From positions 62,001 to 126,000 of the forward strand of contig NZ_BAKX01000002.1 in the NCBI RefSeq assembly GCF_000614585.1: DNA of 64,000 nt, given 5' to 3'. The notes beneath the pieces are model-generated. The model was given only the letters and a program-made list of their open reading frames with translations. It was not told the DNA's origin and did no database searches. Position numbers and translations under genes: made by a program. This stretch comes from Porphyromonas gingivicanis JCM 15907 (GTDB taxonomy: Bacteria > Bacteroidota > Bacteroidia > Bacteroidales > Porphyromonadaceae). Position 1 is the stretch's first letter. The number at the start of each line of letters is the position of its first letter. This document shows, one piece after another, positions 1 to 64,000 of this stretch.

Positions 1-1458
1 CACATCGCCGTAGCGTACCAAGAGGCGGAGTAGGTCGCTCTCTCCTTTGGAGAGTCGAGTGCGCATCTTAGGAGCCTCTACTACGGGAGGAGTGGGCTGA
101 GGAGCTTCTTCCGAAGGGTGCGGAGTAGCTATCCGTTGCTGTTGGGCATAGCGATTGTTACGGGTTATCTTGACCTGTTGGAGAAGCGTCTGCTCGCTTA
201 AAAATAGATTGCGTGCCATGCTCTGCGTATAGACGCTACGCTCCACCACATCGGGTATCAGGGCTATGGTGCGTACCAGTTCGTTGAGCACCTCGGCTCG
301 TTTCATAGGACTCTCTGCCATTTCGGTACGGTATAGCTCTGTTTTGAAAGAGATAAAGTCCACTTCGTGCTGTTCGATGTATTCGTTGAACTCGCTTACC
401 GAGCGTTGGCGCACGAAGGAGTCGGGGTCTTCGCCCTCTGGGAGGAGTAAAACCTTTACGTGCATACCTGCTTCTAAGAGTAGGTCTACCCCTCGCATAG
501 CGGCTTTGATGCCGGGCGCATCGCCGTCGAAGAGTAGTGTGATATGTTGCGTAAAGCGTTGGATAAGGCGTATTTGCTGTGTGGTGAGAGCCGTTCCGCT
601 GGAGGCGACCACGTTTTCGATGCCTGCTTGGTGCATAGCGATAACGTCCATATAACCCTCTACGAGGAAGACCTTATCGGCCTGCGAAATAGCCTTTTTA
701 GCAAGGTAGAGTCCATACAGCTCTCGACTCTTGGAGTAAATGGCATTTTCGGGCGAGTTGATGTATTTGGCAGTTTTGTCCTTATTGACCATAATACGCC
801 CTCCGAAGGCTACTACTCGCCCACTCACGGAGTGAACGGGGAAGATGATGCGCTCACGGAAACGATCGCCCGAGGTGCGTCCCTCCGTAGGCTCGAAGCA
901 TAGTCCCGTGGCGTAGAGGTATTGCGGATTGTATCCCTCGCTGGTGGCTTTTTGCAGAAGCCCATCTCGCTGTGAGGTAGAGTAACCCAAGGCAAATTTC
1001 TCGATAATCTGAGGCGTGATACCTCTATGGCGCAAGTAAGGTATCGCTATGGTTTGCCCCTCTTCCGAGTCGGAGAGCTGGTGCTGGAAGTATTGGCAAG
1101 CGAACTTTTGTACCAAGAACATACTTTCCTGCTCGTTGCGCCGTCTGCGCTCCTCTTCGGTCTCTTCGCGTTCGTTGATTTCTATGTTGTACTTGTGTGC
1201 CAAGTAGCGGAGAGCTTCGTAGTAAGACATCTTCTCCAATTTCATCAGAAAGGAGACGGGAGTGCCTCCTTCGTTGCAGGCGAAGCACTTGCAGATATTT
1301 TTTGAGGGAGAGACGTGAAACGAGGGGCGACGATCGGCATGGAAAGGGCATAGCCCCACGTAATTGACGCCCGACCTGCGGAGCGAGACAAAGTCGCTCA
1401 CCACATCGACGATGTTGGCAGTATCTAAAATGCGCTGTTTGGTAACCTCATCTATCAT
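1..1458 (-). CDS. dnaG: DNA primase DnaG (N-terminal part, cut by window edge)
   Basis: DnaG makes the RNA primers for DNA replication, working with the DnaB helicase. The frame is open to the left edge, so 486 codons are present and the C-terminal helicase-binding domain is mostly missing. The start at 1458 gives a protein beginning MIDEVTKQRILD, typical of DnaG. The CHC2 zinc-binding domain is intact, with ligands in C37-P-F-H40 and C58-F-A-C61. The Toprim catalytic core follows, with LVEGYMD near residue 260 and FDGDAPG near residue 310, which carry the metal-binding acidic residues. The gene lies 43 bases after murF-alr on the same strand and is probably the last gene of that operon inside this window. 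Identification is secure. Confidence 0.97.
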   Translation of the reverse strand, partial: MIDEVTKQRILDTANIVDVVSDFVSLRRSGVNYVGLCPFHADRRPSFHVSPSKNICKCFACNEGGTPVSFLMKLEKMSYYEALRYLAHKYNIEINEREETEEERRRRNEQESMFLVQKFACQYFQHQLSDSEEGQTIAIPYLRHRGITPQIIEKFALGYSTSQRDGLLQKATSEGYNPQYLYATGLCFEPTEGRTSGDRFRERIIFPVHSVSGRVVAFGGRIMVNKDKTAKYINSPENAIYSKSRELYGLYLAKKAISQADKVFLVEGYMDVIAMHQAGIENVVASSGTALTTQQIRLIQRFTQHITLLFDGDAPGIKAAMRGVDLLLEAGMHVKVLLLPEGEDPDSFVRQRSVSEFNEYIEQHEVDFISFKTELYRTEMAESPMKRAEVLNELVRTIALIPDVVERSVYTQSMARNLFLSEQTLLQQVKITRNNRYAQQQRIATPHPSEEAPQPTPPVVEAPKMRTRLSKGESDLLRLLVRYGDV

Positions 1459-1501
1459 CTCGGAAGCTCTCTTATAGCGTGCTGAATGTAACTCTTACCC
1501 T

Positions 1502-3980
1502 TTAGGCACGGTAGTAAACCCGCTGTATTCGGGGCGAGAGGTCGGCAATAAGTTCGTAGGGTATGGTCTCTATGGCTTGTGCCAAGGCATTGAGTTCAGT
1601 GAGTTCATCGCCAAAGAGAACTACCTCATCGCCCTCCTGTGCCTCGGGGCAGAGCGTTAAGTCTATCATACAGGTGTCCATACATACGTTACCGATAATC
1701 GGGCAACGCTTGCCTCGCAGGCTTACCCAACCCCGACCTTGGCTGAAGCGACGGTCGTAACCATCGGCGTATCCTATGGGGATAACGCCAATGATACCTC
1801 CTTCGGGGAGAAGTCCTTTTCGAGCATAGCCAATAGTATCGCCTGGGAGGATATTTTTTTTCTGCAAGAGAGTGGTGCGCAGGCGCAGTGCAGGGGTTAG
1901 CTGCGTGCTACCCGATGAGGAGATGCCGTATAGCCCGATACCTAAGCGTACCATATCTAACGCTTTGTTGGCGAAGCGTTCCGTCCCTGCCGTGTTGAGG
2001 ATATGGCGGAGGGCTGGTAGCTACTTGTTGTGCAAAGCGAGTAGCCGCCTCGGAGAACTGTTCTATCTGTCGCAGGGTAAAGGCATCTTCGGTGGAGTCG
2101 TCCGCAGCTGCCAAGTGGGTAAAGAGGCTCTTGACGTAAACCAAATGGTTCTCCTTGAAGAAGTCTGCCAGTTCTACCAATTCTTCGGGCGAGAAGCCCA
2201 AACGATGCATGCCCGTATCTACCTCCAAGTGCAGAGCGATGCGACTGAACCCCTGCTTGCTAATCTTGGTACAGAGTTGTTCCAAGAGAGAGCGAGAGAA
2301 GATAACAGGCTCTAAGGTGTAGTTGATGAGTGTGTCGAAAGCACTCTCTTCGGGGTTCATAACCAGTATGGGCGAGAGTATGCCCGCCTTGCGAAGCTCC
2401 TTGCCCTCATCTGCCACTGCTACGGCAAGCGCATCTATATGTGCCTCGTCCAAAGCCTGTGCCACCTCGTAAGAGCCTACCCCATAGCCATTGGCTTTGA
2501 CCATACCGATGCACTGCGTTCCCTTGGGGAGCAGAGAGCGGTAGTAATGAAGGTTCTGCACAATAGCTTCGAGATTGACCTGTAAGGTGGTCTGATGCAC
2601 CTTGTGTGCCAATCGCTCTATGATGCGCTCGAATTGGAATGAGCGTGCCCCCTTGACCAAGATGCAACTGTGGCTTATCTCTTCGATGCCTCCATGCTCT
2701 AATAACTCTTCTGTGCTGGAGAAGTAGCTAATCTTATGGTCGGGTAGATAGTCTTGCAAGCGTGTCATCTCCTTACCCACCACGAGTAGATGCTCGATGG
2801 CGAGAGGTTGAATTATCTCTGCTACGTTGCGGTAGAGCTGACGTGCCGAGAGCCCACTCTGCTGTATCTCTGAGAGGAGTACTACCCGTTGCAGACCCAT
2901 TTCTTTGGCTCTTCGCTGCTGGAAGTCGAGCGCAATGGCGAGCGAATTGATGTCGTTGCTACACACATCATTGATGATGATATTATCATTATTACCCTTC
3001 TTGACCTCGAGGCGCATCTCCACAGGTTCTAAGCGCATAAAGAGGTCGGGTTGTTCGATAAAATCAGGTTTGAGGAGCATCATAGCCACCATACATAGGA
3101 GTACATCCTCTACCGAAGCCTTATCGACAAAGGGGATGCGAATGACCAAATCTTTGCCCAGAGGGGCGATGGTTATCTCGGTAAACCGCTCTCGGGTCTC
3201 TATCTTTTTAACGAAGAGGGTAGCCTCTTTGTTTTCTGTACTCCAGCCACGACTCCGCCCTAATAGTCCTGCACGGCGCAGTCCATCGGTTATCTGGCTG
3301 TCGTCCATATTGTATATGATGCGCTCGCATTCAGAAAAGAGTTGGAGCTTCTCGTCAATCTTCTGAGCAAGGGTGTTGAAATTCTCCTGATGAGCCGAAC
3401 CGATGTTGGTAAAAATACCTATCGTGGGGCGTATGATGGGGAAGAGTCGTTCCATCTCTCCCGGTTTGGAGATGCCTGCCTCGAAGAGGGCGAGGGTATG
3501 GCTCTCGCTCATCTGAAGTACCGACAGGGGGACTCCTAACTGTGAGTTGTAGCTTTTGGGAGAGCGCACTATATTGTAGCTATCGCAGAGCAGTTGGTAG
3601 AGAAACTCCTTGACCACCGTTTTGCCATTGCTTCCCGTGATGCCCACTACAGGTATCTGAAAGTTGGCACGCCACTCTATTGCCAAGCGTTGCAGGGCGC
3701 GGAGGGTATCGCTCACGGCTATGAAGTTGGCTTCGGGGCATCGCTCGGCAAGCTCTTCGATGTGGTTGATGATAACGAAGTTGCGCACCCCATGTTGGTA
3801 GAGCTGTTCGATGTAGAGATGCCCATCTCCCGACTCTCCCAAGAGGGCAAAGAAGAGGGTGTGTTTCGTATGCGATAGAGAGCGACTATCGGTGAGGATA
3901 TGCTCGATGGTGTCATCGAAGCGAACTATCGACTGCAAAGGGCGTAATCGATGTACTATTTTTTCTATCGTGTAGATCAT
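1502..3980 (-). CDS. murF-alr: Bifunctional UDP-MurNAc-tripeptide:D-Ala-D-Ala ligase / alanine racemase (MurF-Alr), with a frameshift
   Basis: This fusion makes D-alanine (Alr) and adds D-Ala-D-Ala to the UDP-MurNAc peptide (MurF) for peptidoglycan; the fused form is known from Bacteroidota. The MurF half has the ATP loop GITGSNGKT at residues 113-121. The Alr half has the PLP lysine motif VKANGYG near residue 490 and the catalytic tyrosine region IGYADGYDRR. The frame breaks near position 2021: the upstream frame ends in ATRFAQQV and then loses similarity, while the next frame continues LPALRHILNTAG and MVRLGIGLYGIS, normal Alr sequence. The span is 2479 bases, one more than a multiple of three, so removing one base restores 825 residues, the expected family length. 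D-alanine supply is normally essential, so an artefact is likely. The gene sits between the GSCFA gene and dnaG. Confidence 0.93.
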
Positions 3981-4025
3981 GTTCGTATAACTACTCTTTC
4001 GTCTCTCGTGTATTCGGGTTCGGGA

Positions 4026-5022
4026 TTAGCTCTCCAAAGGGGAGAGCAGATTTCGAGAGACTAAGTTAGGAAATTTATGGCGGATACGCTCGCCCTCTTG
4101 TTCTAAAAAACGGCGGTGTGCCTCTTGCTCCTCTGCCGTGGCGTTCATAGGGCGGTGTAGGGCGCGTTGGGCTAACTTTTCTGCCGTGCGCAGTGCCTCC
4201 TCTTCGGAGGGAGAGAGCCAGCCCGTGAGTAGACGTTGGCGGATAATCTCTACGGCTAAATCAGTCGGGTGAATCATATCTTCGGCATAGTAGCGGTAAT
4301 CCCTCAGTTCGTCCATCATAATCTCATAGGCTGGGAAGTAGTGTACTCTGCCTTTGAAACGCTCTTCGAGGGCTTCGGCTGTGAGTAGTAACTCGGCCTT
4401 ACTGCGCTGACTCTCAGGCGCACCATAACGCAAGTAGCGGATGGGGCTTACCGTGAGGATGATTTCCAATGCTTCGTTGTGGGCTAAAAGCTGTTCGATG
4501 ATGGGAGCCAAGCGGGCGATAAAAAGCTCCTTTGTGCCTTGGTGTGCGTAAAGTGTTGCTCGGGCAACTTGTGGCAGTTGGCAACGACACAGCCCAACTC
4601 CTTATGCGTGTAGAGGAATGCCGACCCCAAGGTTAGGAGCAACCATCGCCCCTCACGGAGCTGTTGTTTTCCCCTCTGGAGGTCTTCTTCGATGCCTTTC
4701 CATGTCTCCTCCCAAGTGGGGCGGGAGTAGCGACTGTGGTGCATAAAGCTGTGATACTTGCCTGATGCTCAAAGAGGAGCGTCGAGGGGTCGAACGAGCA
4801 GGCTCCCTCTGCCAAGTATTCCAAGGCTTGGGCTATTGAAATCGGGTTGTAAAGCGTGCCAAACGGATTGACCATAGCATCGAACCCATGTCGAAAGAGC
4901 CATGAACCAATCCGCTCGCTGAAGCAGGAACCGAGCGAAAGAATTTTTTCGCCGTAGTGGAGACGTCGCTCAGGGGCAATACCCCTCCACACGACAGAGG
5001 TAGAAAGGGTAATTGTTTTCAT
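4026..5022 (-). CDS. GSCFA domain protein, interrupted by two frameshifts
   Basis: GSCFA proteins are a Bacteroidota/Proteobacteria family related to GDSL/SGNH hydrolases; no substrate is firmly assigned. The name motif GSCFSERIG is at residues 31-39, followed by NPFGTLYNPISIAQAL. The sequence then continues in a second frame (HHSRYSRPTW, LTLGSAFLYTHKE, ANCHKLPEQHF) and a third frame (TVSPIRYLRYG, and YRYYAEDMIHP near the C-terminus). The breaks lie near 4750 and near 4535, and each needs one added base. The 997-base span plus two bases is exactly 333 codons, giving a full 332-residue protein. The stop of the upstream lipoprotein gene lies 4 bases before this start, and murF-alr begins 45 bases after its end, so these genes look co-transcribed. 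The family call is firm; whether the frameshifts are biological is unknown. Confidence 0.85.
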
Positions 5023-5025
5023 CGT

Positions 5026-6387
5026 TTAACGAAAGGCTTCTTTGAGATTCGCTATACGGCGCATAGTGCCCTGCTGTAAGAGATAGACTTGGGGCAGTTG
5101 CGTTACGTTGAAGGGTATTACGCTGCTCTGCTGTACATCGTACACGTTGAGCCAAGGCAAACGGCGAGTGGCTTGCATCCATTGGTCTATGTCTCTATCG
5201 TACGAGACCATGTAGACCTCGGTGCGGGGTGCGGATTGATGGACATAGAGCTGGTTAAGTTCGGCTATGAAGTTCGGCATCCCCTCCATGGCAAAGGAGA
5301 CAAAGGCGATAAGCACACGAGGGTGGGCGTTGGCTACTTGCTCCAAACTCTGCTCTTCGCCTTGATTGTCGATGAGCGTAAGGGCAGGGAAAGCACGCTC
5401 TTCTGCCTGCTCCAAAAGAGCTTCGTAGGGTACACCTTTGCGCTGTTTATCTATCTTGATGAGTTGTAGTGCTTTGTTTTTCAGACCTTTGGTGTAGGGA
5501 TGCTCGGGCTTGAAGACTTCATAGGCAGAGGCTACCGAACCGAACGAGTGGAGGTCTATTGTAGCTGGAGCAAAGAACTCTATCGGGTAGAGTTCTTGAC
5601 CACCATTGAGGTTTTGTAGGAGTACGAAATAGGCTTCGAGCGATGAGGGGTTAGGGTAGACGTACTGCTCCGAAAGTCGCTGTTTATGCGCTTCGACAAG
5701 TTTCCCTATTTGTTCATTGCCCTCGGCGAGCGTCATCTCTCCCCGACGGCACAACTCGGTGATGCGTTCGATGCTGTCCTCCACCTTTTGGGTGGCTTGC
5801 TGGATGCGCATCAAGGCTTGGTTGCTTGCGCCCCCCTCTATGTGGCAACTCCCTGCTGGCTGGGCTAAGCGGAACGAGAGGCGGATTTGCTGAGCAGAGT
5901 CGGCACGAAATACGACACCTTGCTTGCCCCTCCCTAAGCGATAGAGTATCGAGTCCTGTTGTATCGGGTAAATGAGGCTGAAGTACCCCTTGCTGTCGGT
6001 GCGTACGGAGTCTACGATACGGAGTGTTTCGAGTACCTCGGTGAGGTAGAGCGTGGTGTCGGCACCATCCAGCACTTGCCCTTTGATTTCAAAACTGCGT
6101 TGCGGATGCGACTGACAACCGCTTGCCCCCAAAAGAAGCATTAGCACGCCCAACAGCGTGGCGGACAATCCAGCCCATCGCCCTGCGCTCGAGCTTGCGG
6201 AGGGTAGTGCATATCCCCCTGCCTTTGATGCAGACAACTCCTTGCCTGAAATAAGGGGGCTAATAGCTCTCTCGTTAGTGGATTTAGGTGGCTCTTGGCT
6301 TGCACCTTGCTTGCTCAAAAAGGGGGTAAAGGAAATGCGCTTTAGTGTCATAAATTTCTCTCTCAAAAACAGTCTGTCATCCTGCAA
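5026..6387 (-). CDS. DUF4369-type lipoprotein with thioredoxin-like domain lacking the CxxC pair
   Basis: This is probably an envelope lipoprotein. A lipobox (LLLGASGC) lies near residue 90. After it comes a DUF4369-like beta domain (FEIKGQVLDGADTTLYL, then DSILYRLGRG) and a helical linker. A C-terminal thioredoxin fold begins at FPALTLIDNQGEE; the strand normally holding WCxPC reads FVSFAMEGMPN, so there is no redox cysteine pair. A role in binding or sensing is likelier than disulfide exchange. The roughly 70 residues before the lipobox are unusual for a signal peptide; the true start may be the Met at 6351 or further in, or this stretch may come from an inserted DNA element. A minus-strand -7 box (TAACTTTG, 6456-6463) fits a transcript starting just upstream. 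First gene of the probable operon ending in dnaG. Confidence 0.75.
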   Translation of the reverse strand: MQDDRLFLREKFMTLKRISFTPFLSKQGASQEPPKSTNERAISPLISGKELSASKAGGYALPSASSSAGRWAGLSATLLGVLMLLLGASGCQSHPQRSFEIKGQVLDGADTTLYLTEVLETLRIVDSVRTDSKGYFSLIYPIQQDSILYRLGRGKQGVVFRADSAQQIRLSFRLAQPAGSCHIEGGASNQALMRIQQATQKVEDSIERITELCRRGEMTLAEGNEQIGKLVEAHKQRLSEQYVYPNPSSLEAYFVLLQNLNGGQELYPIEFFAPATIDLHSFGSVASAYEVFKPEHPYTKGLKNKALQLIKIDKQRKGVPYEALLEQAEERAFPALTLIDNQGEEQSLEQVANAHPRVLIAFVSFAMEGMPNFIAELNQLYVHQSAPRTEVYMVSYDRDIDQWMQATRRLPWLNVYDVQQSSVIPFNVTQLPQVYLLQQGTMRRIANLKEAFR

Positions 6388-6455
6388 TACTCAAAGTCTT
6401 CGGAGCTTGTAGCCCTCGAAGCCTTTTGAGCTTTCCTGTTTCTTTGACTGTGGGG

Positions 6456-6463
6456 CAAAGTTA
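6456..6463 (-). promoter_or_regulatory. Candidate -7 box for the DUF4369-GSCFA-murF-dnaG operon
   Basis: On the minus strand this reads TAACTTTG, matching the Bacteroidota -7 consensus TAnnTTTG. It lies 69 bases before the first candidate start codon of the lipoprotein gene. No clear -33 TTTG is seen at the usual spacing, so the call rests on the -7 box alone. Confidence 0.4.
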
Positions 6464-6560
6464 CAAAATAACCTCCACTAAGCCTTTGTCGAAACAGACC
6501 ATTGTGCCGACTTCAAAAGAACCTCGAAAGACGATGCACTGCCTCCCAACAACCCCAACC

Positions 6561-6762
6561 CTCCGAAGCGCATCCCTCTGCCATTCCCCCTCTCATACTC
6601 CTTGGCATGGTATGCTCTTTTGCTTTTGCACTCCCTCTTTCTCCTACCTCCTTGCTACTTGCCCCAATCTCCGTTTCCTCTCCGAAGCATATCCCTCTGT
6701 CAATATCCCCTCTCATCCTCCTTAGCATGGTAGGCTCTTTTGCTCTTGCACTCCCTCGTCTC
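6561..6762. repeat. Imperfect tandem duplication, two copies of about 84 bases
   Basis: The copies at 6561-6644 and 6680-6762 start 119 bases apart. Both begin CTCCGAAGC, share CCCCTCTCAT and a core ending GCATGGTA, then GCTCTTTTGCT, and continue into a CACTCCCTC block. Scattered substitutions separate them, so this is an old duplication. No protein is conserved across the copies. Confidence 0.8.
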
Positions 6763-6954
6763 CCCTCTCCTCAGTGCTGTATGCCGTAATCCTATTCCAA
6801 GATTGCCCCCAATCAACAAATCTTAATTCCATCTCCTACCCTTTGTGGAGGGGTGGCACGCACTTGTTGCGTGCGCATACTCTCCCCCCTTTAATGAGTT
6901 TGATTTACTTCCCTTTCTTTTCTTTTTATTTATATAGGGGATAATTCAGCGCAT

Positions 6955-7036
6955 AATTATGTCGAATTATAAAATCATGATGTGATAATTATTTCCGAAT
7001 TATGAAATGAATTATGGTCGAATTATGCAGAATTAT
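6955..7036. repeat. Seven phased AATTAT words
   Basis: AATTAT starts at 6955, 6965, 6987, 6998, 7010, 7021 and 7031, giving spacings of 10, 22, 11, 12, 11 and 10 bases. This is close to one or two turns of the DNA helix each time. Phased AT-rich words can cause intrinsic bending or act as binding sites for a protein on one face of the helix. No function is known here. Confidence 0.75.
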
Positions 7037-7103
7037 CGATTTTACTGGGATCTCTCCACTTCTGCCCCTTGCATCTTTTTCCTCATCTCTTCTACCCTCG
7101 CAC

Positions 7104-7195
7104 CTCAAAACACAAACGCATCTAAACGAAACCGCAGTCGGCTGGATAAAATCAGCAATCGAAACTCGTAACTCAAAACACAAACGCATCTAAAC
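7104..7195. repeat. Exact 24-base direct repeat
   Basis: An identical 24-base block beginning CTCAAAACACAAACG occurs at 7104-7127 and 7172-7195, separated by 44 bases. The flanking sequence is not duplicated. It could be a recombination scar or a protein-binding pair; the sequence does not say which. Confidence 0.85.
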
Positions 7196-7539
7196 CCTTT
7201 GCCTCGATCTCCTCGATCTGAAAAACTGCGAACATCTCCTCCCCGCTGACCCCAAAAATTTCACCCCCGATGCTCAAATTCCAACCCCATTATCCTAACT
7301 CTCCAAATCATCAACCCTTTCTCCCGAAAGCACAGACCCTTTTCGCCGAAACCATCCGTCTCTACCCACCGAAGCACTACCCCTATCGAAGTGGTTCATT
7401 TGTCGCCTTAACCCGCCCTTTTGTTCTCTCTTTTTGAGTGTCTGCTATAGCGGTCACTATATAAGTAAGAGAGAACCTTTTTTGGGGAAGTTTGGGGACA
7501 ATTAACTGTTAAATCTTTTGCTCCCTCCCCTCTTTCTGC

Positions 7540-7568
7540 TTGCAAAACAGAAATTGTACTTATATTTG
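7540..7568 (+). promoter_or_regulatory. Candidate promoter of the Panacea-like gene
   Basis: TATATTTG at 7561-7568 matches the -7 consensus TAnnTTTG, with a TTG 18 bases upstream at 7540-7542. It would give a leader of about 100 bases before the ATG at 7677. The leader contains the inverted repeat GGTCAC (7614-7619) and GTGACC (7639-7644). Confidence 0.5.
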
Positions 7569-7613
7569 CTGGATAAAACTATAACGATACAAATTGAAAT
7601 AAATAGGAATAAT

Positions 7614-7644
7614 GGTCACTTGTTTTGTTTTTTACAGGGTGACC
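7614..7644. promoter_or_regulatory. Inverted repeat GGTCAC-N19-GTGACC in the leader
   Basis: The two 6-base arms lie at 7614-7619 and 7639-7644, between the candidate promoter and the start codon at 7677. A further GGTCACT occurs at 7452-7458, above the promoter. This could be an operator used for autoregulation, or a leader hairpin. The arms are short, so confidence is low. Confidence 0.35.
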
Positions 7645-7676
7645 CTCTTATCTAAATAAGAATTCAGAATGCATTT

Positions 7677-8525
7677 ATGATCAGTTTAGAAGAGCTAAGC
7701 GGGAAAATAGATGATAGAAAAATAAAGTTCCCAGAAGAGAAAGAAAGGTTAGACCAAGCACTCCACGTTGTCAAAAAAATGAAGGTGTTTGAGTATGTTG
7801 TGGCTCAATCTATTGGTATGGGACGAGGAGAGGCGAAGACTAAGGAAGAATACAATACCTTACTTAGGAAGTATAACATAACCCATTGGATGAAGACACT
7901 CTATTTTATTTGTCTTTCCGATTATGATAGAAAGCTCTCTTTGCCAGAATACAAGGTTTTTGATAACAGTGCTTTTGAAGTAAAATCAGAGAATCTTTTC
8001 TCTCTCTTTAATGGGTGGACTGCCTATGAAAATGGCCCTGTAGAGGCAGATATTTATGATAATAGATTTTTTATCAATAAACTGTCCCCTCTCTTTAGTT
8101 ATGATGGATATTTTTTGCAGCTAAAGGACTCCGTTGACGAGCAGAAGGCTTACCAAATAGTGCGGGAGGAAAAATACAAATCTTGCAAAGCAACACAGGA
8201 GGGATTAGAGAACTCTATTGATGAATCCATAAAACACCTTTTTGGCGGACTTTACACACCCCTCTACTACCAGTTAAAAGAACGCCTTCCCGAAGGAGAG
8301 CAGGCTGAAGAAAGTTTGGTACAATACACCACTTTGAACACCCAAATGGTAATAGAGGCTTCTCACTCATTTGTTGCATGGAAAGAGTGTTGGAAGAAAA
8401 ATAACGATAGAGAAAATAAAGTCTACTCCCTCAAAGATATACAAGATTATCTTTCGAATACGAAAAACCTTCGAGAGGAAGTAGAGTATTTTAGAGAATT
8501 TCGAGTGTCGACCAAGGCACATTGA
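7677..8525 (+). CDS. Panacea-like (DUF4065-type) protein, possible antitoxin
   Basis: The 282-residue protein resembles the SocA/Panacea (DUF4065) fold in its key places. A helix WMKTLYFICL (residues 71-80) corresponds to the family's LQKLLYY helix. NGWTAYENGPVEADIY (112-127) corresponds to the family's A-x-xYGPV-x-x-x-Y segment. A C-terminal helix with ASHSFVAWKECWK (228-240) and SLKDIQDYL (251-259) matches the family's late His/Trp-Lys region and final helix. Panacea domains are known as antitoxins paired with many unrelated toxins. The partner here would be the large membrane protein starting 75 bases downstream on the same strand. Both genes are AT-richer than their neighbours, which suggests transfer. 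The family call rests on motif resemblance; the antitoxin role is inferred from the family and the gene pairing. Confidence 0.6.
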   Translation: MISLEELSGKIDDRKIKFPEEKERLDQALHVVKKMKVFEYVVAQSIGMGRGEAKTKEEYNTLLRKYNITHWMKTLYFICLSDYDRKLSLPEYKVFDNSAFEVKSENLFSLFNGWTAYENGPVEADIYDNRFFINKLSPLFSYDGYFLQLKDSVDEQKAYQIVREEKYKSCKATQEGLENSIDESIKHLFGGLYTPLYYQLKERLPEGEQAEESLVQYTTLNTQMVIEASHSFVAWKECWKKNNDRENKVYSLKDIQDYLSNTKNLREEVEYFREFRVSTKAH

Positions 8526-8600
8526 TAGGTAAAAATAAATAGGGTAGCTCTCTCTATTACCTTGGAGGGAGTTTTTTGATGTCTGTTAGATATTGTTGGT

Positions 8601-11160
8601 ATGAGTGTAGAACCTAAAAAGAGGGGGTATATAGAAGAGATACAAGACCTGCTCAAAGCTCTTCTTGATAACCCCGAAAAATATTTTTTTGACAGCAAAG
8701 AGTCTACTGCCTCTAAAGTAGATATGCTACAAATTTCTGATGATTTGAATATAGGTGTCGAAAATCAGGAGGCTGGCGACAAATCGGAACTGAAAAAAAC
8801 TAAAGTCTCCGAGGGAGAGGAGAAAGCGTATTTCTCAAAATCTCCTAAGAATGAAATAGAGGAAGAAGAGAGGTTATCAGCTGTCAATGCGCAGTTTTGG
8901 GCTTACTTTACACTTTCTCTTTTAACGGGGGAGTATCTTCGTCATGCAAGATATTCTAATTCTTTAGAAGCCATTGTAAAAGAGATAAAAGGGAGGTATT
9001 ATACTAAAGAGAGTAGAAAGTTTTTACACCCTATTCTCCCCGTGGCACACAATCTGTGCCAAAATCTATTGCATAAGTGTCTTTTGATGCGTCAGCAAAT
9101 TGAGGTGACGGATGGAAATCAAACACTCTTTTTCCCAGAAGAAACGATTGTCTTATCTGCAGATTACTCTCGCTATAAGAAGCGGGGAAGAGAGATAAAG
9201 GAGGCGGAGTATATACAAAATTTGGGGCTAAAGTTGATTGAGATGACTTCAATTGACTTTTTAGGAATCATCGATGAAGAGAAACTCAAATCTTTGGCAA
9301 ACCTTTATAATCTGTGTGAGGAGATTGAAGCATCTCCAGAAAAACATCTACAGATATTTGAAAAAGAAGCATACGATACGAAACCACAAGAAATAGAGGG
9401 AAGTGGAAAGTATATCATAGAGGCTATTAAAATTAAGACCTCCTTGTTGCTCTATCAATCGTTCTTTAAGCCCTTCCTGCAGCTTGTACCCTCAACTCAA
9501 GATAATAGCATTAACGTGTTTTCTTTTGATGATAAAAGAGGGAACAGCCTCTATGGAGGGATGAAAGAATTACAAGTTGTATTCAAGGGAAAATGTTACG
9601 ATAAACCAGAAGATTTGATACAATTAGACTGTGTTCGTTTTTGGAAAGAAAAACTCTATGAGTCTAAAGACCCTCTCTTCGCTGTGCTTACAGAGGAACA
9701 TATTGACGATTATGACAAATTCATTCAGAGATCTCAAGAAACAAGAGAAAAATGGAACGGGTTATTAAACGGAAAAGACCATATTGACGAGGATAATGAG
9801 GAAAGGGTTTTTGAAGAAATTGGATGTATAGCAGGTAGAAATGACGATAATAGTAGAGCACGAAAAGAAAACGTTCCATTTGATATAATTTTAAAAGGAC
9901 TTGATTTCCTTAGACGGAAGTATGCAGGAGAAAAGAAGTCTAGTGTAGAATGGAATGACCCTATAGATCAGATGGATTCTCTTTTGCGTGTTTTTGTTAA
10001 CGAGTTGGAGCATTATGCCTATAAATCTATGCCCTATGAAAAAGAAAAAGCTTTTTCAAACTCTTTTTTTCGTTTAATATCTGCAACAAACTCCCCCAAT
10101 CTACCCCCTATATTCATCTCCTCTTTGGGAGTTAGGATGTTGAATGTAGTCCTACTCCGTAAAACTAAGTATCGACTTTACAGAGGTCATTTTCGTAGCT
10201 GGCTTTACAAAGCTCAAAAAACTTCTGTGGAAGAATTAGATAGGATAAAGAAGGAGAATGCTCAAGAACTAAAAGTGGCTACTCAAAAATCAGAACAAAA
10301 AACAAAAGAGCTTTTGGAAAAATGGAGTGAAAAAAATGCGGGAGATTTAGAGAAGATTCAAGCCTCTCAAGTCGTTTTTCTCGGAATATTTTCCGCTATT
10401 ATTGCGATGTTGGTGAGCCTTGTGTCTTCATTTAAATTTGCGGAAAATGTCTACGACTTTATGATTATGTTCGGCTCTGGATTTAGCTTCATATCTGGAT
10501 TACTAGCCATAGTAGTGCTTGTGAAGGAGAAAGATGCAAAAAAAGAGATGAAAAACAGAACATTTAGCTTTTTTGTAGACAAGTGTCGTTATACTAAAAT
10601 AAGGAATTGGCTGAAGCGTTGGGGAGTAAGTATACTTGTCTTTCTCTTAGTTGCTGTGGGAGTTTTTGTTGCGGGGTGGGGTGTTGCACTCAAAAAGAGT
10701 GAGAAGCCTGTTTCTGCCGTAGAGAAGATACGTTTTGAATACGAAGGACAACAAAAAACAGAGTTCGTTGCTGAGCCTACCTCTGAAAGTGCAGAAAAAG
10801 AAGAAACGAAAGCAGTGTCCGACAAAGAGATGCTCAACTCGCCTCTAACAGAGAAAAAGAACCCTCAAACACAGAAAGATGTAACAACCTCAAAAGAGGC
10901 TTCGACAGCCCAAAGGAAATAGTCATTCCCATAATAATGCGGTCTCTAAGTCTATCTTTTCCCCTCCTAATAGCCAATGCTCCCATCATGCTATTCACAT
11001 TGATTTTAACGAGGGAGGGCAAGAAATATGCTACCTCCAACATATACGAGAGAAGGGTGTGACCATTGAATTTGACGGGAGTGGGCAGGAAACTGAAGGA
11101 GGCTTTGAAGGAGGAGAGCCTGAAATCTTGAGTCGATTTGTCCGATTCTCTACCGAGTGA
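8601..11160 (+). CDS. Large protein with C-terminal membrane helices, putative effector of the Panacea pair
   Basis: I recognise no family. An uninterrupted frame of 773 residues ends at 10922. It has a charged, apparently soluble region (about 1-570), a Lys/Glu-rich coiled-coil stretch (about 545-588), then three hydrophobic helices at about 589-611, 620-641 and 674-697, and a hydrophilic Glu/Lys/Ser-rich tail. The +1 frame from about 10890 stays open for 80 more codons to a stop at 11160, reading plausible protein (HAIHIDFNEGGQE, EGGEPEILSRFVRF). The 8601-11160 span is one base over a multiple of three, so one extra base near 10915 would explain the early stop and give 852 residues. The gene follows the Panacea-like gene by 75 bases and is followed by a strong terminator. 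Soluble-plus-membrane architecture recalls membrane-acting toxins and defence effectors, but this is inference. Confidence 0.6.
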
Positions 11161-11161
11161 A

Positions 11162-11207
11162 AAGAAAAGAGAGGGTAGTCCCATAAAGGCTATCCTCTCT
11201 TTTTTGT
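11162..11207. terminator. Bidirectional terminator between the island and the LRR gene
   Basis: A long stem (AGAGAGGGTAGT pairing with CTATCCTCTCT) is flanked by A-rich sequence on the left and TTTTTT on the right. It therefore works for the plus-strand island, whose extended frame ends at 11160, and for the convergent LRR gene, which ends at 11301. Confidence 0.85.
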
Positions 11208-11300
11208 AGATTATTGTAGGTTACTGTACCCTCTTATTGCCTTTCTTGGGAGTCCTCAACGCTCTTTTTTATTTAAGGTAGTTTGTAGGGCAGAGAGGTG

Positions 11301-13731
11301 TTAGTGGGCGATGAGCAGGCGGTGCGTTGCATTGCCCACGATGAGTAGGTAACTACCGCGGGGAGGTGGCGTACATCGAGTTGTGCGTCGCCCATGTCTG
11401 AGGTGCGCTCTTCGAGGAGGAGATTGCCCGAAGCATCTATGAGGCGAATGGTTGAGGAGGGCGTGGCTTGGCTGATTTGCACGAAGTGGCTCGCAGGGTT
11501 AGGATAGCAGCGTACGGCAGTGATGCCGATGAGTTCGCAGTCCACGCTTCCAGGGTATTCCTCCTTTGCAGTTGCATTGCTGTTGAGTGCTGCATAGACT
11601 TTATAATGCTTTGCCTTGGCCTTATCGACTTGCTCTACACGGCAGATATTTTGCTCAGTGGTACTATTGGGTTGAATGACGATAAGTCCTGCTTGGTCGC
11701 TGGCGGTGCGTTGTGGAAGCGAGGCGATGAGTTGCTCCATGTGGCTTTCGTCAATGCGATTGTCGTAAAAGAAGGCTTCAAGCAGTTGGGGGTTGTGGCT
11801 AAAGTCGAGACTTGTAAACTGATTGCTCGAACCCCAGAAGAGCGTGAGTGCAGGGTTATGCGAGAGGTCTATCGAAGTGAGGCTATTGGCTTGACAAAGC
11901 ACTTGGCGCAACTTGGCAAAAGGCGTCAGGTCGAGCGTTTGTAGCCCTGTCATAGCACACCAGAGTACCTCCAATTCGCTGTTTTGACTCAAGTCCAATG
12001 TGCCGAGAGCATTGCCCGAACAGGAGAGTTTACTCAGTTTACGATTGTGTGTAAGGTCTAATTGGGTCAGCTTGCAATCGTTGCAGGAAAGGAGCTCCAA
12101 CTCGGGGCATTGGCGCACATCTATGCTCCTTAGGAGGGTGGCATAGCACCATATCTTGCTAATCTTCGGATTGTGGCTTAGGTCGAGTTGCTCCAGCGGA
12201 TTGTATTCGCACTTGAGTTGCTCCAGTTGCACCACCTTAGAGAGGTCAAGTTGGGGTATTTTATTGATAGATATATCCAAGTAACGAAGTGTGGGGCAGG
12301 AGGAGAGGTCGATGTTTGTCATCTCGGCATCGGAGCATTCGAGGGAGGTTACTTTGCCCTGTATCAATATACGTGGTAGGTCTACTGTATAGGTAATCTC
12401 TTGCCCATTTACCAAGTGCCGGTAGCGCCCTCGATGGCAACGGCTTCGTTAGCATTGATTTTCATTTTTATCTTGCTACCGACGGCTTTGCCGTGCGAGA
12501 ATGCGATGTAATCGGTCATTACCTCATCTTCTGAACCGCTGTAATCGATACGATTTTGATACTTGCCGTTGAGGTCTTTTGTGAGCCAATCTTTTCCGAG
12601 AGCCAAGGCGACTTGCGACTTTGTACAGATGTTTTTCTCATTGGGCGATTGGGTGTTGATGACCAGCACTTCGCCTTCGCCCTGACGAGGGTCTATTGGC
12701 TGACCGTCCAAGCTCCGTAGGGAGCGCATCAGTTGGGTCATCTTTTCGCCCTTAATCTCATTTTCGTAGCAAGATATCTTCTTAATCTTGGGGTTGTTGG
12801 CTACCGATAGGGCGGTCAGTTTGTTCTGGTGGCAGTTGAGGCGAGTGAGTTCTTTGTTGTGCGATACATCGAGAGATGTGAGCTGGCATCCCGATACATC
12901 GAGGATGCTCAATGCCTTGAGAGGCGAGAGGTCAAGTTGCCTAATGGAGCTTAGTCCGCAGTCTACGATGACGAGTGTGCCGTTGTGCGTGAAGTCCATC
13001 TCCTCAAGGGGGTTCAAAAAGCAGGAAAGGATCTCCAGCTCTCTATTATGACTGATGTCTAATTGGGTCAGCTCATTTTTGGCGCAGTTGAGTTGCTTTA
13101 GTGCTGTTAGTGCGCTCAAATCGAGCGTGGAGAGTTTGTTGAAGCTACAGTTGAGTGCGCCCAACTGGGTGTTGTTACTTAAATTCAGAGAGGAGAGGGC
13201 ATTGTTGCCGCAATCCAGCGAAGCAACGGCAGTACATGCCTCTATATTGAGTTCGCTCACCTTATTCTGTGCCAAATTGATGGAGGTTAAGAGTGGATTG
13301 CTTGAGAGGTCGAGCCTTGTAAGCTGATTGCTCATTACGTTGATGTAGGTCAGCTGAGGGCAGGCACTTAGGTCTATTTGCTCAATCTTGTTAAAGTTCA
13401 CATTAAGCTCTTGGAGCGAGGTGGTGTTTTCAAGATGTAGAGCGGTGATTTCGCCCATAAGGTTCTCAAATTGGAGGATTTCGCCCTCGAAAGTTACCTC
13501 TTGAGCGGAGAGCTTGTAGTAGACGGTAGAGCCGTTTTTGAACTTTCCTGTGGCTCCCGAAACCCTTACGGAGCCGTTGGCTTTGATCTTGATACCGATA
13601 GATTGGTTGATGGCTTTGTCTGTTTTTAGGCGGATGCGCCCCTCGGCTTGGAGCGTGTGGGGGAGCATAAGCCCGATAAGCGTAAGGCAAAGTAGAGCAA
13701 CATACGGATGGAGGGTAGTCTCTCTCTTCAT
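11301..13731 (-). CDS. Secreted leucine-rich-repeat protein with T9SS sorting domain, two frameshifts
   Basis: This is a probable surface or secreted LRR protein exported by the type IX system. The signal peptide is MKRETTLHPYVALLCLTLIG and onward. Two similar halves each begin with a beta segment (VRVSGATGKFKNG; VAIEGATGTWVNG) followed by about 21-residue repeats of the LDLS-x-N-x-x-L-x-x-L-x-C type. The frame breaks near 12412, where adding one G to a GG run joins GATGTW to VNGQEITYTV. It breaks again near 11362, where adding one C to a CCCC run gives the sorting-domain ending LPRGSYLLIVG and HRLLIAH with a stop at 11301. The 2431-base span plus two is 811 codons. Both losses are in homopolymers, so sequencing error is likely. 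It is divergent from the next LRR gene and convergent with the Panacea island. Confidence 0.85.
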
Positions 13732-14013
13732 AACTTTTCTTTTTTTTAGTGGATATTCTTATTTGCTCTGTGTTGGTGTGCAATCTTTTAATAAAGAATG
13801 CGGATTGTTGTGTGCTGATACTGTTGTTTCTTTTCTTTTGAATGTAAAAATAATAAAACAGAGGTTTTGTGCAATGCAAGTGGATTAAGGAATAGTTTTA
13901 TTGGAATGTTTTTGTCTCCATTAGATAGCAAGAGGGATTTTTTTCTTAATGCTTTTTAGAGGATGTATATCTTACAGTGTTATTTGTTTGATTACTTTTG
14001 TATTAAAATTTCA

Positions 14014-15429
14014 ATGATTATGATTAGAAAGTACTTTGCTTTTTTGTTCTCTCTCTTGATGGGAATGACAATTTTGCAGGCCCAAGAATACCACGTAGCT
14101 ACGGCGGGTACTCTATCGCAAGTGGTAGGGCCCGAGGTGCGAGATTTATCCCATATTCGCATTACGGGCTTCTTGAATGCTCAAGACCTTGCTTTTATAC
14201 GAAGTCTGGCGGGATATCCTCGCTCCCAGAGCAAGCTCCGCCATCTTGATATCGAAGATGCTGTATTGGAGAATAATACAATTCCTAAAGAGGGTTTCTT
14301 CAAGTGTTGTATGGAAAGTTACAAATTACCCAAGACCCTAAAAAGTATAGAGCAGTGTGCTTTCCAATGGAATCACGATCTCAAAGAGCTTCGCATACCA
14401 GAGGGTGTCACTCATGTTGCCAAGAGAGCCTTTTATTGGAATAGGAACTTGGAAAAGATTTGGCTGCCCGAGAGTTTGACAGAGTTTAGTGAGAGCATGT
14501 TGGGAGGAGGCTGTATTGCCTTGCGTGAAGTACATTGGTCCAAAAACTTAAAAAGGATTGGAGATAGTGCTTTTTGGGGATGTGAAAGTTTACACATAAA
14601 AGATCTTCCTAATACATTGGAAATTATTGAAGAGACTGCTTTTGAAGGCACTTTGATGGATGAGATTGTAGTGCCCAAGAGTGTCAAGAAGATGCAGGGA
14701 GCTTTTTGGGGAGCAAAAAAACTTCGTAAGGTCGATATTCAAGCTCCTTTAACCGAAATCGAAAAAAATACTTTTTATTGGTGTGAAGAATTGCGAGAGG
14801 TCAAACTTCCCGAGGGAGTTACACGTATCGGTAATGGGGCTTTCTTTTGGAATTTAGAGTTGAAAGATATAACGTTGCCAGAGTCTGTAACTCATATAGA
14901 AGATGATGCTTTTAACAGTGCTCCTTTTGACTCGATTGTTATCCCCTCGAAGGTCGTTTTAATCGGACGAGAGGCTTTTTGGAATAATCGCAACTTAAAG
15001 AAAGTGTATGCTAAACCAATCGTACCTCCTGTAACAAGTGAACCGACAGTGATTGCTCCCAATTTGCCTTTTCATGCCTGCAATGAGGAAACCGTTACCC
15101 TCTATGTGCCAAAAGGCTCTGCAGAAGCCTACCGCTCTTCGGAAATTTTTAGGAATTTTGGAACTATTGTAGAACTTGACCCTTGGCAGTTCCCCCAAGC
15201 CAATGAGCCCCCCAACCGCCCTCCTGTTTTGTGCAAAGTGTATGGTTGCAATGGGCAGTTGGTGATTGAAACTCCTGTAGAGTTATTAGGTAAAGCCTAT
15301 GCTGTCTACTCTATGGAGGGTTCGCTCATCCAGCAGGGCATTCTTCAAGAGGGGGAGATCCTTCTTTCTCCCAATCGAGGAATTTATGTAGTACGAGTAG
15401 AGGAGAGTGCCTATAAGGTGTTATTGTAA
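14014..15429 (+). CDS. BspA-type leucine-rich-repeat surface protein with T9SS-like C-terminus
   Basis: This is a predicted secreted adhesin-type protein. The start at 14014 (MIMIRKYFAFLFSLLMGM) gives a normal signal peptide ending at LQAQE; an upstream in-frame ATG at 13963 would add 17 poorly fitting residues. The body is built of BspA/TpLRR (LRR_5) repeats of about 23 residues, such as ELRIPEGVTHVAKRAFYWN and KLPEGVTRIGNGAFFWN. The last 70 residues (KVYGCNGQLVIETP, then YAVYSMEGSLIQQG and IYVVRVEESAYKVLL) have the beta pattern of a T9SS type A sorting domain. BspA-like proteins in oral Bacteroidota bind host matrix and other bacteria; this specific role is inferred. A -7-like TACTTTTG lies at 13993-14000, close to the start. 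Confidence 0.85.
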   Translation: MIMIRKYFAFLFSLLMGMTILQAQEYHVATAGTLSQVVGPEVRDLSHIRITGFLNAQDLAFIRSLAGYPRSQSKLRHLDIEDAVLENNTIPKEGFFKCCMESYKLPKTLKSIEQCAFQWNHDLKELRIPEGVTHVAKRAFYWNRNLEKIWLPESLTEFSESMLGGGCIALREVHWSKNLKRIGDSAFWGCESLHIKDLPNTLEIIEETAFEGTLMDEIVVPKSVKKMQGAFWGAKKLRKVDIQAPLTEIEKNTFYWCEELREVKLPEGVTRIGNGAFFWNLELKDITLPESVTHIEDDAFNSAPFDSIVIPSKVVLIGREAFWNNRNLKKVYAKPIVPPVTSEPTVIAPNLPFHACNEETVTLYVPKGSAEAYRSSEIFRNFGTIVELDPWQFPQANEPPNRPPVLCKVYGCNGQLVIETPVELLGKAYAVYSMEGSLIQQGILQEGEILLSPNRGIYVVRVEESAYKVLL

Positions 15430-15791
15430 TTGGCGATTATCGCATATCTGATAGAACGATAAATGGGGATTGTTATTTTTAACACTTCTTTACTCCATAG
15501 CTCAGTTTTAGATTTACTTTAGAAGACATTTAAGAATGTGGGCTGTGTGCCGAAGCGCATAACTCTAATCAAACGCTGCTAATCATTATGGGGAGAGTGG
15601 TGTTGAGAGGTGTCTTTTTTGTACAAGCATACCCCAAAGAGTGGGTAGTGGCTACGTCAGAGGCTTTTCCTAATTTTGTGCCTCGATTTTCTGCTCTTCT
15701 CAAAAGGGCGCAATCCTTATACGAGGTGGTTGTGCAGTATGGGCAAGGGGCGGAGATAAAAGGAATAACAAAACCTAAACTATAAAGCGCA
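15430..15791. other. Intergenic stretch with one doubtful small frame
   Basis: Apart from the weak 65-codon frame at 15588-15785, nothing convincing is seen. There is no clear terminator after the LRR gene and no consensus promoter before the FocA-type gene. Confidence 0.5.
15588..15785 (+). CDS. Doubtful 65-residue hypothetical protein
   Basis: This frame starts MGRVVLRGVFFVQAYPKEW and stops 6 bases before the FocA-type transporter. It has no signal peptide, no membrane helix and no family I recognise. It is kept only because of its tight spacing to the next gene and because the stretch is otherwise empty. Confidence 0.2.
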   Translation: MGRVVLRGVFFVQAYPKEWVVATSEAFPNFVPRFSALLKRAQSLYEVVVQYGQGAEIKGITKPKL

Positions 15792-16574
15792 ATGATACGA
15801 AATCCGAAAGAAGTCCTCGAAGAGACCTATCTCATGACCGAGGCAAAGAAGAGCAAGCCTTGGTCTAAGGTCATCCTCCTTGCCATTATGGCGGGGGTCT
15901 ACATCGCAATGGGCGGATTTTTGTCGCTCTTGGTGGGCAAGGGCTTTCCCGGTATCTCGGCAGACAATCCCGCCTTGGGCAAGTTCCTAAGCGGTATTAC
16001 TTTCCCCGTGGGGCTTATCCTCACCGTTATTACTGGGGCGGAGTTGTTCACGAGTAATAACGCTATCCTTATCCCTGCGCTTATGAAACGGCGCATCCCC
16101 CTGCTTTTTCCCCTAAAGTACTGGGCGGTGGTCTACATCGCCAACTTCGTCGGGGCGGCAGCTTTCACCTACTTTCTCGTGTATCAAACGGGGCTTTTGG
16201 AGGGTGGTCCTTGGCGAGAGGCTATTCAGCACGTGGCAGAAGACAAGACTTCGCTCTCCTTTGGGGTCGCTTTCCTTAGAGGCATCGGGGCTAACTGGCT
16301 TGTTTGCTTGGCTATTTGGCTCGGCTTGGCGGCAAAGGATTTGACGGGCAAGATGCTCGGTATTTGGTTGCCCGTGATGACGTTCGTAACGTTGGGCTTC
16401 GAGCACTCTATTGCCAATATGTTCTATCTTCCCCTCGGTATGATGATGGGGGCGGAGGTAACTTTCGGGCAACTCCTCATCGACAACCTATTGCCCGTTA
16501 CGCTTGGTAATATCGTGGGAGGGGCACTCTTCGTCGGGGCTTTCCACGCCTACGTATTTGCCACGAAGAAATAA
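15792..16574 (+). CDS. focA: Formate/nitrite transporter family protein (FocA/NirC type)
   Basis: This 260-residue inner-membrane channel belongs to the FNT family, which forms pentamers carrying formate, nitrite or hydrosulfide. About six hydrophobic helices are visible. Family signatures include GAELFTSN near residue 80, GANWLVCLAIW near 160, the central-histidine segment GFEHSIANMF near 200, and LGNIVGGALFVG near the C-terminus. In a fermenting anaerobe formate export is the most likely use, but the substrate cannot be read from sequence and the symbol is given for the family only. A hairpin with a T-rich tail (16705-16765) lies 130 bases downstream. Confidence 0.9.
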   Translation: MIRNPKEVLEETYLMTEAKKSKPWSKVILLAIMAGVYIAMGGFLSLLVGKGFPGISADNPALGKFLSGITFPVGLILTVITGAELFTSNNAILIPALMKRRIPLLFPLKYWAVVYIANFVGAAAFTYFLVYQTGLLEGGPWREAIQHVAEDKTSLSFGVAFLRGIGANWLVCLAIWLGLAAKDLTGKMLGIWLPVMTFVTLGFEHSIANMFYLPLGMMMGAEVTFGQLLIDNLLPVTLGNIVGGALFVGAFHAYVFATKK

Positions 16575-16704
16575 CTCCACCTCGGCAGGGCAGGGGCGAA
16601 TACGAATTGCGCAAGAGCCTGTTGCGCTAATTCAGAGGAGGATAACCCCATAGATACAGCACGGATAAAGCTGATACAAACGTATAGCCATCCTAATTTA
16701 GCAG

Positions 16705-16765
16705 AGGAAAAAGCCCTCTCTTTGTAGTGCGATAGACACTGCCGAGAGAGGGTTTTCTTCTGTTT
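16705..16765 (+). terminator. Hairpin terminator, copy 1 of a 48-base repeat
   Basis: An outer stem CCCTCTC/GAGAGGG encloses an inner stem AGTG/CACT, followed by TTTTCTTC. The first 48 bases (16705-16752) are identical to 18335-18382. It probably ends the FocA-type transcript. Confidence 0.7.
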
Positions 16766-16837
16766 GCTCCCGTGTGCCCTCCCTCTGCGCCTCGTTTCCA
16801 AGGCATTCTACAGCATCTTTGCGCAAAGGTTCTCTTT

Positions 16838-16897
16838 CAAAAGGTATAATTAGTTGGACTCAAAACCCTCCGTGAGAACTCGTCGAACCCTCCGAGG
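16838..16897 (-). repeat. Dispersed intergenic repeat, copy A
   Basis: Read on the minus strand it contains CTCGGAGGGTT, then GAGTT, ACGGAGGGTTTTG, TCCAAC and TTATACCTTTTG in that order, closely matching the plus-strand copy at 41154-41211 along its whole length. It is non-coding in both places. Confidence 0.75.
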
Positions 16898-17063
16898 AAA
16901 AACGCAAAAGGTATAATCCTTTGCCCCGATACCCTTAGCCCTTTGCAGACCCTACACCGTGGGGTGCATTAGAGCCTCTTCCGTCCCCTCTGTTGCCCTC
17001 TCCCTTTGTCTTGCTCTTTTTGGGGGGGCTAAAGAATCACTTTTTTAAGACCTTTTTTGTCAT

Positions 17064-17094
17064 TTTGTTTGCCGAATGGGAATGCTTACTTTTG
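17064..17094 (+). promoter_or_regulatory. Bacteroidota-type promoter of a small membrane protein gene
   Basis: TTTG (17064-17067), a 19-base spacer and TACTTTTG (17087-17094) match the TTTG-N19-TAnnTTTG consensus exactly. The expected transcript start is about 40 bases before the ATG at 17141. Confidence 0.75.
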
Positions 17095-17140
17095 TCAAAT
17101 CTCGCAATGCGGTTTGGATACGTAAAATTTTCTATGCGGT

Positions 17141-17314
17141 ATGATTGAACTTTTATTGGGCGTTATATTCATCTTGTTGGTAGCTGGACTGATTATTTGG
17201 GCTATCTGGGGCAGGGTGCCATGGAAAGTTATTGGCAAGATCCTCCTCTCCCTCTTGACCATAGGTATTACCATCGTTCTTTTGCTTGCCCTCCTATCGG
17301 ATGCTTTTGCTTGA
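17141..17314 (+). CDS. Small membrane protein, 57 residues, two helices
   Basis: The frame encodes two hydrophobic helices, LLLGVIFILLVAGLIIWAIW and ILLSLLTIGITIVLLLALL, joined by a short basic loop (GRVPWKVIGK). I recognise no family. A consensus promoter lies about 50 bases upstream, and the composition is that of a real membrane protein. It is easily missed because it is under 60 residues. Function is unknown. Confidence 0.65.
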   Translation: MIELLLGVIFILLVAGLIIWAIWGRVPWKVIGKILLSLLTIGITIVLLLALLSDAFA

Positions 17315-17503
17315 GCTCCTCGCTGGATGGCTTGCAACTCAATGTGAAGGCACCTTGGAAAGGTGTTGCCCGAAAATAATTACCTCCAACTGCCTACCAT
17401 CGAAAGGGCAGAAGAGAAACATACAAGATGGCTAGGGAGAGTATTATGATATTATCAAAGTGAGACCGATTTGAAACAACAGATTGTAAAAAAGGATTTT
17501 GAT

Positions 17504-18268
17504 ATGCAGAAAAAAGTTTTTGTGGAAGGCATCGTTGGATTTTTTGCATTTGTGATTTTGCTTTCCTCTTGTCTACAAGGTAAGAAGAGCTCTATTAAGA
17601 ACGAACAACAAGTTTTTGGACAGGTCGGTTACCTGAGAGATGGCATCGTTGGCGTCTCTTATATGGGGACTAATTACCTCCATCTATCCGATTTTTCCGA
17701 CTATAGCGACCGTATCGTCTACCGACACGTTAAAGGGGGGAGTCGAGGTCCCTCGATCACTTTTAAGTTTTTCTTGAGAGATGTGCGTTCCGACTATCCT
17801 CGCTACCATGAGTTGTTTGACGTGACCAACTATTGTGAGCGCAAACCTTGGCTTAAAAGACGGGGTGGGGCACCTATCCGACCTATAGATTTATGCTTGG
17901 CAACCTTCGAGAAAGTCGCCATTACGGCTAATTGCTCTTTCGGTGAGGCGTATCCTGCGGGGAGCGACCTTTCGCCTCTTGCCATTTTTATGTTCAATGA
18001 CTTTGCCACCTTTGTGGAAAAGAACTTCGATGACAAAGAGATTGAAGAGCCCCTATATATAAAGGGCGACGACGTAGAGGCGTGGAAGAAAGTGCGCCTT
18101 TCGTTGCCCTATTTTTCGTTTTTCATAAACCGAGAACCCGATTTGAAGGAGGGCGAAGAGCTACAACTCACCTTTACGTTTGACGTTATCGACCGATTGG
18201 TCTCCGACACCGAGCATAAGAGATTTCAAAAGACCTTTACGTTCTACCCCTCTGACAACCCTCTTTGA
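17504..18268 (+). CDS. Uncharacterised lipoprotein
   Basis: A 254-residue predicted lipoprotein. The Met at 17504 is preferred over the one at 17471 because it gives a normal signal (MQKKVFVEGIVGFFAFVILL) with the lipobox LLSSC. The mature part is beta-rich, with VYRHVKGGSRGP, a Tyr/Arg-rich middle (DYPRYHELFDVTNYCERKPW) and a C-terminal segment (GEELQLTFTFDVIDRL) that looks like the last strands of a beta sandwich. I do not recognise a family. The 48-base hairpin repeat (18335-18382) follows as the likely terminator. Cell-envelope location is a reasonable inference; function is unknown. Confidence 0.65.
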   Translation: MQKKVFVEGIVGFFAFVILLSSCLQGKKSSIKNEQQVFGQVGYLRDGIVGVSYMGTNYLHLSDFSDYSDRIVYRHVKGGSRGPSITFKFFLRDVRSDYPRYHELFDVTNYCERKPWLKRRGGAPIRPIDLCLATFEKVAITANCSFGEAYPAGSDLSPLAIFMFNDFATFVEKNFDDKEIEEPLYIKGDDVEAWKKVRLSLPYFSFFINREPDLKEGEELQLTFTFDVIDRLVSDTEHKRFQKTFTFYPSDNPL

Positions 18269-18334
18269 ATAGGAAAGGGGCTAAGGAAAAGGCGGAAGAA
18301 GCCCCAAGAATCTAAACCGACCCGATGAGGAGAA

Positions 18335-18390
18335 AGGAAAAAGCCCTCTCTTTGTAGTGCGATAGACACTGCCGAGAGAGGGGTGTTTGT
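18335..18390 (+). terminator. Hairpin terminator, copy 2 of a 48-base repeat
   Basis: Positions 18335-18382 are identical to 16705-16752, with the same nested stems (CCCTCTC/GAGAGGG and AGTG/CACT). The following bases GGTGTTTGT are less T-rich than in copy 1. It lies 67 bases after the lipoprotein gene. Confidence 0.6.
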
Positions 18391-18493
18391 AGTTGTAGGC
18401 ATCGAGTTTTTCGATGGCGATGCTTCTCTTTCGCTCCAAAAGGAGGGGCAAATTCTTAAGTGCGGAGTGCATCGAAAGCAGAGGGAAAAAGAT

Positions 18494-18501
18494 TAACTTT
18501 G
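18494..18501 (+). promoter_or_regulatory. Candidate -7 box for the YitT-cyclophilin-rsmI-rsmF cluster
   Basis: TAACTTTG matches TAnnTTTG. No clear -33 TTTG is found at 19-21 bases upstream. It would give a leader of about 85 bases before the ATG at 18593. Confidence 0.4.
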
Positions 18502-18592
18502 CCTCCCAAAATAGGCACGTTTTAGGACTATGGTGGCGAGATGCTTCGGGCAGAGCTAAAATAGTTCCGCTGGGAAGCCTAAAAGAAACAGA

Positions 18593-19504
18593 ATGAAAAA
18601 GAGAAGAAACCCCTTCACCGAGCTACGACCTGCCTCTCGAAAGCAGTTGCTCAACGATATTTTTCTGCTCCTTCTGGGAGCCTTACTGCAAGCGGCTGCC
18701 TATGCTATCTTCATCGCACCAGCGGGGATTGTGCCCGGGGGTGTGTATGGTATAAGTATTGCTATCAATCATCTCTCCAAGGGGGTATGGGACATTTTCC
18801 CCAACGGATTGCCCATCGGGGTGGTGGCGTACTTCTTCAATATACCGCTCTTCCTATTGGCGGCACGTAGTTTGGGGCTCTCTTCGGGGGCAAAGACCAT
18901 TGCCACATTCCTTTCCATCGGTCTTTTTACTGACCTTATCACTACCTATATCACACATGGTAAGCCCATTATCGAAGATGACCCCTTCTTGGCATCGGTC
19001 TATGGTGGGGCTATCCTCGGGTTAGGGGTGTTCCTTACGTTCAAAGTGGGTAGTACGAGTGCTGGTACCGATGTGTTGGCGCGTGTGCTGAGTAAGGGGC
19101 GTAATATAAAAACGAGTAACCTGATTATCTTCGTTGATGCGATGGTTATCCTTTTTGGGTTGATTGTTTTTGGCGACTTGAAAGTGCCTCTCTATTCGTT
19201 GGTTACCATCGTCGTATATGGTAAGGTGCTTGACTTGATGTCGCCCGAAAACCCTAACAAGGCGGTTTTCATCGTAAGCGAAAATCCGCACCAACTGAGA
19301 GACATTATCGTAGAGCAGTTGGGCTTGCGGGCTACCTACCTACATGGTCAGGGAATGTATGCAGGCGTGGAGCGAGATACTATATTTATGATTGTCGAGC
19401 GTAAGCACTTGGCACCGCTCAAACGCTTGGTTTTGGAGCGTGATCCTAAGGCATTTATCGCCACGACCAATGCTACGAACGACACCTTACCCCCATTGAT
19501 TTAG
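18593..19504 (+). CDS. YitT family membrane protein (DUF161 + DUF2179)
   Basis: This 303-residue protein has the two-part layout of the YitT family: an N-terminal membrane domain (DUF161) with about five helices, including the signature IAPAGIVPGGVYGISIAINH near residue 42, and a C-terminal cytosolic DUF2179 domain (VFIVSENPHQLRDIIVEQLG, YLHGQGMYAG, ERKHLAPLKRLV). YitT-like proteins are common in Bacteroidota and Firmicutes, and their substrate is not established. It starts a tight same-strand cluster with the cyclophilin gene, which begins 2 bases after its stop. Confidence 0.9.
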   Translation: MKKRRNPFTELRPASRKQLLNDIFLLLLGALLQAAAYAIFIAPAGIVPGGVYGISIAINHLSKGVWDIFPNGLPIGVVAYFFNIPLFLLAARSLGLSSGAKTIATFLSIGLFTDLITTYITHGKPIIEDDPFLASVYGGAILGLGVFLTFKVGSTSAGTDVLARVLSKGRNIKTSNLIIFVDAMVILFGLIVFGDLKVPLYSLVTIVVYGKVLDLMSPENPNKAVFIVSENPHQLRDIIVEQLGLRATYLHGQGMYAGVERDTIFMIVERKHLAPLKRLVLERDPKAFIATTNATNDTLPPLI

Positions 19505-19506
19505 TT

Positions 19507-20211
19507 ATGAAAAGAGTAGCACTTTTAACCCTTTCGCTTGTGCTTATGATGAGTGCGGCATGGGCGCAACTCAAAGCCCCTTGTCAAGAAGAGGTGAAGA
19601 ACTTCGTGAAGATTGAAACCAACAAGGGCGATTTCGTGGTGGCACTCTATGAGGGTACGCCTGCGCATCGAGACAATTTCCTCCGTTTGGTGCAGGAGCG
19701 TGCCTATGAGCAAACCATCTTTCATCGAGTTATCAATCGCTTTATGATACAAGGAGGCAATCTGATGACCCGCAACGCAACGCCCGAGATGGATGTGAGC
19801 TTAGATACCATTAGCCGTCGTCTCCCTGCGGAGATTGATATGGTACGCTTCTTTCACAAGCGTGGTGCGCTGTGTGCCGCTCGTGAGGGCGATGAGGTCA
19901 ATCCTGAAAAAGCCTCCTCTTCCACACAATTCTATATCGTTACAGGAACTTATTTTACCGACATAGACCTCGATGAGATGGAGCGAAGCAAGGGGAAATC
20001 TTATACTCCCGAGCAACGAGAAGCCTACAAAATGTATGGCGGTACGCCCCATTTGGACGACCATTACACCGTCTTTGGCGAAGTGGTCAAGGGGATGGAC
20101 GTGGTAGAAAAGATACAGAGCGTGAAGACCAACGCCGAGAACCGCCCTACGAAAGACGTTGTTATCCGTCGTATGACACTCGTTTCAAACCCTAACGCTA
20201 CGAAGAAATAA
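19507..20211 (+). CDS. Periplasmic cyclophilin-type peptidyl-prolyl isomerase
   Basis: This 234-residue protein has a signal peptide (MKRVALLTLSLVLMMSAAWA) and a cyclophilin domain. Visible family features are KGDFVVALYEGTPAHRDNFLRL, the catalytic-arginine segment IFHRVINRFMIQGG, SSSTQFYIVTG, and HLDDHYTVFGEVVKGMDVVEKI. An insert between these blocks (FTDIDLDEMERSKGKSYTP) is common in Bacteroidota members. It would assist protein folding in the periplasm. It lies 2 bases after the YitT-type gene and 2 bases before the RsmI-like gene, so they are probably co-transcribed. Confidence 0.93.
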   Translation: MKRVALLTLSLVLMMSAAWAQLKAPCQEEVKNFVKIETNKGDFVVALYEGTPAHRDNFLRLVQERAYEQTIFHRVINRFMIQGGNLMTRNATPEMDVSLDTISRRLPAEIDMVRFFHKRGALCAAREGDEVNPEKASSSTQFYIVTGTYFTDIDLDEMERSKGKSYTPEQREAYKMYGGTPHLDDHYTVFGEVVKGMDVVEKIQSVKTNAENRPTKDVVIRRMTLVSNPNATKK

Positions 20212-20213
20212 AG

Positions 20214-20921
20214 ATGCAGACGGGTGTTTTGTACATGATTCCCGTGCCGATTGCCGAGGGCGAAAATAGTGCATTCTTCCCCGTGGTCAATGCTCCTATT
20301 GTGGAGGGTTTGGAGCTTTTTTTTGTAGAGAATATCCGTTCCGCGCGTAGAGCTATTCGTTCGCTTTGTCCCTCCAAACCGATAGATCCGATCACCTTTG
20401 TCGAAATAGGTAAGCACGCCGATGATACCGCCCTACACGAAGCCTTTAAGCGCATCCAAGCAGGCACTTCGGCAGGGGTGCTTTCAGAGGCTGGTTGTCC
20501 GGGCGTAGCCGATCCCGGGGCACAGGTGGCTCGCTTGGCACATCAAATGGGAGTGCGTGTAGTGCCTCTTATCGGACCCTCGTCGCTCCTTATGGGGCTT
20601 ATGGCATCGGGACTCAATGGGCAACGCTTTGCTTTCGTGGGCTACTTGCCACGAGAGTCGGCAGAGCTAAAGCAAGCTATCCGTCAGTTAGAGCAACGTA
20701 TCGCATCGCAGGGTGAGGCGCAACTCTTTATCGAAACGCCCTATCGCAATCAACGTATTGCTGAGACCCTATGGGCGCATTGCCAGCCCTCTACCCGTCT
20801 CTGTATAGCGCAAGATATAACGGGGGCGCACGAAAAGATTATCACCAAAACCATTGCTCAGTGGCGTAAGTCTCCTTTTGTTTTTGAGAAATTGCCCACG
20901 CTCTTTATCCTTGGCGCATGA
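20214..20921 (+). CDS. RsmI-like SAM-dependent methyltransferase (tetrapyrrole methylase fold)
   Basis: This 235-residue protein has the RsmI/YraL layout: an N-terminal segment (LYMIPVPIAEG, FFVENIRSARRAIRSL), the GVLSEAGCPGVADPGAQV motif near residue 87, the PLIGPSSLLMGLMASGLNG motif, FVGYLPRE, and FIETPYRNQRIAETL. RsmI methylates the ribose of C1402 in 16S rRNA. The N-terminus here diverges from classic RsmI (no GNLEDIT-type motif), so it may be the second RsmI-like paralogue found in many Bacteroidota, with a possibly different target. Its stop overlaps the start of the RsmF-like gene by ATGA, which implies translational coupling of two RNA methyltransferases. Confidence 0.88.
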   Translation: MQTGVLYMIPVPIAEGENSAFFPVVNAPIVEGLELFFVENIRSARRAIRSLCPSKPIDPITFVEIGKHADDTALHEAFKRIQAGTSAGVLSEAGCPGVADPGAQVARLAHQMGVRVVPLIGPSSLLMGLMASGLNGQRFAFVGYLPRESAELKQAIRQLEQRIASQGEAQLFIETPYRNQRIAETLWAHCQPSTRLCIAQDITGAHEKIITKTIAQWRKSPFVFEKLPTLFILGA

Positions 20922-22332
20922 GCGAATTAATTCCTACGCCCCCCCTCTCGGACGAGTTCCGCCACTCTATCGAAGCCTCTTATCCCGAAGAGGCGGAGCG
21001 TTTACTTTGGGCTTTGGAGCATAGTGAGCCTGCTCTCTCTATCCGTTGCAACCAAATCAAGCAAACTATTTACAACTTTTCACTCTCCCATCTGCCCATA
21101 GATCGGGCGGTGTGTTGGTGCGAGGGAGGGCATTATCTCTCAGAGCGACCTTTCTTTGCCCATGACCCGCTGTGGCATGCTGGGGCTTACTATGTGCAGG
21201 AGGCTGGCTCTATGGCACTCGCTCAACTCCAATCCCTGCTGGGCGAAAAGTCGATAGATGTCTTGGATCTCTCGGCAGCACCGGGGGGGAAGAGTACCTT
21301 GCTCACCCAGATTTTACCCAAAGGAAGTCTTCTTGTGGCGAATGAACCCATTCCCAAGCGAGCGCAGATACTGACTGAAAATCTCATTAAATGGGGTTAT
21401 CCTGATGTTGTCGTAACGCAATCCTACCCTGACCAACTGCGCCGTGCAGGGGTAACATTTGACCTAATTGTGGTAGATGCTCCTTGTTCGGGAGAGGGAC
21501 TCTTTCGCAAATCGCCCGAAGCACGCAACGAGTGGTCGTTAGGGGCGATGGAGGAGTGTGCTGTGCGACAGAGAGAGATACTCCAAGAGGCATGGCAGAT
21601 GCTCCGTCCCAACGGCTGGTTAGTCTATGCAACTTGTACGTTCAATCGGCTGGAAAACGAGGCTAATGTCCGTTTCTTGATAGAGCAATTCGGTGCTACT
21701 CCTATCCTGCTGGCAGATGTGCCTGATGAATGGCGTTGGGTGCAGGGGGCAGAAGGACTCGGCTACCACTTCCTGCCCGGGATAACCGATAGCGAGGGCT
21801 TTTATTGGGCACTGCTCCGCAAGGGCGATGGTGTGGACGAAAGTATTGCAACAAAAGCTCCAAACGCTCTAAGAAAGGCGAACGCAAAGAGATGAATTTC
21901 TCCCTCCCTACGTTTTGCTCCGAGTGGGTGCAAGAGTCTTACCGAGGCTATGCCTCTATGACTGTGGGGGAAGAAATTGCTCTGTTGTCGGAAAGGGCAA
22001 CCCTCTACTGCCGAATGCTCACGGAGGCACGTATTCCCATTCTTTCGGCAGGTATTCCTTGCGCTACCTTGAAGGGAGGGAAGCCTCGCCCCTCTGCGCT
22101 TTTGCCGTTTAGTCAGGCAATAAATACGGAGGCATTCTCGAAGGTCGAGCTTTCATTGGGTGAAGCCTTGCGCTACTTGGCAGGCGAAGCTATCCAGCTC
22201 CCCACTACTGCTCCGCAGGGCTACTGCCTACTCTTTTTCGAGGGAGTACCCATTGGATGGGCGCACAACGTGGGCAACCGAGCCAATAACCTCTATCCGA
22301 AGCCCTATCGCCTCAAATCTCTCCCGAAATAA
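20918..22332 (+). CDS. RsmF-like rRNA cytosine-C5 methyltransferase (NOL1/NOP2/Sun), with a frameshift
   Basis: The enzyme would methylate a cytosine in 16S rRNA using SAM. The N-terminal part includes YYVQEAGSMALAQL, the SAM-binding DLSAAPGGKST near residue 112, VDAPCSGEGLFRKSPEA with the PC cysteine, and the second catalytic cysteine in YATCTFNRLENEANV. The first frame stops at 21895. The other frame continues ERKEMNFSLPTF and ends in a PUA-like RNA-binding domain (LLFFEGVPIGWAHNVGNRANN), normal for this family. Adding one A to the AAAA run near 21857 joins them. The 1415-base span plus one is 472 codons, giving 471 residues, the usual length. A strong terminator follows at 22528-22568. Confidence 0.9.
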
Positions 22333-22527
22333 CCCTCCTTCCCCCGCTCCACGGGCAAACATCTTCATAAGAAAGAGCCTTGTAGATTCCCCCATAGAGA
22401 CCCTTCTGTGCTCCTCCCTCCTTGTCTTTTGCGATAAGAGGTGATAGCTCTTTACGGAAAGAAGTCCGAAATATTGAGAGTAAAAGAGAGAGCGGTTTTT
22501 CTGCAACGGACGAGCCTCTACAAAAGA

Positions 22528-22568
22528 CAACCCGAAAGCTACGCATTGAGCCTTCGGGTCTTTTTTTG
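22528..22568 (+). terminator. Rho-independent terminator after the rRNA methyltransferase cluster
   Basis: The stem AACCCGAA/TTCGGGT is followed by TTTTTTT. It lies between the convergent rsmF-like gene and the outer-membrane barrel gene and may serve both. Confidence 0.85.
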
Positions 22569-22617
22569 ATGGTTGATATTGTTTGCTCTTCGCTGAGAGC
22601 CTGCTCCTCACGTTGGA

Positions 22618-23355
22618 TTAAAACCAGTAAGAGACGCCCAGCTTAAAGGCTTGCGGTTTCACCGATGTGTGGATGTAGGAGTTGGAGTAGAGTATAGGCC
22701 AAGTAGGGGTCATATCTCCCATATAGTAGAGCGAAAGTTCTAAGTTGTCCCACACACGGTAATCTGCCGCAAAGAGCAGTCCAAATCCGCTTTCATTTTG
22801 AGCTATCGTGTTCAATCTCTTGACGGTATTGTCCGCTCTCTTGACATCGAAACTTTCGGTAGCGTAGGTATTGAACTCAAAAGGCGTTACAAGATTTTCA
22901 AAAGGGTAGAGGGTACAGCGAGCTTTGCCTCCGATACCTCTTTGATAGTAAGCTCCTGCACGTAGCGTTAGACTTCCGTTGAATACCTCGTTAAAGCGTA
23001 AGCCGAGCGAGAGGGGGAGACGAAGTTTGTGGTCTTGCCAGTCGAATACAAAGCCCAAATGACTCTTTAATTCGGGGTTTTGGAAGAGGTTTCTTGTGAG
23101 CTGCGTGTTCCGTTGATAGCTGTATAGTACATCAAGGCGAGCTTGAAAACTAACCACTCCGTGGGGGAAGAAAGTGTAGCGAGCCGAAACGCCCAAGTCC
23201 GTCGTAAAGCCGGGCTTTATGGTGCTTTTGGCTGAGAAAACGCCTGCACCCGCCACGGGGGCAAACTCAAACTGCGCAAAGGCAGAGGTAGAAGGGAGCA
23301 TGAAGGTCAAGATAGCCACCAATACTCCAAGAACTTTAGCTTTTGAACGATTCAT
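22618..23355 (-). CDS. Outer-membrane beta-barrel protein
   Basis: This 245-residue protein has a signal peptide ending STSAFAQ, then alternating amphipathic strands typical of a small outer-membrane barrel (FEFAPVAGAGVF, GLRFNEVFNGSLTLRAGAYY, FGLLFAADYRVW, LELSLYYMGD), and ends in an aromatic residue (KLGVSYWF), as outer-membrane barrels often do for Bam recognition. It belongs to the broad porin/PorT-like class, and I cannot assign a specific role. The leader carries a palindrome at 23428-23451 that overlaps a candidate -7 box. Confidence 0.8.
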   Translation of the reverse strand: MNRSKAKVLGVLVAILTFMLPSTSAFAQFEFAPVAGAGVFSAKSTIKPGFTTDLGVSARYTFFPHGVVSFQARLDVLYSYQRNTQLTRNLFQNPELKSHLGFVFDWQDHKLRLPLSLGLRFNEVFNGSLTLRAGAYYQRGIGGKARCTLYPFENLVTPFEFNTYATESFDVKRADNTVKRLNTIAQNESGFGLLFAADYRVWDNLELSLYYMGDMTPTWPILYSNSYIHTSVKPQAFKLGVSYWF

Positions 23356-23427
23356 AGTTCTCTCGATTTTGTTGTGTGTTATACTGTTTTTCGTTGGGTG
23401 TGTAGCAATTCTTCCTGAAGAGATACT

Positions 23428-23455
23428 AAACAGCTACAAATGTAGCTGTTTTTTT
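23428..23455. promoter_or_regulatory. Palindrome overlapping a candidate -7 box, or a plus-strand terminator
   Basis: The arms AAACAGCTAC and GTAGCTGTTT enclose AAAT, a perfect 10-base inverted repeat. On the plus strand it runs into TTTTTTT, the form of an intrinsic terminator, although no plus-strand gene lies just upstream. On the minus strand the centre reads TACATTTG (23444-23437), a -7 box 82 bases before the barrel gene start. It may be an operator, or the terminator of an antisense RNA. Confidence 0.55.
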
Positions 23456-23653
23456 GTTTTGACGATGCTTTTTAACTAAATCTTAAGGGAAAAGTGCTTG
23501 TGTGAAGGCTCTAATGAAGTATGTAGAGAGAGGGTGTAGACTTTTGAGTACTTGGAATACTCAAAGAGTTTTGAGTGTTTGAAGCTGGTAATGAGTTTGT
23601 AAAATGTAGGAGATTACTTAGCACTCCTACTTCTCCTTTGTTCCCTGTTGCAC

Positions 23654-23691
23654 AAAAAAAGAGTGTAGCGCCTTGAAAGGGAACTACACTC
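23654..23691 (-). terminator. Terminator of rpmH
   Basis: On the minus strand GAGTGTAG pairs with CTACACTC and is followed by TTTTTTT. It lies about 100 bases downstream of rpmH. Confidence 0.85.
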
Positions 23692-23788
23692 ATTGATTTT
23701 GTAAGAGAATTATTTTGCTACCCTATGCAAAGGAACAAATCGCTTGCAGGGTTCTTTTTAGGGAAGATGAAAGAAGCTAAGCCTCTTT

Positions 23789-23935
23789 TTAATATTCGTC
23801 CGAAACAGTTAGTTTGGCACGTCCCTTAGCACGGCGAGCTGCCAATACGCGACGACCATTAGCCGTAGCCATACGAGAGCGGAAGCCATGTTTGTTCTTT
23901 CTCTTTCTGTTGGAGGGTTGAAACGTTCTTTTCAT
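23789..23935 (-). CDS. rpmH: 50S ribosomal protein L34
   Basis: The 48-residue frame begins [20 protein letters not shown] and continues [19 protein letters not shown], the standard L34 sequence, with a short acidic Bacteroidota tail (VSDEY). L34 is a small basic protein of the large ribosomal subunit. The gene has its own promoter (23984-24014) inside the end of maf and its own terminator, so it is probably transcribed separately. Confidence 0.98.
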
Positions 23936-23962
23936 CGTTGTATGTAACTTATGTAATTTCTA

Positions 23963-24592
23963 TTATACAATGCAATCAGGGTGCAAAGGTACTAATTCTT
24001 TTTCTTTTTGCAACCAATTACTCAACTCTTTGTACACAAGATGCACCGGGAGTCCCATTACGTTGTAGAAAGACCCCTCTATCCGAGCGATGCCGATGTA
24101 GCCAATCCACTCCTGTATGCCATACGAACCAGCTTTGTCGTAAGGTTTGTAGTGCGAGAGGTAGTACTCGATTTCCTCATCGCTTAGCGAAGCAAACCAA
24201 ACCTTACTCTCTGCCGAGAAGGAGTATCCTTTACCCGATGGATGCAGTAATGCTACCCCCGTAATTACTCTGTGCATTGTGCCACTGAGGGAGCGGAGCA
24301 TATCCCGAGCCTCTTCGGGCGAGTGTGGTTTGCCCAAGATGCGTTGCTCTGCGGTGAGTACGATGGTGTCTGCCGTGATGAGGAGTTCATCGGGAGCGAG
24401 TTGCTCTCTATACACTTGAGCCTTGCGACAGGCTAAGTGGCGAGGAACTTCGTGCGGGTCGATTTGCTCGGGAGGTGTTTCATCAATGTCGGGCATGGTG
24501 CGTACCTCGAAAGGAATGTCCAATCCTGCCAGCAACTCTCTACGACGAGGAGACTGCGAGCCTAAGACGATTTTGTAGGGTAAGTCAATCAT
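23963..24592 (-). CDS. maf: Maf-like nucleoside triphosphate pyrophosphatase
   Basis: Maf proteins hydrolyse non-canonical or methylated NTPs (dTTP/UTP pyrophosphatase class). The start at 24592 gives MIDLPYKIVLGSQSPRRRELL, the normal Maf N-terminus with the SxSPRR motif; upstream Met codons would add an unrelated extension. Other features are LITADTIV with the catalytic acid, the LGKPHSPEEARDML segment, and DKAGSYGIQEW near residue 155. The gene follows kdsC by 73 bases on the same strand, an arrangement seen in other Bacteroidota. Its C-terminal codons overlap the likely rpmH promoter. Confidence 0.95.
   Translation of the reverse strand: MIDLPYKIVLGSQSPRRRELLAGLDIPFEVRTMPDIDETPPEQIDPHEVPRHLACRKAQVYREQLAPDELLITADTIVLTAEQRILGKPHSPEEARDMLRSLSGTMHRVITGVALLHPSGKGYSFSAESKVWFASLSDEEIEYYLSHYKPYDKAGSYGIQEWIGYIGIARIEGSFYNVMGLPVHLVYKELSNWLQKEKELVPLHPDCIV
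23984..24014 (-). promoter_or_regulatory. Promoter of rpmH, inside the end of maf
   Basis: On the minus strand this reads GTTG, a 19-base spacer and TACCTTTG (23991-23984), matching the Bacteroidota consensus well. It gives a leader of about 40 bases before the rpmH start. Confidence 0.65.
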
Positions 24593-24665
24593 TGGTTTAT
24601 TCGTTGTGGGTCTATTAGCCTTTTTGGAAGCGATTTTTGGAGGAGTGCGGAGTGAACCAGAGAGG

Positions 24666-25190
24666 CTACCAATTAAGTCCCTCGCCTTGCGTTGCCCATG
24701 CACCTTGCGCTCTAAGGGTTTGCTCGATCACTTCACGAGCTATCCCCTCACCACTCTTTACGGGAGAAATGTAGCCCGCCACTTCAAGGGCTTCGACCGA
24801 AGCATCGGCAGGGGCAACCGCCAATCCTACGTAGCGCATCACCTCAATGTCGGGGATGTCATCACCCACATAGAGTACTTGGTGGGGGGCTAAGCGATAT
24901 TTTTCCATAATTTTTAGGAGGTCTCGCATCTTATTGCGTGACTGCTGATAGTATTCCGTTACGCCTAAATGCGCCATACGAGCCTCCATAGGGGGCATAT
25001 ATCCGCCTGTAATGATGCCCACTATGTACCCTCTCTTTACGGCATATTGAAGAGCATAACCATCTCGCACGTTCACGGTACGTAGGGGGTTGCCATCTTC
25101 GCCTAATAGGGTGGTGGTACGACTAAGTACGCCGTCAATGTCGAAAAGGAAGGCTTTTATTTGGGTTAGGTCGTAGGCTATACTGCTCAT
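24666..25190 (-). CDS. kdsC: KdsC-type HAD phosphatase (Kdo-8-phosphate phosphatase)
   Basis: This 174-residue HAD-family enzyme would remove phosphate from Kdo-8-phosphate in lipopolysaccharide core synthesis. The nucleophile motif is FLFDIDGVLSRTTTLLGEDG, with aspartates at residues 17 and 19. The motif II region is GIITGGY, and the metal-binding motif is YVGDDIPDIEVM near residue 113. It lacks a large cap domain, as KdsC tetramers do. The following VGLAVAPADAS segment is typical. It is the first gene of a kdsC-maf pair. Confidence 0.92.
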   Translation of the reverse strand: MSSIAYDLTQIKAFLFDIDGVLSRTTTLLGEDGNPLRTVNVRDGYALQYAVKRGYIVGIITGGYMPPMEARMAHLGVTEYYQQSRNKMRDLLKIMEKYRLAPHQVLYVGDDIPDIEVMRYVGLAVAPADASVEALEVAGYISPVKSGEGIAREVIEQTLRAQGAWATQGEGLNW

Positions 25191-25254
25191 TGCGATGCTT
25201 ATAATGGTGCGAAAATGGGGTATTATAGGTACACTCGGTAACCTATAACTCTAA

Positions 25255-25320
25255 CGGCAAAAAGGGTCTGTGCAAACTCTCGAAACCATCCGTGCAAATG
25301 ATGGTTAGGAGTAATGGTTT
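25255..25320 (-). repeat. Dispersed intergenic repeat, copy D
   Basis: On the minus strand it reads GATGGTTTCGAGAGTTTGCA followed by CAGACCCTTTTT, which aligns with the GGTT-N4-GAGTT-N3-AC(A/G)GA core of the other copies. Confidence 0.6.
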
Positions 25321-25466
25321 TTTGGAGGATTGTCCTATGCCCCTGCGAAGATAGAAAAATTGGACGAATAGACCTCGCTATACTCTCTTCAAAAATAGAC
25401 CCGACTAACGAAAAAAGTCCATGTGTCGGACTCGTAACGACTACATCTATTCCCTATAAAAAGGTA

Positions 25467-25497
25467 TTGCCCCTCTTGTCGCCTTGTTGTACCTTTA
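25467..25497 (+). promoter_or_regulatory. Near-consensus promoter of the cupin gene
   Basis: TTG (25467-25469), a 20-base spacer and TACCTTTA (25490-25497), one mismatch from TAnnTTTG. It predicts a leader of about 50 bases. Confidence 0.4.
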
Positions 25498-25554
25498 GCC
25501 CGTAAGGGGAGACCCTCACAAGTAGAATGTGTAAACAGTAAAATAGATACGGAT

Positions 25555-25839
25555 ATGTTAGGAACGATTTATTTCAAGACGGGCATGATGCTCGACAATG
25601 AGCTTTTGCAATTGGTTCACTTACGGTTGGCGATGGGCGAAAAGGTCCCAGCGCACGACCATAAGGGGCAGGAGGTCTTTTTTACCTTGATTCGAGGCGA
25701 GGTAGCGGTAACACTGAACGAGAGTGAGACACATCATTTGAGTGTTGGGCAAGTACTCCACTTTGCAGGCGAGGCAAAGGTTGCCGTAGAAGCTCTTGCA
25801 GATAGCGAATGCTTTGTCTATCTCATTCATCGGAGATAG
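25555..25839 (+). CDS. Small cupin-fold protein
   Basis: This 94-residue single-domain cupin carries the first cupin motif in modified form (MGEKVPAHDHKGQEVFFTLIRGEVAV), with two histidines (HDH) and a glutamate that could bind a metal. The second motif (GQVLHFAGEAKVAVEA) keeps the fold but has fewer metal ligands. Similar stand-alone cupins in anaerobes are mostly uncharacterised. No neighbouring enzyme suggests a substrate. Confidence 0.8.
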   Translation: MLGTIYFKTGMMLDNELLQLVHLRLAMGEKVPAHDHKGQEVFFTLIRGEVAVTLNESETHHLSVGQVLHFAGEAKVAVEALADSECFVYLIHRR

Positions 25840-25981
25840 CTGTATGGCTGGAGTCTTCTATTAAAAAGAAATCTTCCTTAAAGAGGCTCTCATTGTGTCG
25901 AATAAAGAGGGAAGCAATGGCTGTTGCGCATAGTCCATTGAGTTGGGCTATCGCTTCTTGTTTGACTTTGTTGAGAAATGT

Positions 25982-25989
25982 TATCTTTG
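25982..25989 (+). promoter_or_regulatory. Candidate -7 box of a small membrane protein gene
   Basis: TATCTTTG matches TAnnTTTG, with a TTG 21 bases upstream at 25958-25960. It places transcription start just before the ATG at 26022, which supports that start over longer upstream frames. Confidence 0.5.
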
Positions 25990-26021
25990 CTATTGTAAAC
26001 ATCAGATATAATTGGAATGCT

Positions 26022-26225
26022 ATGAAGGGGATGTCTCGAATTATCACATTGCTGGCTATCTTGCTGATTATCGTTGTTGCCATAGGAGCTACCATCGCCT
26101 TTTTCTATCTGCCCGAGAATATGCAAGGGGTGGTTTTGGGGATAACAGCCTTGGCGTTGCTCAACTTGCTATTGGTGCTTGGCTTTACACGCTACAATGA
26201 TAAGAGAGGCAGGCGTCGTAAGTAA
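26022..26225 (+). CDS. Small two-helix membrane protein
   Basis: This 67-residue protein has two hydrophobic helices (IITLLAILLIIVVAIGATIA and VVLGITALALLNLLLVLGF) and a basic C-terminal tail (RYNDKRGRRRK) likely to face the cytoplasm. A longer in-frame opening from 25809 exists, but its extra 71 residues look non-coding, and the -7 box at 25982-25989 supports the short form. A terminator follows at once. Function is unknown. Confidence 0.65.
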   Translation: MKGMSRIITLLAILLIIVVAIGATIAFFYLPENMQGVVLGITALALLNLLLVLGFTRYNDKRGRRRK

Positions 26226-26266
26226 GATGAGGAGGCTTGTAGTAAGCTGGTGTAGAGAGCTTGATA

Positions 26267-26300
26267 GAGAGGTCGTGTGTGCGATCTCTCTTTTCTTTTG
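26267..26300 (+). terminator. Terminator after the small membrane protein gene
   Basis: GAGAGGTCG pairs with CGATCTCTC and is followed by TTTTCTTTTG. Confidence 0.75.
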
Positions 26301-26348
26301 ATACATTGGAAGTGGGAGCAACGCTCTCTCTCTTGGAATGATTGCATA

Positions 26349-26380
26349 TTTGTTTCTTTTAATAAAAATGTGTATGTTTG
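26349..26380 (+). promoter_or_regulatory. Promoter of the T9SS-type protein at 26591
   Basis: TTTG (26349-26352), a 20-base spacer and TATGTTTG (26373-26380) fit the consensus fully. The predicted leader to the ATG at 26591 is about 200 bases, long enough for RNA-level control. Confidence 0.7.
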
Positions 26381-26590
26381 CATTGAAGGATAGAGATGTT
26401 GGTTGCTCAGTGCTGTTAGGTTTATAGCTCTTCCCTTTCGATTGTCTTAAAAAACGCAATAGAACTCCTATCCTTAGAAGAGCTTGCAGTACTCTTTCCC
26501 TCTGATATTACGATGGCTTATCGAGCTTTTTCTGTAGTATCATTTCAATGTGAGAAAAACAAGTTTTACAGTGTTAAACAGATTTCGATT

Positions 26591-27790
26591 ATGCGTCAAA
26601 GAATAAAACTTTTTGCCTCCCTTGCTATGTCTCTATTGATGCTTGGCAGTGCAGTGGGGGGATGGGCACAAGAAAATGCAAACCGTAGATTGGTTCGCGT
26701 GTGGTTCGATCAGGCTCCCGAGGGAGGAATGGTCGTGGTAAAACAGGGTACTCGCATACTTCGCGATGGAGATGCGGTACACAATGGCTCTACATTGCTA
26801 ATTGAGGCTTCTGTGGCACAGAGAGATTACTCTTTAGCTGTGCTACGAGTGAGTGGAAAGCATTATGTAAACCTCCCTGTGCAGAGCGTTTCTGTAAAGT
26901 ATAAAGTGGAGGGAGATACACACATTAAGGCGATTTTTTCCCAGATTCAGCCTGCTAATAAGGCGACTTTAGATATTAAGAAGAACCAAGGAGGAACCTT
27001 GGAGGTGTATGTTGGAGATAGAGAGGTATTGACTGGAGAGCATGTTCCCGTAGGTACGGTGTTGCGCATTCGAGCTATATCGGGCAAAAGTTTCGTTCTT
27101 AGTAACCTCACAGCGCAGAGAGGTCAATGTTTGATTGATGAAACCTATACGAACAATCCTATTGAAGTATTCTATCGTGTAAGCGAGGCTTATACTTTGA
27201 TAAAGGCATACTTTGAGCATTGGTCTTCTCTAGACAGAGTGCACGTGCCTCTTTACATAAGTGAATCAGGAAAGGGAGGTCTCCTCTATGTTTTCTTGGG
27301 TGAAAGGCAAGTATACAATGGAGATCTTGTTCCTTTGAGAGGTACTTTGACCCTAAAGGCTATTCCCGAAAGATATGGTTGGCTAACCCAACTAACGATA
27401 GGCGATGAGGCAATTATTTCTGAACCAATCTGTACTCCCTTTACCTATCGTCATACAATTGAAACAACAGTCTACGTAAGAGCGAAATTTTCCCCTACTC
27501 CCCCCTCTTCCGACAGAGGAAAGGGCGATGCCCCTATGAACAATGAAGAGATTGGGTTGGAGGGAGCTGCTCCTTATGCCTATTTCTCTTGGGCAAGAGA
27601 GGATAGCGCGTTCGTGATTGCTCGTGCCAAAGCCGATGTAAGCGTACAACTCTACAATATGAATGGTCATTTGATGCGTCAAGAACGTACTGATGCTAAC
27701 GGAACTTGCAGGCTCTCGACTGAAGGATTGGCTACGGGTACTTATTTGTTGCGTGTGGGTAATGTGGTAAAGAAAGTACTTGTGAAGTAA
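26591..27790 (+). CDS. Secreted repeat protein with T9SS type A-like sorting domain
   Basis: A 399-residue predicted T9SS cargo. The start at 26591 (MRQRIKLFASLAMSLLMLGS, cleaved near GGWAQE) gives a clean signal peptide; a Met at 26513 would add 26 unrelated residues. Three diverged repeats of about 90 residues follow, each with a strand like GGTLEVYVGDREVLTGEHVPVGTVL or GGLLYVFLGERQVYNGDLVP, ending in a VKAYF or IKAIF strand, similar in style to InlB B-type repeats. The C-terminal 75 residues (VSVQLYNMNGHLMRQERTD, then TGTYLLRVGNVVKKVLVK) are a T9SS sorting domain. It has its own promoter and terminator. Confidence 0.82.
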   Translation: MRQRIKLFASLAMSLLMLGSAVGGWAQENANRRLVRVWFDQAPEGGMVVVKQGTRILRDGDAVHNGSTLLIEASVAQRDYSLAVLRVSGKHYVNLPVQSVSVKYKVEGDTHIKAIFSQIQPANKATLDIKKNQGGTLEVYVGDREVLTGEHVPVGTVLRIRAISGKSFVLSNLTAQRGQCLIDETYTNNPIEVFYRVSEAYTLIKAYFEHWSSLDRVHVPLYISESGKGGLLYVFLGERQVYNGDLVPLRGTLTLKAIPERYGWLTQLTIGDEAIISEPICTPFTYRHTIETTVYVRAKFSPTPPSSDRGKGDAPMNNEEIGLEGAAPYAYFSWAREDSAFVIARAKADVSVQLYNMNGHLMRQERTDANGTCRLSTEGLATGTYLLRVGNVVKKVLVK

Positions 27791-27850
27791 TTGCACACAT
27801 TCAGTAGAGACTGTGTTTTAGTTTTTCTTTTCATAAGTTGCGTAGTGAAT

Positions 27851-27883
27851 GGGGGAGAGCTTTTGATAGTTCTCCCCTTTTCT
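27851..27883 (+). terminator. Terminator of the T9SS-type gene
   Basis: GGGGGAGA pairs with TCTCCCC and is followed by TTTTCTT. Confidence 0.8.
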
Positions 27884-28016
27884 TACTTGCCCCTCGTTCC
27901 TCCTATTGTATGCGCACTGTCTCTCTAAGAATTATATCTTTGCGCCATGACAAGGCATTGTAACTCGCCCTTCTGTGGAGAGAGTCGTTGCCTCGATTAG
28001 ATTCTTACATTGATTT

Positions 28017-28739
28017 ATGCTATTCGCTACACTACTTCTTTCATGCGCTTGTGCGCTGACCCCTCCCTTGCTTTCTGCTCCGAAAGAGCCGATACTCTCT
28101 ACCCCGATGGTTGCTATTCCCCCTATCCCCTCATCAGTAGACTCTTTGATGCTCCAGTATGGTATGGTCGAGGTTACTCGCTTTGCTCCCTCCATTGTGG
28201 TAGACTTACGTTACGCTACGGCGGATAACTTCACGGGGCAACAGCTCTACACCGAATTGAACAAAGCCTATTTAGAAAAAGGATTTGCTGAACGCCTTGT
28301 TCGTGCGCAAAGAATTCTTTCAAAGCGTCGGCCCGGGTATCGTTTTATTATCTTCGATGCAGCCCGTCCGATTAGTGTACAGCGCAAAATGTATGCTTTG
28401 GTTGCTAATACGCCTCTGAAAGTTTACGTTGCCAATGGCAATAGAGGGGGCAGACACAACTATGGGGTGGCGGTCGATTTGAGTATCGTCGATGCCAAAG
28501 GTAAGTTGCTCGATATGGGAACGCCCTTTGATTATTTCGGGGAGGAGGCACATACCGACCAAGAGGAACGATTGGTGCGTGAAGGGCGCATCTCTCATCA
28601 AGCTCGAAGCAATAGAGAGTTGCTACGGCAGATTTTGGGCGAAGTGGGACTGCGCTGCTATCATCGAGAGTGGTGGCATTTCCAAGAACGTATCGAGATG
28701 AAGGAAGTGCGCCGTCGTTACCGTCTGCTGGACTTTTAG
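28017..28739 (+). CDS. VanX-type D-alanyl-D-alanine dipeptidase, predicted lipoprotein
   Basis: A zinc peptidase of the VanX/DdpX family that would cleave D-Ala-D-Ala, probably for peptidoglycan turnover rather than vancomycin resistance, since no vanA/vanH genes are nearby. The zinc and catalytic motifs are present: DLRYATADNFTG, RFIIFDAARPISVQ, GRHNYGVAVDLS with the His and Asp ligands, and REWWHFQ with the catalytic Glu and last His ligand. The N-terminus (MLFATLLLSC) resembles a lipobox but lacks a basic start, and an in-frame stop lies just upstream, so the true start is uncertain. A -7-like TATCTTTG is at 27935-27942. Confidence 0.88.
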   Translation: MLFATLLLSCACALTPPLLSAPKEPILSTPMVAIPPIPSSVDSLMLQYGMVEVTRFAPSIVVDLRYATADNFTGQQLYTELNKAYLEKGFAERLVRAQRILSKRRPGYRFIIFDAARPISVQRKMYALVANTPLKVYVANGNRGGRHNYGVAVDLSIVDAKGKLLDMGTPFDYFGEEAHTDQEERLVREGRISHQARSNRELLRQILGEVGLRCYHREWWHFQERIEMKEVRRRYRLLDF

Positions 28740-28830
28740 AGAGTAGCATCCATAGAGCTTCTCTTTCTGCTTGAAAGTTCCCCTCTTGCCTCGAACTTCT
28801 CTATTATGTATTGCTCCTATCAATAGAAGA

Positions 28831-28866
28831 GAAAAAGAGCTGTTCCCTCCCATGGAGAACAGCCCT
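28831..28866 (-). terminator. Terminator of the minus-strand pilus locus
   Basis: On the minus strand GCTGTTC pairs with GAACAGC and runs into TCTTTTTCTC. It lies about 90 bases after the last fimbrillin gene and between convergent genes. Confidence 0.7.
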
Positions 28867-28949
28867 TTGATGCTTCTTGCATTACCCATTGGAGGGGTGC
28901 AAAAAGGAGTTTGAAAGGAGGTTAGAACCTTAGTTTCTTTGACTTGACG

Positions 28950-29980
28950 CTATTGATTAATGGTTGTTTCATTGACAAAGCTCTCTTCGATAGAGATATT
29001 GAAGGTTGCATTATTTGTCAAGAGATTACCTGTTATAGTGGTAAGCCAATTACGCTGAATGGGGACATTGGTTTTGAGGTCGTGGCTGGTAATAGGGGTG
29101 GCTCCGTCCAGTGCTTCAAACTTGAGGTGGATGGGCGTTTGATTACTCTTGTCGGTCATTAGGTAGTCCACGATGAGTGTACGGTTGTTTGTACTTAAAT
29201 CATAGTTTAGGGCATACTCTTTCTGATCCTTATTGATACGACCTGTGTAGAACTTGCTCTCTCCATCGGGTAAATCTTCGCTTTCGCCCTCTCCTGTTAC
29301 GGCATTGAGCTTTTTGAAACGCTTGCAGCGTAGTAGGTTATTTTGAAATTGTCAGCTTTCTCCAATTTGTGCAAGCCCCAGTCGGTAGTTACAGCACGCA
29401 ACTTCGCAAAAGGACGCTTTAGTACGAGCGACTCATTAACGCTTTGGTTGCCTACTTGAAGGTCTTTAGTTATGAAGTAGGCATCGCGACTCTCATCGTT
29501 CAAGATGTCTTGCTTGTCGGGCTGTGCATAGCTAATAGCCTTAAAGTCTGCCGTGTTATAGTGGAGGTCGGCATCCGTCCCCTGGGTCACGAAGTCTGCC
29601 CATACTACTACTTTGTAGTTGCGATTGGGTGTGAGTCGAAGAGAGAAGGTTACAGGTTCGTAACTATCTACCACCTTTTTGATGGGAGCCACAGCTATGG
29701 GTGTTTCAGAGCCATCTACACGATAAACTGCCAACTGATAGCGGAGGTCATACTGGGTCATATTAACATTGGTAAGCCCTCCAGCAGCACTATTGCTTTT
29801 ATCTCCGTAAAGTGCGGAGCGGGTGTTACTAATCTCTCCATCGGTAGGAAGTGTGAGAGTAAAGGTTACATTACCCTCTTCCGAGGCATTAACCGCTTGG
29901 TTGTTCATCTCTATGTCTTTGGTTTGACATGCTGTGAGAAGCAGAGATAAACTGCTTAGGTATATTGCTAATTTTTTCAT
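28950..29980 (-). CDS. Fimbrillin-type lipoprotein (DUF6562-like), with a frameshift
   Basis: A predicted type V pilus subunit. The lipobox LLTAC has its Cys at 18. An arginine at 54 (NTR-SALYG) sits where gingipain-type proteases cut FimA-family pro-pilins. The body shares LRYQLAVYRV, LNDESRDAYFITK, LVLKRPFAKL and IQRNWLTTITGNLLT with its two upstream paralogues. The frame breaks near 29332 after FKITYY; adding one G restores GCKRFKKLNAVTG and continues to a stop at 28950. The 1031-base span plus one gives 343 residues, close to the 345-residue paralogue. It is the last gene of the five-gene locus. The pilin role follows from the family and context. Confidence 0.82.
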
Positions 29981-30032
29981 ACGTTTAAGTATTTAACCTT
30001 GTTGAATAATATTCTTGATGTTTCGCTTCAGC

Positions 30033-32027
30033 TTAAGGCTGGATGATACTGATCTTATTTGCATTTCGTTCCACTCGACCATAATACGGGGTAGCAGGTT
30101 TGTGAGTAGTCGGAGCACCCGTCAGATGATTTACATATTTCACATTCGTCGGGATAGGATTTCTGTCTAGGACCAAACCATCACCATATTTTACATGTCC
30201 GATAAATCCACTTATTTTGCGCGGACTGCCCACAGTTCTGATAGTAACGTAGTCAGCGCTACAAGTGCGAATGGTGATTCCACGCCCTCCAACTACTTCT
30301 CCGATAAAACCACCGACGTCTCCATCATAAAAGCCTCCCTTACAAATTAGATTTATATCTTTTACCGAACAGTTCTCTAAGCTGGCTCCACCGACACCAA
30401 CCCAACCGACAAGTCCCCCGATATTTTGAGTATATCCTTGCATCAAGGCTGCTTTTACTTCTATATGTCTAGCATGAACATTTGTAAAACTGAGAGAGGT
30501 ACTCCAGTTGGCTCCGGCATAGCCAATACAACCAGCAAAGTAGGCGGGTTCATTGTCGTGGGGTATAGGATTGCCGTGTTCATCGGTATGTACTTTATCG
30601 TCAGCACGACCATTGATGGTAATATTCTCAAACGTTACATTTTTCATATTACCATTATATGCGCCAAATACTCCTGTGTAAGCCATTACTTTATAGGAAA
30701 GCCAACCACCGAGGGCGCTATATTCGTACAGAGTACTATACTTCCCATTGAGAGAGAAGTTTTTGAGCTTGTGGCCTTGTCCGTCAAAGTCGAAGTTGGC
30801 ATTGTGAATCGGCTTCCACTCTATCCCAGCCATATCTATGTCGCTGGTTAATACTACTTTCTTGTCATTGACAGTGGCCACATTGTCGGGCAACCAAGCA
30901 AATTCGTTGCGATTATTGATAGTATAAGTATTAGTCGCAGCATCGAATGCAGGAGCTATGGGGTTTATTACGGCAGGATTCCACCACATTTCTGCTACGT
31001 TCCAATTGTTTACAAAGTTCTCATCAATAGAGATGGAGAAAGTTGCATCTGTCGTTAGTACATTACCCGTAATGGTAGTCAGCCAGTTGCGCTGGATAGG
31101 AATGTTAGTTTTCAAATTGTGTTTAGCGATAGGAGTAGTACCGTCTAACGCTTCGATAACCATATGGATGGGTGTTTGCTCTGTGAGGTCAGTCATAAGG
31201 TAATCCACAGTAAGCGTTCTATTGTTGGCACTTTGGTCGTAGTTTAGGGCATATTCCTTTTCATCCTTATTGATAGTACCTGTATAGGTTACAGTGCCCG
31301 GATTGGGGAGGTCTTCGCTGGTAGCAACACCTGTGAGAGCATTCATCCCTGTAAAGCGTTTGCATCCATAGTAGGTTACTTTGAAGTTGTCCGCCTTTTC
31401 AAGCTCGTACAATCCCCAATCTGTGGTTACAACACGCACTTTGGCAAAAGGACGCTTGAGTACCAGATTGTCTGTGAAGTCGGTATTGCCGAGGTTGAAC
31501 TCCTTAGTAATAAAGTAGGCATCACGGCTCTCATCGTTGAGGATATCGGTCTTTTGTACGTCTTTGTAGACAATGTTGGTCAAGTCGGAAGTGTTGTAGT
31601 GCAAATCCTCTTCGGAGCCTTGGGTTACAAAGTCCGCCCATACCACAGCTTTGTAGGTGCGGTTAGGGGTTAATCGCAGAGAGAAAGATACGGGTTGGTA
31701 TCTATCTACCACCTTTTTGATAGGAGCAACAGCTTCAATGGTTGTGCCTGAGGCTTCTACACGATAAATTGCCAACTGGTAGCGAAGATCGTGTGAGGTG
31801 GTGAGATTTACATTCGTGAGACCGCCTGCGGCACTACTGCTTTGCTCTCCATAGAGGGCAGCACGAGTAGCTTGGAGACCTTGCTCTTCGGGAATAGATA
31901 GCGTAAAGTTGATATTAGCTTCGCTACTACCATCGGGTACTTGTTGGTCTATAACAAGCACCTCCTTGGTCTGACATCCTGCCAGAAGAAATAGAGAAAA
32001 TAGAAGGTAGATTGCTTTGATTTTCAT
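30033..32027 (-). CDS. Fimbrillin-like lipoprotein with GLUG-type C-terminal extension
   Basis: A 664-residue fusion. The first 340 residues are a paralogue of the neighbouring fimbrillins: lipobox LLAGC (Cys 18), predicted protease site ATR-AALYG (Arg 55), LVLKRPFAKV, FTGMNALTGV and IQRNWLTTITGNVLT. The rest is an added domain: a linker (TYTINNRNEFAWLP), DIDMAGIEWKPI, FDFDGQGHKLKNF, then GLUG-like repeats (NIGGLVGWVG, DVGGFIGEVVGG, ISGFIGHV) expected to form a beta-helix. Such a domain could be a pilus-tip or surface adhesin. The start at 32027 is chosen because it directly gives the signal peptide MKIKAIYLLFSLFLLAGC. Same operon as its paralogues. Confidence 0.82.
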   Translation of the reverse strand: MKIKAIYLLFSLFLLAGCQTKEVLVIDQQVPDGSSEANINFTLSIPEEQGLQATRAALYGEQSSSAAGGLTNVNLTTSHDLRYQLAIYRVEASGTTIEAVAPIKKVVDRYQPVSFSLRLTPNRTYKAVVWADFVTQGSEEDLHYNTSDLTNIVYKDVQKTDILNDESRDAYFITKEFNLGNTDFTDNLVLKRPFAKVRVVTTDWGLYELEKADNFKVTYYGCKRFTGMNALTGVATSEDLPNPGTVTYTGTINKDEKEYALNYDQSANNRTLTVDYLMTDLTEQTPIHMVIEALDGTTPIAKHNLKTNIPIQRNWLTTITGNVLTTDATFSISIDENFVNNWNVAEMWWNPAVINPIAPAFDAATNTYTINNRNEFAWLPDNVATVNDKKVVLTSDIDMAGIEWKPIHNANFDFDGQGHKLKNFSLNGKYSTLYEYSALGGWLSYKVMAYTGVFGAYNGNMKNVTFENITINGRADDKVHTDEHGNPIPHDNEPAYFAGCIGYAGANWSTSLSFTNVHARHIEVKAALMQGYTQNIGGLVGWVGVGGASLENCSVKDINLICKGGFYDGDVGGFIGEVVGGRGITIRTCSADYVTIRTVGSPRKISGFIGHVKYGDGLVLDRNPIPTNVKYVNHLTGAPTTHKPATPYYGRVERNANKISIIQP

Positions 32028-32100
32028 TGTTGTATAAAATAAAAATGGATTAATATGCAAAGAGTAAATATTTAATAGTTAGTTTCTTGTGCTCATCTCT

Positions 32101-33138
32101 TTAATTAAAAGGAGTTAGAGAGAGACGTGGAGTTGCTTCTCCCGATAGTGTAACTGTACCATTTGTATTGGTAAGCATATTACCCGTAATGGTGGTTAGC
32201 CAGTTACGTTGGATAGGAATGTTGCTCTTGAGATTGTAGCGCACTAACGAAGTAGTGCCCTCTAAGGCTTCGAATATAATGTTAATCGGAGTTTGTCCTT
32301 TTGAAGGAGTCATCAGATAGTCCACCATGATGGTGCGATTGTTAGGGCTCAAGTCGTAACCCAAGGCGTACTCTTTTTCGGTTTTGTTGAGTGTACCACT
32401 ATAGGTGGTAACGTTTTCACTTTTGGGGAGGTCGATGCTTGTACTCTGGTCTGTGAGGAGGTTGATGCTTGTAAATCGTTTACAACCATAGTAAGCTATC
32501 TTTATTTGGTCTACTTTTGGTGCTGTGGGCTCCCAGTCTGTTGTTACGATACGTAGTTTGGCAAAGGGACGTTTTAGAACGAGTTGCTGTGCCACCCCTT
32601 GGTTGGTTACTGCAAACTCTTGTACACCATAAAAGGCATCGCGGCTCTCATCGTTGAGAATTGCGGTAGCATCGGAGGGCAAGAGGGTGATGTTAGGGAA
32701 GTCTTGCGTATTGTAATGGTGGTCTGTACGAGTGCCTTGAGGTATGAAGTCTGCCCATACCACAGCTTTGTAAGTGCGATTGGGGCTGAGACGTAGAGCA
32801 AATGTAGTGGGGGTGTTGGCATCCTCGATCTTTGACAGAGGGGCAACCACTCGGCGGTGCGTTCCGTCGCTTTCTACCTTATAAATGGCTATTTGGTAGC
32901 GTAGGTCGTATTTATTAACCCAATCAATGTTATGTATGCCCCCTAAAGCACTATTGCTCTCTTGACCCAAGAGGGCAGAGCGAGTCTGTAACTCTCCATC
33001 GGGGGGTGATACAGAAAAACTAACTTCTATCATGGAGGTTTGCTCTTCAAGGTCGTTATCAACCCCTTGCTTAGGTTGGCAAGAGGGTGTTACTATAAGG
33101 ACCAAAAGGGAGAGAAATAGTATTGCAATTCTTTTCAT
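32101..33138 (-). CDS. Fimbrillin-type lipoprotein (DUF6562-like), intact
   Basis: A 345-residue predicted pilus subunit and the intact reference for this paralogue set. The lipobox VTPSC has its Cys at 20. An arginine at 53 (QTR-SALLG) matches the predicted maturation site of the other two. Shared blocks are YDLRYQIAIYKV, LRLSPNRTYKAVVWADF, ILNDESRDAFYG, LVLKRPFAKLRIVTTDW, YYGCKRFTSINLL and IQRNWLTTITGNMLT. It is less similar to the other two paralogues than they are to each other. It is encoded just downstream of the anchor-like gene (15-base gap). Confidence 0.82.
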   Translation of the reverse strand: MKRIAILFLSLLVLIVTPSCQPKQGVDNDLEEQTSMIEVSFSVSPPDGELQTRSALLGQESNSALGGIHNIDWVNKYDLRYQIAIYKVESDGTHRRVVAPLSKIEDANTPTTFALRLSPNRTYKAVVWADFIPQGTRTDHHYNTQDFPNITLLPSDATAILNDESRDAFYGVQEFAVTNQGVAQQLVLKRPFAKLRIVTTDWEPTAPKVDQIKIAYYGCKRFTSINLLTDQSTSIDLPKSENVTTYSGTLNKTEKEYALGYDLSPNNRTIMVDYLMTPSKGQTPINIIFEALEGTTSLVRYNLKSNIPIQRNWLTTITGNMLTNTNGTVTLSGEATPRLSLTPFN

Positions 33139-33153
33139 CTTTTCAGGGGAGAA

Positions 33154-34245
33154 TTATATTTCTACAATATGTTCGCCATCAAACTTTTCGTCGATAGAGA
33201 CCTGACCTCCATTGTCAATCTTTTTGGTCAAGAAAGGAGCTTTGACTACCGTCTCATGGTTGCGTAGTAAGGGTACTTCTACATTGGAACAACGACTAAT
33301 CTCTACGCCGTTAGCATCGAAGAAATAGAGGTCTACGATGATGTTGTCTTCCTTTTTGAAACTTGTGAAAAGGTAGTCTTTCAGCAGGATAATCTCCTCT
33401 GTATCTTGCGAAAGGTCGTCGGGTAGTGGAGCTTCGAAACTATAGGTGCTAATAAATTCGTTCGGTTCTTTCTGAGAAACATCGTATCCTATGCTCACGT
33501 ACTGCTTGTAGGTTACTTTCACTTTGCCTCCTTTTAGTTTACCACCATCTTGAACAAAGGCACGATAGTCCGAAGCGACTAATGTATAGCGAGCCACGGG
33601 GCGAGAAAGTAATACGGGGATAAGGCGAGAGCGTTGTACTCCCATATCGGGTAGGAGAGGATAACCCTCAGGACCCAAATTCATGTCGAGCGTGAAAGAT
33701 TGTTGTCCCGCAGCGCAACTTTTGAGATGTATGTCGGTTGGATAATTTTTAATGTTAGAGAGAATGTTGAGAAGAGTAGGGGTAGAGTAATGAGTATCGG
33801 TCGGCTGCCCCTTGCGTACATAGTCCGCCCAAGCCAATATGCAGTAGTTACCATCGGGTAGCTTCGTGTATAAGCGATTTTGAGGAGGAAGAGCATCTTT
33901 GTCCAACTCCATCACATGGCGAGCTACTCGCTCATCTTGGCGCATAGAGCGTGTGGCACGCGTTGGGTTGCAACGGTAGATGTCGAGGATAAGGCGCATA
34001 GCGTATCCCTCGGCAGGTTGGTAAGCAGGAGTACTCACAGCATCAAGAACTTTTACCGAACGCTCCCACTTGGGACCATATACTACCTCTTTATGGTAGA
34101 GAGGAGGCGTGCGATCGATGTGTGTTTCGACGATAACCTCCGATTCGATGGGTTGTGGATACTCATGGATGGTACGGTCGCAAGAGCTAAGTAGGCTTGC
34201 CACCCCACATAGGGTTAGGATAAGTGTATATAACTTCTTGTACAT
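33154..34245 (-). CDS. FimB/Mfa2-type fimbrial anchor or accessory lipoprotein
   Basis: A 363-residue predicted lipoprotein with lipobox LLSSC (Cys 22). It shares the pilin-like layout (YAMRLILDIYRC, GNYCILAWADYVRKG, LLSRPVARYTLVASDYRAF, LLKDYLFTSF, EVPLLRNHETVVKAP), but no single Arg-SAL maturation site is obvious where the three paralogues have it. In P. gingivalis-type loci such proteins (FimB, Mfa2) anchor the fimbria and limit its length. Its place directly after the OmpA-like/DUF3575 gene and before the fimbrillins fits an anchor. The assignment is by architecture and context. Confidence 0.72.
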   Translation of the reverse strand: MYKKLYTLILTLCGVASLLSSCDRTIHEYPQPIESEVIVETHIDRTPPLYHKEVVYGPKWERSVKVLDAVSTPAYQPAEGYAMRLILDIYRCNPTRATRSMRQDERVARHVMELDKDALPPQNRLYTKLPDGNYCILAWADYVRKGQPTDTHYSTPTLLNILSNIKNYPTDIHLKSCAAGQQSFTLDMNLGPEGYPLLPDMGVQRSRLIPVLLSRPVARYTLVASDYRAFVQDGGKLKGGKVKVTYKQYVSIGYDVSQKEPNEFISTYSFEAPLPDDLSQDTEEIILLKDYLFTSFKKEDNIIVDLYFFDANGVEISRCSNVEVPLLRNHETVVKAPFLTKKIDNGGQVSIDEKFDGEHIVEI

Positions 34246-34256
34246 GGTGCTCTTTC

Positions 34257-35540
34257 TTACTTTTTACGAGGCTTGTAGAATTTGTAAGCAATGGAGATGC
34301 CAGCTCTGGTAATACCCCAATAGAAGTCGTTGCCTGAGTGGAATTTAGGACCATTGTTCCAGTTACGATAGACATCGTAGTCATATTCGGCAAAGCCTGC
34401 TCCGATGTTGAATTCTAAACTCCAGCGTCCCGCTTTGTCCAAGTGAGTGGCATAGCCGTAGCTGAGTCCCATCCCCCATAGTGCGTGGTTGGGGTCTTGG
34501 TATCGTCCATTATCGTTAATAGCCACATTAAAGCCTACTATGTGTGTATGAACCCCGAAGAAGTTGCCTCTGCCCGCTTTTTTCAACCAGTAGCGTAGCT
34601 CGGGTTGCGAAGCCAAAAGGCGTATTTTACGAGTTGGGGTGTAGTCGTAGGGAGAATACCAAACAGGTACATCCAAGCTCCATTGACGCCAAAGCTCCAC
34701 TTCAAAACCAGCATTCGCAAGTAGGGCACCCAAGAAGAGCCCATTTGTTTTAATGGCCCAGAAGCGATTTTCAACAGGGGCTTCGAGGGGCATTTCAACC
34801 ACAGGAGTGGGTGTTATGGTTACAGTGTCGGGTGGTAAATGGGTAGGAGTCGGAGAGACTGGAGTGGGGAGCTTAATATCTTCAGCAGAGCAGACAATAA
34901 CCATACGCGAGTTACGCAATACGGGAAAAATGTCTTGTAGTAATAGTCGCCACGTCTTTCCTTGGTCTATTGCTTTTATCTTGCGTTTTCTTACTGCCCA
35001 ATCATTCTCGTTTGAGATGATTTCCAAAACTCGTTCCTTGTTGGGGAATTCTTGTTCCCGAAGAAGACGAGAGAGCGTTAGCCAATCTTCCCAAAGATTT
35101 TCTTTCCGAATATCAGCGTCGGTTAAGTTGGTTTTCCTCTTGATATAGTCAGCAAACACTCGTGCACGCCATGCTCCCAACCGCTTATTGCCTTCAATAG
35201 GACCCTCAGGAGAGGCACTACCTCCAATCCAAATGTAAGACATCTTGACCCGTTCGTCTTTTCTCAATTTGTTGATAAGGTCTACAATCTCAGAGAGTTG
35301 CTCGTCTTCTCGCAACACAGCTTTGTTTACCTCATAGATGACGGGAACAAGATCCGTGTGAGCATACGCTAAAACGGAGTCTAACTTGTCGGAGGGTAGG
35401 AATGTTACATACCGAGGATACCATTCGTACGCCTGAGCAATAACAGAGTCCCCTTGAAGAGGGGGAGCCTCTACTTGTAAAGATGCTCCAGCCCATAGTA
35501 CATGGACAATTAGTGAAAGGAGTAGTAGCGTTCTTTTCAT
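34257..35540 (-). CDS. OmpA-like periplasmic domain fused to a DUF3575 outer-membrane domain
   Basis: A 427-residue envelope protein and first gene of the pilus locus. After a signal peptide it has a region with an OmpA-like peptidoglycan-binding motif (GGSASPEGPIEGNKRLGAWR, then ARVFADYIKRK, about 106-137), resembling the end of DUF3868 proteins. A Pro/Thr-rich linker (TPVSPTPTHLPPDTVTITPT) follows, then a DUF3575 beta-barrel-type domain (FWAIKTNGLFLGALLANAGF, SLDVPVWYSPYDYTP, FFGVHTHIVGFNV, GWSLEFNIGAGFAEY-like strands). At the other pilus locus (61.5-63.6 kb) these two parts are separate genes. Probably supports fimbria export or anchoring; inference from the locus. Confidence 0.82.
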   Translation of the reverse strand: MKRTLLLLSLIVHVLWAGASLQVEAPPLQGDSVIAQAYEWYPRYVTFLPSDKLDSVLAYAHTDLVPVIYEVNKAVLREDEQLSEIVDLINKLRKDERVKMSYIWIGGSASPEGPIEGNKRLGAWRARVFADYIKRKTNLTDADIRKENLWEDWLTLSRLLREQEFPNKERVLEIISNENDWAVRKRKIKAIDQGKTWRLLLQDIFPVLRNSRMVIVCSAEDIKLPTPVSPTPTHLPPDTVTITPTPVVEMPLEAPVENRFWAIKTNGLFLGALLANAGFEVELWRQWSLDVPVWYSPYDYTPTRKIRLLASQPELRYWLKKAGRGNFFGVHTHIVGFNVAINDNGRYQDPNHALWGMGLSYGYATHLDKAGRWSLEFNIGAGFAEYDYDVYRNWNNGPKFHSGNDFYWGITRAGISIAYKFYKPRKK

Positions 35541-35807
35541 ATAATCAATTTAGAGCCTCTGCATATAGGAGGGAATGGCCAAGAGAGAAAAAGAGGTATA
35601 GCAGGGCTGTGAAACGATAAAAGGAGTTTGTTCAGAATGAGTGTGGATAATGGCTACATCTTGTGTAGAGAGGGTTTGTGAAGTATTGTGTGTGAACGGA
35701 ACGTTTTCTATTCATAATTAAAAGGAGAATACTTTAAGCAAGGAGTTTCTCATTAATCCCAATGTCTGTTTCGTGCGCAAATGCAGTAGCATGTATCCAT
35801 TTCGAGA

Positions 35808-35815
35808 CAAAGATA
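35808..35815 (-). promoter_or_regulatory. Candidate -7 box of the pilus locus
   Basis: On the minus strand this reads TATCTTTG. It lies about 270 bases before the first gene of the locus, giving a long leader. No clear -33 element is seen, so confidence is modest. Confidence 0.4.
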
Positions 35816-36056
35816 AAATATTTTATTTAATGTAATATCCTCTTTTGTGAATTGTTTTTGAAAGAGGCGACATAATGTTGTTTCTTTATTGAGAGATAGC
35901 TCTTTCTGTAAGCGAAAGGTTGTAGCTTTCTAAAATCTTTGTAAAAACGTGTTCGGACGCTCTGTTTTTTTATTGAGCTATTATTGTTTTTGAAGAAAAA
36001 AGGTAGTGCAACCCGATATTGTTAAAAGTAAGTGTTGGGATAGTAGATTAAAAATG

Positions 36057-36112
36057 TAACCATTAACCCTTTGGAACAGAACCTTCTGTGCGAACTCTGG
36101 AAAGGATTAATC
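36057..36112 (-). repeat. Dispersed intergenic repeat, copy C
   Basis: On the minus strand it reads GAGTTCGCACAGAAGGTTCTG and then AAAGGGTTAATGGTTAC, aligning with the core and tail of the other copies (GAGTT-N3-ACGGAGGGTTTTG; AGGGTTAATGGTT). Confidence 0.6.
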
Positions 36113-36423
36113 CTTAGGAGGCTAATCATTAACCTTTTAGAGGGTGTCGCGATAATATCGTATTCAGTGTGTTGTTATCGACTTCCTATTTTGTGTATAG
36201 ACCTCTTTTCGCTTTCTCTTCTTTTGAGCTTAATTCTTTCTAAGGTATGATGCTTCCCCTCGGCACTATTGAGTAACCGCACTCTGCTATCGTTTTACGA
36301 AACCGTTGTGATCATAGTACTCGCGAAGTTTTACAAAGAACCTTTTCTAAGCAGATTTTAGAAGTCCGAGTAATGAGGGCTACTTATCTGCTCTAACCTC
36401 TCTATGAGAAGAGTGCCGATGGT

Positions 36424-36461
36424 ATAAAAAGAAAGAGACACCCTATTGAAGGATGTCTCTC
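36424..36461 (-). terminator. Terminator of rplS
   Basis: On the minus strand GAGACATCC pairs with GGGTGTCTC and is followed by TTTCTTTTT. It lies about 70 bases after the rplS stop. Confidence 0.85.
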
Positions 36462-36526
36462 GTTTATTGTTCGTCTTAAAAGGACGTAAAGCCTTGTTAA
36501 GTAGATGAGGTAGAGTTACACTACAA

Positions 36527-36892
36527 TTACTTAACGCTCTTAGAGATATTACGACGCTCTCTAATGCGAGCTGCACGACCCATACGACCACGGAGGTAGT
36601 AGAGTTTTGCACGACGTACCTTACCGTGTTTTTCTACGGTGATAGTTTCGATGAATGGGCTATCGTAAGGGAAGATACGCTCTACTCCTACTTCGCCTGA
36701 AATCTTACGTACAGTGAAACGACGCTTGTCGCCATGGCCACGGAAAGCGATGACAGTGCCACGGTACTTCTGAATACGCTCTTTACCACCTTCTGAAATG
36801 CGGTAGTCGATAGTAATAGTATCACCTACAGTGAACTTGGGGTGCTCTTTGCCAGACTTGAACTCTTCGTGCACCAACTTAATGAAATCCAT
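36527..36892 (-). CDS. rplS: 50S ribosomal protein L19
   Basis: This 121-residue protein is a standard L19 (MDFIKLVHEEFKSGKEHPKF, FTVGDTITIDYRISEGGKER, KYRGTVIAFRGHG, FTVRKISGEVGVERIFP, HGKVRRAKLYYLRGRMGRAA). L19 sits at the subunit interface of the ribosome. The gene stands alone with a perfect promoter (36994-37024) and a strong terminator, so it is transcribed as a single gene here, unlike the rpsP-rimM-trmD-rplS operon of other bacteria. Confidence 0.98.
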   Translation of the reverse strand: MDFIKLVHEEFKSGKEHPKFTVGDTITIDYRISEGGKERIQKYRGTVIAFRGHGDKRRFTVRKISGEVGVERIFPYDSPFIETITVEKHGKVRRAKLYYLRGRMGRAARIRERRNISKSVK

Positions 36893-37274
36893 ACTTTCTG
36901 CTCTTTTTTAATTAGTATTTTGTACTACCAAACGCAATGTAACGAGCTGCCCCTAACGGATTATGTCTCGAAAGAGATTGCGCAAAGCGACTGCAAATGT
37001 AACCAAAACTTTCGATATACCAAAGAGTTACCTTTGTTATACCAAAGAAAAAGCCCCATAGCTTCTCTCTTTTTTGCGGGCGAGAGAGCGACGTCGAACG
37101 GCACAAGTAATGCAATAAGTTGCACTCTATCCCACTCATCTCCTTGTCGGTTTTAGGGTGATGCCCCTCCGCTCGCTCTCTAAGAGTAAGCGGAAAGAAG
37201 GGAGGAGTTCGATGGATTAGCTAGCCTACCAGTTAGGGTAGGCTCGTTGCTCTGTTGGGGAGTCAAACAGAGGG
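36893..37274. other. Intergenic stretch with the rplS promoter
   Basis: It holds the rplS promoter and leader. A hairpin with arms GCCTACC/GGTAGGC near 37226-37245 may end the minus-strand gene at 37275, but it lacks a T-run. No gene is seen. Confidence 0.55.
36994..37024 (-). promoter_or_regulatory. Promoter of rplS
   Basis: On the minus strand this reads TTTG (37024-37021), a 19-base spacer and TACATTTG (37001-36994), an exact match to the Bacteroidota consensus. The predicted leader is about 95 bases, long enough for ribosomal-protein control. Confidence 0.75.
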
Positions 37275-38935
37275 TTAGCGACGGATGAGCAAGCGATAGC
37301 CCTTTCCGTTGCCTGCTTTTACTACATAGTTGCCTGTGGGTAGGTCGGTGAGGTCAAGCTCTGCGAAGCCTGCTTCGTTCGCCTCGGCAGTGAGCAAACG
37401 TACACCCTCTAAGGTGTATAGGGCGATAGGTGTGTCTGCCTTTGCTCCCTCAATACGTATGTAGCGATTGGCTGGATTGGGGTAGAGCTTCAAAGCCATT
37501 GCTTCTACCTTTTCTACGGCTGTTGTCTTTTCAATCCTTACATTGCTTACGAAGTCCCCCTTTAGCATAATGAACTTTTCTCGCCTCTCTTTGCCTGCAA
37601 ACGTATAGATGAATTCTCTGATTTCTGCTTCCGATGGAGACCTGATTTCAGCCCCTTTGAGCGAGATGGATTGAAACCCTCCAATGGCATAGGGGAAAGG
37701 TGCATTCTTCTTACCTTCCGCTCGAGCATATAGATAGCCCTCCTTGAGTACCAAATGGCTATCAAAAGTGGCTCCCGTAATAGCGGCATAGCTCCCCTCT
37801 AAGGGTCTGGAGCCCACATCGACCGTACAACCCTTTTCTATGGTAAGCGTACAGTGCCCTACACGTATAGCATATTGCTTGGAGTCGACGACGAGTAGTC
37901 CCGACCCCGTTATGCGTGTGTTGGCATCGAGCTGAGCGTCTCTCTTCCATTTCTTGTGTAGAGCTGGTTGCGCCCCTCGATATGTAGGGTCATGGGGTGA
38001 TTTGTCCGTACCTCGCATACTTTCTCTGTTTCAGTGATGGCGATAACGTTTTTTATCGAGAGGGTCTGCGTGTCGGGGTGGAAGACGATATATCCGCCCT
38101 CTTCTATTGTTACTCCGTCGATACTTCCCAATTTATCCCGATTGTAGCTTGTAATGGGCACACCGCAGAAAGAGATACCATAGTCGATAGGCTCGCTCTT
38201 CTCTATCTTGACCTCTGTGGCAGGTTTATTACCTTCCATAACGAAGGTGCGAGAGTAGTCTTTACCTCCGTAGCTAAAATTGTACGTACCTATCTGTGCC
38301 TCTGTGGGGGTAACTATCTTGACCCCATCAAGTTGGATAGATTGAAACCCTCCGATAGCGTAGGGGAAAGGGGTATCTTCCGAACCCAATGTTTGTACCT
38401 CCAATGAGGCATTCTGTATCACCAGATGGCTATCGGTGTTCCATATCCCATCAACCCCGGCATATCCACTCTCTTTGGCTTGAGAGAGAATGTGCACCGA
38501 GCACTCATTCGATAGCGTCAATGTACTGGCGTATACCGAGATGCCGAACTTTTGGGTATTGATCGTGAGTTTGCCCGGTCCCTCGATGGTGAGGTTCTTT
38601 TTGGTATGTAAAGCCTGTTCGGTGGCAGGAGATAGATAATTCTCTCCTTCTAAATGGAGGGTAAAGTCTTTGGCAGATTTGCCGATGTTCAAACTATAAT
38701 CGCCCGATATGGAGTTAATCCTCACGTTTTTCATAGAGAGCGTATAGGTTTTAGGGTCGAAGCTAATCTGTCCATTTGCCCCCGTAAAGATGCCTTGGAT
38801 GCTATGCAAGTTGTTCACATTGGCAGAAGTAATGGGCGTGCCGTTAATCCAAAACCCGTAATCAGTTTGTGCTTGTGTTACTGCAACGCTCCCGATAAGG
38901 AGGGTTAGGGTAATGAGTAATTGTTTTAATCTCAT
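37275..38935 (-). CDS. Secreted two-repeat protein with T9SS type A sorting domain, with a frameshift
   Basis: A predicted T9SS cargo of 553 residues after correction. The start at 38935 gives signal MRLKQLLITLTLLIGSVAVTQ. Two homologous units of about 220 residues follow; compare GTPITSANVNNLHSIQG, ISFDPKTYTLSMKNV and FPYAIGGFQSIQLDG with GVPITSYNRDKLGSIDG, IVFHPDTQTLSIKNV and FPYAIGGFQSISLKG. The end has a classic sorting domain (LKLYPNPANRYIRIEGAK, LTDLPTGNYVVKAGNGKG). The frame breaks near 37955 in the second unit; one added base joins LHIEGRNQLYTR to DAQLDANTRITGSGLLVV. The 1661-base span plus one is 554 codons. No specific function is recognised. Confidence 0.82.
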
Positions 38936-39276
38936 AGGAGAATATGTTTTTAGGTTAGTGTGTTTTGCAAAAATATACAAAAAAACAAATGATTGTACTA
39001 AGGTTGTTGTAATAGGAGTTCTTTTCTTTTTTTGAGAGGCTATCAATCCTTAAACGGCAAAGAATCACTTGATAAAAATAAAAGGATAGCCCTCCGAATA
39101 GCTTTCCTCCTTTTTGTATGTTTTTGCGTGATGCTCCTTTTCGCTTGCTCTTAAAGAGCTGGTAAGGGAGATTGACGTATCAACGATTTATCTTCAAGCG
39201 ATAGATTTCTCCATTTTCACCCATGCCGAGGGCGTTCCTCCTCCAATAGTAGGGAGGAAACGGATAGCCGATACCA
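38936..39276. other. Intergenic stretch
   Basis: It holds a minus-strand -7-like box TATTTTTG (38975-38968) without a clear -33 element. An imperfect hairpin at 39081-39115, T-rich on both sides, may end the ketopantoate reductase transcript. No gene is seen. Confidence 0.45.
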
Positions 39277-40254
39277 TTATGAGGGTTCGTGTACACTATC
39301 AACAGCGAGAGGGGCGAGCAGCGTTTGGAGCGAGGGAAGCTGGAAACCTCGTTGATGCGCCAAGGTGAGAAACTGCTTGGCAAGGTAGAGCATCTCGCCA
39401 CGTGCTTTGAGCGTATGACCCATAATGAACAATTCTGCCCACGATGAGGCAAAGATATTGGTAAGAAGGTCGCTCATCAAACTTGGGGAGAGGTAACGCA
39501 TAACAGCGATTTTTTTCGGCGTGATGCCGATACCTGCACGGCGTAGGAAAGCGAGGTTTTCTCGTAAACTTTTACTCGTTAGCAGGAGTGCCTCTCGATT
39601 GTTTGCCAGCGAATAGTTGTCTCCTCCATCGTAGTAGATAGCACAAGCCATCGGAACTACCAGAGCTAAATGCGTTTTCTGCCAAGCGTCCATATTGTGC
39701 TGTATTGAGGTGGGAAAGCCAGCCTTAGCCAAGAGCCTTTGCAATGTGCGTAGTCTTGGGGTGCGTGTGCCGTCCACTTCGCCCAATGTGGTCGGTTGCA
39801 CGCAACGTTGGACTAAGTTGTACTGCACGATGCCTCTTTCTATACACCCTCCTGCGCCTGGGAAAGCGGGTAGCACCCTGCCTCGTCCCAACACTTGTTC
39901 CCAAGCCTCATAGCCCCAAGCGTTATTGACCATAAAAACAAAGGTCTCGGAGCGGTTGCCAGCCAACTGAGGCAATGCCTCCATAACCTGTTCTGCACGG
40001 AGGGTAACGAATATATAATCATAAATATCCTCCGAACTCAGCCTCTCAATCAGACGGATGGGAGGGCTTACCTCTTCCTCTTTTCGCCCATTTTTCCTAT
40101 CCATCCTTTGGAGGCGAAGCCCCATAGTGCGGAGCTCTTCCAATCGCTTGCCTCGAGCCAAGAAGGTAACTTCTGCTCCGTTCTCTGCGAGTCGTCCTCC
40201 ATATATAGAGCCTATAACACCAGCTCCGACCACTAAGATACGTTTGCTATTCAT
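39277..40254 (-). CDS. Ketopantoate reductase family protein (ApbA/PanE fold)
   Basis: This 325-residue Rossmann-fold oxidoreductase has the N-terminal dinucleotide motif VVGAGVIGSIYGGRLAENG, the LARGKRLEELRTMGLRL segment and FVTLRAEQVMEALPQLAG. The later family motif is altered (HNMDAWQKTHLALVVPMACA, with the lysine likely equivalent to the catalytic one). A bona fide PanE converts ketopantoate to pantoate with NADPH, but many family members act on other substrates, so I leave the symbol empty. Its start overlaps the DUF6796 stop by ATGA, so the two are translationally coupled. Confidence 0.82.
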   Translation of the reverse strand: MNSKRILVVGAGVIGSIYGGRLAENGAEVTFLARGKRLEELRTMGLRLQRMDRKNGRKEEEVSPPIRLIERLSSEDIYDYIFVTLRAEQVMEALPQLAGNRSETFVFMVNNAWGYEAWEQVLGRGRVLPAFPGAGGCIERGIVQYNLVQRCVQPTTLGEVDGTRTPRLRTLQRLLAKAGFPTSIQHNMDAWQKTHLALVVPMACAIYYDGGDNYSLANNREALLLTSKSLRENLAFLRRAGIGITPKKIAVMRYLSPSLMSDLLTNIFASSWAELFIMGHTLKARGEMLYLAKQFLTLAHQRGFQLPSLQTLLAPLAVDSVHEPS

Positions 40255-40908
40255 GACCTATGGAAGGCGGTTACATTTTCTTTTGAGGGTAGAGTAGTCA
40301 GGGTTACAATAAAGAAGAGAGATAAAATGTGATTGAACCATCCGCCACCGATGAGTATAGCAAAGGGGGCAGGAAGCACTTCGAATAGTTCGCCCACCCA
40401 AAGGGTTACGATGGGTAGCGCAAAAGTTACCCAACGAGAGAAGCGAGTCGCCCTGTGAAGTATGAGATAGCCATAGAGCAACCAACCGATACTTTGGCAC
40501 ACAAAAGAGATACCGCCCACGATAGAAGCGTACTGCATGAGCGGGGAGATAAGATGCGGATAACCCTCTCTTGAGACAATACCGAAGGCAGGGAAGAAAG
40601 CGTGGTAAGCACCCCCGAAGAGTATCCCCAACGAGAGGAGTAGAAAGCACCCTAACCCCCACTTTTTGTGGTAGGTTGCACGCTTAAATAGAGGTGGTAA
40701 AAGCCCAATAGGTAGAGTCCCATGGCGAAGGGGGCTACTACTCCGCCAGCAAAGAGACGGGCAGAGGGAATCAACCCATCGAGGGGAGTAATTCTTGCTC
40801 TATATCGGCAAAAGACTCGGTAGTGAAGTAGAGGAGCATATCGCCTGCGTACATGGCGAGCGCTCCTATCAATCCTGCCCATGCTGTGATACGTAATTTC
40901 TTGTTCAT
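40251..40908 (-). CDS. DUF6796-like integral membrane protein, with two frameshifts
   Basis: A predicted multi-helix inner-membrane protein of 219 residues after correction. It starts MNKKLRITAWAGLIGALAMY and has the family-like stretch GDMLLYF. The frame breaks at a CCCC run near 40790; one added C gives LLPLDGLIPSARLFAGG. It breaks again at a TTT run near 40690; one added T gives YHLYFKRATYHKKWGLGCFL. It then continues ILFGGAYHAFFPAFGI to the stop at 40251. The 658-base span plus two is 220 codons. Both losses are in homopolymers. The function of the family is unknown; the overlap with the ketopantoate reductase-like gene links the two. Confidence 0.75.
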
Positions 40909-41127
40909 AGCTCGTTACTATTCAATAATTTTTCTATCCGAATAGGCTGTAGAGTAGGGCATCGGATAGTTATAGAGATTGTTGCTTATAGCCTTCACAA
41001 AGCATCCCTTTTACTATGCGGACAAAGGTAAAATATTTGAAAGAATGGTAAAATCCCTACAAATATGTATATCGTTTATTCAAAAAAGAGGAGCGATAAG
41101 CATCGGGAGGGTTGTACCTCTTTTTTG

Positions 41128-41211
41128 TAACCATTAACCCTTTTGAAAGTTAGCTCGGAGGGTTTTGCGAGTTTACACGGAGGGTTTTGCATCCAACCCT
41201 TATACCTTTGG
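41128..41211 (+). repeat. Dispersed intergenic repeat, copy B
   Basis: It begins GTAACCATTAACCCTTTTG. From 41154 it contains CTCGGAGGGTT, GAGTT, ACGGAGGGTTTTG, TCCAAC and TTATACCTTTGG in order, matching the minus-strand copy A over about 58 bases. Confidence 0.75.
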
Positions 41212-41257
41212 AGGAGGGAACTTCTCCCCACATTGCATAATAGTCGAGATATGATTT

Positions 41258-41265
41258 TATCTTTG
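41258..41265 (+). promoter_or_regulatory. Candidate -7 box of the thiol peroxidase gene
   Basis: TATCTTTG matches TAnnTTTG, with a TTG 22 bases upstream at 41233-41235. The leader would be about 77 bases. Confidence 0.5.
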
Positions 41266-41348
41266 TGCGGTGGGTAACGGAGGCAAAGGACCTCTTCCCC
41301 GAAAAGAAGTGAGCGTAAATAGTTTCGCTTGATAAATAGAAAAGAATT

Positions 41349-41960
41349 ATGAACCTACGACAAACATTCATCGTGATGACTGCCATGCTCCTTACAGCAT
41401 GCGCCCCTACCGAACAGAAAGAAACCTGCCCTGCAGAGAAAGCCTCTGTTGCCCCTGACACCACTATCGTGGTGATGCGTGGCGAGAGCATAGCCGTAGT
41501 GGGGCAACAACCCCAAGTTGGCTCTTTAGCCCCCGACTTTACGGCGGTTAAAAACGACCTTTCAGATCTGACTCTTGCCTCCCTTAAAGGAAAGCGCGTG
41601 GTGCTTAACATCTTTCCAAGCATAGACACAGGGGTTTGCGCCCAGAGTGTACGCTCTTTCAATGAACGTGCAGCGGAGCTTGACAATACGGTTGTGCTCT
41701 GCCTATCGAAAGATTTGCCTTTTGCTCAAGCACGCTTCTGCGGAGCGGAGGGTATTGATAAGGTAGAGACGCTATCTCTCTTCCGCAATGATGACTTTGA
41801 TTTGGACTATGGTGTACGCATCGCATCAGGAGCTTTGCAAGGTCTTTTGGCTCGTGCCGTAGTGGTTATTGATGCCGAGGGTAAGATTGTCTACCACGAA
41901 TTGGTCGCCAATATATCGCAAGAACCTAACTACGATGCGGCTATTCAAGCTCTTTTGTAA
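41349..41960 (+). CDS. tpx: Thiol peroxidase (Tpx), predicted lipoprotein
   Basis: An atypical two-cysteine peroxiredoxin that reduces peroxides. The peroxidatic Cys is in PSIDTGVC (C97) and the resolving Cys in FCGAEG (C131), 34 residues apart as in classical Tpx. [19 protein letters not shown] is the usual start of the fold. An N-terminal extension carries a lipobox (LLTAC, Cys 18) and a signal peptide, so the enzyme is probably membrane-anchored outside the cytoplasm rather than cytosolic. It is followed after 3 bases by the DNA repair gene, suggesting a stress-defence operon. Confidence 0.93.
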
Positions 41961-41963
41961 GCG

Positions 41964-42407
41964 ATGAGCGAGGCCCTATCGCAACTTGTGTACATACCCT
42001 ATTTTGGGACTGTACGCATAGAGAAAACCCCTTCGGCATGGCATATAGAACTGCATCCCGAGGGGGTAGCCTTACCTGACGATAGAGGTAAGGCACTGTA
42101 CTATATTTTGGAGGAGGAGGCACTTCCCGATACATCGCTCTGGCAAGGTACACCTTTCCAGCGTAGTGTATGGCACGCTCTCTCTGTGCTACCGATGGGG
42201 GCAAGGGTAAGTTACCAAGAGATTGCCGTGCGCATCGGTAAGCCTCGAGCCGTGCGAGCCGTTGCCAATGCCGTGGGGGCTAATCCCTTTCCGCTCCTCA
42301 TCCCCTGTCACCGAGTGATACGCTCTTCGGGAGCTATCGGGGGGTACTATTATGGCACAGCTATGAAAGAGGCATTGCTCCGCTGGGAAGCTGAGCAGAT
42401 GGGCTGA
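41964..42407 (+). CDS. ogt: Methylated-DNA-protein-cysteine methyltransferase (Ogt type)
   Basis: This suicide DNA-repair protein removes O6-alkyl groups from guanine. The active-site motif PCHRVI has its accepting Cys at 115. TPFQRSVWHALSVLPMGARV, SYQEIAVRIGKPRAVRAVAN and GANPFPLLI complete the family pattern. At 147 residues it is the short Ogt/MGMT form without the Ada regulatory domain. It lies 3 bases after tpx and is probably co-transcribed. Confidence 0.95.
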   Translation: MSEALSQLVYIPYFGTVRIEKTPSAWHIELHPEGVALPDDRGKALYYILEEEALPDTSLWQGTPFQRSVWHALSVLPMGARVSYQEIAVRIGKPRAVRAVANAVGANPFPLLIPCHRVIRSSGAIGGYYYGTAMKEALLRWEAEQMG

Positions 42408-42630
42408 TTTTCTTTGCCTCTTCTCCCTTACGGCTATGGGGGAGCGTGGTTGTGGCTCTATCTATGTTACAAAAAACCGTTGCACAGAGCCTCATCGGGG
42501 TCGCTATGCAACGGGTTTACTAATTAGTGAGAAAATAGAAAAGGTCGAGTTTGGACTCTCCCAAAAGGATTACAAAACCTCAAAGAGAGGTGGAGGAGCT
42601 GCCGTCAGACACCTCCTCCGAGGGTAGTGG

Positions 42631-45196
42631 TTAGTTACCGCCCTGACCTTGTCCCATGCTTTTCTGGCTGTCGGTCTCCTTGGCGGTACTCAAGTCATCG
42701 TTTACAATGGTGCGTTTTACTTTGCGGATTTGGCTCTTCATCTGACCAAAGTTGAAACTAATCCTTAGTCCTCCGTTGAACATGAACTGGCGCACCTTGT
42801 ACTCTTGTCGAAGGCCGGGAGCCGTAGAGGTTATACGGAAAGTTTGGTAAGGGGCAAAGGGATTGTTCACAAAGGCAGATAGCGTTAAGCGTTTATTCAG
42901 AAGCGATTTCGAGAGCGATAGGTGATGCCATGTGCCATAGACACTGCTGGAGCCGAGTTTAGGCTCTTGGGCAAAGAAGCCACCATTGAGCCCTATGGTC
43001 CAACTCTTCGGTAAGGTAAACATAGCCCCTAAGTAGGATACGCCCCCAAACCCCTGTTGGGTATTGCTGTAGGTAGTACCCTGTGGAGTCTTTTGGTTAC
43101 GTGCTTCGAAATAGTAGTGCATGAGGTTGGCATTGGCATAGAGGCGTAGCCACACTTTGGGAGTGTAGTTGATAAAGATGTTTCCTCCTATATTGCGAGA
43201 CGTTCCGTAGTTGCCCCAAGTGGCGTGTATGAGAGTCGGATTGTCCTTATCGACATACATAATCTGGGTAATATTATCGTTAGAGTACCCCCCTTGCAAT
43301 GAAGCCATAAGCGTCAGCTTCTGACTGTATCGATTGTAGTCAAGGTCTATGTGGTGCATCTTAGAGTTGTTAATGTCGGGATTGCCCTCACTTACCAGCG
43401 TGGGAGAGCGTTGTGTGCGGTAGGGATTGACCTGTGTGAGGTTCGGACGAGCCACTCGATAGTTGTACGAGAGCTTGATTTGTTGCATATCGCTTAGCTT
43501 GTATGCGAGCGTTACTTGCGGCACGATGTCGAGGAAGGTACGAGAGAAGTTGGCTCCCTCCAAGTCTTTGAAGCGCACATCATAGAACCCTTGCTCTCCA
43601 CGCACGCCCATAACGAAGGTAACCTTCTTCCATTTGGCGGTATAGTTGGCGTAAAGTCCGTAGATGTCCTGTCGGTAGCTCATCGGAGCCGAAGCTATTC
43701 CGATATGTTGCCCGAAGAGACTCCCCTTTTCCCACTGTTGGGTCATCGGATTGAACAATTCATAACTTGAATTATTGCCTCCACGGCGGAAGATAGCCTT
43801 AGCCCCTACGTCAATAAGGTGTACTTCTCCGAATGGGCGGGTATAGTCTACCTGTGCAGTATGTTCGTTGAGAGCGGCGATAGACTGCGTTCTTTGGAAT
43901 AAATCTAACGCTGGATTTAGCTCGACTCCTCCTCGATGATGGTAGGAGAGATCCATGTTCTGAAAGTTAGCACTGGGGCTATGCACGAAGCGGTAGGATA
44001 GGGTGAGCTGTTCGTTCTCACGCTCAGTAGTGTGTTGATAGTCGATGTTTGCCTCTACCGAACCTGAATTGCTTCGAGTAGATGTGGTGCTCTTGTATGC
44101 CTCTTGGAGCATACCATTCTTAAGGGTAAGAGCACTCTCGGTTAAGCTCTTGTTGGAGTTGTTATAGAGGTTGATCGAAACGCTCGCAGAGAGTAGATTA
44201 CGAGGGTTGAAGTCATAGGTCAAATTGGCGCTACCATAGTGCCCATTCGCTTTGTCGTTGGGCGATTTTGTTATATCCTTTTGGTTGCCGTGGGGCAGCT
44301 CCATATAAGAGTCTGTTTCGGAGCCTATGATAGTCTTGTGTCGCCAATAGGTATAATTAGTACTAATACCGAGCTTGCCGATTTTGCCTGTAAAGAAAAG
44401 CGAAGTGCCCAAATAGGGTTGTAGAGGACTTCCATTGACCGAAACGCTCCCAGAGTAGCCTTCTAAGGTGGTAGACGAGGTAACGATGTTGAGTATTGCC
44501 GTAACACCTTCGGCATCATACTTAACCCCTGGATCGGTGATGACTTCTACCTTTTTAATGGAGGAGGCAGGGATACTGCGCAACACCTCTTTCGGATTGG
44601 AACTAATCATCTTCGAGGGTTTGCCATTGAGGTAGATTCGGAAGTTAGAAGAACCTTTTACCTGTACCTTACCCTCGCCATCTACGGTTACTAAGGGTAC
44701 TTTGCGGAGCATATCACTCAGGCTCTCGCTCTTGCTCATTGGGTCATCGGTTACGTTATAGGCTATGCGGTCGGCATCAATACGTACCAAGGGGCGAGCG
44801 GCACTAACGGTTACGGTGGAGAGTTCTTCGGCACGGTCTTGCATTTTGACCCGTACCATAGCGCCTGCTTCTATTCGACTGAAAGGCACTTTGATAGGCT
44901 CCATTTTCTTGCCTACAAAAGAGGCTGTGAGGGCATACTCCTCTGCCGAGGGGACTAATACGGTAAAACGTCCCATGTCATCGGTTACCTGCTTGAGCGT
45001 TTCCAATTCTTCCGTTCCTTTGAGAGGGGTAATGGCTATGGTCGCATAAGGTATGGTCTCGTTGGTGAGACTGTCGAGGATAACCCCTTTTAGTAAGTGC
45101 TTTTTGCTGTGCTTTTCCTTCGCGGGGAAGCCAAAGCATAGTTGCCAAAAGCAGTAGGATACCTGCTATCGAATACTTGTTAATACTTACTTTCAT
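42631..45196 (-). CDS. TonB-dependent-receptor-like outer-membrane protein, with a frameshift near the N-terminus
   Basis: The protein has a signal peptide (MKVSINKYSIAGILLLLATM) and then a carboxypeptidase-regulatory-like domain split by a frameshift near 45094. Removing one base joins GKAQQKAL to LKGVILDSLTNETIPYATIA. A plug domain follows (IDADRIAYNVTDDPMSKSES, LRKVPLVTVDGEGKVQVKG, IKKVEVITDPGVKYDAEG), then a long C-terminal barrel (outer-membrane beta-barrel family 3 type) with strands such as YGLYANYTAKWKKVTFVMG. After correction it has 854 residues. No SusD partner is adjacent, so it is not a classic glycan-uptake pair, and its substrate is unknown. A minus-strand promoter lies at 45246-45276. 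Confidence 0.85.
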
Positions 45197-45245
45197 ATTC
45201 CTATTCCTTATTGGGTTTACTATCTGTATTGCTGTTTTGATACGG

Positions 45246-45276
45246 CAAAGATAGTTTACTTATTTGACAACTGCAA
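45246..45276 (-). promoter_or_regulatory. Promoter of the TonB-dependent-receptor-like gene
   Basis: On the minus strand this reads TTG (45276-45274), a 20-base spacer and TATCTTTG (45253-45246). The leader is about 45 bases. Confidence 0.6.
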
Positions 45277-45642
45277 TACCTTGCTATTACACCTTGTCTA
45301 AAAATCCGAAAAATCAACCCTTTTAGTTGGGGTGGAGTGTTAAAACAAAAGCTATCAGAAGTATCTGACGGATATTTTGAGCGGTGGCTGTGTTTCTAAG
45401 GTTTGTACCCTTAAGTAATAAGTATTAATGGTTCGGCTCGTAAGTCGATGCTTAGAGTGAAAAGGTACGATGCTTTTTGCGCAAAGGGTTAATGTTTTTT
45501 TGTGTAAGCGATAGCCTCCGAAAAAGTTCCCTTCTGTGCCTCCGTTCTCAATCTCCTTTGCCTCTTCTCTTAGAGATGTGATACGATGCTCTTTGATGCT
45601 CGGTGGAGCTGACTCCTCCAATTATACTATATACATGGTTCG

Positions 45643-45674
45643 TTTCGTTGTATTAGCGTTATTATGTACTTTTG
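45643..45674 (+). promoter_or_regulatory. Promoter directly abutting the Cys-rich protein start
   Basis: TTTC (45643-45646), a 20-base spacer and TACTTTTG (45667-45674). The ATG is at 45679, only 4 bases after the -7 box, so the transcript would be leaderless or nearly so, unless the true promoter is further upstream. Confidence 0.5.
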
Positions 45675-45678
45675 AGGT

Positions 45679-46113
45679 ATGATAAAAGTAGTAGGTATAT
45701 TCTTAGCTTTAGGGCTACTTATCTGGGTAATCCTCCGCTGGGGCAAACGCCATGGCTCGATAGAGGAGCATGCCGATGATATAAAGAAAGATATTGAAAC
45801 ATGGGGCGAACCCTCGGCTGCTTGCAGTACATGCAGTAGCAGTTGTTGCTCATCGGGGTGTGGAGCCTCTACGCCTAAGAAGAAGCAGGCGGTGTACTAC
45901 GATGATGAGGAGTTGGATCGCTTTGTCCATCGCTCTGCTACCGACTATACTCCAGAGGAGGTCGAAGAGTTTCGCGAAGTGCTTACCACGCTTTACCCTC
46001 ACGAGGTGGGCGATTGGCTCAAAAGCCTTGAAAAGAGAGAAATAGCCCTCCCGATTGCTTTGGCAGAGGAGGCTCGGCAGTTGATAGCATCGGCTCAAAA
46101 CTTGCCCCAATAA
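45679..46113 (+). CDS. Cys-rich membrane-anchored protein upstream of porW
   Basis: A 144-residue protein with one N-terminal helix (VVGIFLALGLLIWVILRW) and then a cytoplasm-type acidic segment. A cysteine cluster CSTCSSSCCSSGCG (about 49-62) could bind metal or form disulfides. The C-terminal half is acidic and helical (YTPEEVEEFREVLTTLYPHE). I do not recognise a named family. It ends 5 bases before the porW start, so the two are probably one operon, suggesting a link to envelope or secretion function. Confidence 0.72.
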   Translation: MIKVVGIFLALGLLIWVILRWGKRHGSIEEHADDIKKDIETWGEPSAACSTCSSSCCSSGCGASTPKKKQAVYYDDEELDRFVHRSATDYTPEEVEEFREVLTTLYPHEVGDWLKSLEKREIALPIALAEEARQLIASAQNLPQ

Positions 46114-46118
46114 TTACC

Positions 46119-49100
46119 ATGAAGGCGATATATTCTTACCTGCGAGTATCTGCGCTCCTACTGTTCGTTGTCGTGGGAGCTTCCTGTTCTACGCGTAAGA
46201 ATACGGCATCTTCACGCTTCTATCATCAGCTCACGACTCGCTATAACGTTTACTACAATGGAGAGAAGAGTTTCACAGAGTCGTATGCTAACCTTATCAA
46301 GTCTTATACGGAGAGTTATTCCGAACCGATATTCTTAGACCCGATACAAGCACAGCGAGGGATACTCAAAGAGTCCTCAGGCGGAGCTTTCAACAAAGCC
46401 CTTGAGAAGGGGCAGAAAGCCATCAAGATGCACTCCATACGGGTCAAACCCGAGCGCAAACGCAATGCTTCGGCACGAGACGAGGCGTTCTATCGCCGTC
46501 GGGAGTACAACACTTTCCTCCACAATGCTTGGCTTTTAGTGGGTAAATCGCAATTCTATAATGGCGATTTTATGGATGCTATGGCGACCTTCTCCTATAT
46601 GTCTCGCCTCTATGCTACCGAACCGCTCATTCGAGACGAAGCGCGCCTTTGGCAGGCACGTAGCTATGTAGCGATGGATTGGATTCACGAGGGAGAAACA
46701 TTGGTGGCTGGTTTGCAAACCACGCAGTCGCTTCTGCGTAAAAGTGCTATCTACGACAAAACGCAGGCAGAGATAGCCCTTGCCCTTGGCAAAGAACAGG
46801 AGGCTATCGACCCCCTCCGTAGGGCACTTCGCAAAGAACCCGACCGACTCGAGCGTATGCGTATGCGTTATCTTTTGGGGCAGTTGCAGATGCGCGCCCA
46901 AAGACCCCGAGAGGCAGACCGTACTTTTGCAACTTTGCTTCGTCAAGCCCCTCCTTTTGCTATGGAGATAGCTACACATCTGCGCCGTGTAGAGATAGAA
47001 GCAGAGCGAGACCCCCGAGGTGCCATTCGCTCTACTGAACGATTGGTGCGCAGTGCTCGCCATAAGGATGTCTTAGATCGTATATACCTCACGCAGGGAC
47101 AGCTATACTTGATGCTCCCCGACACCCTACAAGCTATACAATCGTTCCGCCTTGGAGGAGAGCATAGTACCGAAAGGAAAGAGGACTTTGCCCTCTGTCA
47201 AATCTCTCTTGGTCGCATCTTCCGTGCGCAACGCAACTGGCTTGAGGCACAAAAGGCCTTCTCGGCAGGTGTACCCGCCCTGCCCAAAGCCCATCCGCTC
47301 TATGAGGAGTCGAATCTGCTTTCAAAGCAGTTGGATGCTTTAGGATTACACGTAAAGGCTTTGGTGGAGCAGGATAGCCTCCGCCACTTGGCTTCGCTAC
47401 CCGAAGAGGAGCGACTTAGAATTATCGATAGTGCCATCACTGCCTATAAAAAAGCGGAGCGAGAGCGTCTCCGTAACGAACAGATGGCAGAGCAAGAGGA
47501 ACGTCAGCGTGTCGTTAATGAGGAGTTAGGAGGCTTACCCCAGCGCCAGTCCTCATTGCCTACTATGCCCCAGCAGAGCGCAGGAGGAGAGTTTTATTTT
47601 TACAATACGCAACTTATTACACAGGGTAAGGCTAAGTTCGTGCAGTTGTGGGGACAACGTCCGCTCGAAGATGATTGGCGTAGACGGCGCAAACAGATTG
47701 CCCCTACTGCCGAGACTACCCTAACCCCCTCCGAAGGAGAGCCAGAGAAGAATGCGGAAATATCCGAAGGAGAGAAGAAAGAAGCGGTTGTCAGCCCAGC
47801 TTTAGAAGTACGATCGCCCTCCGAAGATCCTAATCAGCGCGACTACTATTTGGCGCAACTGCCTCTTACTGAAGAGCAAAAGGCTGCCAGTGATATTATT
47901 ATTCAGAACACTTTAGTAGGAATGGCGGAGGTTTTTGAAAATGAAATGGAGCTTTTCTCCGAAGCATCGAGGCTTGGCAAGAGCTTTTACGCCGTTACCC
48001 TAACTTCGAGGAAAGATTAAATGCCTACTACCAGCTCTATATGCTCTGCGAGCGACTCGGACTGCATAGCCAGTCTGCCGAGTGGCAACGTAAGATTGTG
48101 AGTCAATACCCCGAAGACCCGCTTTCTAAGGCGGTGGCAGACCCGAACTATTTGCGTAAGTTGCGCACGGCAGATAGTGTTGCCAATGCCATTTATAATG
48201 AGGCTTGGCTTGCTTACCGTGCAGGAGAAGCGACCCCAATACGCCAAGCTATGGAGCGTATCAAGCAAGACTATCCGCTCTCGGAACTACTTCCCAAGAT
48301 GCACTACCTTAATGCTTTGGGTTATGTGCTCGAAGGTAGGCAGGAGGAGTTTAAGAAGGCTTTGGACGAGATGTTGGCACTCTACCCACAAGGAGATGTG
48401 AGCGAACCAGCGCAACGTATGCTTGCCGAATTGCTTCGTGGGCGAAAAATTGCCCAAGGAGGTTATACAGGATTGGAGTATGATGCGCTCTTTGGATTTG
48501 CTGGCTCTACTGCTGGTGCGGATTCACTCTATTTCTCAGTGCCCCTTTTGGCGGACAAACAAAAAGTTCTCTTGCTCTATCCCTCCGAGGTACTGACCGT
48601 AATGCGTTGCTCTTTGCTGTTACTACCTTCAATTTTAGCCAGTTTACCGAGCAAGACCTCTCCCTCTCCTTGGAGCGAGGGGCTACCTCTGACCGTTTGC
48701 TCATAGGAGATTTTAAGGGAGAGTATGCCGCATGGCACTATGTACAGCGTGCCTATTCGCCCGAAGGGTATATGCCCCAACTGGGCAGAGAGGCTATTCT
48801 TTTAGCAATTAGTGAACGCAACTGGGAGCAGCTCCAAGGGGGGCTTTCCTTAGAGGCATATATGAATTTTATGGCAGATAGTCTCGTACAGCGAGTACCG
48901 ACTATGGCTATTCCCTTAGAGCGATATGCTATACTCAAACAAGAGGCAGAGCAACAGGCAAAGCCATCTTCCAAAACATCTGAGGAGGTGGAAGAGTCTG
49001 GGCTGGAGGAAACTAACTTACCCGTTGTTGCAGTTCCTGTACAGAGTGGGCAAGAGCCCGAAGAGGAGTCTAACAACGATAGTACAGAACGTATTGAAAC

Positions 49101-49347
49101 ACCTAAAAAAGTTTCTGAGAGTCAGCCTATCACCTATGATGATGTGCGTCGCCTTGAGAGAGAGCGTAAGGCTCGAGAGAAAAAGCTCGCTGAAGAAAAG
49201 AAACAGCGTGAACGAGCCGCCGAGGAGGCTCGTAGGCAAACCCTTCGAGACCGCGAAAAACAACGCCAAGAGGAGCGTCGCAAACGTGCCCAAGCCGAGA
49301 AGGAACGGCGAGATAAGGCGAGGGCTCGAGAGCGTGTCAAACGTTGA
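46119..49347 (+). CDS. porW: PorW/SprE-like T9SS lipoprotein, with two frameshifts
   Basis: A large TPR-rich lipoprotein; PorW/SprE is required for type IX secretion in P. gingivalis and for gliding in Flavobacterium. The lipobox VVGASC is followed by the family opening RFYHQLTTRYNVYYNGEKSF. TPR-like helices fill residues 50-430. The frame breaks near 47968, where one added base gives IEAWQELLRRYPNFEERLNA, and near 48584, where one added G in a GG run gives LYPSEGTDRNALLFAVTTF. The end is a long charged helix (KKLAEEKKQRERAAEEARRQ). The 3229-base span plus two is 1077 codons. Its presence fits the several T9SS cargo proteins in the window. Confidence 0.85.
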
Positions 49348-49712
49348 TACCATATCTCGTTATATATAAAATAGGTACTCTAAATCTATATGAGTATCCA
49401 GTTTATGGCTGATGTTGCACCTTACTCTACATAAGAACCCCTCCCCAGAAGGATTACTCCGACCAGAGAGGGGTAAGGTAAAGTAATACCGCCTTCTGAG
49501 AGACGTTACCAAAACCTCGTAACTCTAAGTGTAAGCACCGATACGATGCTCTGTAACGACCTCTCGTTGCAACCCGTACAACGGGCGTTGGGGATAGAGG
49601 GGAGGGGCTTTTCAAGAAAATAAACCATTAATTCCTGCGATATTGCCCCTCCCTTTACTCTATATTTTTCGTGCTTTTTCTTCTTTTTTATAGGTTCTAA
49701 TTTTTCTTCTCG
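49348..49712. other. Convergent intergenic stretch
   Basis: A hairpin with arms ACCCCTC/GAGAGGGGT lies at 49436-49477, without a T-run; it may end porW. An ACCATTAAT word near 49625 recalls the dispersed repeat. No gene is seen. Confidence 0.45.
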
Positions 49713-50126
49713 TTAGACCTCTGTTGCAGAAGTTTCACCTCCGTTGTCAATAATATGGCAAGGTATTTCTCGTGCTTTCAGTGATAACGAGTGCTTAGGT
49801 AAGAACTGAATCTTGGGTCTTTTGAGGGTTTCTATCGTAATCTCAGAGGGGCTTTTTCGACGTTTGCCTATCGAAACCACTTTTAGGGTTCCGAGGTTAG
49901 CTAAGTCCACAGCCTTTCCCTCAAGAACTGCCTCCCGCACTACTTCTGCCAGGGCACTAACTGTTGCGCGCACTTCCGCACGTGTCAGTGAGGTAGCCTT
50001 TATGATACGATCTTCTACCTCCTTGGGAGAGAGTTTCTCGTGGGGTACTAAAGCAGCGTAATACATGCTCTTACCCTTCTCTCTGCCCACACGCATTACC
50101 TCTTTTTTAATGTGATACTCTAACAT
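49713..50126 (-). CDS. HU-like DNA-binding protein
   Basis: A 137-residue member of the HU/IHF superfamily of the type common in Bacteroidota, with an HU-like N-terminal half (LSPKEVEDRIIKATSLTRAE, then VSALAEVVREAVLEGKAVDL) and the beta-arm start (ANLGTLKVVSIGKRRKSPSE). The C-terminal extension (RPKIQFLPKHSLSLKA, IIDNGGETSATE) is longer than classical HU. It would bind DNA non-specifically. It starts 21 bases after a basic N-terminal stretch (MLEYHIKKEVMRVG). It is not in an obvious operon. Confidence 0.82.
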   Translation of the reverse strand: MLEYHIKKEVMRVGREKGKSMYYAALVPHEKLSPKEVEDRIIKATSLTRAEVRATVSALAEVVREAVLEGKAVDLANLGTLKVVSIGKRRKSPSEITIETLKRPKIQFLPKHSLSLKAREIPCHIIDNGGETSATEV

Positions 50127-50285
50127 ATGCTCCTATCTGATGATTGTTTTTTTTATTGTCAATATTGTTACTCTTCGGCTCCACACCCTTTCCATAAAGG
50201 GGGCAGAGTGCTCTCCGTAGCGTATGCCTCGGAGGTACAGAATCCTCTAACAGAGAGGCTTGCTGAAGAAGAAATAGCAACCAGA

Positions 50286-50552
50286 CTATCGTTTCCTATT
50301 GAGACGGAAGAGCTTTTCTATTGAACTCCTCCAAGAACACTGACTCGAGTCTTTTATCTTGCGAGTCTTGGGGTCTTTGATGTGTTTTTCTGTAGTTGCT
50401 ATTTCCTCTTTTCCACGTTCTTTAGCCCACTTTTCTATTTCATCCCTTACTACGAGACGCACCGTGTCAAGGAGTTCCATTCGCTCTTCGGCAAACTCCA
50501 AAGCCCGTTGGCTTTTATTCTTCTGCTTTTCACTTTCATTGGAGCGTCTCAT
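50286..50552 (-). CDS. Hypothetical charged protein, 88 residues
   Basis: This frame reads as a charged, helical protein (RALEFAEERMELLDTVRLVV, RDEIEKWAKERGKEEI) with a basic tail. No domain is recognised. The amphipathic pattern is plausible for a real small protein, but there is no promoter or conserved neighbour to support it. The plus strand is also open over part of this stretch, which lowers confidence. Confidence 0.35.
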   Translation of the reverse strand: MRRSNESEKQKNKSQRALEFAEERMELLDTVRLVVRDEIEKWAKERGKEEIATTEKHIKDPKTRKIKDSSQCSWRSSIEKLFRLNRKR

Positions 50553-50923
50553 AGTTCATCTTTTCTCTCTACCGCAAAGTTCGGAACAAAATCTCCTATC
50601 TTACTTATCAATTTCTGCCAAAAATCTGTCAATTTCTGCCATATTTCAAATGTTAAATCTGTTGTTTTCGGACATCGTTCCCTTATAACTTGTTGAAATA
50701 TAGTGTATAGCGTGCTTTTTTTGATGTCCGATTTTTCACCCTATGGGTTTGTTCCCTTTTTGAGAGAAAATCGTTACCTAACTAAGAGGGAAAGAGGGCA
50801 TAATAGAACTGTTCTTGCCCTTATTTTTTCAAAAAAGATTAAAGTTTGAAGCGGACGATGTACTTTTGTAGCTGGAAAATTAGTTGTTGTTTCTTAATCT
50901 AAGCATTAAAGGATTCTTTATGG
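50553..50923. other. Intergenic stretch before the hybrid regulator
   Basis: It contains a -7 box TACTTTTG at 50861-50868 for the hybrid regulator. No -33 element at the normal spacing is clear. Words of the type CAATTTCTGCCA recur at 50608-50642. No gene is seen. Confidence 0.5.
50861..50868 (+). promoter_or_regulatory. Candidate -7 box of the hybrid regulator gene
   Basis: TACTTTTG matches TAnnTTTG. The leader to 50924 would be about 50 bases. Confidence 0.45.
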
Positions 50924-53739
50924 ATGTATCTGATCGAGGCGTTTTTTTTTTATTGGTGGCTTCCCATTTTCTTTTTTCTTCTTTTGCCTTCGTGTGCTAA
51001 GAAACAACAAGTTATTTCTACCGAAGAACGCCGTGCTGTAGATAGTGTAATCCGATCGCAGAAAGGATGTGAAGAGTTAGAGGCTCTACAAAAAAAGTGG
51101 GAGGACGAAGGAAATCAGCTGGGTAGCTTATCGGTACTGAGAGAATGGGGCAAGAAATTGCGTGATGAGAGCCGTTTTGACGAAGCTCTCAAAGTACACA
51201 GCAAGGGGTTGATGCTGGCAGAGCAGCTTAATGATACCCTCGAAATGGTGCAAGCCCTTAACAATATTGGGACTAATTACCGACGTTTAGGAGTACTCGA
51301 TGTAGCTACTGAATATCATTATAAGGCGTGGAAGTTGAGCGAAGAGCATTCTGATACCTCTTATATGGCCAAGAAAAATGAGGTCATCTCTCTCAATGGT
51401 TTGGGTAATATCTATATGACTCTTGGCAATTATGAGCGTGCCGATAGTGCCTTTCGCAAAGCCCTTCGAGGAGAAGAAATACTCAAAAGCACTATTGGTA
51501 AGGCTATAAACTATGCTAATATCGGAGCTGTTTTTGAGTTACAGGGGCAGGTAGACTCCGCTTGGGTCTATTATCGTCGTTCTATGGAGTTGAATCAAAA
51601 GGCGAATAACACGCTGGGTATATCGCTCTGCTATATCTATTTTGGTCATCTCTATGAAGAGTCTGAAGATTACCTCTCGGCTAACGAGGCTTACCGTGCA
51701 GCTACCAACTTATGGTCGCTTCTAAAGATGAGTGGCATGCGCTCAATACGCTTATTGCGATGGCCCGTATTTCGTACAAAATGGGGCAATTCGATCAAGC
51801 AGAGGCTTACTTAGTACAAGCACGGCAGACTGCTCAGAAGATCAATTCCATAGCGCATCTCTCCGATATATATGACCTTTATTTTCTTATGTATAAGAAA
51901 CGAGGCGACTACCGCAAGGCTCTCGAATATCATGAACGTGCTACTCTCTATGCCGATAGTGTGGTAGACGTTAAGAAGATGAATCAGATACAAAATGTCA
52001 GCGTGAGTCTGGAACGCAATAGAGAGCGCCAAAAGATGCGTTTGGCAGAGCAGGAGTACAAGGAGGAGCGTACTGTACGTAGGGTAGGCTTTGCCATCTC
52101 TTTTATGGTTATCCTTATTCTCTTATTGCTCCTCTCGATGATGTGGTATATCTCTCGTAGCCGTGCTCGTAATCATCGCCTTCTGAAGAAGTTGAATAGT
52201 ATGCGTGAATCTTTCTTTACTAATGTTACCCACGAGTTTCGTACACCTCTAACGCTCATTTTGGGAGAGAGTAAAGATTTGCAGACTAAGTGTCATACTC
52301 GCGCAGAGATTGAGCATTCGGCTCAGGTTATAGAACGTCAGGGAAACAATCTCTTACAACTAATCAATCAACTACTTGATATTTCCAAGGTAAAATCATC
52401 CGTCGGAGACCCCGATTGGCGTAGAGGAGATGTGTGTACCTATCTTTCGATGATTGTAGATAGCTATCGAGAGTATGCTCATAGACACTCCATCGAACTT
52501 GATTTTGTGGCGCATGAAAGCATCGAGATAGATTTTGTGCCCGACTATACGAGCAAACTTATCAACAATTTACTTTCCAACGCACTAAAGTTTACTCCAA
52601 AGCAAGGCAAGATAACAGTCTCTGTGTGGAAGAAAGAGCAAAGCTGTTTCCTCGTAGTGGCAGACACCGGTATTGGTATTGCGGAGGAGGATATTGAACA
52701 TCTTTTTGAACCCTTTTTCCAAATAGTAGGGGGGCATGACAATACAGGTACGGGCATTGGTTTGGCTCTCGTTAAGCAGATTGTAGACTCTGTCGGAGGC
52801 TCTATTTCTGTTGAGAGTGTTTTAGGCAAAGGTACCACCTTTACTATCCAGTTACCCATACACCATGGTTCGGGGCATCATGCTATCTTCTCTTACGAAG
52901 AGCATCACAATATGCCTCTTTTACCCAAAGAGGTGGTGGAAACTACTGATGATTGTTCCGAGGAGGACGATGGGAAGACAAGAGTGCTTATTATAGAGGA
53001 TAATAGTGATATAGCCTCTTATATAGGAAGCCGATTTGGAGATGAATATGCCATATCTTATGCTGCCAATGGACGACTGGGGATTGAGAAAGCCGAAGAA
53101 ACCATCCCTGATATTATTATTACCGACTTGATGATGCCCGAAATGGATGGGGTAGAGGTGTGTAGACATATACGGCACAGCGAACTAACCAATCATATCC
53201 CGATTATTGTTATTACGGCTAAAGTGAACGAAGAGGATCGTATCAACGTTCTCAAAGAGGGAGCAGATGCTTTTTTGGAAAAGCCTTTCAATGACGAAGA
53301 ATTAAGGGTAAGGGTCGATAAACTTTTGGAACAGCGTAGATTGCTACGAGAGAAATATGCTCAGCCATTGGAAGAGAGTGGAGAAGAACCAGATGCACTT
53401 GAAATCGAGGAGAATAAGAAGTTCCTTAGTAAGATGATTACTTGCATCTATGTCCTTATGGAAAGTGGGCAGATGGATATACCGATGCTTGCCGAACGGC
53501 TGTGTTTGAGTACTCGACAGCTACATCGTAAGGTAACGGCATTAACAGGAGAAACCCCTGCAAGCTATACTATGCATGTGCGTATGCGTCGAGCTAAACA
53601 GCTTTTAGAGATGCACCCTGAGTGGAGTGTGAGAGAGGTTGCTTTGAAGTGTGGCTTTGATGAACCCTCCAATTTTACGCGCAACTTCCGAAAACTCTAT
53701 GGCATTTCGCCCAAACAGTATGGGCGCCATGAGGAGTAG
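50924..53739 (+). CDS. Hybrid two-component regulator: TPR sensor, histidine kinase, receiver, AraC domain; with a frameshift
   Basis: A single protein that senses outside the cell and controls transcription. In order: an N-terminal helix ending in a lipobox-like LLLPSC; TPR repeats (about 70-360; ALNNIGTNYRRLGVLDVATE); a transmembrane helix (about 389-411); HisKA with the phospho-His in VTHEFRTPLT (about 437); an ATPase domain (NNLLSNALKFTP, DTGIGIAEED, GTGIGLALVKQI); a receiver with the phospho-Asp in ITDLMMPEMDG (about 734); and an AraC helix-turn-helix (LSTRQLHRKVTALTGETPAS, CGFDEPSNFTRNFRKLYG). The frame breaks near 51706; one added base joins YRAATNL to MVASKDEWHALNT. After correction it has 938 residues. 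A TPR sensor instead of the usual propeller/Y_Y_Y module suggests a non-glycan signal. Possible target: the lipoprotein gene next door. Confidence 0.9.
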
Positions 53740-53782
53740 CCCTATTGAAGTAGGGAGATTTCTTTATTACTCAACATTTATC

Positions 53783-53810
53783 AAGAGCCCGTCAAGCTCT
53801 TTTTATTCTC
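53783..53810 (+). terminator. Terminator of the hybrid regulator gene
   Basis: AAGAGC pairs with GCTCTT, followed by TTTATTCT. The stem is short. Confidence 0.6.
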
Positions 53811-53827
53811 TGAATTCTTAATTTATA

Positions 53828-53858
53828 TTTGATTGTTGCTGAAAATAGATTAATTTTG
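53828..53858 (+). promoter_or_regulatory. Promoter of the Ig-like lipoprotein gene
   Basis: TTTG (53828-53831), a 19-base spacer and TAATTTTG (53851-53858) match the consensus exactly. The leader to 53930 is about 65 bases. Confidence 0.75.
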
Positions 53859-53929
53859 CGATGCTCCTTTCGGGTACAGAATGAATGTCTGCGAATATCT
53901 ATTATTCTGTTTTATATAAATATATACTT

Positions 53930-54982
53930 ATGAAAAAGAAGATCTTCTTATCCATTATTCTTATTGCATCTCTATTTGCGATAACTTCTTGTGGTCCTAA
54001 GGAACCTAAGATCGAGAAACTTGAGGTAACTCAGAGTACGCTTTATCTATTGAAGGGAGAGAGCTGGACTATCCAATATTCCGTAAAACCTGCGACTGTG
54101 CCTGTTCAGTTCAAAAGTGACAATGAGCAGATTGCCACTGTCTCTGATAAGGGAGTGATTACAGTCAAAGAGGTAGGGGAGACATATATTCATCTTTCTG
54201 CCCAAGGCTTACAAGAGAAAGTAAAGGTGGTGGGTATTGAAAGTGCCCAGCTACGCTACTCCAATAAAGCTGTGCTTGTGGGCGACTCTTTTACATTACC
54301 CATCGAACCTAAAGAGGCTACCTATAAGATTGCTATGGACAAGGAAGGTATCGTAGAGCTTAAAGGCAACGAAGTTATGGTGAAAGGTGAGGGAGAAGTT
54401 GTACTTACGCTCTCTAAAGCAGGTAAGGAAGAAACTTTTACCATTGCAGCTTTTCCCGAAGTTGATTATAGTGCAGCATCTTGGGATGTTGATTTGCTCA
54501 TGGGCGACCCGATTCAATGGAATATGCCGATGGTGCTTTCTGCCGAAAAAGCCTTAGGTTTGCGTGAAAATGTAGGCTTTAGTAAAGAGAAGGGTAAGGA
54601 ACAATTACTCTTTATGCCCAAAGAGGGAGTAACTGATGAACAACTTTTGTTTCAGTTGGCTGTGTATCATTTGAATCAAGGCCCTTGGTCTCGTGTGGTG
54701 TATAGTTGTGTCAATTATCCTGTTAAGACGAAAGATAACAAAGAGTTAGAGCCTTTGAAGGAGGCCAATGCTGAAAAATGGTCTCAGCTTTTCTTCTATC
54801 GTTATCCTAAGTTGATTTTTATGATGCAGATGGTAGACCCAAATAATGACGATAAATTCTATGGACTGCTCTTCTCTCATAATCCTCCTTTGCCAACGGC
54901 TTCTCTCTCTCTAATGATGCCTGTTGAGGAAGGTAAGCCTATTACCCACTTCGTAGTCTTGACATTACCAGAAGATGAGTAG
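53930..54982 (+). CDS. Lipoprotein with Ig-like (BIG2-type) domains
   Basis: A 350-residue predicted surface or periplasmic lipoprotein. The start at 53930 gives MKKKIFLSIILIASLFAITS before the lipid Cys. The N-terminal part is a bacterial Ig-like domain (LEVTQSTLYLLKGESWTIQY, ATVSDKGVITVKEVGETYIH), with a second diverged copy (ESAQLRYSNKAVLVGDSFTL, EGEVVLTLSKAG). The last 150 residues form a separate domain I do not recognise (WDVDLLMGDPIQWNMPMVLS, LFQLAVYHLNQGPWSRVVYS). The gene lies directly downstream of the hybrid regulator with its own promoter and terminator, so it may be a target of it; inference. Confidence 0.78.
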   Translation: MKKKIFLSIILIASLFAITSCGPKEPKIEKLEVTQSTLYLLKGESWTIQYSVKPATVPVQFKSDNEQIATVSDKGVITVKEVGETYIHLSAQGLQEKVKVVGIESAQLRYSNKAVLVGDSFTLPIEPKEATYKIAMDKEGIVELKGNEVMVKGEGEVVLTLSKAGKEETFTIAAFPEVDYSAASWDVDLLMGDPIQWNMPMVLSAEKALGLRENVGFSKEKGKEQLLFMPKEGVTDEQLLFQLAVYHLNQGPWSRVVYSCVNYPVKTKDNKELEPLKEANAEKWSQLFFYRYPKLIFMMQMVDPNNDDKFYGLLFSHNPPLPTASLSLMMPVEEGKPITHFVVLTLPEDE

Positions 54983-55034
54983 AGGGGTATTCTGAGATAT
55001 ACTCTAAACTTATCCTATATATAGTATAAGATTA

Positions 55035-55078
55035 GTCCCCGGTGAGCTTTTGATATTGGCTTCATTGGGGGCTTTTTT
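55035..55078 (+). terminator. Terminator of the Ig-like lipoprotein gene
   Basis: CCCCGGTGAGC pairs with GCTTCATTGGGG, using some G-T pairs, followed by CTTTTTT. Confidence 0.75.
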
Positions 55079-55217
55079 ATGGAGCCATAGGGCAAACGCT
55101 CCCTTTCTTTTGTATTTTTGTCTTCGTTGAGGTAGGGTAGAGTGAGGAGTGTCTCAATTCATTTTAGCCACACCCTTCTCTATAGATACCTATTATATAT
55201 ATGTGTAGTCGTAAACG

Positions 55218-56002
55218 ATGAATACGGAACTTCAGATCGTTATTGTCGGAGCAGGTGGAGTGGCTGAGAGTTTTATTGCCTCTCTTGTAACCAAAGGATG
55301 CACCCCTCATGCTATTGTAAGTCCGACAGTGGGGCATGCCGAGGCGTTGTCTGCACGCTATTGTCCCACAAGTCAAGTATTTCACTCTTTGGAAGAGATA
55401 CCACGGATGCCGATATCTATCTCTTGGCAGTACCTGATAGGGTGGTTCAAGAGGTGGCACAAACTATGCCTACTACCCAAGGGGTGTGGATGCACACGGC
55501 GGCAAGTGTCTCTCTTGAGACGCTCACACAGTATCACTATTCGAGTGCTGTTTTTTATCCATTAAATACCTTCTCAAAAGGTCGCCCTCTACCGATGGAG
55601 TGCGTGCCTCTTTTCTATGAGGGGGCAAGTAGTGAGGCTATGGAACAGGTGATGAGACTGGCACACCTTCTGGGGATGCAGGGGCGAGAAGCTCCCTTGT
55701 CGATGCGTAGAGCTCTGCACTTATCAGCTGTTTTTGCGTGCAACTTTGTCAATCACCAGTGGGCGGTGGCGGCACAGATGTTGGAGCGTGCCAATTTGCC
55801 CGTAGAAGTTTTGTACCCTTTGATGCAAGAAACATTGCACAAAGCCATTGCGTTGGGGGCTCAAGAGGGGCAGACGGGACCTGCTCGGAGGGGCGATGTC
55901 GAAACTATGCAAGCGCATCAGATGCTCTTAGGGGAGTATCCCGAAGAGTGGAGAGAACTCTATGCGATAACTTCGCTTTCTATACAAAAGCTCTATCAGT
56001 AG
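55218..56002 (+). CDS. DUF2520/Rossmann-like oxidoreductase, with a frameshift
   Basis: A 261-residue protein after correction. It begins with a dinucleotide-binding fold (LQIVIVGAGGVAESFIASLV). The frame breaks near 55403; one added base in a CC pair joins SLEEIP to TDADIYLLAVPDRVVQEVAQ. The DUF2520 region follows (MHTAASVSLETL, FYPLNTFSKG, ALHLSAVFACNFVNHQWAVA, ETLHKAIALGAQEGQTGPA, RRGDVETMQAHQMLL). Proteins of this type are annotated as F420/NADP-dependent oxidoreductase-like with unknown substrate. It precedes repeat copy E and is not clearly in an operon. Confidence 0.82.
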
Positions 56003-56069
56003 AGGATACTCGATGCTGTTCCCTTGGCTTGCCCTTTAAGCCTATCGTTCTTTAGACAGAAGGTTTTCT

Positions 56070-56131
56070 CGAAAAGGATTAATGGTTACGAGCGTTTGCA
56101 CAGATGTTTTTGTCGTAAAGGGTTAATGGTT
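56070..56131 (+). repeat. Dispersed intergenic repeat, copy E
   Basis: It reads GGATTAATGGTTACGAGCGT, then TTGCACAGATGTTTTTG and AAAGGGTTAATGGTT, aligning with the core and tail of copies A to D. Confidence 0.6.
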
Positions 56132-56498
56132 GCAAAAGATGGTAGTAGCCCCTTTTGCTACAAGGTTGATGTAAGGACTTTTTCCCTCTATACTAACAGC
56201 TTTAAGTGGAGCTTTGCAACGACCTAACTAATCTTTTCTTTTGTGAGAGTTCTTGCCTTCGCTGTCGAATACGAGGGGTATATATATTAACAAGAAATGC
56301 TATTTTCTGAACCTTTTTTTTTGAGGCACTCTCTTTCATTTTCTCTTGTTTGCCCCTTTTTTATCATTACCAAAAAGATTTATTATCTTCTTTCGAAAAG
56401 TCTTGAAACACCCTTGTATAAAGACTTTTCTTCCTCTTTGATCTTGTTGATAAAAGACCAAAACGCTGTTTTCGATTATAGAATTGTATAGAAAATAC

Positions 56499-56529
56499 TT
56501 GTTTATCTCTTTTCTATTATGTACTTTTG
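56499..56529 (+). promoter_or_regulatory. Promoter of the large surface protein operon
   Basis: TTG (56499-56501), a 20-base spacer and TACTTTTG (56522-56529). The leader to 56706 is about 170 bases, which leaves room for control. Confidence 0.65.
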
Positions 56530-56705
56530 GTACAGAAGATGATGTGAAGTGTCAAAAAATGTAATAGCCATGAAGTGTTCTTGGTCTTCCTTGATATGCT
56601 GTGTTGCTATTCCTTACTTTTTAAGGGGTTCATTCTTTGCAAACCTTTCAGTAAGTCTTCTTAGAGAGATTGTATATGGTGTATGAAATATAAAACGAAG
56701 AAAGT

Positions 56706-59700
56706 ATGAATCGTTCTCAAATAATTTATAGACTTTGGAAAACTGTGCTACTGCTCGTTAGTGGTGCTGTGCTTTCGAGTGGAGTTGCTTGGGCGCAAAC
56801 AGCTGCTGATGTTACGATGACAGCGGTAGCAACTGATGCACATTGTGTTCAGGATGGAGCTGTTGAAATCAATGTCGCAAAAAAAGAAGGTTCTCCTTAC
56901 AATTTTACTCCGAGTAATGTGAAGTATGATTTACGCGACGATAAAGGAAACTCTTTGGCAGGTGCGAGTGGCCAGTTTGTCTTAAATAATCGTTTTGGAG
57001 GACTGAAAAAAGGTGTCTATAAGGCATACGCTAAGGTGCGTTTTGATAATAGTGTAGAGGTTACTTTAGATCCTATTTCTGTTACTGTAAACTCGGATTA
57101 TAAAGTTCCAACGGTAGCTATTAAACTTGAACGTAAAACGTTGAAGAGCTATAAGGAAAATGGTCAGCGTGTCCCTACGGGGATTATTTCAGTAATGGTT
57201 ACTGGCGGGAATAGACCTGAGTATAAGGTTAAGATGATAGAAACACCATCTAACTATACTGGGATTAAAGAGCATGTCCTTACTCCTGATGTTAAGGTTT
57301 ACTTCTATAATATCCCAGAGGGAGTCTATAAGTTTCAGGTATATGATGAGTGTGGGGGGCAAGAGGTGCAAACTATTAATATGACAGCTGTTGCTTCTGA
57401 TGCCCCTCAGGGGGGGGTTGTTCCCTTTGAGACTAATCCTCAAGCTTCTGAGGAAACCCGCCTGGCTTGTGGTTGGTTCTTCTTCCGTTATCAAAATAGA
57501 GGTATTGCTCAGTTTGTTGGTAATGACCAAGATTTACAGCCCTATTTATCTCCCACAGGTAATAATCTTTCCACTCAAGGAGGAACAGTAGTGCCATTGG
57601 ATACAATTGCTAAGTACTACAATTATGGATTTGCTTATGGGGATGCTAAACCAACGAAGTATTATAAAGTTGGAGAGGTGAATTTTGCAGGTAACTCTAC
57701 TCCTGGTATTGCTGCAGATTGGGGAACCATGTATTATCTTTTTAGTAAGATTTCTAATGGGGCTAAGTGGAGTGATGCTGGTTTTGTGGATACAGATCAA
57801 AAGCCGGAAGTTAGTACTATTAATAAGAATGTTTTTCCAGCTCTTTTTTTACAAGTAAAAGGTTCTCCCGATCAGATGTCCACTGGGTTTCGAGGCAAAA
57901 GAATAAAAACTAAAAAATATGAATTCCTGACTCACTGGATTACCCTTGTGGATCCTTGTCGAACAGATTATTATGTGAATATTAGACCCTCGGATGTCGT
58001 TACAGAACTTTTTTGCTATCCTGTTAAGGTAGGGCTTTTTGATACTGATAAGACAACACGTTTAGGTACAGCGGGCGATGAGGTGTTTACGAAGAAAGGA
58101 AATCCTCCTAGTACCAGATTTAATAATTATGTTTTGAAGGCGGGAAAAGACTATTGGATTAAGGGTGAAGATGGAAGCGGTGCTAAGGTAGAATTCTCTA
58201 TAAGAATAGAGGACAGCTTCACTTATAATGTCAGAGTCAATCCAAGTAGAGATAAATATGATATTTGTAATCGAAAGAGAGGGTCAGCTATCGAAATATA
58301 TCGAGCTACTCCTATTGGTGCTACTTTTTTGAGTCATAAGGTAACTTTGCAGAGCGCTCCTGTTGGATATCAGCCAGAGGAAGATGGTTTAGTGTTGGGA
58401 GAAACATTTGAGTTTCCTGCTAATTTTCCTCCAGCGGAACCCGAAGATAAAGATAGAAGAAACAATCGCTTTTTCCCCTTTGGGAAGAAGTCAGAACTCT
58501 TCCGTAAGAGTAGAGATATATTTGCTCCGAATGGTAAGTATATGTTCAAGATAGAGGATGCGTGTGGCAAGGTTCATATGCTGGAAGCGGAGATTACGAC
58601 GGCTGTAACACCTAAATGGGAGGTTAAAGAAGAGAATTTTAGCCCACGTTTGGTAAATGCTTCTTGTGGACGCGTGCGTATTCATCCCTTTACTCCAGAA
58701 AATAGAACGAATTTCCTTTTTAAGAATGGTGCTGCAGAGCCAATGGATTTAATGTTCTATATCGCCGAGTTCCCAGCAGGTCTCAAGAAGGAAGATGTAA
58801 CTCATAACTTACAATCTGGAAGTGCTTGGGCATGGGTATATCACACAGCTTTGTGGTTTGGAGCAAATCAAGCCAATCCTGAGAATCTTTATTTTGAGTT
58901 GCCTAAAACCAATGGTAAAATAAAAATTGGAGTAGCTCCATTTAGTAGATCTAACGAGTATGACAGAGTTTTTAGAGACTTGCCGTGTATGCCTGTTTAT
59001 ACTATCGACTTATCTAACATCCCTCTCTCTTACGAACGAGAGACTTATATTGGGTATAGTTGTCCCGATGGCTTAACGGGTCGTCTCTTTATTGTTCCTA
59101 CTAATAATGTAGGGGGGGTAAAAATAGAACTCTTTTATGAAGGAGAAAGTCTTCCTTTTGCAACGCAGATTTTAGCAAAAGATCAAGTAAAGAATGGGGC
59201 TTCGTTCAATTTAGCAGCTCCTGCAGGAAAGAAACTCCCAGGTAAACTTCGTGCTAAATTGACTGATATGGAGTGTTCTAATTTTAATGATGAATCTCTC
59301 ATTGTATATAACCTCCCATCTCCAGACATGATTAGAACTCCTAATCAACAGCGTAAATATTGTGTGGGCGATAATATAGAGTTGGCTGTGATTAATTTGG
59401 GAGAAGGAATTACTTACTCATGGAAACTTCCTAATGGGCAAACTCGCACAGGACAGAAGATTGTACTTACGAATGTAGATGAGACTTATTCGGGAGAGTA
59501 TGAGATAACGATTAATAATATACTTTGTGGAGGTACTTCTTCAAGTATAAGTCAGAAGTTTGTCCTTTCTGTAGCACCACGTGAACTGTGGTGGCGCAAG
59601 GATGCCCAGAATGCAGACTGGCATAACCTCAATAACTGGGCCAAGAGAGATGGTGTACCCGTACAAGCTGTTCCTGCTCCTTGTACTACAGTGCATATAC

Positions 59701-61466
59701 CTGCAGAAGTGGATAACGCTTTCCCAGACCTTGCTGGTGCTATTACCAAACGAGATGTCTACGGTGCGCCTGAGTGTAATGATGTTTATTTCCACTATGG
59801 TTCTCAATTAGGAACTCCGCAACAGCTTTCCTACCATAATGCTTATGTAGACTATAATTTTGGTGAAATGAGCAATAGCGGTGTCGTTACTGCTTATGTT
59901 GAACTCGGGCATCCTTCTGCAGACAGTAAACTTATGGAGCGTAATCGTTGGTATATGATTGCTACTCCTCTTAAAGATATGGTTTCTGGAGACTTTGGGG
60001 TAGGAGGTTATCCCAAAACGTATCAACGTTATTTAAAGATGTCTACAGCAACTCCTTTGACCGATGCATCTTTCACAAAACCCTTTAATTCTCAAGTAGA
60101 ACCATTGTCAAATCACAATCATGCAATGGCTTTGCGAGTGGCTGGTTATCAAAGTGGTAAAGTTGGTTATAGTGATCATACGCGTCTCAATATGTTAGAT
60201 GGTATTTTCCGTCTACCTTTCTTTGAAAATCCTCGTTCTTCTTCTGCTTATGCTCATCATGATTATGATGATCATACAGAAACAAGTACTTTCCGCTATT
60301 ATAATGAAAATACTTTAGCACTAACGAATAGGACTGATAGTTATAAGAGAACTTTACCTGATGCATTCCGTTTTGTTTTTGAAAAGAATAATCCGGGTCG
60401 TCGTGGAAAGATTGGTAATATTCATGTTGGAGGTGTTAATACAGAGGGATACTCTTTAGGAGCTAAGCCCACAGGTGGCGTTGGAGACTGGATAATGTTG
60501 GGTAATCCATTTATGACACCGATGGATTTCGATAAGTTCTATGAAGTGAATCAAGATAAGATAGAACCTTACTACTACCTCTTTACAGAGAATGTTTGGA
60601 AGGTTTACTCCAAAGCAACAGCACCGGCTTCGACTCTTTCCAAAGAGATTGCTCCTTTGCAATCTATTGTCGTGAAGCGTAAGGCGGTAGGCGACCTTCT
60701 TTTCCCCACATCAGGAGATAAGTCTGTTCTTCTCCCATCATGGCGCACAGGACAGCCTGGTCGTTACGAGGTGAAGAATGCAGGTGTGGTTTCTATGGAG
60801 GAAGTGCCTCTTACTATCAATGTAGCCAATAGAGAGGGCGACTATTCACAGGCTTTCTTGGGTTGGACTAATGATGTCTCTGCTCCTGCATTCGTAAATA
60901 GTGAGTATGCTTCTATGCCTACAGTCTTCTTGGTAGAGCCTGATGCTGGAGATTACAATGCTATTACTTATCCTAAGAGAGCTCATGGTACTATCAATTT
61001 AGGAGTAGCTTCTTCGCTTTCGTCTCCTTTGACACTCTCTTTTGACCATATAGATCGCTCGGTATATGAAGAGCTTACATTGGTCGATAAGCATGAGGGA
61101 GTAGAGCAAGATCTCCTAAGCAACCCTCAGTACGACTTTATCCATAAGCCCGATACGACTCCTGCTACACGTTTTGCTTTGCGTATCAAACGCTTTGGTA
61201 TAACCAATGTTACATCGAGTGACGAGATGCCTATTGCTGAGTTCAAGATGTTCTACAGAGCAGGTAGCCTCCGTGTCGAGAGTCCCGATGCTCTCCATCG
61301 AGTAGTTGTTTACGATATGCAGGGTAAGACATTGGCAGACGAAGTTTTGACAGACAATGCTACTCGTACTGTAGAAGTAGATACTAATAATGCTCATGGA
61401 GTGGTAGTAGTAGAAGTATTCTTCAAGAATGGAATGCGTACGGTACGTAAATACGATTTGCGATAA
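56706..61466 (+). CDS. Large secreted surface protein (1586 residues), probable T9SS cargo
   Basis: A signal peptide (MNRSQIIYRLWKTVLLLVSG, cut after GVAWAQ) is followed by beta-rich, adhesin-like sequence. Recognisable pieces are an Ig/PKD-like module (YCVGDNIELAVINLGEGITY, YSWKLPNGQTRTG), a segment (ADWHNLNNWAKRDGVPVQAV, TVHIPAEVDNAFPDLAG) common in secreted Bacteroidota proteins, and a C-terminal sorting-domain-like end (HRVVVYDMQGKTLADEVL, GVVVVEVFFKNGMRTVRKYD). The middle is unfamiliar. The DUF3575, DUF3868 and Mfa2-like genes follow at gaps of 54, 26 and 21 bases, so this may be the surface product of a pilus-type operon. A role in adhesion is inferred only. Confidence 0.8.
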   Translation: MNRSQIIYRLWKTVLLLVSGAVLSSGVAWAQTAADVTMTAVATDAHCVQDGAVEINVAKKEGSPYNFTPSNVKYDLRDDKGNSLAGASGQFVLNNRFGGLKKGVYKAYAKVRFDNSVEVTLDPISVTVNSDYKVPTVAIKLERKTLKSYKENGQRVPTGIISVMVTGGNRPEYKVKMIETPSNYTGIKEHVLTPDVKVYFYNIPEGVYKFQVYDECGGQEVQTINMTAVASDAPQGGVVPFETNPQASEETRLACGWFFFRYQNRGIAQFVGNDQDLQPYLSPTGNNLSTQGGTVVPLDTIAKYYNYGFAYGDAKPTKYYKVGEVNFAGNSTPGIAADWGTMYYLFSKISNGAKWSDAGFVDTDQKPEVSTINKNVFPALFLQVKGSPDQMSTGFRGKRIKTKKYEFLTHWITLVDPCRTDYYVNIRPSDVVTELFCYPVKVGLFDTDKTTRLGTAGDEVFTKKGNPPSTRFNNYVLKAGKDYWIKGEDGSGAKVEFSIRIEDSFTYNVRVNPSRDKYDICNRKRGSAIEIYRATPIGATFLSHKVTLQSAPVGYQPEEDGLVLGETFEFPANFPPAEPEDKDRRNNRFFPFGKKSELFRKSRDIFAPNGKYMFKIEDACGKVHMLEAEITTAVTPKWEVKEENFSPRLVNASCGRVRIHPFTPENRTNFLFKNGAAEPMDLMFYIAEFPAGLKKEDVTHNLQSGSAWAWVYHTALWFGANQANPENLYFELPKTNGKIKIGVAPFSRSNEYDRVFRDLPCMPVYTIDLSNIPLSYERETYIGYSCPDGLTGRLFIVPTNNVGGVKIELFYEGESLPFATQILAKDQVKNGASFNLAAPAGKKLPGKLRAKLTDMECSNFNDESLIVYNLPSPDMIRTPNQQRKYCVGDNIELAVINLGEGITYSWKLPNGQTRTGQKIVLTNVDETYSGEYEITINNILCGGTSSSISQKFVLSVAPRELWWRKDAQNADWHNLNNWAKRDGVPVQAVPAPCTTVHIPAEVDNAFPDLAGAITKRDVYGAPECNDVYFHYGSQLGTPQQLSYHNAYVDYNFGEMSNSGVVTAYVELGHPSADSKLMERNRWYMIATPLKDMVSGDFGVGGYPKTYQRYLKMSTATPLTDASFTKPFNSQVEPLSNHNHAMALRVAGYQSGKVGYSDHTRLNMLDGIFRLPFFENPRSSSAYAHHDYDDHTETSTFRYYNENTLALTNRTDSYKRTLPDAFRFVFEKNNPGRRGKIGNIHVGGVNTEGYSLGAKPTGGVGDWIMLGNPFMTPMDFDKFYEVNQDKIEPYYYLFTENVWKVYSKATAPASTLSKEIAPLQSIVVKRKAVGDLLFPTSGDKSVLLPSWRTGQPGRYEVKNAGVVSMEEVPLTINVANREGDYSQAFLGWTNDVSAPAFVNSEYASMPTVFLVEPDAGDYNAITYPKRAHGTINLGVASSLSSPLTLSFDHIDRSVYEELTLVDKHEGVEQDLLSNPQYDFIHKPDTTPATRFALRIKRFGITNVTSSDEMPIAEFKMFYRAGSLRVESPDALHRVVVYDMQGKTLADEVLTDNATRTVEVDTNNAHGVVVVEVFFKNGMRTVRKYDLR

Positions 61467-61520
61467 ATAACTTACTCTCTTGCTTAGAGGTAAATAAGGA
61501 CAATGATAAAATACTATGAT

Positions 61521-62129
61521 ATGAAAAAGTTTCTGCTTATTGGAGCGTTGTTGCTAGTAGCTTTCTCTTCGGCTTTTGCCCAAAAAGTAGCTATAAAGAA
61601 CAACCTTGCCTATGATGCTCTTCTTACTCCCAACCTCTCTTTAGAGATTGCTTTAGGACGTAAGGTTACCTTGGATACTCAGCTGGGAGCCAACTTCTTC
61701 TTCTATGAAAAGAACTCTTTAGCCACAGGGTATACTCCTAAGAAATGGAGTCACTGGTTGGTACAGCCCGAACTCCGTCTTTGGACTTGTGATGCCTTTA
61801 ATGGTTGGTTCTTTGGGGTACATGCTCATGGGGGGCTTATGAATGTTGGAGGGGTAAATATCCCTTACTTTATCCTACAGAATAAAGAGAATAAGATGGC
61901 AGACCATCGTTACGAAGGTTGGTTTATCGGTGGTGGTGTGAGTGTGGGGTATCATTGGATGCTCTCTTCTCGCTTCAGTCTTGAGGCTTCTATTGGAGCA
62001 GGTTATGCTCGTATCATGTATGATAAGTATAAGTGTACTACTTGTGGCGAGCGTCTCGCGAAAGATCAGGTGGCAGACTATATTGGTCCTACCAAGGCTA
62101 CCCTCTCTTTGATATATATGATTAAGTAA
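61521..62129 (+). CDS. DUF3575 outer-membrane protein
   Basis: A 202-residue predicted outer-membrane barrel (start at 61521; a Met at 61503 would precede it by 6 residues). Signal MKKFLLIGALLLVAFSSAFA. Family features are KNNLAYDALLTPNLSLEIAL, WLVQPELRLWTC, GWFIGGGVSVGYHW and the Cys pair YKCTTCGERLAKDQ. In Bacteroidota fimbrial operons DUF3575 and DUF3868 proteins commonly precede Mfa2/FimB genes. The corresponding part is fused to an OmpA-like domain at the 34-kb locus. Confidence 0.88.
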   Translation: MKKFLLIGALLLVAFSSAFAQKVAIKNNLAYDALLTPNLSLEIALGRKVTLDTQLGANFFFYEKNSLATGYTPKKWSHWLVQPELRLWTCDAFNGWFFGVHAHGGLMNVGGVNIPYFILQNKENKMADHRYEGWFIGGGVSVGYHWMLSSRFSLEASIGAGYARIMYDKYKCTTCGERLAKDQVADYIGPTKATLSLIYMIK

Positions 62130-62155
62130 AAACGATAAAGAAAAAGGAATTAGCA

Positions 62156-63601
62156 ATGAATAAGATATACAAATTTCTAATCGTTTCCCTCTTCGGAGCT
62201 TCGCTCTCTTTTGGAGTTTCTGCTCAGAAAACAGAAACCTATAAGTGGACGAGTAGTAATGTCAAGATAGAGCGTTCGCAAGACAGACAACACCTCAATG
62301 TGTCGTTTTCTGTTCTCCCCGATCGCAAGATAATGTCTCAAGAGTTGGTGTACATCTACCCTACACTGGTAAGTGCAGACAATTCTAAGGAGGTAAGCCT
62401 TGAGCCTTTGTGCATTGTAGGCAATAAGCGTGCAAAGGTTATCAAGCGTGCAAAGGTGTTAAAGAATAAGATGCACCTCCCTGTTGTAGAGGAGGTACAT
62501 TCAGCCAAGTTTGCTTCCATAGAGGTAGAGCGTTCTGTGCCCTTTGAACGTTGGATGGCGAAGTCTCGCCTTGTACTTCGTGAGGAAGTGTATGGTTGTG
62601 CCGAGTGTAAGAAGAAAGATCGTGAGCGCGGTTCCTATGATGCAGGCATCCATTCTTTCTCTCCCGAAGATTATCGTTACTCATTTGTTGAGCCTAAGGC
62701 GGTAGCTGTTAAACGTCATGAGGAGAGCTTTGAGAGTAAGGTTAACTTCGTTGTAGCGCGTCATGAACTCAAGAGAGATTATAAGAACAATGCTTCTGAA
62801 CTCAATCGTTTGGACGACTTTGTGAAGAAAGCTTTGAGCTTAGAGGGAACTACTTTGGATGTAGTACATGTAGAAGGGTATGCCTCTCCCGAAGGAGATG
62901 CTAATGCCAACCAAACTCTCTCAGAGCGTCGTGCCGATGTTTTGGCTAACTATGTACGCAATAAGTATCCGCAGATTAAACGTACACAAAACCTCAAGGT
63001 TAAGGGGTTTGGTTCAGACTGGGCTGGTCTTCGTAAGGCTGTTGAGGCTTCTAATCTTTCTTATAAGGCACAGGTGCTCAAAGCGCTTGATACTCATTCC
63101 GATCACTTGGGTAAACGTAATGCCCTTCTTCAAATAGAGGGTGGTCAGGCTTATCACTACCTTTTGGAAAATATTTATCCTCCGCTCCGTCGTACTACTT
63201 TCCGTATGGGTTACAAGGTGCGTCCATTCACTATTGACGAATTGCCTCGTATCTTCGGTAAGAAACCTGAGTTGATGAGTAATCAAGAGCACTATATGCT
63301 GGCTCAGCAGTATATTAAAGAGGGTAAAAATCCTCTTCCAGTATTTGAAACAGCTTATCGTATCTATCCAGACGATGTGGTAGCTGCTCTCAACTATGCC
63401 AACGCTCTTTTGAAATATGATGGAAGTAAGCAGGCAGAAAAAGCTGTGTGTGTACTCCAACCTTTTAGAGACGATGTTCGTACAGCTCTTCCTACAGCTA
63501 TAGCAGAACATATGTTGGGCTATGAAGAAGCGGCAGAAAAAACTCTCAGCGATGCAGCTGCTAAGGGATGCAAGATAGCTCAAGAGATTTTGAACCGATA
63601 A
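62156..63601 (+). CDS. DUF3868/OmpA-like fimbrial accessory protein
   Basis: A 481-residue envelope protein with signal MNKIYKFLIVSLFGASLSFG. A DUF3868-type N-terminal domain (NVKIERSQDRQHLNVSFSVL, REEVYGCAECKKKDRERG) is followed by an OmpA-like peptidoglycan-binding region (VHVEGYASPEGDANANQTLS, ERRADVLANYVRNKYP) and a C-terminal helical TPR-like region (VFETAYRIYPDDVVAALNYA). Proteins of this class support export or anchoring of type V fimbriae at the outer membrane. The gap to the DUF3575 gene is 26 bases. Confidence 0.88.
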   Translation: MNKIYKFLIVSLFGASLSFGVSAQKTETYKWTSSNVKIERSQDRQHLNVSFSVLPDRKIMSQELVYIYPTLVSADNSKEVSLEPLCIVGNKRAKVIKRAKVLKNKMHLPVVEEVHSAKFASIEVERSVPFERWMAKSRLVLREEVYGCAECKKKDRERGSYDAGIHSFSPEDYRYSFVEPKAVAVKRHEESFESKVNFVVARHELKRDYKNNASELNRLDDFVKKALSLEGTTLDVVHVEGYASPEGDANANQTLSERRADVLANYVRNKYPQIKRTQNLKVKGFGSDWAGLRKAVEASNLSYKAQVLKALDTHSDHLGKRNALLQIEGGQAYHYLLENIYPPLRRTTFRMGYKVRPFTIDELPRIFGKKPELMSNQEHYMLAQQYIKEGKNPLPVFETAYRIYPDDVVAALNYANALLKYDGSKQAEKAVCVLQPFRDDVRTALPTAIAEHMLGYEEAAEKTLSDAAAKGCKIAQEILNR

Positions 63602-63622
63602 ACGAAGAAAACTGACTAAACA

Positions 63623-64000
63623 ATGAACTCATCATTTATGAATCGTATAAATAAACTCAAAATTTGGTGCTGGGCAGTAGTTGCAGTGCTTCTTGCGGGA
63701 GTTACTTCTTCTTGTAAGCGACACGTGTTTGACAACTTGGCTTCCTGCGAAAGAGGAGTCTATATTAATATCTATGAGCAAACAGAGTGTGCCAAAGCTC
63801 CCTCTTTTCCAGAGGTTAAGAGTTTGCATATCTACACTTTCAACGAGCAGGATAAGTGGGTGTCTACCACAGTAAACAAAGACTTTCGTCTTTCTGCAGA
63901 GGGAGAGGTATTGGTTCCAGTGCCAACCCATGGTCGTTATAGCTTCGTAGTGTGGGCTAATGTAGATGATCATTTTGAATTAAAAGAACTCAATAACGAA
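63623..64000 (+). CDS. FimB/Mfa2-like fimbrial lipoprotein (N-terminal part, cut by window edge)
   Basis: 126 codons are present and the frame runs off the right edge. The lipobox VTSSC has its Cys at 31 if the first Met (63623) is used, or 26 from the Met at 63638. The sequence RGVYINIYEQTECAKAPSFP, LHIYTFNEQDKWV and GRYSFVVWANVDDHFEL is the usual Mfa2/FimB opening. It follows DUF3868 by 21 bases, as in other fimbrial operons. Confidence 0.85.
   Translation, partial: MNSSFMNRINKLKIWCWAVVAVLLAGVTSSCKRHVFDNLASCERGVYINIYEQTECAKAPSFPEVKSLHIYTFNEQDKWVSTTVNKDFRLSAEGEVLVPVPTHGRYSFVVWANVDDHFELKELNNE

Follow-up and report, generated by a model that had tools for sequence, protein, structure and literature searches.

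A giant predicted type IX cargo at the head of an Mfa1-type fimbria cluster in Porphyromonas gingivicanis

A protein of 1586 residues from Porphyromonas gingivicanis, here called GIANT, is probably an accessory adhesin of the Mfa5 type that belongs to an Mfa1-type (type V) fimbria, and we infer that it is exported, incorporated into the fimbria, adhesive and transcribed together with the fimbrial genes. The basis for this role is gene order, predicted folds, the presence of translocon and sortase genes, a recurrent linkage to fimbrial genes and a remote module in common with Mfa5.

In the proposed arrangement, Mfa1, Mfa2 and the tip protein would reach the surface as lipoproteins; the shaft and tip subunits of P. 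gingivalis travel as lipoproteins, and their polymerisation is thought to proceed by strand replacement (PMC7835359). GIANT would be exported by the type IX system, dock on the fimbria tip and act as an adhesive accessory, and its gene would share one transcript with the fimbrial genes. FimX and PgmA would serve the cluster as in P. gingivalis, possibly by influencing expression or through a role at the outer membrane. The available part of PMC3436787 reports that loss of fimX or pgmA lowers fimA transcription, that PgmA is located in the outer membrane, and that neither protein is needed for polymerisation.

The gene row and its surroundings

The window, which is the whole stretch of DNA analysed, is 64,000 nucleotides long (G000:C34:62001-126000) and comes from a genome of 2.05 Mb in 35 contigs, with completeness 88.5% and contamination 5.4%. 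The features of the row are as follows.

56706..61466, + strand: GIANT, predicted type IX cargo heading the fimbria cluster, 1586 aa (intact open reading frame; 17-gene family in 9 of 26 genomes)
56706..56795, + strand: N-terminal signal peptide of GIANT (residues 1-30), assigned by eye with AWA ahead of Q31; lipobox pattern absent
56793..57392, + strand: stretch of GIANT resembling an FN3 domain pair, residues 30-229 (model m8ade89048943)
59043..59582, + strand: Ig-like pair of GIANT resembling GhpA repeats, residues 780-959 (predicted structure, profile, Foldseek)
60378..61220, + strand: pre-sorting module of GIANT, residues 1225-1505, common to Mfa5, the G007 cargo and RemZ (profile alignments)
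61236..61463, + strand: predicted type A sorting domain of GIANT, residues 1511-1586 (fold match to the sorting domain of RemA within its type IX complex)
61503..62129, + strand: FimX homologue (DUF3575), 208 aa (Pfam 2.7e-63; 44% identity to the gene in the fimX position of G025)
62156..63601, + strand: PgmA homologue (OmpA domain), 481 aa (OmpA 2.7e-6; 28% identity to the gene in the pgmA position of G025)
63623..64000, + strand, running past the window to 328 aa: Mfa2-type anchor lipoprotein (Pfam Mfa2)

The first-pass annotation had described a 1586-residue protein at the head of a short-gapped row, and this was found to be real: the frame at 56706-61466 starts with ATG and runs to its 1586 residues without an internal stop, and all four genes are there. 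The gaps of 54, 26 and 21 bases were also found, the first measuring 36 from the gene start at 61503 and 54 from an in-frame ATG at 61521. Pfam bore out the DUF3575 gene at the value listed, and the Mfa2-like gene at 5.6e-9 for its part in the window and at 7.5e-32, over cut-off, for the complete 328 aa. The DUF3868 label on the gene at 62156-63601 had to be dropped; the family has no match in this protein at E<=1 or in the genome at E<=10, and the gene encodes an OmpA-domain protein. It aligns at 28% identity across 443 positions with the pgmA-position gene of G025, which we take to be P. gingivalis ATCC 33277, and the DUF3868 match of that gene is itself sub-threshold (22.1 bits, cut-off 27).

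Beyond the window (L002), the row continues with an Mfa1-type shaft gene (532 aa, gap 68) and a tip-type lipoprotein gene (405 aa, gap 256). The best PDB match of the shaft gene is Mfa1 (E 1.1e-64), with Fimbrillin_C at 5.6e-12, and a sequence search with the 405-aa tip protein gave no related solved structure at E<=1. In a pattern test the lipobox was present in the Mfa2, Mfa1 and tip proteins and absent from GIANT and the FimX and PgmA relatives. Judged from its gene content, the row is an Mfa1-type (type V) fimbria cluster.

The first-pass annotation had noted one promoter. A sigma-70 scan found 18 promoter-like sites, which is chance level (mean of 17.0 in shuffled sequence), and one Bacteroidota-type -7 element at 56522 is a lead only. 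The first-pass annotation had also considered a promoter and terminator between 61466 and 61521, and no terminator-like site lies there. The predicted folding of 61440-61530 does not exceed that of shuffled versions (z -0.25), and Rfam gave no match in 55000-64000.

The gene preceding GIANT (window 55218-56002) is split over two frames and is a single 282-aa frame in P. circumdentaria; the split is probably due to a sequencing indel. At 50924-53739 lies a TPR histidine kinase that also has response regulator and AraC domains; its gene occupies two overlapping frames in the window and one 959-aa frame in P. circumdentaria. The likeness of this kinase to FimS is below cut-off (106.7 of 600 bits), and it could regulate the fimbria row. 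On the minus strand, at 34257-35540, a DUF3575 part (6.8e-38) and an OmpA-type part resembling PgmA (E 3e-13 against the PgmA homologue) are fused in a single protein beside DUF6562 lipoproteins. Such a fusion is a hint that FimX and PgmA work jointly.

A stem-loop was found between the shaft and tip genes, at L002 10277-10420 (window 66277-66420, past the edge) and at L028 15808-15951. It is strong in both species (z -3.6 and -5.0, with 0 of 200 shuffles as stable in each), and might set the shaft:tip ratio. The last 16 residues of the Mfa1-type shaft and the Mfa2-type anchor are alike within a cluster, both here (L002 7623-8609 and 8678-10276) and in 17 other clusters. The mean score was 44.4 against 34.2 (sd 1.6) for shuffled partners, with 0 of 20000 as high and the kinship of clusters uncorrected, and the own partner scored best in 8 of the 18 clusters. 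From their sequences, these two C-terminal ends may be the same donor strand. A motif resembling this end was not seen in 12 GIANT proteins and Mfa5.

Domains of GIANT and its predicted export

Neither Pfam nor NCBIfam places a domain over cut-off in GIANT, and the single protein as query found nothing useful in PDB. The predicted structures are mainly beta, with a pLDDT of 77 for residues 30-880 and 83 for residues 780-1586. Domain prediction of the middle region, which had been proposed earlier as a check, found Ig/FN3-like domains; the structure-match lists were filled by Ig and FN3 domains, and other folds are possible in the middle of the protein. Residues 30-229 match the FN3 pair of integrin beta4 with Z 8.9 and rmsd 5.7 over 171 aligned residues of the predicted structure.

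The C-terminus had been called sorting-like from its letters. The predicted structure upholds this as a type A sorting domain, while the curated sequence models stay below cut-off. In the predicted fold, the last 76 residues match the sorting domain of RemA in the type IX translocon (Z 11.2, rmsd 1.6 A, 74 of 76 residues), and that of RemZ nearly as well (Z 10.0, rmsd 1.8, 71 of 75 residues). The best unrelated row for the sorting stretch reaches Z 9.4; at Z 11.1, Ig-pair rows for a different stretch are level with the RemA match. TIGR04183 gives 13.9 bits (cut-off 23), or 16.4 in the genome scan, and NF033708 gives 14.7 of 40. None of eight further GIANT C-termini passes the curated cut-offs, four of them having no sorting match at E<=1, and Mfa5 falls under the cut-off too at 14.5 bits. 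A sorting-domain profile built from the GIANT family matches other sorting tails of the same genome, the best at 6.9e-11; the tail model matches 50 times in this genome, in 40 cases over cut-off.

SprA and PorU genes are present in the genome, in four and three pieces respectively in this assembly. In all 8 related genomes that were searched, each of the two genes is one intact frame, which suggests that sequencing indels caused the fragmentation. GIANT most likely leaves the cell by another export machine than the remaining fimbrial parts.

Fimbrial linkage and the relation to Mfa5

A profile search of 26 Porphyromonas genomes gave a match at E<=0.001 in 10. Leaving out a weak match in G021 (18.6 bits), a row with the sorting domain only (G000:C34:160061) and further pieces of the same genes, the family consists of 17 genes in nine of the 26 genomes. 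Thirteen are close (over 1700 bits, in eight genomes) and four are distant (G012:C13, G015:C19, G017 at 576 kb and G018:C84); the distant members match in parts only, and G018:C84 is cut by a contig end. The closest match, in P. circumdentaria ATCC 51356 (G024), has 70% and 68% identity. A contig search with the GIANT alignment found 14 loci and the same search with the single protein found nothing, while a plasmid search gave one weak match only.

Fimbrial genes adjoin 16 of the 17 family members, although the copies are related and are hence not 16 independent events. Thirteen follow a tip gene, in the orders Mfa1-Mfa2-tip-GIANT (seven), Mfa2-tip-GIANT (three), Mfa1-tip-GIANT (one) and tip-GIANT (two, on short contigs). 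Three stand at the head of a row, those of G000 and G024:C21 before fimX and that of G019:C20 before an Mfa1-type gene. The remaining copy (G019:C17) is alone, with no fimbrial gene within the 20 kb examined. In the gene tree the G000 and G024:C21 copies pair as sisters, as do G019:C20 and the lone G019 copy; the head position takes two changes, and one origin appears in 8% of 200 bootstrap trees.

Surroundings were fetched for a part of the Mfa1-type matches, leaving out G006, G010, G005:C31, G002:C202 and G012:C14. Seven Mfa1-type rows without GIANT or Mfa5 (L149, L150, L153, L154, L156, L157 and L158) have large genes behind the tip gene, coding for about 565-945 aa; the lipobox pattern occurs in many of them. 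The place of the large adhesin in Mfa1-type rows may thus be filled by either export route.

G025 is taken for P. gingivalis in view of a row of fimX, pgmA, a FimA-type gene and a short FimB-type gene (L164), and of a second row in the order Mfa1-Mfa2-tip-tip-Mfa5, whose last gene equals the PDB Mfa5 in the residues compared. Mfa5 thus follows a tip gene, like 13 of the 17 GIANT copies. The GIANT profile aligns with Mfa5 in the C-terminal 295 columns only (hhalign E 2.8e-4, probability 41%). Residues 1225-1505, taken without the sorting domain, still align remotely with Mfa5 (hhalign P 1.6e-4, probability 50%), and hmmsearch with this pre-sorting module at E<=10 missed Mfa5. The module also aligns with an Mfa5-like fragment preceding a DUF3575 gene in G010 (P 1.9e-5) and with a 973-aa cargo of an Mfa1-type row in G007 (P 1.4e-8). 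The G010 contig begins inside the Mfa5-like gene, of which the fragment (L142 1-720) is the end. The G007 cargo (L155 12545-15466) ends its row, with a sorting tail over cut-off (26.6 bits) and sub-threshold leucine-rich matches.

Among 30 other sorting-tail loci of the same genome, none fell below P 0.05 (lowest 0.059); in 21 of the 30 the tail compared spans 400 residues or more, which makes them fair controls, and none of the 21 shares the module. A 1219-aa protein beside the fimbria cluster of G020 does not share it either (P 0.52). RemZ does have it (7.3e-14), and therefore the module is no proof of a fimbrial role.

Alternative readings and known systems

Several results count against an Mfa5-type role: the curated sorting scores under cut-off, the remoteness of the Mfa5 link, the missing vWA domain, the module in RemZ, the lone copy G019:C17, SprA and PorU in pieces in this assembly, and the G020 protein without the module. 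Some of these would fit a GIANT that is a type IX surface adhesin anchoring itself in the outer membrane via the PorU sortase, co-expressed with the fimbria and not part of it. The type A sorting fold and the PorU gene are present, one copy is without fimbrial neighbours, and RemZ has the C-terminal module; even for Mfa5, partial carriage on A-LPS is suggested by the available part of PMC4593637, which also reports that Mfa5 leaks without Mfa4. We nevertheless consider this self-anchoring rather unlikely, given that 16 of 17 copies are linked to fimbrial genes, usually right behind the tip gene, and given a module that is common to Mfa5 and absent from 21 other long cargos.

It is very unlikely that GIANT has no functional link to the fimbria, being either co-transcribed by mere chance of position or bounded by a promoter and a terminator of its own. 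P. circumdentaria keeps the same order as the present row with a gap of 41, the third head copy leads an Mfa1-Mfa2-tip row at a gap of 57, and no terminator-like site follows GIANT, even if just two of 17 copies (G000 and G024) stand before fimX and the promoter scan stayed at chance level. Least probable of all is that the C-terminus is a non-working sorting signal and that GIANT is periplasmic or exported by another route. All curated models are indeed under cut-off, but the score of Mfa5, which is reported to be a type IX cargo, is equally low; the predicted fold matches sorting domains solved in the translocon, and the family profile matches other tails of the genome. A shared regulon only, the alternative offered by the first-pass annotation, is less likely because gene order varies between species while the linkage persists. 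Its leading suggestion, one surface structure with two export routes, is what we infer as well, with good support from lipoboxes in Mfa2, Mfa1 and the tip protein beside a GIANT with a sorting fold, from the linkage, and from the precedent of Mfa5.

GIANT as an Mfa5-type adhesin would be a new large protein in a known arrangement, as two export routes in one fimbria are already known from Mfa5: a block of type IX secretion stops the export of Mfa5 and not of other fimbrial proteins (PMC7835359). The first-pass annotation had noted that fimbrial proteins normally leave as lipoproteins and not by type IX; the departure of GIANT is less odd than it supposed, since Mfa5 is type IX-dependent. A literature search over partly available texts did not find the GIANT family, its fimbrial linkage or the shared module. 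The available part of PMC11316588 mentions uncharacterised "alternative loci" for fimbrillin in P. circumdentaria, P. crevioricanis and P. uenonis; GIANT copies were found in all three species, and give content to these loci.

A broader idea is tentative, and seems to us possible rather than probable. Giant type IX cargos with vWA (Mfa5), Ig/FN3 (GIANT) and possibly leucine-rich (G007) ectodomains would be interchangeable at an outer position of Porphyromonas type V fimbriae, all docking on the lipoprotein tip subunit through one shared pre-sorting module of ~280 residues. If true, two-route assembly would be a general design and not a P. gingivalis speciality. How Mfa5, off the lipoprotein route, joins the type V fimbria is an open question (PMC7835359), and a second family that occupies this position, differs in its ectodomain and remotely shares the module ahead of the sorting domain would narrow the candidate docking part to those ~280 residues.

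The closest known system is Mfa5 of the P. gingivalis Mfa1 fimbriae (PDB 6TO1), like GIANT a large non-lipoprotein with a sorting domain in an Mfa1-Mfa2-tip row, and with a C-terminal module that aligns remotely. Mfa5 has a vWA domain (3.7e-16), whereas GIANT has no vWA match by Pfam at E<=1, and for this reason GIANT is classed as working like Mfa5 and not as Mfa5. GIANT is also longer (1586 aa against 1251 aa for the Mfa5 frame in the P. gingivalis genome) and stands at the row head in its own genome. According to the available part of PMC8313007, Mfa5 genotypes D and E are without the vWA part and keep the C-terminal half, so that P. gingivalis itself offers a documented case of an altered ectodomain at this position.

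The fimX-pgmA pair has its counterpart in the P. gingivalis fimA cluster, with the same two genes in the same order at the identities listed above; unlike there, the pair here stands between GIANT and the genes for Mfa2 and an Mfa1-type shaft. The sorting-domain fold predicted for GIANT is also that of RemZ and RemA, two type IX cargos whose structures were determined together with the translocon (8gl8, 8gl6), and RemZ has the pre-sorting module besides. GhpA, the grappling hook protein of Aureispira, has Ig-like repeats in common with GIANT (7.1e-84 by profile over many repeats, Foldseek 1.4e-11), but is 5898 aa long in its record and matches GIANT in the repeat domains only, with a whole-model TM-score of 0.10.
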